Source of the DNA: Gemmatimonadota bacterium
Lineage (GTDB): Bacteria; Latescibacterota; UBA2968
Direction of reading: 5' to 3'
DNA length: 36,415 nucleotides
NCBI GenBank assembly: GCA_026706845.1
Contig: JAPOXY010000021.1
Span: forward strand, 1 to 36,415
The translations under genes were made by a program, and so were the position numbers. Positions 1 through 36,415 of this stretch are shown here, one piece after another (position 1 is the first letter of the stretch; each line of letters starts with the position of its first letter). The notes beneath the pieces are model-generated. The model was not told the origin of the DNA. It ran no database searches and saw only the letters and a list, made by a program, of their open reading frames with translations.

Positions 1-1036
1 TGCGCGTGCGCGAGAGGGCGAGGATGGCGAAGAAGAGGGGGACGATGCCGACGTATTCGGAGTTGATTTTGAAGGCGTTGCGTCCCCAGTATTTGTGGGT
101 TGTTGTGTTTGTGTCAAAGGCGACAAATTCGGGGATGACGAGGGCGAATATTTCTTCGGGATGTAGCGACCAGGATGAGGCAAATTCATATCCGTCTTCT
201 TGGGCGGTAGCGGCGCGTTTTGACGATGTTTGTGTGTTCCAGTATTGGGGGATGACGCCTTCTGCGCCTATGGCGAGGCCCAGGCAGATCGCGCCTGCTG
301 ATAGGAGGGTTTGATAGAGGGCGGTTTTTGTTCCATTACGGGATATGCCCCATAAGAGCTTGTAGAGGAAGAGCAGGCCCAGTGCCCACAGGGCAAAGTA
401 GGCCATCTGGAGGTGCGGGCTGTAGATGGCGATGCCGACGGTGCCGCCGAGGATTAAAAAGTAGATGATGCGCCGCGTGTCCATGCCGCGGTTGAGTGCC
501 CAGTACATGAGGGGGAAGAGGCCGATGACGGTCATTTTTGCATAGTGCCCGGCCTGCGAGAAGGTGAGGAATGCAGGGGCAGAGGCGTAGGCCGCACCCG
601 CGATGAGGGCGGCGAGGGGATGGAGGCCAAAGCTGCGTGTGCAGAGGTACATGAAGTAGCCCGCTGTGAACATGGCGAAGATGTAACGCCAGCCAAAATA
701 GCGGTGTTCGCTGGTGAAGAGGTCGATGACGACGAGGGGATAGTATTGCGGACGCAGTGCGGCTGATTCCGGGGTGCCACCCATAAATCGGCTCCAGTTT
801 TTTGGTGGCAATTTTTTCAGGGCTTCTGCAAAGGGTTCGTTGCCTCTGTGAAATTCTGCGCCGGTGTCGCTGCCGTAGATCACGTCGCCCGTGATGAGGA
901 TGTGATAGAAATAGCCGGTTGTGAGCAGGGCAAAAAAGACAATGGGTACCCATGGGCGAGATAGGAAATGGGTGAGTTCAAACGCCGTTTTGGTTCGGTT
1001 GGGTGAGGGCCGGCTATGCCTGCGTCGTTTGCTCAT
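1..1036 (-). CDS. Multi-pass membrane protein, YfhO/GT-C-like (3' end off window)
   Basis: The gene starts at ATG 1036 and runs off the left edge, leaving about 345 N-terminal residues. A basic N-terminus (MSKRRRHSR) leads into a hydrophobic segment (VPIVFFALLTTGYFYHI). Next is an exposed loop with GSDTGAEF and then WSRFMGGTPESA and RPQYYPL, the layout of the first periplasmic loop in YfhO and GT-C proteins. Several more membrane helices follow (for example ALIAGAAYASAPAFLTF and IIYFLILGGTVGIAIYS). Its ATG overlaps the TGA of the upstream gene as ATGA, so it belongs to the same transcript as the other glycosyltransferases. Families of this kind use lipid-linked sugars to decorate envelope polymers. 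The family call rests on topology and loop motifs, and the substrate is unknown. Confidence 0.6.
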   Translation of the reverse strand, partial: MSKRRRHSRPSPNRTKTAFELTHFLSRPWVPIVFFALLTTGYFYHILITGDVIYGSDTGAEFHRGNEPFAEALKKLPPKNWSRFMGGTPESAALRPQYYPLVVIDLFTSEHRYFGWRYIFAMFTAGYFMYLCTRSFGLHPLAALIAGAAYASAPAFLTFSQAGHYAKMTVIGLFPLMYWALNRGMDTRRIIYFLILGGTVGIAIYSPHLQMAYFALWALGLLFLYKLLWGISRNGTKTALYQTLLSAGAICLGLAIGAEGVIPQYWNTQTSSKRAATAQEDGYEFASSWSLHPEEIFALVIPEFVAFDTNTTTHKYWGRNAFKINSEYVGIVPLFFAILALSRTR

Positions 1037-2547
1037 TGTTGGGGTCCTTTTGATGGTGATGAGACGGCTTGTCGCGCAGCGTAGATGGCGATGAGTATGA
1101 GGCAGATTACGACGAGGATGAGTGCGATGGTCATTGTTGGGCTGAGGATGTTTGTGCGCAGGACATTGATCCACCACATGTCGATGAGGTCGTAGTTTTT
1201 GAGAGATGCGGAGACGAAGCGTTCTGTGCCAGAGGAGATGGTGTAGTCGAGCGATTGCCCGGTTGTGAGGCGGCAGATTGCCGAGGTGAGCTGGTAGTAG
1301 CCGCCGATAATGGGAGATAGGTTGGGTGAGAAGAGGAGGTCGCCCATTTGGTGAGGCGCGAAGATTGTTGCACCCATTTTCTTGTCCTGTACAAGGTGCG
1401 TAAAGAGATAGGGGTTCATCAGTACAGCGGGGAGTTGTACGAAGAAGCCGAGGACGGTGAGGCGGCGCGTCCATTTGATGTCGGCGAGCACGCCGAGGGG
1501 AAAAATACAGAAAGGGAGGATGGGAAGCAAATAACGCGGTCCCCACGAGGATCCGGCATGCCAGTCGATCATGGGTAAGAGGATGATGAATAGTGTCAGG
1601 ATAAAGCCCAGGCAAAGGCGCGCTTCGTTTGGGTGCGATGATCTGAATTTGTGATAGGCGATGGGGAGGAGGCATATCGTGGGGAAAAAGAAGATGAGGC
1701 CGCGTCCGGTGCTGAAGAGCAGGCCGTAAAAGGCGGTGAAGATTTGCGCGGGTATAAAGGCGAGATAGCCACCTTTTTGGGCGAGGATGTCGAGGTGGTA
1801 TCCGGTGAGTAAGATGTTGCCATAACGCAGGTGGTTGTGATAGGCGACTATGAGACAGGCTGCGAGAATAGGTGATAAGAAGATCGGGATGCGCGATGTG
1901 GTGTGTTGGGTGCGGCGCAGGTAGAGCAGGGGGATCGGCAGGAGGACGAGGGTGTAGAATTTGGTGAGGATGGCAATGGCAAAGCCAATTCCCGCAAGGA
2001 TGGGTGAGGGATGGGGTTTGATGAGGCTGTGCGTTGCGATGAGCAGGCCGAGCCCGACGAGCGGTTCTGGATATCCGTATCCCGAGTATGGAAAGACCAT
2101 GGTGCCGAGTGCAAAAGCGCCTGTGAGCCATTTTGCGGTAGATGGTGGGTAATTGAATGATTGAATGATGAAATAAAAGAAGAGGACCCACAGGGCGGAT
2201 ATGACCGCGTTGGTCATCGATGTGGTGAACATGGTGAGGTAGTCGGCGGGGATATTGGGGAAGATGCCGGTGAGGAGGAGGCCAATGGCGTAGAAGGGTA
2301 TTTCTGCGAGGGGCATGCCGGGTCCGTATTTGGAGTACTGGCGTCCAGATGAGGTGACCGCATCGCTGTGTTTTTGCATTTCGGGCACGGTGAAGGTTTC
2401 ATCGGAGATGATGAGGTCGCCATCGCGCATCAGGCTTTGCGCGGTGAGGTAATTCCAAAATCCATCACCTCCGTAGTGTCCGCCCGCTGTGAGTGCGTAG
2501 ATGCAGAGGAGGAAGATGAAGAGGTGTGTTGTGGTTCGATTAGTCAT
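1033..2547 (-). CDS. GT-C-type membrane glycosyltransferase-like protein
   Basis: A 504-residue protein with about ten to eleven hydrophobic segments. After the first helix it has a long loop with YGGDGFWNYLTAQSL, then SSGRQYSKYGPGMPLAEIPFY. A 'G-YYSKYGPG' loop is common in dolichyl-/polyprenyl-phosphate-dependent GT-C proteins (ArnT/PMT clan). The middle and C-terminal parts are nearly all membrane helices, with another loop around DWHAGSSWGPRYLLPILPF, also typical of this clan. It starts at ATG 2547, overlapping the end of the GT4 gene by 8 bp, and its TGA overlaps the next ATG. It probably moves a sugar from a lipid carrier to an envelope acceptor. Donor and acceptor cannot be read from the sequence, and a polymer-processing role without transferase activity is possible. 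Confidence 0.65.
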   Translation of the reverse strand: MTNRTTTHLFIFLLCIYALTAGGHYGGDGFWNYLTAQSLMRDGDLIISDETFTVPEMQKHSDAVTSSGRQYSKYGPGMPLAEIPFYAIGLLLTGIFPNIPADYLTMFTTSMTNAVISALWVLFFYFIIQSFNYPPSTAKWLTGAFALGTMVFPYSGYGYPEPLVGLGLLIATHSLIKPHPSPILAGIGFAIAILTKFYTLVLLPIPLLYLRRTQHTTSRIPIFLSPILAACLIVAYHNHLRYGNILLTGYHLDILAQKGGYLAFIPAQIFTAFYGLLFSTGRGLIFFFPTICLLPIAYHKFRSSHPNEARLCLGFILTLFIILLPMIDWHAGSSWGPRYLLPILPFCIFPLGVLADIKWTRRLTVLGFFVQLPAVLMNPYLFTHLVQDKKMGATIFAPHQMGDLLFSPNLSPIIGGYYQLTSAICRLTTGQSLDYTISSGTERFVSASLKNYDLIDMWWINVLRTNILSPTMTIALILVVICLILIAIYAARQAVSSPSKGPQQ

Positions 2548-3640
2548 TGGCGACTTTCAGATAGACTTCTTCTTGCGCTTGCGCTGTGCGGTCCCATGTG
2601 AATTGTGTAGCCCATTTTCTCCCCGCTGCTCCCAGGCGTTTGCGCAGGATAGGGTCGCTGAGCAGGCGGTCCATGGCGCTGGCGAGTGCCTGGGGGTTTT
2701 CGGATGGGACGAGGAGGCCGGTTTCATCGGCGCGGATGGCATCTGCCAATCCGGGGATGTCGGTGCCTATGACGGCTTTGGCTGCGGCTGCGGCTTCGAT
2801 GGCGACGATGCCCCAGCCTTCGTAGCGCGAGGGGGTGCAGACGAAGAGGGCATGGCCTATGAGGCTATTTTTTTGTTCGGGTGTGACGGCGCCAGTGAAT
2901 TCGACGCGGTTTGCGATGTTGAGTCGATTGGCGATGGATCGTATTTCGCGTTTGTTTTGCGGGGTTCCGCGACCCGAGAGGATGAGGCGGATATCGGGTG
3001 CGTTGAGTTTGGCAAAGGCGGATAGGAGGATGTCGATGCCTTTGTTGTGGATGTCCATGCGCCCAAAATAGAGGATGTAGTTTTCTTCTGCCCAGGGTGC
3101 TTCAAAACAGATTTGATCGACGCCGGTATAGACGAGGTGAAATTGCGCGTTTGTCGCGCGTTTTTCAAGCTGGCGCGTGACGGTGGGCGAGATGGTCAGG
3201 ATGTGCGGGTGAAGGTGCAGAGCGCGCTGTTCGGCTTTGCGGGCAATGTGGCCGAGCACGGGATATTTTGCTGTGGCGTGGTCGTCCATGAAGTGGAAGA
3301 ATTCGAGGAGGCTGTTGCGCCTTTTTTTTCCGGAGACAAAGAGGGGGGCAAAGGCGGAGAATTGATGGACCCACAGGTCGGTGTTTGTTCGGGCGATTTC
3401 GCGGGAGGCATAATGGGCAAAGCTCATTCGACTGAGGAGGTACGAGCGGTCTGATCCCACGCGGCGGATGTGTACGCCTTCTCGGGTTTCTTCTCTGGGT
3501 GCGTTGGGATATGCGCCTGATAGAATGGTGATCTGGTGTTTGTGCGATAGACGACGGGCTATTTCCCATGTGCGCAGGGCACCGCCCCCACCACACCAGG
3601 GGTTGTCGATGTCGTCGTATAAGGTGTGTAAGATGTTCAT
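2540..3640 (-). CDS. Glycosyltransferase family 4 (GT-B fold)
   Basis: A 366-residue cytoplasmic glycosyltransferase. The N-terminal Rossmann half carries the glycine-rich acceptor-side loop (WCGGGGALRTWEIARRL). The C-terminal half has the nucleotide-sugar site: YILYFGRMDIHNKGIDILL, then LILSGRGTPQNK. The E-x7-E signature is present in PSRYEGWGIVAIEAAA, followed by GTDIPGLADAI and GLLVPSENP. Length and motif order match GT4. The start is ATG 3640; an upstream in-frame ATG at 3655 runs into a stop after four codons and cannot be used. No strong ribosome binding site is visible, and the gap to the HAD gene is 11 bp. It probably adds one sugar to a lipid-linked or envelope glycan made with the two membrane proteins that follow. 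The sugar is unknown. Confidence 0.85.
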   Translation of the reverse strand: MNILHTLYDDIDNPWCGGGGALRTWEIARRLSHKHQITILSGAYPNAPREETREGVHIRRVGSDRSYLLSRMSFAHYASREIARTNTDLWVHQFSAFAPLFVSGKKRRNSLLEFFHFMDDHATAKYPVLGHIARKAEQRALHLHPHILTISPTVTRQLEKRATNAQFHLVYTGVDQICFEAPWAEENYILYFGRMDIHNKGIDILLSAFAKLNAPDIRLILSGRGTPQNKREIRSIANRLNIANRVEFTGAVTPEQKNSLIGHALFVCTPSRYEGWGIVAIEAAAAAKAVIGTDIPGLADAIRADETGLLVPSENPQALASAMDRLLSDPILRKRLGAAGRKWATQFTWDRTAQAQEEVYLKVAND

Positions 3641-3651
3641 TTATAGATGGT

Positions 3652-4203
3652 TCATTCCCAGAGCATCTGGTCTATGACGTCGAATAAGTCGCAGCCGATG
3701 TAGCTTGTGCGGTCGCGCGTTTGCTCGTCGATTTTTTTCAGGGCTTCTTCGCCAGAGCCGGTGCGCACGAGGGCTGCGCGGCAGCCCGCATTCCACCCGG
3801 CTTCGAGGTCGGTTGCGTTGTCGCCTATCATGATAGAACCCGCGAGGTCGATGTTGTGTTCACTGGCGGCGCGCAAGATCATGCCGGGCGCGGGTTTGCG
3901 GCAGGTGCAGTTGTCTCTCCCGTGATGGGGGCAATGGTAGATGGCATGGATGGAGGCGTTGTGCGCGGCCAATTGGTGTTTGAGTTCGCGGTGGATCTCA
4001 GAGAGTCCGGTTTCTGTGAGCAGGCCGCGCCCTATGGCGGATTGGTTGGTGATGACGATGACGGGATAACCGGCCTGGTTGAGACGCGCAATGGCTTCTC
4101 CCGCGCGCGGTATGAGCTGGAGTTGTTCCACGCGATTGAGGTCTTGGACCTCGATGTTGATTGTGCCGTCGCGGTCGATGAATGCTGCGGGTCGTGCGTT
4201 CAC
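3652..4203 (-). CDS. HAD-family phosphatase, HisB-N/GmhB type (possible histidinol-phosphatase)
   Basis: A 183-residue HAD phosphatase of the histidinol-phosphatase/heptose-bisphosphate phosphatase group. Motif I is FIDRDGTI with nucleophile D10 and acid/base D12. Motif II is VITNQS. The family zinc loop is C91-P-H93...C99-T-C101, followed by RKPAPG. Motif III/IV is IGDNATD. The start is a GTG whose last bases overlap the TGA of hisB (GTGA), so translation is probably coupled. GmhB (lipopolysaccharide heptose pathway) and the N-terminal half of E. coli HisB are close relatives, and motifs alone do not separate them. Position directly behind hisB favours histidinol-phosphate as substrate; the glycosyltransferases downstream would fit GmhB. 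Confidence 0.8.
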   Translation of the reverse strand: MNARPAAFIDRDGTINIEVQDLNRVEQLQLIPRAGEAIARLNQAGYPVIVITNQSAIGRGLLTETGLSEIHRELKHQLAAHNASIHAIYHCPHHGRDNCTCRKPAPGMILRAASEHNIDLAGSIMIGDNATDLEAGWNAGCRAALVRTGSGEEALKKIDEQTRDRTSYIGCDLFDVIDQMLWE

Positions 4204-4790
4204 AGGCTTCCTTTGGTTGAGGGTATGCCGCTGATCCTATTGTCGAGGGTGACGGCCTGTCGCAGGGACCGGGCGACGGCTTTGAAGATGGCTTCCATGC
4301 CGTGGTGCGCGTTGTTGCCGCGCATGAGGTCGATGTGCAGGTTCATGCGGCCGTTGTGCGCGAGTGCGGTGAAAAATTCGAGGCCCAGTGCCGTGGGAAA
4401 TGCACCGATGCGTTCTTCGGCGAATGCGGCGTTATAGATGAGATGCGCGCGTCCAGAGAGATCGATTACGGCGCGGGCGAGGGCTTCGTCCATGGGTACG
4501 TACGCAGAGCCGAATCGCGCGATGCCGGTTTTGTCGCCCAGTGCGTTGGATAGTGCTTGACCGAGGCAGATGCCGACGTCTTCGACGGTGTGGTGGGCAT
4601 CGACTTCGAGGTCGCCTTTGCAGGTGACGGTGAGGTCGAATAAGCCGTGGCGGGCAAGGGCTGTGAGCATGTGGTCAAAAAAGCCGATGCCGGTGTCGAT
4701 GTGCGATTCTCCCTTGCCCGTGAGGTTGAGGGAGAGGTCTATGTCTGTTTCAGAGGTTCTGCGCTGGATGTGTGCCGTGCGAGAGGACAT
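4200..4790 (-). CDS. hisB: Imidazoleglycerol-phosphate dehydratase
   Basis: HisB removes water from imidazole-glycerol phosphate to give imidazole-acetol phosphate, the sixth step of histidine biosynthesis, using Mn2+. The protein is 196 residues from ATG 4790, the usual length for a stand-alone IGPD. The metal-site motifs are present in both halves of the duplicated fold: FFDHML and DAHHTVED in the first, NAHHGMEAIFKA in the second. An AAAAGG-like ribosome binding site lies about 10 nt before the ATG. The reading frame stays open upstream of this ATG, but the extra residues have no family counterpart. The gene lies 16 bp after the enolase-superfamily gene and overlaps the following HAD gene by 3 bp. 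The phosphatase is thus separate, not fused as in E. coli. Confidence 0.95.
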   Translation of the reverse strand: MSSRTAHIQRRTSETDIDLSLNLTGKGESHIDTGIGFFDHMLTALARHGLFDLTVTCKGDLEVDAHHTVEDVGICLGQALSNALGDKTGIARFGSAYVPMDEALARAVIDLSGRAHLIYNAAFAEERIGAFPTALGLEFFTALAHNGRMNLHIDLMRGNNAHHGMEAIFKAVARSLRQAVTLDNRISGIPSTKGSL

Positions 4791-4806
4791 TGGATATGTG
4801 CCTTTT

Positions 4807-6204
4807 TTATGAGGGGGCAGGGAGTGTGCGGTCGATCTGGTCGTGTTTGTATCCAAAGCCGGGACCTTCGACGGTGGAGATGTCGATGTGGCCGTTTTGT
4901 CGGCGATAGAGACCGGGGTGTACGGCGGCTTCGGGGATTGAGGCGTCGGGGTAAAATTGCATGGCGTTGGTTTCAAAGCCCATGACGGTGCCGGCATGGG
5001 CGGTGAGGAGGGCGTGGGGAATTTGCGCGAGCATGGGATTTGTGAGGTCCTGTACCATGAGTGTCATGCCGTGTGCGCGGGCCCAGCAGAGGGAGAGCAG
5101 GGCGCCGGTCTGGGTTTTGCAGGTTTTGAGTGCGACGCCGGTCCAGCCGAGTTGTCGTCCGAGGCAGATGATGCGCCAGTCGTGCGCGCTTTCGTCCATG
5201 AAGAGGGGTTTGCGCGCGGAGATGCTGTGTACAGGGAGGGGGTTTTCAGAGAGTTCGTAGGCGAAGGGCTGTTCGACGTAGAGGATCATTTGATAGATGC
5301 GCGGGTGGTCGGTGAGGAGGCGGTCCAGGATGTCGTTGACGTAATCGACCTGTTGGACGGTGCAGTTGAAGTCTGTACACAACCACATGGCATTGTGTTC
5401 GATGCCGATTTGCCCGACGCGGACGATGCGGTCGTAATCCCATCCGGGTTCTTGTCCGGTGAGTTTGATTTTGAGGCAGGTGATGCCGTCGCGCCGTATC
5501 CAGTCGGGCAGGACTACGGGATAGCCGTCGTCGGGTTCATCGCCCGTGCGTTCGGCGTCGTCAAGGAGGTCGTTGCCGCCTACGGCGTGCCAGGCGGGCA
5601 GGCGGTTTGGTCGCGGGCGGGTGAGGTAGTTTTCGGGATAGCGACCGGCGAAGTTGGCGTCGATGTCGTCGGCGGGGTCGAGGTAGTGCGAGAGGTCGGC
5701 GTTCATGAAGTCTGCGTTGTACGTGTCGTAGATGTCGATGTTGTGGAGTACTCCGTATGCGTCGTGCAGGGCGAGGTCATAGGCCGAGGCGCAGACGAGC
5801 GCGGATAGGCGGGGCATGTCTCCTGTGGTGTTTTGTTGTTCGATGTTGAAGGCCGAGAGGAGGTCGGGGAGGATGTTTTCCTGAAATGCGTGGCCGATTT
5901 CGATGGGGTGACCGGCGGTGTCGATGTCTGCCCATGCGCGTCCGATTTTGAGGCAGAAGTTTTTCATGGCGGTTTCCCGGATGGCGTATGTGAGGTGTGG
6001 CGATGGCCATGCCCAGGGCGCGCTCAAGGGGGTTTCTCCCCAGCCAGAAGCGGTGTTGCCCTGCCGGTCTTCGACGTCGATGCGCACTCTTACGCAGGTG
6101 ACGCTGTCGAGTTGTTCGGTGCCAAAGCGATAGGGTATGCGCGTTTGGACGGGGAGGAAGTAGGTGGCGACGGATTTGATTTTTATGTCTGTTGGTTTGG
6201 GCAT
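4807..6204 (-). CDS. Enolase-superfamily enzyme, muconate-lactonizing (MLE) subgroup
   Basis: A 465-residue protein with an N-terminal capping domain and a C-terminal TIM barrel of the mandelate racemase/muconate-lactonizing type. The catalytic set is complete: K245-x-K247 on the second strand (CLKIKL), metal ligands D278 (LCTDFN), E311 (YVEQPF) and D337 or E338 (FMDESA), and the opposing base K360 (GVALKTCKT). A KxK motif plus a distal lysine marks the MLE subgroup (muconate cycloisomerase, o-succinylbenzoate synthase, dipeptide epimerases, N-acylamino-acid racemases). At 465 residues it is longer than most members, with an acidic insert near residues 160-230. It overlaps the end of hisC by 22 bp and precedes hisB, which is an odd place for this family. 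It is likely an active enzyme acting on a carboxylate substrate; which one cannot be told. Confidence 0.8.
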   Translation of the reverse strand: MPKPTDIKIKSVATYFLPVQTRIPYRFGTEQLDSVTCVRVRIDVEDRQGNTASGWGETPLSAPWAWPSPHLTYAIRETAMKNFCLKIGRAWADIDTAGHPIEIGHAFQENILPDLLSAFNIEQQNTTGDMPRLSALVCASAYDLALHDAYGVLHNIDIYDTYNADFMNADLSHYLDPADDIDANFAGRYPENYLTRPRPNRLPAWHAVGGNDLLDDAERTGDEPDDGYPVVLPDWIRRDGITCLKIKLTGQEPGWDYDRIVRVGQIGIEHNAMWLCTDFNCTVQQVDYVNDILDRLLTDHPRIYQMILYVEQPFAYELSENPLPVHSISARKPLFMDESAHDWRIICLGRQLGWTGVALKTCKTQTGALLSLCWARAHGMTLMVQDLTNPMLAQIPHALLTAHAGTVMGFETNAMQFYPDASIPEAAVHPGLYRRQNGHIDISTVEGPGFGYKHDQIDRTLPAPS

Positions 6205-7271
6205 GGGTTTGTTTCCAATGTCCTTTTAAGGGCGTCTAAAAACAGGTCGTTTTCTCGTTCGGTGCCGATGGATACGCGCAACGCCCTGTCGAGCATGGGA
6301 TAGGATGTGACGTTGCGGATGAGTACGCCTTGTTCGATGAGTCCGGTGAAGACGGCATCTGGATCGGCGACTTCAAAGAGGATGAGGTTGGCGTGTGATG
6401 GATAGGGTGTGACGCCTTCTATTTTGGCGAGGGATTGGAAGACGCGCTCGCGTTCTGCGCAGATAAAGGCGATGCGTTTTTGTATGAGGTCTTTGTGGTT
6501 GAGGATGGCCATGGCCGCTGTGTGCGAGAAGATGTTGATGTCAAAGGGGATTTTGCCTTTGATGATTTCGTCGCGCAAGTCGGGATGGGCGATGAGATAT
6601 CCAATGCGGATGCCCGCGGCGCCAAATGCTTTGGAGAGGGTTTTGAGTACGATGAGGTTGGGGTGTTTGGGCAAGAGGTCGATGGCGGTCTGGTCGTAGA
6701 ATTCGCCGTAGGCTTCATCGACCATGACGAGGGCGCTGGTGCTGGATAAGAGTTTGTCGAGGTCTGTGTTTGAGATGGCGCATCCCGTGGGGTTGTTGGG
6801 GGAGCAGAGGATGATGAGGCGGACGTTTTTTTCGCTGGCAGCGCGACATAGAGCCGGGATGTCGAAGCCGTAGTTTTCCGTGAGGGGTATGTCGAGGACG
6901 CGTCCGCTGAATATGTCGGTGTAGAGGCCGTAGAGTGAGAATGAAGGCGAGGGGATGACGACCTGGACACCGGGTGCGGATACGACGCCGAGGACGAGTT
7001 GTACGAGGGTGTTCGATCCGTTGCAGACGATGAGTCCGCCGGGTTGGACGCCCATGTGGTCGGCGAGTGCTTCGACGAGGTCCATTTGCATGGGTTCGGG
7101 ATAGCGCGACCAGGATTTGTTGCGGACGGCGCGCAAGATGTCGTCTTTCAAGCTGTCGGGTACGTCAAATGGGCTTTCGTTTTGGTTGAGCTTGATGGGA
7201 CAGTCGTAGGCGGTGAGATGGTACCCGTGCAGGGCGCGAACTTCGGGTTTTATGTTTTGGAGATAGGTCAT
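6183..7271 (-). CDS. hisC: Histidinol-phosphate aminotransferase
   Basis: A fold-type I PLP enzyme of 362 residues that converts imidazole-acetol phosphate and glutamate to histidinol phosphate. Visible motifs are NESPFDVPDSL near the N-terminus, CSPNNPTG (cofactor and substrate contacts), MVDEAYGEF (the aspartate that pairs with the pyridine nitrogen) and LSKAFGAAGIRIGYL, with the Schiff-base lysine in SKAFG. Length and motif spacing match HisC. The ATG overlaps the TGA of hisD (ATGA), and the end overlaps the enolase-superfamily gene by 22 bp, so this is one transcript. Aminotransferases of this family can also act on aromatic amino acids, but location next to hisD makes HisC the clear choice. 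Confidence 0.94.
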   Translation of the reverse strand: MTYLQNIKPEVRALHGYHLTAYDCPIKLNQNESPFDVPDSLKDDILRAVRNKSWSRYPEPMQMDLVEALADHMGVQPGGLIVCNGSNTLVQLVLGVVSAPGVQVVIPSPSFSLYGLYTDIFSGRVLDIPLTENYGFDIPALCRAASEKNVRLIILCSPNNPTGCAISNTDLDKLLSSTSALVMVDEAYGEFYDQTAIDLLPKHPNLIVLKTLSKAFGAAGIRIGYLIAHPDLRDEIIKGKIPFDINIFSHTAAMAILNHKDLIQKRIAFICAERERVFQSLAKIEGVTPYPSHANLILFEVADPDAVFTGLIEQGVLIRNVTSYPMLDRALRVSIGTERENDLFLDALKRTLETNPCPNQQT

Positions 7272-8566
7272 TTTTTCTTGCCCATCCTGATCCTGATGGC
7301 ATTGGCATGGGCGTCGAGGCCCTCGGTTTCGGCCATGCTGATGATGTGGCCCGCGGTTTTTTGCAGGCGTTGTTCGGTGTATTGTAAGACGCTGATGTTT
7401 TTGGTGAAGGTGTCAACGCCAACAGATGACGCGAATCGGGCGGCGCCGGCCGTGGGCAAGATGTGGTTGGTGCCCGCATAGTAGTCGCCCACGGGTTCGG
7501 ATGATGCCGCGCCGAGGAATACGGCGCCGGCATGGCGAATGGTTTGTAGATGTGTCCAGGGGTCGGCAATGATGAGTTCGAGGTGTTCGGGTGCCAGGCG
7601 GTTGGCGAGGTCAATGCCTTCGGCGAGGTCGCGGACGACGACGATTGCACCAAAGCGGTCGAGTGCTGTTTGTATGGCTTTGCGGTGTGTCAGGTCGGCG
7701 GCTTGATGGGCGATTTCGTCGGCGATTTGCGTTGCGAGGTCGGCAGAGGGCGTGATGCAGACCGCGGCTTCATAGCCGGTGCCGTGTTCGGCCTGTGAGA
7801 GGAGGTCGGCGGCGATGTGTTTGGCGTTTGCCGTGCGGTCGGCGATGACGACGATTTCGCTGGGGCCGGCGATCATGTCGATGTCAACGGTTCCAAAGAC
7901 GAGTTTTTTTGCGATTTGAACGTATGGGTTGCCGGGTCCGACGAGTTTGTCAACGCGGGGTATGGTGTCGGTGCCATAAGCGAGCGCGGCGATGGCCTGC
8001 GCGCCGAAGACCTGGTAGATTTCGCGTATGCCCAGGTGATGGGCTGTGGCGAGGACGGCGGGGTGTATGGCGCCGTTTGGCTGCGGGGGCGTGGCGATGC
8101 AGAGGTGCGGGACTCCTGCGATTTGCGCGGGGATGGCGGCCATGAGCAGGGTGGAGAATAAGGGGGCACTTGCGCCGGGTATGAGCAGGGCAACGCGCTC
8201 GATGGGGAGGATGCGTTTGCCCAGGATGACGCCGTCGCCGTCTTCGATGAAATAGGATGTTTGTCGCTGGGTTTCGTGAAATTTGCGGATGTTGGTGGCG
8301 GCTGCGTCTATGATTTCGATGAATTTGGGGTCGGCATTGCGATGGGCTGCTTTGATTTCGGTTTCGGGCACGCGGATGTCGATCATGTCGATGCCGTCGT
8401 ATTTTTTGGTGTACGCGAGGAGGGCGCGATCCCCCTGTTCTCTTACGGCGGTGACGATTTCTCGCACGGTTGCTTCCTGTTTGGCAGAGAATTCAGGGCT
8501 GCGCGAGAGTATGGCGTCGAGTTTTGGGGGTGTCCTCTGACGATTGTATTTGATGATTTCGATCAT
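7268..8566 (-). CDS. hisD: Histidinol dehydrogenase
   Basis: HisD performs the last two steps of histidine biosynthesis, oxidising L-histidinol to L-histidine with two NAD+ and a zinc ion. The protein is 432 residues, the normal length. Signature blocks are VGPGNPYVQIAKKLVFG, DMIAGPSEIVVIAD, LLSQAEHG with zinc and substrate contacts, VFLGAASSEPVGDYYAG, and NHILPTAGAARF near the C-terminus. The ATG at 8566 overlaps the stop of the preceding large membrane glycosyltransferase (ATGA), and its TGA overlaps the ATG of hisC. Translational coupling on both sides places it inside the his operon. Confidence 0.96.
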   Translation of the reverse strand: MIEIIKYNRQRTPPKLDAILSRSPEFSAKQEATVREIVTAVREQGDRALLAYTKKYDGIDMIDIRVPETEIKAAHRNADPKFIEIIDAAATNIRKFHETQRQTSYFIEDGDGVILGKRILPIERVALLIPGASAPLFSTLLMAAIPAQIAGVPHLCIATPPQPNGAIHPAVLATAHHLGIREIYQVFGAQAIAALAYGTDTIPRVDKLVGPGNPYVQIAKKLVFGTVDIDMIAGPSEIVVIADRTANAKHIAADLLSQAEHGTGYEAAVCITPSADLATQIADEIAHQAADLTHRKAIQTALDRFGAIVVVRDLAEGIDLANRLAPEHLELIIADPWTHLQTIRHAGAVFLGAASSEPVGDYYAGTNHILPTAGAARFASSVGVDTFTKNISVLQYTEQRLQKTAGHIISMAETEGLDAHANAIRIRMGKKK

Positions 8567-10980
8567 TCTATTGCTTCTCGTTTAATTTCTACCCATTTGG
8601 ATAGATCGGCCTCTAATTTGGGGTCCAGTTCAAGTGCCCTTTGAAAGTGGTACAAAGCTTTGGGCTGATCGTTCAAGAATTGGACCGTGATTTCCCCTAC
8701 AGCGGCGTGTACATCAGCTTGTTTATCGTCTAACTGTAACGATTGTTCGAGGTGCCCTACCGCCTGTTTGTAGTCTTCTCCCTCGACAGCAATATTTGCC
8801 AGAAAATTATAAGCCATAGGAAGTGGATGAATCTGGGTTGAAAGCAAGAGGACTTTCGCGGCCTCTTGCTTTTTCTGGCGTTCGTATAGACGATAGACGA
8901 GCGCAATATACAGATTGGCTGTCTCGACTTCCGTACCTGGGGTGACTCGCCGGGTCCCTTCCTCAAGAAAGGACAAAGTTAAATCGGTCAGGCCCAATTC
9001 CAATAAACTCCTCCCGCTCCCCCAGAGCAGCCAATGCGGATTCAGGTTGTGAGCAGCCTGTGTCCAGTATGCCCGGTATAGTTTCATGGCCTCTTCCCCC
9101 CGTTGCCTGTGTATCTCTGATGCAATGAGGTGGGCAATTTTCGATTGGGGAAATTGCGCTATCGCTCGTCTGGCCGCCAGCAGACTCTGGTCGAGATCTC
9201 CTGCCTGAAGCGCGGAACAGGCTGTCTCCAACAGAGAATCAACACAATGGGGATTTGTTGAGGCCTGTTTCTGCAGGTGTGCGATGCCCTGCTGATAGGC
9301 GGTGTTTTTTTTAAAAATCATGACAGTCGGGTGATCAAAGCCTACAAACGTCGGTTCACTGCCATCATCTTTGAACGCTATACTACCCAGAGAGGGATAG
9401 TGCCTGAAGCGCCGGACTAAATCAAAACCCAACTCACCATCTACCAATACCTGGTAGAAAGCCGCACCCCCCGGAACCAGTTCGGGAGCAGCAGTGAATT
9501 GTTGGTACCGATTGACGTCTGTTATGACTATGTAATCCAGGTCGCGTAACTGTTCCTTTACAAAGATGAATTCTACTTTGCAGGTTGTGAATCCACGTAA
9601 TGTAAAGAGCACTCCCATCTTGATTGGACGAACGGAATATTTCTCCGAATGGATCATTCCGCGCATAGAGAATCCACCTCTTTCGACACCTACCCGGCTA
9701 TTGGCAGGGATATGTTTGTCTATCCAGCGTGCGGCCTGGATGCGGCTGTCTTCCCGGGTATAGAGGCTGGCAAAAGCAACGCCGTAAATGGCGCTGTACA
9801 CAAATACCGCAGCACAAATCCCAATGCCCAATTTTCGCGCCTGGACAAATTGAGGAGATCGGATGAACCAGACGCAAAAATCCGCCGATAAAATAGCCAA
9901 AAAGGGCAATAGAGGTAGGAGATACCTTATGGGCTTGGCCTGCAAGCCGCCGATCACGTAAAAATAGATCCCGATCCAGAGCAAGATCAGTCCTTTTTGA
10001 TGATCTATTTTCCAGAGACTATATGATAATCCAAAGACGAAGAAGATGGTAAGAGGCCAACCCACCCCCAGAGGCCACAGATGGCTCCAGTGATACAGAT
10101 AAGGGATCGTGTGGATATCCACTAAGCTCCAGATTGTGAGGAATTCTCCTCGAGCCCATTCCATTGCAAAACCCAGACCGTAAGGATTTGTATCTTGAAA
10201 AATCAGATCCCGGTCCAGGACGAGAAAAGGCTGGAGAGCCACCAAACACAACACTGCTGATAGACCCGCCAGCCAAATAGAAGGTGTCAGGACTGCTTTT
10301 AATTGTCGCTGACGAGTGACATAGCCGACCAGCAATATAAATCCCGCTGATAAGCCTATCAGGCGAACGGCGGCACTGAGTCCGATCAATATGCCCGTCA
10401 ATACAAACCACCGCCAATCAGACCGTTCGAATGCTCTTAAAAGGACATACATAGTGGCCAGAATCAGCAGTGTGAACAATCCATCTACGGTATAGAAATG
10501 GGCCAGTTGGATTGCTATTGGGGCTACGGCTACGATGCAAACAGCGAGCAGACCGGCTATCTCGTTGAACCACCGAGCACCCAATAACCAGACCAGGTAC
10601 AGGGTCAGACAGGAAACCAGCACCGCCAGAATACGGGCGGTGAAATATACGTATCGGACCCCATCGGGTGATTTCTGGTTTGTAAAGTCCAGGCCAAAAA
10701 TAATGCTGTTAAATTCCAGTACGCCTCGCAAAAGATAGATGGGCAGCATGCCATAGCTGGTGATTTTGGGGGATAGTGGATCAATGGGATCTAAAGCGGC
10801 CTGGATGAGGGCAGTTTCATCGGGATGAAAATGATAAAACGCCCTCTCAGATTGGCCTGATCCGTCCAGCACAAATGAACTATCTCCTCTGGTCAATCCC
10901 ACAAAGCGCAGCGAACAGCCCAATATGATGCATAATATTACACAGTGAGAAAACTTGATCTGTTCTCTAATCCCACGCAT
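8563..10980 (-). CDS. GT-C-type membrane glycosyltransferase with C-terminal TPR domain
   Basis: An 805-residue protein inserted between hisG and hisD. After a first helix (VILCIILGCSLRFVGL) comes the acidic loop FHPDETALI, typical of PMT/ArnT-like GT-C enzymes. About ten further membrane helices extend to roughly residue 400, then a periplasmic section. Residues about 590-790 contain TPR-like helices (QAVGHLEQSLQLDDKQADVHAAVG, ALYHFQRALELDP). It probably transfers sugar from a polyprenyl carrier to an exported acceptor, with the TPRs as a docking surface; the acceptor is unknown. Its base composition differs visibly from hisG and hisD: lower GC, less GC at third positions, and almost no long open frames on the other strand. 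It starts 28 bp after hisG, and its TGA overlaps the hisD ATG. Confidence 0.75.
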   Translation of the reverse strand: MRGIREQIKFSHCVILCIILGCSLRFVGLTRGDSSFVLDGSGQSERAFYHFHPDETALIQAALDPIDPLSPKITSYGMLPIYLLRGVLEFNSIIFGLDFTNQKSPDGVRYVYFTARILAVLVSCLTLYLVWLLGARWFNEIAGLLAVCIVAVAPIAIQLAHFYTVDGLFTLLILATMYVLLRAFERSDWRWFVLTGILIGLSAAVRLIGLSAGFILLVGYVTRQRQLKAVLTPSIWLAGLSAVLCLVALQPFLVLDRDLIFQDTNPYGLGFAMEWARGEFLTIWSLVDIHTIPYLYHWSHLWPLGVGWPLTIFFVFGLSYSLWKIDHQKGLILLWIGIYFYVIGGLQAKPIRYLLPLLPFLAILSADFCVWFIRSPQFVQARKLGIGICAAVFVYSAIYGVAFASLYTREDSRIQAARWIDKHIPANSRVGVERGGFSMRGMIHSEKYSVRPIKMGVLFTLRGFTTCKVEFIFVKEQLRDLDYIVITDVNRYQQFTAAPELVPGGAAFYQVLVDGELGFDLVRRFRHYPSLGSIAFKDDGSEPTFVGFDHPTVMIFKKNTAYQQGIAHLQKQASTNPHCVDSLLETACSALQAGDLDQSLLAARRAIAQFPQSKIAHLIASEIHRQRGEEAMKLYRAYWTQAAHNLNPHWLLWGSGRSLLELGLTDLTLSFLEEGTRRVTPGTEVETANLYIALVYRLYERQKKQEAAKVLLLSTQIHPLPMAYNFLANIAVEGEDYKQAVGHLEQSLQLDDKQADVHAAVGEITVQFLNDQPKALYHFQRALELDPKLEADLSKWVEIKREAIE

Positions 10981-11008
10981 TGGTCAGGTTCCCGAGGAGA
11001 ATTTTCCG

Positions 11009-11887
11009 TTAATAAATCACTTTGTTCAGGGGATATTCGATGATGCCTTCGGCACCCGATTTTTTGAGTTTTGGTATGAGGTCGCGCACGATGCGCTCAT
11101 CGACGATGACTTCGATGGCGACCCAGTTTTCGTCGAATAAGTTGGCGATGGTGGGGTTGTTGAGCGCGGGTAGATTTTTGACGATTTGCGCGAGGTCGGC
11201 GCGGCGTACGTTCATTTTCAGGCCGACTTTGTCTTCGGCGTTGAACGCGCCGATGAGGAGGGTGGCGATGTGTTGCGCTTTTTCGCGTTTCCACGCATCG
11301 CTATAGGCATTCTTGTTGGCGATGAGTCTGGGCGTGGTTTCAAACATGGTGTCTATGACGCGCAGGTTGTTGGCGCGCAGCGAGGATCCGGTTTCGGTGA
11401 GTTCGGCGATGGCATCGACGAGGCCGGGTACGCGCACTTTGGCTTCGGTAGATCCCCAGGAGTATTCGACTTCGGCGGTTATGCCGCGGTCTTTGAGGTG
11501 GTTGCGCGTGGCTGTGACGAGTTCGGTGGCGATGCGCTTGTCCTGCAGGTCCTGTATGGTCTGGATGTCCGAGTCTTCGGGTACTGCGATGACCCAGCGC
11601 GCGGGTTGCGATGTGGTTTTGCTATAGGCAAATTCGGCGATTTCGATGATGTCGGCTTCGTTTTCGCGGATCCAGTCGATGCCTGTGAGTCCGATGTCGA
11701 GAACGCCGCGTTCGACGTAGTGCGCGATTTCCTGGGCGCGCAGAAATAAGCCCTCGAGTTCGGGGTCGTCAATGACGGGCGTGTAGGACCGGTGGCTGGC
11801 GCGGATGCGATAACCGGCTTTGGCAAACAGGGTGAGTGTGGATTCTTGAAGACTCCCGGAGGGAAGGCCGATTTTTAGTATGGGCAT
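11009..11887 (-). CDS. hisG: ATP phosphoribosyltransferase, long form
   Basis: HisG condenses ATP with PRPP, the first and feedback-controlled step of histidine biosynthesis. The protein has 292 residues, matching the long (HisG-L) form with a C-terminal ACT-like histidine-binding domain (about residues 215-292), so it should not need HisZ. Family motifs include LKIGLPSGSLQEST at the N-terminus, ERGVLDIGLTGIDW, the PRPP-side block around DAIAELTETGSSLRANNLR, and the regulatory-domain start LLIGAFNAEDKVGLKMNV. The ATG at 11887 is preceded by AGGAG with a 10-nt spacer. As the first gene of the minus-strand operon it is followed by a glycosyltransferase rather than another his gene. Confidence 0.95.
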   Translation of the reverse strand: MPILKIGLPSGSLQESTLTLFAKAGYRIRASHRSYTPVIDDPELEGLFLRAQEIAHYVERGVLDIGLTGIDWIRENEADIIEIAEFAYSKTTSQPARWVIAVPEDSDIQTIQDLQDKRIATELVTATRNHLKDRGITAEVEYSWGSTEAKVRVPGLVDAIAELTETGSSLRANNLRVIDTMFETTPRLIANKNAYSDAWKREKAQHIATLLIGAFNAEDKVGLKMNVRRADLAQIVKNLPALNNPTIANLFDENWVAIEVIVDERIVRDLIPKLKKSGAEGIIEYPLNKVIY

Positions 11888-12090
11888 AAGGGGTCTGCTC
11901 CTGTATTAACACATAAATCAAATGTACTAAAACAAATGAATTATACACACCCTCATTTATTTTTTTCATTTACTACTTTATCTACATCTGTATAAGATAA
12001 GATTTTTTGTTTTTTTTGGGAAATTTAATGCCTATAATTATGAAAATTGAGTTATCTCAGAAGAATTGACCTGACAATAGGAGTTTAATC
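11888..12090. promoter_or_regulatory. AT-rich divergent promoter region, his operon / yfcE-like gene
   Basis: This 203-bp gap separates hisG (minus) from the YfcE-like gene (plus) and is far richer in A+T than its surroundings, as expected for divergent promoters. On the plus strand, TATAAT at 12033-12038 and TATAAG at 11991-11996 (with TTTACT 16 bp upstream) are candidate -10 elements. On the minus strand TATAAT lies at 11940-11945, with only a poor -35. Ribosome binding sites are AGGAG at 12079-12083 (plus) and AGGAG at 11898-11902 (minus). I saw no histidine-rich leader peptide and no clear attenuator hairpin before hisG, so control by classical his attenuation is not supported. Confidence 0.45.
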
Positions 12091-12585
12091 ATGGGAAAAT
12101 CACATCTCGTCGGTTTGATTACGGATACACACGATAATAAACACGCGGTTGAGAAAGCGGTTGAGCTTTTCAATGCGCGCGATGTGGGGCTGGTGCTGCA
12201 CGGGGGCGATTATATCGCGCCGTTTAATGCGCGCTGGATGAGTGATTTGACGGTGCCTTTTGTCGGGGTTTTTGGGAATAACGATGGGGAGAAGTTCGGC
12301 TTGCGGGCGCTTTTTGAAGATCTGGGTCCGATTCACCGCCCGCCTTATGTACACGAGTGGGAGGGCAAGCGCATTTTGATGTTGCACGAGCCAGATGAGG
12401 TGGATGCCCTATCACAGAGCGGTGCTTATGATGTGATTTTTTACGGGCATACGCACGAGATCGATGTGCGAAGAGGCAATACGCTGGTGATTAATCCGGG
12501 GGAGGCGTGCGGGTGGACGACGGGGCGGGAGACGGTGGGGATTCTGGATCTGAATGCGATGGATGTGGAGATTGTGGATTTGTAG
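12091..12585 (+). CDS. YfcE/MJ0936-family metallophosphoesterase
   Basis: A 164-residue calcineurin-like phosphodiesterase. The two-metal site is readable: D12 and H14 (LITDTHDN), D40 (LHGGDY), N63/N64 (FGNNDG), H99 (MLHEPDE), and H120/H122 (YGHTHE) followed by VINPGEACG. Length and order match the YfcE/MJ0936 family, which hydrolyses phosphodiester test substrates in vitro; physiological substrates are generally unknown. The fourth motif is usually a His-Gly pair, but here the residue after H99 is Glu. AGGAG lies 7 nt before the ATG. The gene ends 14 bp before uvrC and is probably co-transcribed with it and the recombinase. Confidence 0.88.
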   Translation: MGKSHLVGLITDTHDNKHAVEKAVELFNARDVGLVLHGGDYIAPFNARWMSDLTVPFVGVFGNNDGEKFGLRALFEDLGPIHRPPYVHEWEGKRILMLHEPDEVDALSQSGAYDVIFYGHTHEIDVRRGNTLVINPGEACGWTTGRETVGILDLNAMDVEIVDL

Positions 12586-12599
12586 GGGAGAGGTGCAAT

Positions 12600-14408
12600 A
12601 TGAGCGAGCATATTGACGGTATTGTGGCGCTGATGCCCAGGGAGCCTGGTGTGTACATGATGAAGGGCGACGAGGGGCAGATTATTTATATCGGCAAGGC
12701 CAAGATGTTGCGCAGCCGGGTGCAGCAGTATTTTCGCCCGAATGCCCATGATGGGCGGCGGCAGTTTCGGGCGCTCGTTCGCAATGTGCGCGATCTGGAA
12801 TATATTGTTACGGATACGGAGTTGGAGGCGTTGATTTTAGAGGCGAATTTGATCAAGGCGCACAAGCCGCGCTACAATATCAGTTTGAAGGACGATAAGA
12901 AGTATCCGTATATCCGCATTACAAAAGAGGCGTTTCCCCGCGTTGTGGTGACGCGCGATGTGGTGGAGGATGGGTCGCGCTATTTGGGTCCTTATACGGA
13001 TGTGCGGGCGATGCGGCGCATGGTAGAGACGATGCACCGGTTGTTTCGGATTCGGAGTTGTGATTACGATTTGCCAAAGTCCAATGTGCGGTTGTGTCTG
13101 GATTACGAGATCAAGCGGTGCGACGGGCCGTGCGAGGGTTTGATTGTGGCAGAGGCGTATCAGAAGATTGTGGATGAGGCGGTGTTGTTTTTGACGGGGC
13201 GGCACACGCAGGTTATGGTGACGCTTAAAGAGCGGATGAAGCGGGCGGCAGAGGCGTTGAGGTTCGAGGAGGCGGCGATTTATCGGGATCGCATTCAGGC
13301 ACTGGATCAGGCTTCGAGCCGACAAAAGGTGGTGTCCAATGATTTGACGGATTGGGATGCGATTGCGATTGCACGGGAAGATGACGAGGCTTGCGGGGTG
13401 GTGATGGAGGTGCGCGATGGGCGGTTGATCGGGCGGCAGAATTATTTTCTCGGGGGGGTGCTCGATGCGTCTGAGGAGGAGGTGGTTTCAAAATTTGTGC
13501 AGTTGTTTTACGCTACGGCTACTTTTGTGCCGCGAGAAGTGTGCCTGCCGGGTGATATTGAGGATCGGGAGACGGTGCTCGATTGGCTTACTGAGCGCTC
13601 AGAGGGTGGGGTTGAGATGCGCGTGCCCCAGCGGGGGGATAAGTTTCAGTTGATAAAGATGGCGGGGAATAATGCGCGGTTGTTGTTGTCGGAGCGGCGG
13701 TTGAAGCGCGAGAATCGCAGGTCGCAAGCGCCCGCAGCCGTGCAGGCGCTTCAGCGCGATTTGCATCTGGAGAAGCCACCGCGGTGGATCGAGGCGGTGG
13801 ATATTTCAAATATTCAGGGGTCGGATCCGGTGGCGTCGCTGGTGTGTTTTGTGGATGGCAGGGCGCTAAAGCGCGAGTACCGGCATTTTAAAATTACGGG
13901 GTTGGAGGGGCCCAATGATTTTGCGATGATGCAGCAGGTGGTGACGCGGCGGTTTAAGCGGCTGATGGAGGAGGGCAAGAAGTTTCCGGATTTGCTGCTG
14001 GTTGACGGGGGCAAGGGTCAGCTTTCGAGCGCGGTTGAGGCGTTGAAAGCGTTGGGGATTGAAGATCAGGCGGTGATTGGTCTGGCGAAGCGGTTGGAGG
14101 AGGTGTTTTTGCCGGGGCTGTCCGATCCGCAGAATATTCCGAAGACGTCGTCGTCGTTGAAGTTGTTGCAGATGTTGCGCGATGAGTCGCACCGGTTTGC
14201 GATTACATACCACCGCAAGTTGCGCGATAAGCGGACGCTGACGTCGGAGTTAGACGAGATTCCCGGGGTGGGTCCGTCGCGGCGCATCGCACTGTTGAAG
14301 CATTTCGGTTCGGTGAAGCGGATTCGAGAAGCAGAGGTGGAGGAGGTGGCAGAGGTTGAGGGGGTGGGGGTGAGATTGGCGGAGGTGATTTGTGAGGGGT
14401 TGAAATAA
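12600..14408 (+). CDS. uvrC: Excinuclease ABC subunit C
   Basis: UvrC makes both incisions in nucleotide-excision repair after loading by UvrB. The 602-residue protein has all expected parts: an N-terminal GIY-YIG nuclease (PGVYMMKG...IIYIGKAKMLRSRV), four cysteines (RSCDYD, VRLCLDY, KRCDGPC) matching the reported iron-sulfur site, the UvrB-binding UVR helix pair (EALRFEEAAIYRDRIQAL), the RNase H-like 3'-to-5' incision domain (AVDISNIQGSDPVAS, LLLVDGGKGQLSSA), and a C-terminal helix-hairpin-helix (IPGVGPSRRIALLKHFGS). I place the start at ATG 12600, which has GGGGAGAGG just upstream and puts the GIY-YIG domain at the usual distance. The open frame extends 31 codons further upstream without family similarity. 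The stop shares one base with the xer start. Confidence 0.95.
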   Translation: MSEHIDGIVALMPREPGVYMMKGDEGQIIYIGKAKMLRSRVQQYFRPNAHDGRRQFRALVRNVRDLEYIVTDTELEALILEANLIKAHKPRYNISLKDDKKYPYIRITKEAFPRVVVTRDVVEDGSRYLGPYTDVRAMRRMVETMHRLFRIRSCDYDLPKSNVRLCLDYEIKRCDGPCEGLIVAEAYQKIVDEAVLFLTGRHTQVMVTLKERMKRAAEALRFEEAAIYRDRIQALDQASSRQKVVSNDLTDWDAIAIAREDDEACGVVMEVRDGRLIGRQNYFLGGVLDASEEEVVSKFVQLFYATATFVPREVCLPGDIEDRETVLDWLTERSEGGVEMRVPQRGDKFQLIKMAGNNARLLLSERRLKRENRRSQAPAAVQALQRDLHLEKPPRWIEAVDISNIQGSDPVASLVCFVDGRALKREYRHFKITGLEGPNDFAMMQQVVTRRFKRLMEEGKKFPDLLLVDGGKGQLSSAVEALKALGIEDQAVIGLAKRLEEVFLPGLSDPQNIPKTSSSLKLLQMLRDESHRFAITYHRKLRDKRTLTSELDEIPGVGPSRRIALLKHFGSVKRIREAEVEEVAEVEGVGVRLAEVICEGLK

Positions 14409-15328
14409 TGTCTATAGACCAGATGATAATTGCCCCAAAGTTGGGGCGCGCATTGCAGCGGTTTCTCGATTCTGTGACGCTGGAGCGCGGGTTGTCGGAT
14501 AATACGGCGCGTGCTTATGAGCGCGATTTGAGCCGGTATTTGACGTTGTTGACGGATTTGGGGATCCGCGCACCCGATGAGATTTCTCAGACGGAGGTGT
14601 CCGCGCTGTTGAATTTGCTTTCGGAGATGGGGCTGGAGGCGTCGAGTGTGGCGCGCAATTTGACGGCGGTGCGGATGTTTCACAGGTTTTTGATAGGGGA
14701 AGGGCTCGCGCGCAGGGATCCGACGGAGCATTTGAAGCCGCCTAAGTTGGGGCGAAAATTGCCGTCGGTGCTGAATATTTACGAGGTTGAGCGGTTGATG
14801 CTGGCGCCGGATGTGGAGACGCCCTTAGGGCTACGCGATCGCGCGCTTATAGAGATGCTTTATGGGGCGGGGCTGCGGGTGTCGGAGTTGATCGGGTTGT
14901 CGCAGGTGGATTTGCTGTTTGATGTGGAGGTGGTTCGGGTGCTGGGCAAGGGCGGGCGCGAGCGCGTGGTGCCGATTGGGTCAGAGGGTATTGAGTGGGT
15001 GTCTGAGTATTTGGATGCGGTGCGTCCGGAGTTGGTCAAGCTGCAAACCGGGTCTGAGGTGTTTTTGAATTTTCGCGGTGGTCCGTTGTCGCGGATGGGT
15101 GTGTGGAAGGTGCTGAGGCAATACGTGGTGCTGGCGGGGTTGGAGAAGAAGGTGAGTCCACATACGCTGCGGCATTCTTTTGCGACGCATTTGCTGGAGG
15201 GGGGCGCAGATTTGCGGGCGGTGCAAGAGATGCTGGGGCATGCGGATATTTCAACGACGCAGATTTATACGCATGTGGATCGGGAGTATTTGAAGGAGGT
15301 ACACCGGACGTTTCATCCGAGGGCATGA
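14408..15328 (+). CDS. xerD: Xer-type tyrosine recombinase (XerC/XerD)
   Basis: A 306-residue site-specific recombinase with an N-terminal SAM-like core-binding domain (residues about 15-105) and a catalytic domain. The full active-site set is visible: R157 (GAGLRVSEL), K181 (LGKGGRER), H252 and R255 (HTLRHSFATHLL), H278 (LGHADIST) and nucleophile Y287 (TQIYTHV). Length and motif spacing match chromosomal XerC/XerD, which resolve chromosome dimers at dif. It is not flanked by att-like repeats or other mobile genes, and its start overlaps the uvrC stop (TAATG), so a housekeeping role is more likely than an integrase. XerC and XerD are hard to separate by eye, so the symbol is a best guess. Confidence 0.85.
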   Translation: MSIDQMIIAPKLGRALQRFLDSVTLERGLSDNTARAYERDLSRYLTLLTDLGIRAPDEISQTEVSALLNLLSEMGLEASSVARNLTAVRMFHRFLIGEGLARRDPTEHLKPPKLGRKLPSVLNIYEVERLMLAPDVETPLGLRDRALIEMLYGAGLRVSELIGLSQVDLLFDVEVVRVLGKGGRERVVPIGSEGIEWVSEYLDAVRPELVKLQTGSEVFLNFRGGPLSRMGVWKVLRQYVVLAGLEKKVSPHTLRHSFATHLLEGGADLRAVQEMLGHADISTTQIYTHVDREYLKEVHRTFHPRA

Positions 15329-15466
15329 GAAGTGTGAAGATGGATTGATGAAAAAATAGGTGCTTCCAGGGCCTCTACGCTTTTGTATTGCAAGAGAAAT
15401 ATTTTACCTTATTTTTTCCGTATTCGCAGTATTCGCAGAGAAAGCCATTTTACAAGGGAGGTTGTT
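15329..15466. other. Intergenic leader before first Cache gene
   Basis: A 138-bp AT-richer gap between the recombinase and the first multi-Cache gene. It opens with one partial copy (15330-15339) of the AAGTGTGAAG unit that recurs at 34462 and 35551. A 9-bp direct repeat, TATTCGCAG twice, lies at 15421-15438. The ribosome binding site AAGGGAGG is at 15454-15461. The last part resembles the leader of the second Cache gene (17095-17154), so the duplication included upstream DNA. No convincing -35/-10 pair and no terminator hairpin after the recombinase were seen. Confidence 0.5.
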
Positions 15467-17077
15467 ATGTTTCGGGATGTTTGTCGCGTGTTCGTGTTGG
15501 CACTGGTGGCCGGTGCGATGTGGGTTGGTGGTAATGCACAGATCACGAGTTCTTCCGCGATGGCCGCCGATGACGACGATGCGCTCACAAAAGCTTATGT
15601 GATGAAGGCCATTGAGCGTTACCAGCGCGATGGGCGGGAAGCCGCACTCGCATACTACAATAGCCGAGAAAGCATCGAAGGCGAGCGGTTCATGAATATC
15701 ATTGACCCGCAGCAAAGCGTCATACTGGCAAGCGGTTTATCCACTCGCGTCGGTGCGCCCGCGCCCGCCCTCGGTCCAGTCACTCCGGAAGGTATCTGGA
15801 TGGATCATCAAGATATTCATCACATAACCCGACAGTTAGGCCCCAAGCGCAGCTTCCTCATTCGGCACGATGATCTCGTTTTCATGGCCGGGCATTTCAC
15901 GTTGCAAGAAAATCTGGCCGACGTCACCCGCAATTACATCGCCAAAGCGATCGCGCACTACGGCCGAGAGGGCCTGGAAGCGACTGTCGCGTATTACAAC
16001 AGCCGGGAAAGCGTGGATGGGCATTTTTATTTGTTCCTCATCGGGGCCGATGATCTCTACCTGGCACATCCCATTTTCCCGCACCTGATCGGCACGGACA
16101 TCAAGGACGTGGTGGGTTCGGACGGTCAAGAATTGGGCAAGGAAATCGCCGAGGCGACCGAGGAAGGCCATTGGGTGGAATACCTGTGGCCGAACCCGGT
16201 AACACAGCGGGAAGAACACAAGGCGGCCTGGGTGGTGCGCCACGACGGGCTGATCTTCGCATCGGGCTACTACACGTCAGATACCGAGGCCGGGTCGCCG
16301 CCCTGGCAGGGTGCCGATCCGAGGGAGTACACCGTGGCGTACGTGCAACGGGCCATTGAACGCTACAAGAGCGATGGCCTGGAGGCGATGAAGGCATACT
16401 ACAACAGCGTGGCCTCCATTGAGGGCGAGTGGTATTTGTTCGCCACCGACGCGGACGACATCTATCACGTCCACCCGCTGATTTCCAAACTGATCGGCAC
16501 GGACCTCAAGGATGTGGTGGGTTCCGATGGCTACGAACTGGGCAAGGCGCTGGTCAAGGCGGAGGAAGGCGTGGGTGTTTGGGTGGAATACCTGTGGCCG
16601 CATCCGGTGACGCTGGCGGAGGTTCCCAAGGTGGGCTATGCCATCCGGCGCGATGGGCTGCTTTTCGCTTCGGGCTATTACCCTGCCCCAGAGAGTCCCG
16701 AAGCGGGCACTAAGGCATACGTGCAGGCTGCGATAGATAAGTATAAACAGGAGGGCCTGGAAGCTACAGTCGCCTACTACGGCAGCCGGGAGAGCATTGA
16801 AGGCCAATCGTCTCTGTTCCTGATTGACGAGAATGGCCGCATCGCTGTCTTCCTTGTTGCGCCCGGAGCGGTGGGTCTCAACATCGAGAGCGTTAAGGTA
16901 CCCAGCACCGGATTTGAACTTGGCAAAGAAATAGTGCGTGCGACCGAGGCCGGGCACTGGATTCACTACCAGCGGCCCAACGTGAGAACCGGCGTAATCC
17001 TGGATGCACATGCATGGGTGATTCGCTACGATGGTCTGGTTTTCGGCTCGAGCTACTTTGGCGAACCGGCCGATTGA
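15467..17077 (+). CDS. Exported protein of four tandem Cache-like domains (copy A)
   Basis: A 536-residue exported protein. The signal peptide (MFRDVCRVFVLALVAGAMW) is followed by a probable cleavage site near GGNA-Q. Four repeated units follow at about residues 40-154, 155-288, 289-414 and 415-536. Each has the pattern AYV-AIERY-GLEA-AYYNSRESIEGEWYLF, D-DD-Y-HP, LIGTDIKDVVGSDGYELGKEI, GHWVEYLWPNPVT, and RHDGLIFASGYY. This resembles single-Cache (sCache_2-type) extracellular ligand-binding domains of chemoreceptors and sensor kinases. No membrane anchor or cytoplasmic signalling domain follows, so it is probably a soluble periplasmic or secreted binding protein. Unit 1 is the most diverged. 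I start at ATG 15467 because AAGGGAGG lies 5 nt upstream and the signal peptide begins there. The ligand is unknown. Confidence 0.75.
   Translation: MFRDVCRVFVLALVAGAMWVGGNAQITSSSAMAADDDDALTKAYVMKAIERYQRDGREAALAYYNSRESIEGERFMNIIDPQQSVILASGLSTRVGAPAPALGPVTPEGIWMDHQDIHHITRQLGPKRSFLIRHDDLVFMAGHFTLQENLADVTRNYIAKAIAHYGREGLEATVAYYNSRESVDGHFYLFLIGADDLYLAHPIFPHLIGTDIKDVVGSDGQELGKEIAEATEEGHWVEYLWPNPVTQREEHKAAWVVRHDGLIFASGYYTSDTEAGSPPWQGADPREYTVAYVQRAIERYKSDGLEAMKAYYNSVASIEGEWYLFATDADDIYHVHPLISKLIGTDLKDVVGSDGYELGKALVKAEEGVGVWVEYLWPHPVTLAEVPKVGYAIRRDGLLFASGYYPAPESPEAGTKAYVQAAIDKYKQEGLEATVAYYGSRESIEGQSSLFLIDENGRIAVFLVAPGAVGLNIESVKVPSTGFELGKEIVRATEAGHWIHYQRPNVRTGVILDAHAWVIRYDGLVFGSSYFGEPAD
16067..16710 (+). 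repeat. 644-bp duplicated block, copy 1 (identical to 18118-18761)
   Basis: By eye I find no mismatch between this block and 18118-18761 at a constant offset of 2051 bp. It covers the end of Cache unit 2, all of unit 3, and the linker into unit 4. Just outside it the copies differ at many positions: 16066 is A where 18117 is G, and 16711 is T where 18762 is C, with more synonymous and coding changes beyond. The sharp edges suggest gene conversion or a very recent exchange inside an older duplication. Confidence 0.85.
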
Positions 17078-17154
17078 GCCGCTCATAAAAGCTAAAGTAT
17101 TTTATTGCAGTTCGCAGTTGTGGCAGAGAAAACCATTTTGCGAGGGAGATTGTT

Positions 17155-19128
17155 ATGTTTCGAGATGTTTGTCGCGTGTTCGTGCTCGCGCTGGTGGCTG
17201 GCGGGCTGTGGAGTTGTGGTGGGGATCGTGTGACGCAGTCTCAGGTGGCAGAGGAGCAGGTTGGTCGTCCGTTGAGTAAATTGGCAGCGGCCGGGCATTC
17301 TCTGGTCGTGGTGGCGACGGTGCACGAGGATGAGGGGCCAGTCAGTGGTGTGATGGTAGAGTTTTCGCGTTCTGTTGCGGGTCAGTCTGCGAGCTATGAC
17401 TGGTCGGGTATGACGGATGATGAGGGTCAGGCGCAGATAGAGATTACTGGCGGCAGTGGGTATTATCAGGCGCGTGCTGTGCAGGATGGGAGTGAGGTAG
17501 GTTCGTGGTCGAGCATCCCGTTGAATGCGGGTGCTGAGGTGATGTTGTCTTTGCCGATAGGTGGCAGGGCGCAGGTTCTGAGTTCTCCGCCGATGGCCGC
17601 CGATGAAGACGACGCGCTGACCATGGCCTTTGTGATGAAGGGCATTGAGCGTTACGAGCGCGATGGGCGGGAAGCCACGCTCGCCTACTACAGCAGCCAG
17701 GAGAGCATCGAAGGCGAGCGGTTCATGACTATCATTGACCCGCAGCAAAGCATCATACTGGCAAGTGGTTTATCCATTCGCGTCGGTGCGCCCGCGCCCA
17801 CTGGCGCACCATTCCCCCCGATGGAAGAAGTGCCTACGGAAGGTCTCTGGGTGGATCATCAAGATATTCATTCCATAACCCGACAGTTAGGCCCCAAGCG
17901 CAGCTTCCTCATTCGGCACGACGACCTCGTTTTCATGGCCGGGCATTTCACGTTGCAAGAAAATCTGGCCGACGCCACCCGCAATTACATCGCCAAGGCG
18001 ATCGCGCACTACGACCGCGAGGGCCTGGAAGCGACCATCGCGTATTACAACAGCCGGGAAAGCGTGGACGGGCAGTTTTACCTGTTCCTCATCGGGGCCG
18101 ATGATCTCTACCTGGCGCATCCCATTTTCCCGCACCTGATCGGCACGGACATCAAGGACGTGGTGGGTTCGGACGGTCAAGAATTGGGCAAGGAAATCGC
18201 CGAGGCGACCGAGGAAGGCCATTGGGTGGAATACCTGTGGCCGAACCCGGTAACACAGCGGGAAGAACACAAGGCGGCCTGGGTGGTGCGCCACGACGGG
18301 CTGATCTTCGCATCGGGCTACTACACGTCAGATACCGAGGCCGGGTCGCCGCCCTGGCAGGGTGCCGATCCGAGGGAGTACACCGTGGCGTACGTGCAAC
18401 GGGCCATTGAACGCTACAAGAGCGATGGCCTGGAGGCGATGAAGGCATACTACAACAGCGTGGCCTCCATTGAGGGCGAGTGGTATTTGTTCGCCACCGA
18501 CGCGGACGACATCTATCACGTCCACCCGCTGATTTCCAAACTGATCGGCACGGACCTCAAGGATGTGGTGGGTTCCGATGGCTACGAACTGGGCAAGGCG
18601 CTGGTCAAGGCGGAGGAAGGCGTGGGTGTTTGGGTGGAATACCTGTGGCCGCATCCGGTGACGCTGGCGGAGGTTCCCAAGGTGGGCTATGCCATCCGGC
18701 GCGATGGGCTGCTTTTCGCTTCGGGCTATTACCCTGCCCCAGAGAGTCCCGAAGCGGGCACCAAGGCATACGTGCAGGCCGCGATAGACAAGTACAAACA
18801 GGAGGGTCTGGAAGCCACCGTCGCCTATTACAGCAGCCGGGAGAGCATCGAAGGCCAATGGTCTTTGTTTCTGATTGACCAAGAGGACCTCGTCGCTGTC
18901 TTTCTTGCCGCGCCCGGAGCGGTGGGCCGCCCAATAGCGTCCTTTAGGATACCCAGCACCGGATTTGAACTTGGCAAAGAAATAGTGCGTGCGACCGAGG
19001 AGGGGCACTGGATTCACTATCAGCGGCCCCATGTGCGAACCGGCGTAATTCTGGATGCACATGTATGGGTGATTCGCTACGATGGTCTGATTTTCGGGTC
19101 GAGCTACTTTGGCGAACCGGCCGATTGA
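17155..19128 (+). CDS. Lipoprotein with Ig-like domain and four tandem Cache-like domains (copy B)
   Basis: A 657-residue paralogue of the preceding protein. Its first 16 residues match copy A, but the signal peptide then ends LWSC-GG, a plausible lipobox with the lipidated cysteine at residue 21. A segment absent from copy A follows (about residues 40-135): SLVVVATVHEDEGPVSGVMVEF...YDWSGMTDDEGQAQIEITGGSGYYQARAV. It has the look of a beta-sandwich (bacterial Ig-like or carboxypeptidase-regulatory-like) domain. Four Cache-like units come next at about 155-274, 275-409, 410-535 and 536-657. Most of units 2 and 3 lie in the 644-bp block shared with copy A. GAGGGAG lies 6 nt before the ATG. It is probably tethered to a membrane as a ligand-binding lipoprotein. 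No signalling output domain is present. Confidence 0.75.
   Translation: MFRDVCRVFVLALVAGGLWSCGGDRVTQSQVAEEQVGRPLSKLAAAGHSLVVVATVHEDEGPVSGVMVEFSRSVAGQSASYDWSGMTDDEGQAQIEITGGSGYYQARAVQDGSEVGSWSSIPLNAGAEVMLSLPIGGRAQVLSSPPMAADEDDALTMAFVMKGIERYERDGREATLAYYSSQESIEGERFMTIIDPQQSIILASGLSIRVGAPAPTGAPFPPMEEVPTEGLWVDHQDIHSITRQLGPKRSFLIRHDDLVFMAGHFTLQENLADATRNYIAKAIAHYDREGLEATIAYYNSRESVDGQFYLFLIGADDLYLAHPIFPHLIGTDIKDVVGSDGQELGKEIAEATEEGHWVEYLWPNPVTQREEHKAAWVVRHDGLIFASGYYTSDTEAGSPPWQGADPREYTVAYVQRAIERYKSDGLEAMKAYYNSVASIEGEWYLFATDADDIYHVHPLISKLIGTDLKDVVGSDGYELGKALVKAEEGVGVWVEYLWPHPVTLAEVPKVGYAIRRDGLLFASGYYPAPESPEAGTKAYVQAAIDKYKQEGLEATVAYYSSRESIEGQWSLFLIDQEDLVAVFLAAPGAVGRPIASFRIPSTGFELGKEIVRATEEGHWIHYQRPHVRTGVILDAHVWVIRYDGLIFGSSYFGEPAD
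18118..18761 (+). repeat. 644-bp duplicated block, copy 2 (identical to 16067-16710)
   Basis: Second copy of the block described at 16067-16710, lying inside the lipoprotein version of the multi-Cache protein. No base difference was found by eye, while flanking sequence of the two genes is clearly diverged. Confidence 0.85.
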
Positions 19129-19165
19129 GTTGCTCATAAAGCCTTAGCAGACGACGAACCCCATC

Positions 19166-19199
19166 GCTCATGGCTGCGTTTGGGGGCATAGCCATGAGC
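19166..19199 (+). terminator. Hairpin after the Cache pair, possible terminator
   Basis: A perfect 10-bp inverted repeat, GCTCATGGCT (19166-19175) and AGCCATGAGC (19190-19199), encloses a 14-nt loop. It lies between the second Cache gene and the permease gene. The downstream tract (AGCTTTAACTGTTTTCG) is not a clean U-run, so full intrinsic termination is doubtful. It could attenuate read-through into the permease gene or protect the upstream mRNA end. Confidence 0.45.
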
Positions 19200-19243
19200 A
19201 GCTTTAACTGTTTTCGCACCACGCAATATTAGGGGATGTAATC

Positions 19244-20974
19244 ATGGCGGAAGTCAGGCAGGTAAATGAGGGTATTCGCTACGAACCAGACGACAAATGT
19301 CCCCGGTCTGTAGCCATACTCTCTGCCGTTCAGATGGCATCGCCAAATATCGTCATGGTCGTGGTGTTTACGACTGTGGTCATTCGATCATCGGGCGAGA
19401 CCGGGGCCTATTTGCCGTGGGCCGTGTTTATGGCCTTGATAACGTGCGGATTCACGTCAATTATTCAGGCTTTCCGTGGTCGAATCGGGACTGGACTTCT
19501 CATTTTGACGGGTTTCAATATCCCTTTTATCGCGATCTCTACGCTTGCCTTAGAAAAAGGCGGACCGGGCTTGCTGGCGATTTTGACCGTTGTCTCGACG
19601 CTCGTTCAGTTGGTGCTCACGATGTACCTTCCGCTGTTGCGCCGAATATTTACGCGAACCGTCAGTGGCACAATTGTGATGTTGGTCGCAGCTACGGCAG
19701 CTCCCTTCCTGTTTAACGATGTTGTGAAATCGACACAGAATTTGCCCGTTGATCGCGTTATCGCGACCCTGACAATATCTTTGTTTGTTGGGGTACTGAT
19801 AATTTTGCGTGCGCCACAGACCTGGCGGCTGTGGATAGTCGGTATCACCATTTTGGCGGGTCTGATTGTCGCAGTGCCTTTGGGGTTGTACGATAACAGC
19901 GGTGTGGTCGAAGCTGCCTATATTGGTTTTCCCGTTCCCGTCTGGGAAGGTTTGGATTTGACCTTTGGCGTTGAATTTTGGGGACTTCTGCCGGCTTTTA
20001 TCTTTGTCGGTTTGGTGACTTTTGTGAAGGCTGTTGGGGATATTGGCGTGATCCAAAGAGCTTCGCACCGAGAGGTACAGGCACAGGATTTCAGAGTTGT
20101 TCAAGGCGGTCTCAATGCCTACTCCGTGGGCAATTTGATCGTGGGCTTTCTGGGCATTCCCTCTGCCACGACGCCCTGGGCACTCACTGCAACGTATGTC
20201 TCTCTTACAGGCGTGGCTACGCGGATTGTGGGTGTGTACATGGGGTTGTTTATGATCGGGGTGGCATTTTTGCCCAAGTTGGGGGCTTTTCTCATTGCGA
20301 TTCCGAGTCCGGTTCTGGCGGCTGTCTATATCATCGTATTTGGCGGGCTTTTCGTGGAAGGGGCAAAGGTGGCGTTCGATGATAAGATTGATCATCGCAA
20401 GAGTATCGTCATCGCGGTATCGATAATGGTTGGGCTTTCTTCTGGGAGTATTGCTGGATTTTTTGACGGGTTTGTGCGCGAGTTGCTCGATAGCGGGGTT
20501 ACGGTGGGAAGCCTGACGGTTATTGGCATGACGCTTTTGGTGGAGCTGACCGGTTCGCGGCGGAGAAAAATTCAAGTGCCGCTGGAGTTGTCTGCATTGC
20601 CCGCGATTGACGAGTTTCTCGTTGCGTTTGCCGAGAAATACGGTTGGACGGAGAGCGGGCAATACCGCCTGCGTTCGGTCGGGGAGGAGATGCTGGTGAG
20701 TCTTGTGACGGAGGATGAAAAGGAATCTTCCAGTACACCGCGGCAACTGATCATGAGTATTCGCATGGATAATGGGGTAGCAGAGGTTGAATTTCTGGCG
20801 GCTTCGGATGGCGAGAATATCGAAGACCAGATCGCGTATTTGGGTGAGGATGCGTATGCCGAGGATGATCACGAGTTTTCGATCCGGCTTTTGCGGCATT
20901 ACGCTTCATCTGTGCATCATCGGAAGTATGAGGGGATCGATGTTATTACGGCTCGGGTGGAGAATGCGATGTGA
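19244..20974 (+). CDS. NCS2-type nucleobase permease fused to C-terminal HATPase/RsbW-like domain
   Basis: A 576-residue protein. Residues about 20-430 form a multi-helix transporter of the NCS2 (xanthine/uracil permease) type: ITCGFTSIIQAFRGRIGTGLL, then LVTFVKAVGDIGVIQRAS, GIPSATTPWALTATYVSLTGVATRIVG, and FLPKLGAFLIAIPSPVLAAVYIIVFG. The family imports purines, pyrimidines or urate with H+ or Na+. Residues about 435-576 are soluble: LPAIDEFLVAFAEKYGW, YRLRSVGEEMLVSLV, and a closing FSIRLLRHYASSVHHRKYEG. This layout is like anti-sigma-factor kinases (RsbW, HATPase_c_2). However, the N-box asparagine is replaced by Ser (EEMLVSLV) and the usual DxGxG ATP lid is not evident, so ATP binding is doubtful. 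An AGGGGATG site precedes the ATG. It may be a transporter with a built-in signalling partner. The substrate is unknown. Confidence 0.72.
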   Translation: MAEVRQVNEGIRYEPDDKCPRSVAILSAVQMASPNIVMVVVFTTVVIRSSGETGAYLPWAVFMALITCGFTSIIQAFRGRIGTGLLILTGFNIPFIAISTLALEKGGPGLLAILTVVSTLVQLVLTMYLPLLRRIFTRTVSGTIVMLVAATAAPFLFNDVVKSTQNLPVDRVIATLTISLFVGVLIILRAPQTWRLWIVGITILAGLIVAVPLGLYDNSGVVEAAYIGFPVPVWEGLDLTFGVEFWGLLPAFIFVGLVTFVKAVGDIGVIQRASHREVQAQDFRVVQGGLNAYSVGNLIVGFLGIPSATTPWALTATYVSLTGVATRIVGVYMGLFMIGVAFLPKLGAFLIAIPSPVLAAVYIIVFGGLFVEGAKVAFDDKIDHRKSIVIAVSIMVGLSSGSIAGFFDGFVRELLDSGVTVGSLTVIGMTLLVELTGSRRRKIQVPLELSALPAIDEFLVAFAEKYGWTESGQYRLRSVGEEMLVSLVTEDEKESSSTPRQLIMSIRMDNGVAEVEFLAASDGENIEDQIAYLGEDAYAEDDHEFSIRLLRHYASSVHHRKYEGIDVITARVENAM

Positions 20975-20998
20975 GCAGATTCGTCTGTTAGTTATGAT

Positions 20999-21027
20999 AA
21001 ACGGGAGGGTCTCACCCTCCCGTTTTG
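20999..21027. terminator. Bidirectional intrinsic terminator between convergent genes
   Basis: A perfect 10-bp stem, ACGGGAGGGT (21001-21010) and ACCCTCCCGT (21014-21023), has a 3-nt loop and is extended by A/T pairs at its base, with TTTGCGTTT beyond it. It sits between the permease gene (plus) and the M24 peptidase gene (minus), so it can end both transcripts. The U-tract is better for the plus direction. Confidence 0.8.
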
Positions 21028-21030
21028 CGT

Positions 21031-22155
21031 TTATAAGGTGAGAAATTTCGGATAGGTCGTCAGGTTTTCGAGTCCGTCTTCGGTGACGACGGCGAGGTCT
21101 TCGATGCGCACGGCGCCCCGGCCCGGGTAATAGAGGCCCGGTTCGATGGTGACGATGTGTCCGGCGCAGAGGGTTTCCGGGGTTTTGCCGATGCGCGGGG
21201 GTTCGTGGATTTCAAGGCCCAGGCCGTGGCCGGTGCCGTGGAAGAAGCCCTGCATGCGGCCGTCTATGTTGCCGGTTTCAAAGTTGCGGTTTTCAAATAG
21301 TTCCGTGAGTGCCCGGTGGATGGCCTGGCCGTCTGCGTCTGCGCGTACGCTGGCGAGGACGAGGTTTTGTCCCGCGAGGACTGCGTCGTAGATGTTCTGG
21401 AGGTCGGCAGAGGGTTCGCCTTTGACGACGGTGCGGGTGAGGTCGGCGAAGTAGCCGGTGGTGTTTGAGCGGGGGAAGATGTCGATGATGATGGCCTGAT
21501 GTGCGGGCAGGGGTCCGCTGCCTTCGTTGTGGGGGTCGCAGGCCTGGTCGCCTCCGGCGACGATGGTGTGACCGGCTGTGTAGTCGCGTTCGAGGAGGAG
21601 AAATTTTATTTCGCGTTTGACGGCTTCCGAGGTGAGGGGTTCGCCGTTGTGGCAGAGGGTGTCACCGCGGATTTCCGAGTTGCGGATGAGGGTTATGGCG
21701 GCGTCCATTGCGGCTTCGGTGTGTTGTTGTGCTTCGCGGATGTATTCGATTTCTTCGGGGGTTTTGATTTCCCGGTCGGGCCAATACGCGCCTTCTGGAA
21801 ATGCCACTTCGTAGCCGCGTTCGCGCAAGTCGTCTGCCGTGGCTATGGCAAAGGCGCGGGGGACGTTCAGGTGGGTGATATTTTTTTCCTGTAGTACTTC
21901 GTGTAAGGCATCGATTTGAGAGGGTTCTTCGTTCTTTTTTTTTGCTTTTTCCTGGTATTCGGATAGGGAGAGTACGTGATCGACCTGGGCTTGAGCGCGC
22001 GCGCGGTCGCGTTCCAGGTCGGACATGAGGAGGTGTTTTTCCGCGCCGATTTGAAAGAAGATGAAGGGGTCGGGCGCGAGAAAGTGCGTGGCGTAGTACA
22101 TGTCGGCGTCGGTTTCGCTGGCGGCGATCATGAGCCGCGCTTCAGAGGTGCTCAT
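21031..22155 (-). CDS. M24-family aminopeptidase (Xaa-Pro peptidase-like)
   Basis: A 374-residue pita-bread-fold metallopeptidase. A creatinase-like N-terminal domain (to about residue 130) precedes the catalytic domain. The dinuclear metal ligands are all present: D225 (IIIDIFP), D238 (FADLTRT), H310 (GTGHGLGLEIHE), E338 (VTIEPGLY) and E352 (RIEDLA). The family removes N-terminal residues, often before proline; prolidase-like dipeptidase activity is also possible. No signal peptide is visible, so it acts in the cytoplasm. AAGGA lies 9 nt before the ATG at 22155. The gene begins 10 bp after the degP-like gene, so the two are probably co-transcribed in a proteolysis pair. Confidence 0.88.
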   Translation of the reverse strand: MSTSEARLMIAASETDADMYYATHFLAPDPFIFFQIGAEKHLLMSDLERDRARAQAQVDHVLSLSEYQEKAKKKNEEPSQIDALHEVLQEKNITHLNVPRAFAIATADDLRERGYEVAFPEGAYWPDREIKTPEEIEYIREAQQHTEAAMDAAITLIRNSEIRGDTLCHNGEPLTSEAVKREIKFLLLERDYTAGHTIVAGGDQACDPHNEGSGPLPAHQAIIIDIFPRSNTTGYFADLTRTVVKGEPSADLQNIYDAVLAGQNLVLASVRADADGQAIHRALTELFENRNFETGNIDGRMQGFFHGTGHGLGLEIHEPPRIGKTPETLCAGHIVTIEPGLYYPGRGAVRIEDLAVVTEDGLENLTTYPKFLTL

Positions 22156-22165
22156 TATAGGGTCC

Positions 22166-23641
<1,476 letters not shown>

Positions 23642-23729
23642 GGTGGGTACTCCTTTTGGGAATTAAAAATTAAAACTTTCGACGATTAGACCCACGACCC
23701 TATTAGATGGTTCCGAGAAATTACGAGCG

Positions 23730-23792
23730 ATCAGCTTTCAGCAAAAAGCCTGTGTTTTTGGTTTTTCTGACCGCTGACTGCTGATAGCTGAT
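23730..23792. repeat. Imperfect inverted repeat upstream of degP-like gene
   Basis: ATCAGCTTTCAGCA (23730-23743) and TGCTGATAGCTGAT (23779-23792) are inverted repeats of 14 bp with one mismatch, separated by 35 bp. They lie in the 158-bp gap between the sigma54-type regulator gene and the degP-like gene, and the right arm ends 8 bp from the regulator's stop. It could be a transcript-end hairpin for the regulator or a dispersed palindromic repeat. There is no U-run. A -24/-12 (GG-N10-GC) sigma54 promoter was looked for in this gap and not found convincingly. Confidence 0.6.
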
Positions 23793-23799
23793 TGTTTCT

Positions 23800-25281
23800 T
23801 CACAAATCGTATTGATCGATTTTTCGGTAGAGGGTGCGTACGGCCATGCCCAACAGTTTTGCCGTGCGTTCCCGGTGGCCTCCGGTTACGCGCAGGGCAT
23901 TGGCGATGGCTTCGCGTTCGAGTTCTCGCAAGGGGCGTATGTCTTCTTCGGTTTCTTTGATTTCTGTGTCTTCTATGGGTGTGTCATAGACGGGCAGGAC
24001 GGGCGTTGGTGTATTTTGTACAGGCGTTTGCATGCTTTGTATGTAGGCTTTGAGTTCTTTGACGTCTTTGGCGACTTCGAGTATTGCCCAGTAGAGCAGG
24101 TCGCGGTCGGATTCTGCAGGTGTTTTGCCCGCGAGGACGGGCAGATAAGACGTTTCTGTCACCGGGGATGTGTCGAGGTATTGCGCGAGGTCCAGGGCGG
24201 ATATGTGTCGGGTTTTGGATAAGACCATGAGGCGTTCGATGAGGTTGATGAGTTCCCGCACATTGCCCGGCCAGTGGTACTGTTGTAGTGCGTTCATCGC
24301 GTCGGGCGCGAATTCAATGGGGGGCATGCGGAGTTCGTCGCTTTGTTTTTGGATGATGTTTTGCGCGATGAGGGGGATGTCCTGAGGATGGGCGCGCAGG
24401 GGGGGCATTTCGATTTCTATGACGCGAAGGCGCTGGTAGAGGTCTTGCCGAAATTTGCCTTCGGCAACGGCTTGTTGCAGGTTGCGATTGGTGGCGGCGA
24501 TGACGCGGACGTCAACGGCGATTGGCGTGGTGCTGCCGAGGCGGGTGACTTCTCTGGCGTCGAGGACGCGCAATAAGCGCACCTGTGCAGAGGGGGACAT
24601 TTCGCCGATTTCATCGAGGAAGACGGTGCCGCGGTTGGCGGCTTCAAAGATGCCGGATCGCTGTGTGCGCGCGTCGGTAAATGCGCCTTTTTCGTGGCCG
24701 AAGAGTTCGCTTTCGAGGAGGGTTTCGGGGATTGCGCCGCAGTTGAGGATGAGAAATGGTTCGTCGCTGCGCGCGCTTTGCCGGTGGATGGCTTCGGCGA
24801 TGAGATTTTTCCCCGAGCCGCTTTCTCCTGTGATGAGTACGCTGACGGGGGTGGGCGCGATTTGAGCGATGCTTTCCCGGATTTGTTGCATGGTGTCTGA
24901 GCGGCCGAGGATGGCGGTGTCGGGTGGGGTGCGTTTTTGTGTCAGGGCGTCCTGCAATTCTGCGGGGATGAGTGGATAGGAGAGCAGGGCATCGGGGTCT
25001 AAGGTTGTTTGGAGTTGCGTGCCGCCTTGCGTGGTGATGACGAAGACGGGAATTTTTTCAGGTCGCTCGGATAATATGTCGGCGAGTTGCACTTCGGGCA
25101 ATGTGGTTTCGTCCAGGATGAGCAGGTCAAACTGGTTTTCCGAGAGGAGTTTTCTGGCGGGTCTCACGCTGTTGGTGACGAGGGTCTGCCAGCCGAGTTC
25201 TTCGAGTGCGGCGCGCAGGTCCCGGCCCAGTTCGGTGGGCTGTTCGACGATGATGAGGGCTTCTTTTTGGTCGGTGGGCAT
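23800..25281 (-). CDS. Sigma54-type AAA+ transcriptional regulator with degenerate receiver
   Basis: A 493-residue NtrC-like protein. Residues 1-115 have a receiver fold with D57 (LLILDET) in the phosphoacceptor position. The acidic pair near residue 12 is only E13 (IIVEQP), and the conserved late lysine is missing (LLSYPLIP), so normal phosphorylation is doubtful. The AAA+ domain (about 123-365) has Walker A GESGSGKN (152-159), Walker B GTVFLDEIGEM, and an R-finger region (RQDLYQRL). The sigma54-contact loop reads GAFTDA (199-204) instead of GAFTGA. A Fis-type helix-turn-helix closes the protein (NALRVTGGHRERTAKLLGMAVRTLYRKI). A Pro/Thr-rich linker (about 415-450) separates AAA+ and DNA-binding domains. 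It starts 7 bp after the TPR gene with no clear ribosome binding site. Confidence 0.88.
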   Translation of the reverse strand: MPTDQKEALIIVEQPTELGRDLRAALEELGWQTLVTNSVRPARKLLSENQFDLLILDETTLPEVQLADILSERPEKIPVFVITTQGGTQLQTTLDPDALLSYPLIPAELQDALTQKRTPPDTAILGRSDTMQQIRESIAQIAPTPVSVLITGESGSGKNLIAEAIHRQSARSDEPFLILNCGAIPETLLESELFGHEKGAFTDARTQRSGIFEAANRGTVFLDEIGEMSPSAQVRLLRVLDAREVTRLGSTTPIAVDVRVIAATNRNLQQAVAEGKFRQDLYQRLRVIEIEMPPLRAHPQDIPLIAQNIIQKQSDELRMPPIEFAPDAMNALQQYHWPGNVRELINLIERLMVLSKTRHISALDLAQYLDTSPVTETSYLPVLAGKTPAESDRDLLYWAILEVAKDVKELKAYIQSMQTPVQNTPTPVLPVYDTPIEDTEIKETEEDIRPLRELEREAIANALRVTGGHRERTAKLLGMAVRTLYRKIDQYDL

Positions 25282-25288
25282 GGTTATT

Positions 25289-28200
25289 TTATTTTAATTT
25301 TAATTGTTGAATGCGCTTTTCCGCCCCAATGCCTTCATTGCTGGCTACGCCGTAGCGGCGTTTTATGGCTTCGAGTTCTTGTATGGCTTGTTCGATGTTG
25401 TTCTGTGCCGCATAGCAGTCCGCTATTTTCATTTGCGCGGTTGCGATCCACATAGGCCCCGCGTTCTGGTTGTAGCGCAGGATCAAAAATTCTCGGAGTG
25501 CGTTGGCATAGTCGGCCATTTCAAAATAATTTTCTGCGATGGCGTATTGGATGTTGGCTTTTTCGCCTTCCGCGATTACGACTTTGAGCAGGGGCCGAAG
25601 TTCTGCGATGGCTTGCTCGTGGTCGCCTTTTTTGGGGAGATATATGGTGCCGATGTCGATGCGGGCGTCCAGGGCAAGGCGGTGTTGGGGAAATTCTCGG
25701 ATGAGCTGACGCGCAAAGTTGATGGCGAGGTCGTAGGCATTGAGGTTGCTGTAATTTTTTGCGAGTTTGTGGAGGATGCCGGGTTTTTCGGATTTGGCGA
25801 CGCCTTTTTCAATGGCGTTGCGATATGCGCGTGCAGACAGGTTGTATTCTTCGTTGCGTTCCCAAAATGCGGCGAGTTCGAGGTTGGCATCTACCCAGTG
25901 CGGGCTGTCGGGATAATTTTTTATGAAGGTGCCGAGGGCGTTGAGATAGGGTTCGTTGTTGCCGTCTTTGTCGGGTCCTTCGTCATAGTAGGCGCGGATG
26001 ATGTAATAGCGCGCGTCGGCTTCTGCTTCGGTCCTGGCGTATTTTTTGGCGATGTCTTGAAAGATTTGCCGCGCTTTTTTGGGGTTTTTGACAGCGAGTT
26101 GATATTTGCCTTTTTCCACTTCGAAGCGGGCGATCCATTCGGTTGCTGTTTTATAGGTTTTTTTAAATTGGCCCGCGGCTTTGTTGGCTTCGCCAACGCG
26201 CCGGAGGCGGTAGAGGCTCAGGACTTCGCGGGCGGCCATGGTTTCGTTGCGCGCAGGTTCTGGTATGCGCCGGTACGCGGCGATGGCCTGGGTGTATTTT
26301 TCCGTTTGGAAGAGGAGGTCGCCCACAGCCTGGTCTGCCTGTGTGCCGAGTGGGCTGTTGGGGTATTTTTTGGCGAATTCGCGGAAGGCGGCGAGGGCTT
26401 CTGATGTGCGGTTGAGATATGATAGGTGTTCGGCGCGTGTGTACGCGATGCTGTCGGCGTCGGGTGCTTGTGGATATTTGCGGAGGTACATGTTATAAGT
26501 TGTGATGGCTCTGTCGCGCTGGTTGTTTTGCGCATAGGATTGGGCGAGGCGGCGCAATAATTGAGGGGTGGTGTTGTGGGTGATCAGACGTTCGTCTATT
26601 TCTATGGCGCGTTGATAGTTGCCTGTGCGGTGGTGGCTTTCGGCCAACAGGTCGCGGGCAGACCGCTGGAGTGCGAGTGAGGGAGATGCGGACAGGAGTT
26701 CGGAGAATGCTTCGGCGGCGCTGGCGTAAAATTCCCGGTTGAGGAGTATGCGCCCCAGTTGAAATTGCGCGTGGGATGACAGGTCGCTCTGGGGGTAGTC
26801 GAAGAGGAAGTTTTTCAGGGTTTCTTCGGCGCGCGCGTGTTGTTGTTGCTGTGCCTGACACAAGCCGATGCCATAGGTGGCTTTTTCTTTTTGTGTGGGG
26901 TTGTCGGCTTTTTTCTGTACCTGGAGGTACAGGCTCAGGGCGCTGTCGATGTGGGTGCTGGCGAAGTGGGCGTCGGCGATTCGCAGGCGCAGGTCGGGGC
27001 TGTTGACGTGTGTTTTGCGATATGCGCTCAGGCGCGTTTGTGCGCGGAGGGTGTCGGGTTGTATGTGGGCTGTTTCTGTGTGTATGACGGCGAGTGCGGC
27101 GTTTTCCGCATGGTCGTTGTCGGGGAATTTTTTGACGAGTATTTTGAGTGTTGTGAGGCCCCTGTCTTGCCATTGGTCTGGGGATTTGTTTTCGAGGGTG
27201 GCTTTGCGCGCCTGTTTTAAGTAGCTGTTGCCGAGTAGGTAATAGGCTTCAGGTGCCCAGGGGGGTGCGTTGCTGAATGCTTCGTCAGATGCGTCGGTGG
27301 ATGGGTGTGTGTCGGTGGATGTGTCGGTGGATAGTGTTTCGTCTGCTTCTTCCTCCTCCTGTGCCTGCCCGTCGTCAGCCAATGCAAGTGCGGCTTCGGC
27401 TGCGCGGGCGACTTTGGCTGCGAGTGCGAGTGTGTCGTCGGGTGCGGTTGCGGGCGCAGGGGTTTCGTCTGGTGGTTCGATGAGTATGTTTTCATGGGCT
27501 GAGGGAAGTATATTATGGGCTGTTAGTGCGGTTTCGAAGTGGGTGATTGCGCGGTTGTAGCGTTTTTGGTTGTAGAAGGTTTTGCCCAGTTTTAATTGCG
27601 TGTGTGCATCGTCGGCGATGCCGGGCAGGTTGGCGAGGAGTTCGATATAGGTGCGGTCGCGGTCGGTTTCGGTGCCAAATTCGGTGAGGAGTTGGATGCG
27701 CGTTTCTGCTGTTTCTGCGCGCGAGGCGTCGCCGTGATTTTTGATGTACGTGCGGTATTCTCGCAGTGCGAGTGCGGGTTCTCCGGTTTTTTCAAATACG
27801 CGGGCAAGGCCGTATTGACCTTCGGCGGCGTAGTGCGCGATTGGGCTGTTGATCAGGGTGCGATAATTTTCGGCTGCGAGGTCGTGCCAGTGCAGGTCTT
27901 CGCAGATTTGCGCGATGAGCAGTCGTGCTCTGGCTTTTTCTCCGGGTGATTGTATGCGCGTGAGGTATGTTTGATAGGCCGATAATGCCTTTTGATGCGT
28001 TCCAAGCGCGCGCCAGATGTTTCCGATGTCGCCGTAGGCCTGGATGCTGATGTCTGTGTCTGGATATTTTTCCTGAAGATTTTTAAAGGCGTCCAGGGCA
28101 TTGCGATAATTTTTCAGGTCTGCAAATGTGCGGCCATAACCCATCAGGGCATGGGCGTGGAAGGGGCTTTTGGGATAGGCTCTGAGAAATGCGGCGTAGC

Positions 28201-29140
28201 GCTGTAGCGCACTTTCGCTTTTGCCGAGTTTGCGTTTTGCATTTGCACTTCCCAACAGGGCTTGTTGGCGACGGGTGTTGTTCGGTATTTTTGCGAGTGC
28301 GTTGTTATAGGTTTTTTCAGCGCTTGCCCAGTCGTTTTTGTCGGCGTGCCACGCGCCTGTGATGAGGTGTGTGTTCTGGGCAGCGGGTGTTGCGGGATAT
28401 CTGGCGCGCAGGGTTGCAAAGATGCGCTCTGCTTCGGGCAAGTTGTCGCGCGATAGGGCGATGTTGCCCATTTCGAGGAGGGCGTCGGGTTTGCGCTTTG
28501 AGGGACCGGGACGTTCGGCGAGGGTGCGAAATTGCACGAGGGCTTCTTCGGTGCGCGTTTCTTCGAGGAGGACGTGGCCCAGGTTGAAGGTGGCTTCGTT
28601 GATCAGGGATGATTTGGGATATTGTTCGACGAGTTGGCGATAGGCCGCACCCGCTTCTGATAAGACTCCGCCTTTGTGGTAGTTCTCGCCGGCTGATAAG
28701 AGGTCCTGGGGCGCGTTTGTCGAGGCGGGATAGGCCGCGTGTACCTCGCGATAGGCCGCACCGGCCCGGGTGTGTTCCCCGAGTTGGCTGAGCGCATTGG
28801 CGCGCGCGCGCATTGCACTGGCGACTTCGATGTGGGTGGCGTAGCGGTCGATGAATTGCTGAAAGGCTTCGAGTGCGAGGTCGTATTGTTCGGCTCTGGT
28901 ATATGCTTGCCCAACGCGCAACATGGCATCGGGCAGTCGCTTGCTGGCGGGATAGTTGATGATGAATTGCTTGTATTCCCGCGCGGCATCGGCATAGAGG
29001 CCGTCGTTGAAGATGCGCGTGGCCAGTTCGTAATGGGCGTTTTCATCCTGGGTCCCCTGCGCGCAGAGGTGGGATGAGATGAGGAGGATGCAAAATGCAG
29101 TGGTGATACCGCGGGTTAATGTGCTTATAATAAAGATCAT
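25289..29140 (-). CDS. Very large exported TPR-repeat protein
   Basis: About 1283 residues. I start at ATG 29140, which gives a signal peptide (ITTAFCILLISSHLCA-QG); a TTG five codons upstream is also open. Almost the whole mature protein is made of 34-residue TPR-type helix pairs, for example YADAAREYKQFIINYPASKRLPDAM, YDLALEAFQQFIDRYATH and YQRAIEIDERLITHN. The phrase 'Y-DALREF--F---YP-S-LA--A' resembles the YbgF/CpoB and BamD (YfiO) repeat style seen in envelope proteins. At about residue 570-625 an Ala- and acid-rich spacer (EEEEADETLSTDTSTDTHP) splits the repeats into two arrays. It is likely a periplasmic scaffold. The sigma54-type regulator is encoded directly behind it on the same transcript. 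Confidence 0.85.
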   Translation of the reverse strand: MIFIISTLTRGITTAFCILLISSHLCAQGTQDENAHYELATRIFNDGLYADAAREYKQFIINYPASKRLPDAMLRVGQAYTRAEQYDLALEAFQQFIDRYATHIEVASAMRARANALSQLGEHTRAGAAYREVHAAYPASTNAPQDLLSAGENYHKGGVLSEAGAAYRQLVEQYPKSSLINEATFNLGHVLLEETRTEEALVQFRTLAERPGPSKRKPDALLEMGNIALSRDNLPEAERIFATLRARYPATPAAQNTHLITGAWHADKNDWASAEKTYNNALAKIPNNTRRQQALLGSANAKRKLGKSESALQRYAAFLRAYPKSPFHAHALMGYGRTFADLKNYRNALDAFKNLQEKYPDTDISIQAYGDIGNIWRALGTHQKALSAYQTYLTRIQSPGEKARARLLIAQICEDLHWHDLAAENYRTLINSPIAHYAAEGQYGLARVFEKTGEPALALREYRTYIKNHGDASRAETAETRIQLLTEFGTETDRDRTYIELLANLPGIADDAHTQLKLGKTFYNQKRYNRAITHFETALTAHNILPSAHENILIEPPDETPAPATAPDDTLALAAKVARAAEAALALADDGQAQEEEEADETLSTDTSTDTHPSTDASDEAFSNAPPWAPEAYYLLGNSYLKQARKATLENKSPDQWQDRGLTTLKILVKKFPDNDHAENAALAVIHTETAHIQPDTLRAQTRLSAYRKTHVNSPDLRLRIADAHFASTHIDSALSLYLQVQKKADNPTQKEKATYGIGLCQAQQQQHARAEETLKNFLFDYPQSDLSSHAQFQLGRILLNREFYASAAEAFSELLSASPSLALQRSARDLLAESHHRTGNYQRAIEIDERLITHNTTPQLLRRLAQSYAQNNQRDRAITTYNMYLRKYPQAPDADSIAYTRAEHLSYLNRTSEALAAFREFAKKYPNSPLGTQADQAVGDLLFQTEKYTQAIAAYRRIPEPARNETMAAREVLSLYRLRRVGEANKAAGQFKKTYKTATEWIARFEVEKGKYQLAVKNPKKARQIFQDIAKKYARTEAEADARYYIIRAYYDEGPDKDGNNEPYLNALGTFIKNYPDSPHWVDANLELAAFWERNEEYNLSARAYRNAIEKGVAKSEKPGILHKLAKNYSNLNAYDLAINFARQLIREFPQHRLALDARIDIGTIYLPKKGDHEQAIAELRPLLKVVIAEGEKANIQYAIAENYFEMADYANALREFLILRYNQNAGPMWIATAQMKIADCYAAQNNIEQAIQELEAIKRRYGVASNEGIGAEKRIQQLKLK

Positions 29141-29216
29141 GTAGGAGACTCTCAAATAAATTTATTTTTTGATGGTCTTTATTTCCCGAATGTATCACAT
29201 TTTACAAAAGGCGTCA
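29141..29216. promoter_or_regulatory. Compact divergent promoter region with AT palindrome
   Basis: The 76 bp between the TPR gene (minus) and ispE (plus) must hold both promoters. On the minus strand TTGACG (29212-29217) and TACATT (29189-29194) are spaced 17 bp, a fair sigma70-type pair whose -35 overlaps the ispE start codon. On the plus strand TTGATG (29169-29174) and TATCAC (29193-29198) with an 18-bp spacer form a weaker pair. AAATAAATTTATTT (29154-29167) is a perfect 14-bp palindrome between them that could bind a dimeric regulator. Confidence 0.5.
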
Positions 29217-30089
29217 ATGGGAGATCGCGTTTTGGAAATTGTCGAATACGCTTATGCAAAGCTCAACCTGGGGCTGAAGATTCTCGGGCGGCGCAGCGAT
29301 GGGTTTCACAATATTTTATCGGTTTTTCAGACTGTGGATCTGTGCGATCGCCTCGTTTTTGAGCCGGCGAAACAGGGGCAGATTATTTTGTCGTGCGACG
29401 ATGCGGATTTGCCCACAGGTCCAGAAAATCTGGTCTATAAGGCAGTTCTGGCGTTTCGGTCCCATACGGGGATGGATCGCGGGGTTTCGGTTGTGATCGA
29501 GAAGCGGATTCCGATGGCGGCGGGTCTGGGCGGGGGGAGTTCAGATGCCGCGGCTGTGTTGCGGGTTTTGAATCGGGTGTGGGATGCGGGTCTTTCAGAT
29601 GGAGAGCTGCGCGAGATAGGCGCGTCTATAGGGTCCGATGTGCCGTTTTTTGTGCGGCAAAAGGGTACGGCAGTGGTTTCGGGGCGGGGGGAGATTATGC
29701 GGTATGTGCCGTGGTCTGCAGATGTGGCTTATGTGCTGGTCTGTCCAGGGTTCCAGGTGCATACGGGCTGGGCGTTTGCAAATTATAAAAAGACCTTGAC
29801 AGGGCATGTTGAATATGATAGTTTCATTAATTCTGTAAAAGATTTACCCGTTTCGGGTTTTTGGGGGCGTATTGAGAATGATTTTTTGCCTCTTATTGTT
29901 CAATCGCATCCCGAAACGCGCGATATTTTGTCGCGGTTGACAGATGCCGGCGCAATCGCTGCGTCGATGTCTGGCAGTGGGTCCACGCTTTACGGTGTTT
30001 TTGAGTCTCGAGATGTTGCCGAGGCTGTTTGGGCACGGTTCAGGTCCGATCAGTTTCGGGCGTTTTTGTGTTGTCCTGTTGGAGAATAA
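29217..30089 (+). CDS. ispE: 4-diphosphocytidyl-2-C-methyl-D-erythritol kinase
   Basis: IspE phosphorylates CDP-ME in the non-mevalonate (MEP) isoprenoid pathway. The protein is 290 residues with the GHMP-kinase signature PMAAGLGGGSSDAAAVL, the N-terminal substrate block YAKLNLGLKILGRRSDGFHNI, SDVPFFVRQKGTAVVSGRGE, and the C-terminal motif ASMSGSGSTLYGVF. I start at ATG 29217, which has AAAAGG 5 nt upstream and places AKLNL at the usual distance; earlier starts at 29172 and 29190 lack a ribosome binding site. Gene order ispE-rplY-pth is common in bacteria, usually with prs between ispE and rplY, but prs is absent here. The stop lies 2 bp before the rplY start. Confidence 0.94.
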   Translation: MGDRVLEIVEYAYAKLNLGLKILGRRSDGFHNILSVFQTVDLCDRLVFEPAKQGQIILSCDDADLPTGPENLVYKAVLAFRSHTGMDRGVSVVIEKRIPMAAGLGGGSSDAAAVLRVLNRVWDAGLSDGELREIGASIGSDVPFFVRQKGTAVVSGRGEIMRYVPWSADVAYVLVCPGFQVHTGWAFANYKKTLTGHVEYDSFINSVKDLPVSGFWGRIENDFLPLIVQSHPETRDILSRLTDAGAIAASMSGSGSTLYGVFESRDVAEAVWARFRSDQFRAFLCCPVGE

Positions 30090-30091
30090 AT

Positions 30092-30787
30092 ATGTCCGAT
30101 CAAGTTTCTCTGAATGTAGATGTTCGCACGGAGTCGGGAAAGAAAGTTGCCAGGCGGTTGCGCTATCGCGGTCAATTGCCCGCGGTTGTTTATGGCGAAG
30201 GTGTCGCGTCTGTTGCCTGTTCCGTGGATCAGCGCACGTTGATCAATTTGTTGAGGTCACACGGTCGCAATGCCATTATTTCGCTGAGCGCGGGCGATAC
30301 GAGTCAGAGTACGATTATTAAGGATATTCAGTATCATCCCGTGAGCGATGAGATTTTGCATGTGGATTTTCACCGCATTGATTTGACCCGCAAAATTGTG
30401 GTCGAGGTGCCCATTCACGCTGCGGGGTCGGCCGTTGGGGTGCGGATTGGCGAGGGGATTCTGGAACAGATGTTGCACGAGATCGAGATCGAGTGCCTGC
30501 CCACAGAGATTCCCGATCATATTGAAATTGATGTGTCGGATCTGGATATCGGGGATTCGCTGCACGTTTCGGATATTGTCCTGGATGGCGATGATCTGAC
30601 TATTGTGACGGATACCGACCGCACGGTGTTTGCGGTGGCTGCGCCCACGCTTATTATTGAAGAAGAGGAAGAGGACGTGGAGGACGAAGCGTTGGTGGAT
30701 GTGGAAGGGGAAGAAGAAATGCAGGAGCCTGAGGTTATTGAGCGCGGCAGAAGGCGCGACGATGACGAAGAAGGCGATGAGTCGTAG
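30092..30787 (+). CDS. rplY: 50S ribosomal protein bL25, CTC type
   Basis: A 231-residue two-domain bL25 (general stress protein CTC form) that binds 5S rRNA. The N-terminal RNA-binding domain is clear: RTESGKKVARRLRYRGQLPAVVYGEG, then LHVDFHRIDLTRKI. The C-terminal TL5-like beta domain follows (GVRIGEGILEQMLHEIEIECLPTEIPDHIEIDVSDLDIGDSLHV). The last 45 or so residues are an acidic tail (EEEEEDVEDEAL...DDDEEGDES) that most homologues have in some form. GGAG lies 7 nt before ATG 30092, inside the end of ispE. The final 26 bp overlap the start of pth in another frame. Confidence 0.93.
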   Translation: MSDQVSLNVDVRTESGKKVARRLRYRGQLPAVVYGEGVASVACSVDQRTLINLLRSHGRNAIISLSAGDTSQSTIIKDIQYHPVSDEILHVDFHRIDLTRKIVVEVPIHAAGSAVGVRIGEGILEQMLHEIEIECLPTEIPDHIEIDVSDLDIGDSLHVSDIVLDGDDLTIVTDTDRTVFAVAAPTLIIEEEEEDVEDEALVDVEGEEEMQEPEVIERGRRRDDDEEGDES

Positions 30788-31334
30788 TGTAAAGGCGATT
30801 GTGGGGTTGGGCAATCCGGGCGCGCGCTATGCACAGACGCGCCACAATGTGGGGTTTTGGGTGGTCGATGCGCTGGGTTGTGATGCGCCCTGGCATGCGT
30901 TTGAATTTTGTACGTGGTGCAGGTTTTCAGATGATCTGTTGCTGGTCAAGCCGCTGACGTATATGAATAAGAGCGGTTTGGGTGTGGCAGAGGTTGCAGG
31001 ATGTTTTGAGGTTGCACGGGCAGATGTTCTGGTGGTGGTTGACGATGTGCATATCGATTTGGGGCGGTTGCGCTTTCGGCGCACGGGCAGTCACGGTGGG
31101 CACAATGGTTTGCGGTCTGTTGCATGCGCGCTGGGTTCTGCGGATTTTCCACGGTTGCGCATCGGTATTGGGCAACCCGCCGGGTTGGATGGTATGATTG
31201 ATTATGTGTTGGGTGAATTTACATCCGAAGATCGGGATGTGATTGCAGATGCGGTTGGGCAAGCGGTTGACGGCGCGCTTTGCTGGGCAAGAGAAGGTAT
31301 TGAACGGGCGATGAATAGTTATAATGCGCGTTGA
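30762..31334 (+). CDS. pth: Peptidyl-tRNA hydrolase
   Basis: Pth cleaves peptidyl-tRNA released from stalled ribosomes. The protein is 190 residues from ATG 30762. Motifs are [20 protein letters not shown] (Asn of GNPG and catalytic His of RHN), [42 protein letters not shown], and [11 protein letters not shown]. The 30762 start has AGAAGG 7 nt upstream. ATG 30777 ([11 protein letters not shown]) is an alternative with a shorter leader but a poorly spaced site. Either way the start lies inside the acidic tail of rplY, so translation is probably coupled. The stop TGA overlaps a possible ATG of the next frame. Confidence 0.92.
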
Positions 31335-31351
31335 TGGTATTGGAGATTTTT

Positions 31352-33346
31352 ATGATTTTGGCACCTGTGCTGGGCGTGGTTGGGTTGGTTTGCGCTGGTT
31401 TGATTTATCTCTATGTTGCCAGACAATCAGAGGGCACGGAGCTGATGCGAGAGATCGCAGCGGATATCCAGGACGGGGCCGTGACTTTTTTGAAGCGCGA
31501 ATACAGCGTGCTCGCTGTTTTTATTGTGCTGGTGTTTGCGCTGGTGTACTGGGGTATTAATCGGGAGACGGCCATCTCTTTTTTGGGCGGCGCGCTTTGT
31601 TCGCTTGGCGCGGGTTTTATCGGGATGAAGGCGGCGACCAAGGCAAATGTGCGGACGGCTTATGCCGCCAGTCAAAGTGGGCGGGATAAGGCGTTGAATG
31701 TCGCGTTTTCCGGCGGGGCAGTGATGGGGTTGGCCGTGGCAAGTCTGGGGCTTTTTGGCGTGGGCTTGCTTTTTTATTTTTACGGCAATCCCGATCAGGC
31801 GGCTATGATTAATGGTTTTGCTATGGGTGCGAGTTCTATCGCGCTCTTTGCCCGGGTTGGGGGGGGGATTTATACCAAGACGGCAGATGTGGGTGCGGAT
31901 CTGGTGGGTAAGGTGGAGGCCGGGATACCAGAGGACGATCCGAGAAATCCGGCTGTGATTGCAGATCACGTGGGCGATAATGTGGGCGATGTGGCGGGGA
32001 TGGGTGCGGATATTTTTGAGTCTTATGTGGGGTCTATTATTGCGACGATTGCGATTGCGGCAACGGCTGGTGGCGCGGCATTGGTCACGTTGGGAGGCGA
32101 TTCGGGCATGGTGCGGGTCGCGGCGATGCAATATCCGCTTGTCGTGGTTATGATCGGTCTGGTGGCGTCGATGATCGGCGTGGGGTCTATTCGCATTTTA
32201 CAGTCTTTAAATCCAGATGCAGCGCTGCGCTACGCCACGTATATTTCCGCTCTTTTGATGCTTGTTGGATCTTTTTTTGCCGCGGAATATCTCGGTTTGG
32301 CTCGCGGGGTGTTTTGGGCGATTCTCTTTGGTTGTCTCGTCGGTATTGCCATTGCGCTGATGACGGAGTACTACACGGGCGGGGCACCTGTTAAGCGCAT
32401 TGCCCATTCTTCGGAGACGGGGTCGGCGACCAATATGATCGCGGGTCTGGCGGTGGGGATGGAGAGTACGACGTTGCCGATTTTGGGGATTTGTGTTGCC
32501 ATTGCAGGGTCGTTTCACTTTGCGGGGTTATACGGTATTGGCATTGCCGCTGTGGGTATGTTATCGACTGTGGGTGTTACGATGGCGGTGGATGCTTATG
32601 GTCCGATTGCGGATAATGCGGGCGGTATTTCCGAGATGGCAAAGTTGGGTCCGGAGACGCGAGAGATTACCGATGAGTTGGACTCGCTTGGGAATACGAC
32701 GGCGGCGATTGGCAAGGGGTTTGCGATTGGCTCTGCTGCGCTGACTGCGCTGGCGCTGTTTTCCGCGTATTCGGCGGCTGTGGGGATCGATTCTATTAAT
32801 TTGACCAAACCCCTGGTTGTGATTGGTCTGTTTTTGGGCGGTGGCGTGCCTTTTTGCGTGGCGGCACTGACGATGACGAGTGTGGGCAATGCGGCATTTA
32901 AGATGGTTGAAGAGGTGCGTCGGCAGTTCCGCGAGATTCCAGGGCTGATGGAGGGGACGGGCAAGCCGGATACGCGCCGGTGTGTGGATATCAGTTCTGT
33001 GGCGGCTTTGCGCGAGATGGTGGTGCCCGGTCTGGTGGCTGTGTTGACGCCGGTTCTGGTTGGCTTTTTTCTGGGTGCAGAGGCGCTGGGTGGTATGCTG
33101 GCGGGTGCAACGGTGTCGGGTGTGTTGCTGGCGCTGATGATGGCGAATAGCGGGGGTGCGCTGGATAATGCGAAGAAGTTGATTGAGGAGGGCAATTTGG
33201 GCGGTAAGGGGTCCGAGGCTCACAAGGCAGCCGTGGTTGGCGATACGGTTGGCGATCCCTTAAAAGATACGTCTGGTCCCGCGTTGAATATTTTGATTAA
33301 GTTGATGTCGGTGGTTTCACTGATGCTGGCGCCTTTGCTGGCGTGA
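31352..33346 (+). CDS. hppA: Membrane-bound ion-pumping pyrophosphatase, K+-dependent type
   Basis: A 664-residue membrane pyrophosphatase that couples PPi hydrolysis to H+ or Na+ transport; about 15-16 helices are expected. Catalytic blocks are present: [60 protein letters not shown] and [19 protein letters not shown]. The diagnostic loop reads [15 protein letters not shown], with Ala rather than Lys after GNTT, which marks the K+-dependent subfamily; its members include both H+ and Na+ pumps. I start at ATG 31352 with GGAG 6 nt upstream. ATG 31334, overlapping the pth stop as TGATG, is an alternative adding six residues. The pump may conserve energy from PPi. Confidence 0.95.
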
Positions 33347-33368
33347 GGTGAAGTGTTTTTTTAACCCC

Positions 33369-33391
33369 GTTCAGAACACAGGATTCTGAAC
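33369..33391 (+). promoter_or_regulatory. Leader hairpin before rpsF (possible S6:S18 autoregulatory site)
   Basis: GTTCAGAA (33369-33376) and TTCTGAAC (33384-33391) form a perfect 8-bp stem with a 7-nt loop, 23 nt before the rpsF ATG and preceded by CCCC. No U-run follows, so it is not an intrinsic terminator of hppA. In many bacteria the S6:S18 complex represses its own operon by binding a structured rpsF leader; whether this hairpin contains that conserved motif cannot be settled by eye. Confidence 0.45.
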
Positions 33392-33414
33392 CACACGTCC
33401 ATGGGGGATCGTTT

Positions 33415-33753
33415 ATGTCACGAGATTACGAGATGGCTTTGATTGTCGATACGCAGGTCGATACGGATGCGACGGTCGAACGCTATGCGTCGATACTCGC
33501 CGATCAGGGCGCTACGGTGGTCAATGTTGACCGCTGGGGCGCGCGCAGGCTCGCTTATGAGATTCAAAAGCGACAGCAGGGCGACTATACGTTTTTTTAT
33601 TTTCAGGCCGATCCGGGCGCGATTGCAGATGTTGAGCGGGCGTGCCGTTTGGATGAGGCTGTTTTGCGGCATCTGATTCTTCAGACTGAGATTCCTCTTC
33701 AGGAGGAAGAGGTTGAAGAGACGGCCGAAGAAGTAGAGGAGGTTGCCCAATGA
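33415..33753 (+). CDS. rpsF: 30S ribosomal protein bS6
   Basis: A 112-residue bS6, a platform protein that pairs with bS18 on 16S rRNA. It has the family start [12 protein letters not shown], the core [29 protein letters not shown], and [13 protein letters not shown] short Glu-rich C-terminal tail ([16 protein letters not shown]) is present. GGGGA lies 6-10 nt before the ATG. The TGA overlaps the rpsR ATG (ATGA), so the two partners are translationally coupled. The ssb gene often found between them is absent. Confidence 0.95.
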
Positions 33754-34004
33754 ATAGAGGACGATTGAAGGTTTGCTATATTTGCGAGGGTAACAGGGAT
33801 AGCCGATTTGAAGGCGGAGATCAGCCGGTGGTTGTCGATTATAAGAATGATCGTTTGTTGCGCCGGTTTGTGACCGAGCGCGGCAAGATTGTTCCCCGGC
33901 GGATGACGGGTACCTGTGCAAAGTGTCAGCGCTCAGTGGTGCGCGCGATTAAGCGCGCCCGATTTCTCGCGCTCATGCCCTATGTGAATGATTCGGTTCG
34001 GTAG
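33750..34004 (+). CDS. rpsR: 30S ribosomal protein bS18 (zinc-ribbon form)
   Basis: An 84-residue bS18. The conserved core is [34 protein letters not shown] followed by a basic helix ([15 protein letters not shown]). Four cysteines in two pairs, C9/C12 (VCYICEG) and C56/C59 (TCAKC), mark the zinc-binding (C+) version; many bacteria carry a C- version with these lost. The start overlaps rpsF by 4 bp. Confidence 0.95.
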
Positions 34005-34018
34005 ATTGGGAATACACT

Positions 34019-34462
34019 ATGAAAATTATTCTTACAGCAGATGTGGATAGTCTGGGCAATGCTGGCGATGTGGTTGAGGTGAAGGATGGGTACGCGCGAA
34101 ATTTTTTGCTGCCGCGCTCGGTGGCGTTGATTGCAAATGAGCGCAATATGGCGGTGTACGAGAAGGTGCGCCAGCAACGCGAAGCCCAACAGGCTCGTGA
34201 AACGCGCGATGCCGAGTCTCTGGCAGAGTCTCTGAAAGAGGTTTCGTGCAATGTGGCAGTCAGGGCAGGCGAAGAGGATCGCATTTTTGGGTCGGTGACG
34301 GCACAGCAAATAGCAGTTGCGCTCAGCGACCTGGGGTTCGATGTTGATCGCCGGGACATCGTGCTCGAAGAGCCAATTCGAGCACTGGGGGTCTATGATG
34401 TGCCCATTCGGCTTTATGCAGGGGTTGTGGTGTCTGTGAAGGTGTGGGTGGTTAGAGAATGA
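34019..34462 (+). CDS. rplI: 50S ribosomal protein bL9
   Basis: A 147-residue bL9. The N-terminal rRNA-binding domain reads KIILTADVDSLGNAGDVVEVKDGYARNFLLPR, the family signature. A long connecting helix (residues about 40-75) and a C-terminal domain (AGEEDRIFGSVTAQQIAVAL, DRRDIVLEEPIRALGVYDVPIRL) complete the usual length. It starts 14 bp after rpsR with a weak ribosome binding site (TTGGGA). It is the last gene of the housekeeping operon; dnaB, often next, is not here. Confidence 0.95.
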   Translation: MKIILTADVDSLGNAGDVVEVKDGYARNFLLPRSVALIANERNMAVYEKVRQQREAQQARETRDAESLAESLKEVSCNVAVRAGEEDRIFGSVTAQQIAVALSDLGFDVDRRDIVLEEPIRALGVYDVPIRLYAGVVVSVKVWVVRE

Positions 34463-34483
34463 AGTGTGAAGTAGGAAGTGTGA
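34462..34483 (+). repeat. AAGTGTGAAGTAGG repeat, 1.5 copies
   Basis: Directly behind the rplI stop lies one 14-bp unit AAGTGTGAAGTAGG plus AAGTGTGA of a second. The same unit occurs in three-plus copies at 35551-35604 and as a 10-bp fragment at 15330-15339. It is a dispersed, non-coding minisatellite-like sequence placed next to gene ends. Confidence 0.8.
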
Positions 34484-34523
34484 TAAAAAAACGGAAGACG
34501 TTTTCGCGTCTTCCGTTTTTTTT
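34484..34523. terminator. Strong bidirectional intrinsic terminator
   Basis: ACGGAAGACG (34491-34500) and CGTCTTCCGT (34507-34516) make a perfect 10-bp stem with a 6-nt loop, flanked by a run of A on the left and eight T on the right. It ends the rplI operon on the plus strand and the formylglycine-enzyme gene on the minus strand; the T-run reaches the latter's stop codon. Confidence 0.92.
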
Positions 34524-35469
34524 ATGCATTTCTCGCACATCGAAATCCCAAATTGCCCGTGGAGCTGTCCGGGGTGTTTGCGCTGCGGGCGGCCACGCGG
34601 TATCGGTTGCAGTAGGAGTCGTGGCAAAGGTAGGAGCCGCCGCGCATGCTTTTTGCCTGTCCGATGGGGGGTCCCGCGGGGTTTTGTGCTGCGCTTTTGA
34701 GGTGGAAGGTGGGGCTGAACCAGTCGCTGCACCATTCCCAGACGTTGCCCGAGATGTTGTAGATGCCGTAGTTGTTGGGGGGGAATGAGGTGACGGGTGC
34801 GGTGCCGGTGTACCCGTCTGCCCGGGTGTTCTGTTCGGGGAATGTGCCCTGCCAGATGTTGCACATGTGTTTGCCGTTGGGTTCGAGGTCGTCTCCCCAG
34901 GGGTAGCGCATGCTTTTTAAGCCGCCCCGCGCGGCAAATTCCCATTCGGCTTCTGTGGGCAGGCGTTTTCCCGCCCAGTTGCAATAGGCGACCGCGTCGT
35001 TCCACGAGATGTGGATCGCGGGGTGGTTCCAGCGGTTGTTGATCGTTGTGCCGGGTCCTTCGGGGCGGTGCCAGCAGGCGCTGTCAACAGCAAACCACCA
35101 GGGGGTATCGACGACGGTTTGCGAGATGTGCTCTGCGGTGTTGGGGGGGACAAAGAGGTGGAAAACAAAGGACCAGCCAAAGCGTTCGGCTTCGGTTTTG
35201 TACGCGGTTGTGCGGACGAATTTGGCAAAGTCGGTATTGGTGACGGCGCATGTGTCCAGGTAAAAGGGATCGACTGTGACTTCGCGCACGGGTCCTTCGC
35301 CGTCTTCTGCAAAGCCTTCGTTGCTGTTTGTTCCCATGAGAAAGGTGCCGCCCGATAGGCGGACCATGTTTTTGAGGGATGTGTCACTTCTGCGCCTGTT
35401 TTTTTGTTTGCGCGTTTTTCTTTTTTTGGATGAGACAGGTCTGCTCGCACCGCAGCAGGGGGAGGACAT
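34522..35469 (-). CDS. Formylglycine-generating enzyme (SUMF1/FGE family)
   Basis: A 315-residue FGE-sulfatase-fold protein. The family converts a cysteine in type I sulfatases to formylglycine with copper and oxygen. The key region near the C-terminus reads GGSYLCHDSYCNRYR, with both active-site cysteines, C282 and C287, followed by SANTPDSSTGNLGFRC; this is very close to human SUMF1. Many bacterial SUMF1-like proteins lack these cysteines, so this one is likely a true FGE. Other family blocks are GGTFLMGT, ISWNDAVAYCNWAGKRLPTEAEWEFAARGG, and GNVWEWCSDW. The N-terminus has no signal peptide; residues 1-30 are very basic (SSKKRKTRKQKNRRR) after a Cys pair. The start at ATG 35469 has AGGAGA 7 nt upstream. 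No sulfatase gene is in the window. Confidence 0.9.
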   Translation of the reverse strand: MSSPCCGASRPVSSKKRKTRKQKNRRRSDTSLKNMVRLSGGTFLMGTNSNEGFAEDGEGPVREVTVDPFYLDTCAVTNTDFAKFVRTTAYKTEAERFGWSFVFHLFVPPNTAEHISQTVVDTPWWFAVDSACWHRPEGPGTTINNRWNHPAIHISWNDAVAYCNWAGKRLPTEAEWEFAARGGLKSMRYPWGDDLEPNGKHMCNIWQGTFPEQNTRADGYTGTAPVTSFPPNNYGIYNISGNVWEWCSDWFSPTFHLKSAAQNPAGPPIGQAKSMRGGSYLCHDSYCNRYRVAARSANTPDSSTGNLGFRCARNA

Positions 35470-35511
35470 AGTGATTCTCCTGAGGTTATGGGGTGTGTGA
35501 ATGCTTATAAG

Positions 35512-35540
35512 ATGATACAATGCGACGCGTAGGCTGTCAA
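35512..35540 (-). promoter_or_regulatory. Near-consensus sigma70 promoter for the FGE gene
   Basis: On the minus strand TTGACA (35535-35540) and TATCAT (35512-35517) are separated by exactly 17 bp, six of six and five of six matches to the sigma70 consensus. Transcription would start near 35505, giving a leader of about 35 nt that contains the AGGAGA ribosome binding site. Confidence 0.78.
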
Positions 35541-35550
35541 GAGAAGGGAG

Positions 35551-35604
35551 AAGTGTGAAGTAGGAAGTGTGAAGTAGGAAGTGTGAAGTAGGAAGTGTGA
35601 AGGG
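35551..35604 (+). repeat. Tandem 14-bp repeat (AAGTGTGAAGTAGG), about 3.7 copies
   Basis: Units begin at 35551, 35565 and 35579 with no mismatch, and a fourth partial unit begins at 35593. The array lies just upstream of the FGE promoter, outside any gene. The same unit follows rplI at 34462, on the other side of the FGE gene, in the same orientation. Confidence 0.9.
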
Positions 35605-35620
35605 AGAAGAGGGTACCGCC

Positions 35621-35655
35621 GTCATCGCGGTATGGTTTTGAGCCGCGATCCAGAA
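35621..35655 (+). repeat. REP-like palindromic repeat, copy 1
   Basis: GTCATCGCGG (35621-35630) and GAGCCGCGATCCAGAA (35640-35655) enclose a short loop, and ATCGCGG pairs with CCGCGAT. The GTCAT...ATCCAGA frame with a GC-rich stem is like the widespread REP-type repeats of many bacteria. A second copy lies at 35777-35838. The 121 bp between the copies (35656-35776) hold no gene that I can see, only a stray AATCCAGAAG near 35754. Confidence 0.7.
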
Positions 35656-35776
35656 GGTTTTATCTGCCTTTGAGGGTTTAATCAAGAGGACAGGCTATTT
35701 CCGCTTGCTTTTTGTCTTTGTATCCTTCTATATTGTTTGTAATTAATCCAGTAATCCAGAAGTGTTGCTGTTAGTT

Positions 35777-35838
35777 GTCATCGCGGCCCCTGCTTAAAGC
35801 ATACAGGGGCAGGCATGCCGTTGAGCCGCGATCCAGAA
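35777..35838 (+). repeat. REP-like palindromic repeat, copy 2 with nested hairpin
   Basis: Same ends as copy 1 (GTCATCGCGG and GAGCCGCGATCCAGAA) with a longer centre. The outer stem is ATCGCGGC/GCCGCGAT. An inner perfect stem GCCCCTG (35786-35792) and CAGGGGC (35804-35810) sits close to it, sharing bases with the left outer arm. The repeat ends 10 bp before the start codon of the GIY-YIG gene. Confidence 0.72.
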
Positions 35839-35848
35839 TATTTAAGGA

Positions 35849-36136
35849 ATGAACCAACCCTGCGTATATATTATGGCGAGCAAACGCAACGGAACCCTGT
35901 ACACCGGCGTTACTTCGAATCTTGTCCAACGAGTTTGGCAGCACAAAAACAATCTGGTAGAAGGATTCACGAAGTGTTATGGCATACATACATTAGTTTG
36001 GTATGAAGTTCATGAAACAATGCAAAGTGCTATCATGATGGAGAAGAGGGTGAAGAAATGGAAACGGGTATGGAAACTGGCATTGATAGAAAAGAATAAT
36101 CCGGGATGGCGGGATTTGTACACGGACATCATCTGA
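35849..36136 (+). CDS. Small GIY-YIG nuclease-domain protein
   Basis: A 95-residue single-domain protein of the GIY-YIG superfamily (YhbQ/UPF0213-like group). The two family strands are CVYIMASKRNGTLYTGVTSNLVQRVWQHKNN, containing the YI...YTG tyrosines and the catalytic-type Arg, followed by a WYEVHETMQSAIMMEKRVKKWKR segment with the conserved Glu. The tail GWRDLYTDII is typical. The function of these stand-alone proteins is unclear; DNA cleavage is inferred from the fold. AAGGA directly abuts the ATG, which is an unusually short spacing, so a weak start or the internal ATG at MASKRN must be considered, though the latter would cut the first motif. Composition is AT-richer than the core genes, and a REP-like palindrome lies just upstream, hinting at acquisition. 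Confidence 0.85.
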   Translation: MNQPCVYIMASKRNGTLYTGVTSNLVQRVWQHKNNLVEGFTKCYGIHTLVWYEVHETMQSAIMMEKRVKKWKRVWKLALIEKNNPGWRDLYTDII

Positions 36137-36160
36137 CCTTATATTATAAGGATCTTATGA

Positions 36161-36208
36161 ATGGCAAAAACATCAGTCGAAATTCCCGAAGAAATAGTGA
36201 AGAATTGA
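36161..36208 (+). CDS. 15-codon ORF before hicA (leader peptide or antitoxin-start remnant)
   Basis: ATG 36161 has AAGGA 8 nt upstream and opens a short frame, MAKTSVEIPEEIVKN, closed by TGA at 36206-36208. The phrase V-x-IPEE-I-V is typical of the first residues of small antitoxin-like or UPF0175-type proteins, so this may be the stub of a broken gene. It could also be a leader whose translation feeds into hicA, which begins 10 bp further on and has no good ribosome binding site of its own. It may be chance. Confidence 0.35.
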   Translation: MAKTSVEIPEEIVKN

Positions 36209-36218
36209 AATTTTTTCT

Positions 36219-36415
36219 ATGCCACGTAAAATTAGGGAACTCATCAAAGACCTTGAGGCTGCTGGGTTTGTAAATCGTGGCGGAAGAGGAAGTCATAGAA
36301 AATTTGTTCATTCCAAAGTTTCTAAATCGGTGGTCCTTTCCGGTCAACTTGGTGATGATGCAAAACACTATCAAGAGAAAGATGTCAAAGTGGCTATTGA
36401 GGTATCAAAAAAATG
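36219..36415 (+). CDS. hicA: HicA-family mRNA interferase toxin (3' end off window)
   Basis: The first 65 codons of a HicA protein are present: MPRKIRELIKDLEAAGF, then NRGGRGSHRKFVH with the catalytic histidine at position 26, VVLSGQLGDDAKHYQEKDVKVAI. HicA folds like a double-stranded RNA-binding domain and cleaves mRNA; a HicB antitoxin neutralises it. HicA is usually 60-80 residues, so only a few codons are missing, and hicB would be expected right after the window edge. It lacks a clear ribosome binding site and follows a 15-codon ORF. The local A+T content is higher than in the core genes, fitting a mobile toxin-antitoxin pair. Confidence 0.85.
   Translation, partial: MPRKIRELIKDLEAAGFVNRGGRGSHRKFVHSKVSKSVVLSGQLGDDAKHYQEKDVKVAIEVSKK

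Follow-up and report, generated by a model that had tools for sequence, protein, structure and literature searches.

SLC26/SulP transporters, exemplified by SLC26Dg, share two features with the protein described here: a membrane domain of the 7+7 transmembrane (TM) fold and, directly after TM14, a cytosolic domain drawn from an anti-sigma partner switch (PMC6497670). In SLC26, this STAS domain influences TM13, TM14, and transport; the SLC4 and SLC23 families are stated to hold no C-terminal domains (PMC6497670). The proteins differ in the half of the switch that they carry: SLC26/SulP has the STAS (SpoIIAA/RsbV-like) half, whereas the present family joins a predicted RsbW/SpoIIAB-like half to a membrane domain of SLC23 type. 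UapA and UraA of the NCS2/SLC23 group have their fold and Pfam family in common with our protein, but they are without a C-terminal domain and contain the TM8 glutamate and the QNxGxxxxT signature, both of which it has lost. The anti-sigma kinases RsbW, SpoIIAB, and UsfX resemble its tail in fold, order of elements, and N-box glutamate; the tail differs from them in being fused to a transporter and in having lost the ATP-site asparagine, DxGxG, and GxG. The transceptors CbrA and Ks-Amt5 likewise combine a transporter and a GHKL-type domain in one chain (PMC7096432, PMC5764959), but there the signalling part is an active histidine kinase joined to an SLC5 or Amt fold, whereas the present family carries a pseudo-anti-sigma domain. 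A transporter with a cytosolic signalling-type domain is a known kind of protein. The combination of an SLC23 fold with an RsbW-type tail is a new form, and no description of such a permease was found in the papers searched.

The protein is encoded in the 36,415-nucleotide stretch of contig JAPOXY010000021.1 that was analyzed as a whole (the window), by a real open reading frame of 576 residues with an ATG start (19244-20974, + strand). The sequence-only reading of this DNA had proposed an NCS2 permease fused to a degenerate HATPase-like tail, which is confirmed here. PF00860 is the sole Pfam match to the whole frame (residues 25-399, E 2.6e-31; 109 bits against a curated cut-off of 27), and a separate domain of about 140 residues follows the membrane part. 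The full-length AlphaFold model, built from 38 relatives (mean pLDDT 81), matches UapA, SVCT1, and UraA, then SLC26 structures; its last membrane helix ends at about residue 436. On the basis of this model, the membrane part is a predicted SLC23-fold transporter with 7+7 TM helices, and homology to the same structures places the C-terminus in the cytosol. The features are collected in Table 1.

Table 1. Features of the tail permease, its upstream neighbors, and example loci linked to polyketide synthase (PKS) genes. Coordinates refer to the window except in the last three rows.
Feature	Coordinates	Strand	Basis
Second Cache-repeat gene upstream, lipoprotein-like	15383..17077	+	sCache_2/dCache_2
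Cache-repeat lipoprotein-like gene directly upstream, possible partner	17155..19128	+	sCache_2/dCache_2; homologue beside related permease
Predicted SLC23/NCS2-fold membrane domain, residues 1-436	19244..20551	+	PF00860 and full-length model
Lys262 in TM8, in place of the UapA substrate Glu (CECIGD)	20027..20029	+	UapA alignment
Region of the nucleobase-transporter signature QNxGxxxxT, not conserved, residues 314-322	20183..20209	+	UapA alignment, relatives
Predicted C-terminal RsbW/SpoIIAB-fold pseudo-ATPase domain, residues 437-576	20552..20971	+	Model, PDB Foldseek, conservation in paralogues and across phyla
Degenerate N-box EEMLVS (residues 481-486), with Ser for Asn and Glu retained	20684..20701	+	RsbW alignments, family frequencies
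FLAASDGENIED, residues 517-528, in place of the lost G1 box DxGxG; family motif EENLED	20792..20827	+	Exact column pairing uncertain
EFSIRLLRH, residues 544-552, in place of the G2 box GxG, now ExS; best-conserved tail block	20873..20899	+	Alignments
Permease, alpha/beta hydrolase, phosphopantetheinyl transferase, and single large PKS	L066 6448-12418		
Same gene set	L049 6777-11999		
Same gene set	L094 6446-12421		

At the TM8 position, lysine is present in 75% of relatives, glutamate in 12%, and arginine in 3%. The frame falls under the NCBIfam cut-offs of both the nucleobase:cation symporter (TIGR00801, 125 against 291.8 bits) and xanthine permease (TIGR03173, 138 against 414 bits). Because the TM8 glutamate is replaced by lysine and QNxGxxxxT is lost, a plain nucleobase seems an unlikely substrate; the substrate may be an anion.

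That the tail is a degenerate RsbW-type domain is supported by its predicted fold and by weak HATPase_c_2 matches of sister tails. The tail model (AlphaFold, 18-row tail alignment, mean pLDDT 78, parts below 50; both models are monomers only) predicts the order strand, two helices, two strands, short helix, helix, two strands. Its top 19 Foldseek matches in the PDB are all anti-sigma factors (UsfX, RsbW, SpoIIAB; E 2.6e-7 to 4e-4), and the tail is predicted to fold as RsbW, not as an SLC26-type STAS domain. Structure prediction had been named beforehand as a possible refutation of the RsbW-type assignment, and the fold that came out is of the related RsbW/SpoIIAB type. The profile search with HATPase_c_2 (PF13581) gave a divided answer: the window tail has no Pfam match at all, and two of the genome's five tails match weakly (best E 4e-4; 20.7 bits for the best sister tail against a curated cut-off of 27.4). 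Alignment of the tail with the same genome's own RsbW by hhalign reached E 0.005 at low probability, and a five-row tail profile searched against the sequences of solved structures gave nothing but unrelated weak matches. Since the hhalign probabilities are low, the claim of homology is based on the fold and the order of motifs.

The ATP-site residues are degenerate throughout the family. The sequence-only reading had noted serine in place of the N-box asparagine and no visible DxGxG, and had added that the domain possibly no longer needs ATP. Both observations hold (EEMLVSLV, residues 481-488, with serine at the RsbW asparagine position), and the proposal is consistent with the family-wide loss of the N-box asparagine, DxGxG, and GxG. 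Pairing with RsbW by hhalign sets EEMLVS against EELIVN, the strand end FLAAS against IIDDG, and EFSIRLLR against GLGIHLMR. The first and last of these pairings are reproduced by MAFFT over 106 tails; its placement of the G1 box is ambiguous, and the end of the predicted strand agrees better with the hhalign alignment, but DxGxG is absent under both placements. Across 108 tails, the N-box glutamate is kept in 100%, the asparagine position holds serine in 77% and threonine in 10% (asparagine is not among the common residues), and the two G2 glycine positions hold Glu/Asp in 97% and serine in 98%, turning GxG into ExS. The glutamate is all that the family retains of the ExxxN, DxGxG, and GxG motifs of anti-sigma kinases. 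Near-invariant new motifs are present, namely EENLED and ExSxRLLRHYASSVxH.

Selection acts on the tail much as on the permease. The dN/dS of the tail is 0.09-0.31, similar to that of the permease part, for pairs with enough change (the window pair has too few), which indicates purifying selection. Tail conservation, the second possible refutation set beforehand, was found among the homologues. Judged from sequence comparison, the tail is a conserved pseudo-ATPase and not a relic. Chance or a frame artefact as the source of the frame and its tail is ruled out by these ratios and by conservation at no fewer than 568 loci.

The fusion is not confined to this locus. In this genome, five permeases carry the tail and two further PF00860 proteins lack it; the window tail is 39-47% identical to those of the four other permeases, and an additional match on contig C74 is interrupted by the contig end. 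A survey of the same architecture found it to be common: all 11 genomes of the genus carry the tail, as do 24 of the 64 sampled from the phylum, and a profile search of contigs of other genomes gave at least 568 related loci. About ten phyla carry related loci; the best 80 of the at least 568 are named Latescibacterota/Gemmatimonadetes, Chloroflexota, Acidimicrobiia, Acidobacteria, Opitutales, Immundisolibacterales, Binatia, Dadabacteria, and others. Many genomes hold 2-9 copies. Every tail-bearing gene called also matches the permease profile, and the called family permeases without a tail are truncated by contig ends or have broken frames. Short tail-only frames also turned up in the genome surveys, some of them at contig ends. 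In even draws from whole phyla, the tail was confined to the reference genome in two cases (247 genomes from the phylum of L094, 299 from that of L141) and present in about 25 of 251 genomes in the third (phylum of L083); these draws also gave weak partial matches with E near 1e-3. The plasmid collection searched for the family contained no match.

Several genomes hold tandem, non-identical tail permeases (L055 6922-10721, L133 2964-6429, L117 4687-8212, L094 2610-6435), which could form heterodimers; in the tandem pairs of Acidimicrobiia, the tail of the first copy contains an insertion. At L045 (4848-7328, genome G024), the end of the tail is missing from the permease frame, which reads on instead into an Ig-like segment similar to the beginning of the Cache proteins, possibly through fusion, frameshift, or assembly error.

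The family is likely to belong to sponge symbionts, as every record with a traceable host is one. The isolate prefixes RHO, COS, IRC, and APA, found in 28 of the best 80 records among the at least 568, fit sponge species (PMC8163846). When 110 permease parts were placed on a tree, the Chloroflexota label switched 11 times (starred branches force no fewer than nine of these) and the Actinomycetota label six times; this is a quick tree with long branches, the counts are inflated by paralogues, and binning errors in metagenome-assembled genomes (MAGs) are possible. These label changes suit an apparent transfer between phyla.

In the window, two tandem Cache-repeat genes lie immediately upstream of the permease (Table 1). 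A 57% identical Cache protein adjoins one of the window copy's nearest relatives in a Chloroflexi MAG (L148 4201-6165), and the permease and the Cache protein may be passed on together. A protein with a weak match to the enolase C-terminal domain (4810-6204, - strand) is encoded in a histidine-type row of genes, with hisB-like and aminotransferase genes on either side. Elsewhere in this genome, on contig C66 (L046 9079-11529), another tail permease has three such genes about 6 kb away, for an RsbV-like STAS protein, a response regulator whose output is RsbU-like, and an RsbW-like protein that is intact; a set of this kind is also near in a genome of the same genus.

One paralogue per genome is usually linked to a PKS. 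For 13 genomes chosen for variety before their neighbors were read, together with four of the same phylum, a single strong PS-DH match in a large PKS was present in 15 of the 17. A tail permease lies within 13 kb of the PKS in 11 of these 15 (0.38 expected; P ~2e-15, an optimistic value as the genomes are partly related). An alpha/beta hydrolase, a phosphopantetheinyl transferase, and a PKS occur jointly within 6 kb at 24 of the best 80 of the at least 568 loci, and the grouping is seen in many phyla; the gene caller yields some shadow frames, and neighbor clusters were checked by Pfam and phmmer. The window copy is not the linked one and falls on a different branch of the tree from the PKS-linked copies.

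This linkage recalls SupE (ABE03914, clone pAPKS18), a permease from the sup PKS cluster found in symbionts of Aplysina aerophoba (PMC3908369). The Plakortis fosmid PS11G3 has a SupE-like permease, ORF17, near swfA and flanked by the anti-anti-sigma genes ORF15 and ORF18 (PMC3908369). Like the present family, SupE is a permease beside a widespread sponge-symbiont PKS, and its relative ORF17, at 557 residues, has the length of a permease plus tail. No C-terminal domain of SupE is described in the papers searched, and the window copy, unlike SupE, is not next to a PKS. Comparison with the published description makes it very likely that the tail-permease family is the SupE family.

We give a probability of about 50% to the following reading, which draws on the computed anatomy, predicted fold, ATP-site loss, purifying selection, constant fusion, spread over many phyla, and PKS linkage of one paralogue. 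The protein would be an SLC23-fold transporter with a nucleotide-independent cytosolic regulatory or assembly domain of the RsbW/SpoIIAB fold. The tail would no longer switch on ATP and would instead be a fixed domain, in contact beneath TM14 with the transporter or with its dimer partner by analogy with STAS in SLC26, probably through the newly invariant motifs EENLED and ExSxRLLRHxASSVxH. The linker between TM14 and the tail is short, and the tail sits where STAS sits in SLC26. Counting against this reading are the weak sequence link to HATPase_c_2 and models limited to monomers, in which parts of the tail score below pLDDT 50.

A doubtful alternative is that the tail holds or releases a sigma factor or STAS anti-anti-sigma protein depending on the state of transport and in this way links transport to transcription, such as that of nearby polyketide genes. 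The RsbW fold of the tail and the C66 copy near an rsbV-, rsbU-, and rsbW-like set agree with this, and the anti-anti-sigma genes beside the SupE-like permease and swfA on PS11G3 (PMC3908369) favor it and speak against the regulatory-domain reading. The survey for nearby partner genes went the other way. Of 64 tail genes in 15 genomes, none has a STAS (PF01740) gene within 6 kb (0.9 expected) and four have one within 10 kb (1.5 expected), so a STAS partner in the neighborhood was rejected for lack of enrichment. The window itself contains no STAS or sigma gene, and its sole regulator is a sigma-54 activator. Furthermore, the SAR202 genome G072 has nine tail permeases and just two STAS matches, both of SulP size. 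Given these counts and the missing linkage, an external canonical RsbV partner is not required.

It is unlikely that the former nucleotide pocket has been re-tooled as a sensor of substrate, product, or cofactor that gates transport allosterically, and no ligand can be named for it. The near-invariant new residues around the former pocket motifs would nonetheless suit such a role, as would the fully conserved N-box glutamate, which may indicate continued binding of some ligand and which counts against a nucleotide-independent tail. RsbW-type proteins are dimers. As SLC23 transporters are dimers too (PMC6497670) and tandem tail-permease pairs exist, the tail might only keep the RsbW dimer contact and pair permease protomers, including tandem non-identical ones; SLC23 dimers form without such a tail, however, and we consider this improbable. 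A functionless, vestigial tail, though its ATP-site residues are gone, is ruled out by dN/dS far below 1 and scarcely deserves credence given columns invariant across phyla and called family permeases without a tail that are cut by contig ends or broken frames.

Building on the reading of the tail as a fixed regulatory domain, a broader account is possible but speculative: one half of a partner switch may have been built permanently into SLC23-type transporters in nucleotide-free form, as a mirror of the SLC26 STAS domain, and spread between sponge-symbiont phyla, with one branch accompanying polyketide genes. It would couple transport of a non-nucleobase, probably anionic, substrate to a cytosolic signal. 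In studies of the 7+7 TM superfamily, a cytosolic domain at the C-terminus is regarded as a distinguishing feature of SLC26 that SLC4 and SLC23 lack (PMC6497670). A large family of the SLC23 fold that carries the other partner-switch half offers a way to examine how control of transporters by such domains arises, and poses the question of whether a dead anti-sigma kinase can control a transporter without ATP. As the permease family is tied to widespread, unexplained PKS clusters of sponge symbionts, it also bears on what these clusters make or move.
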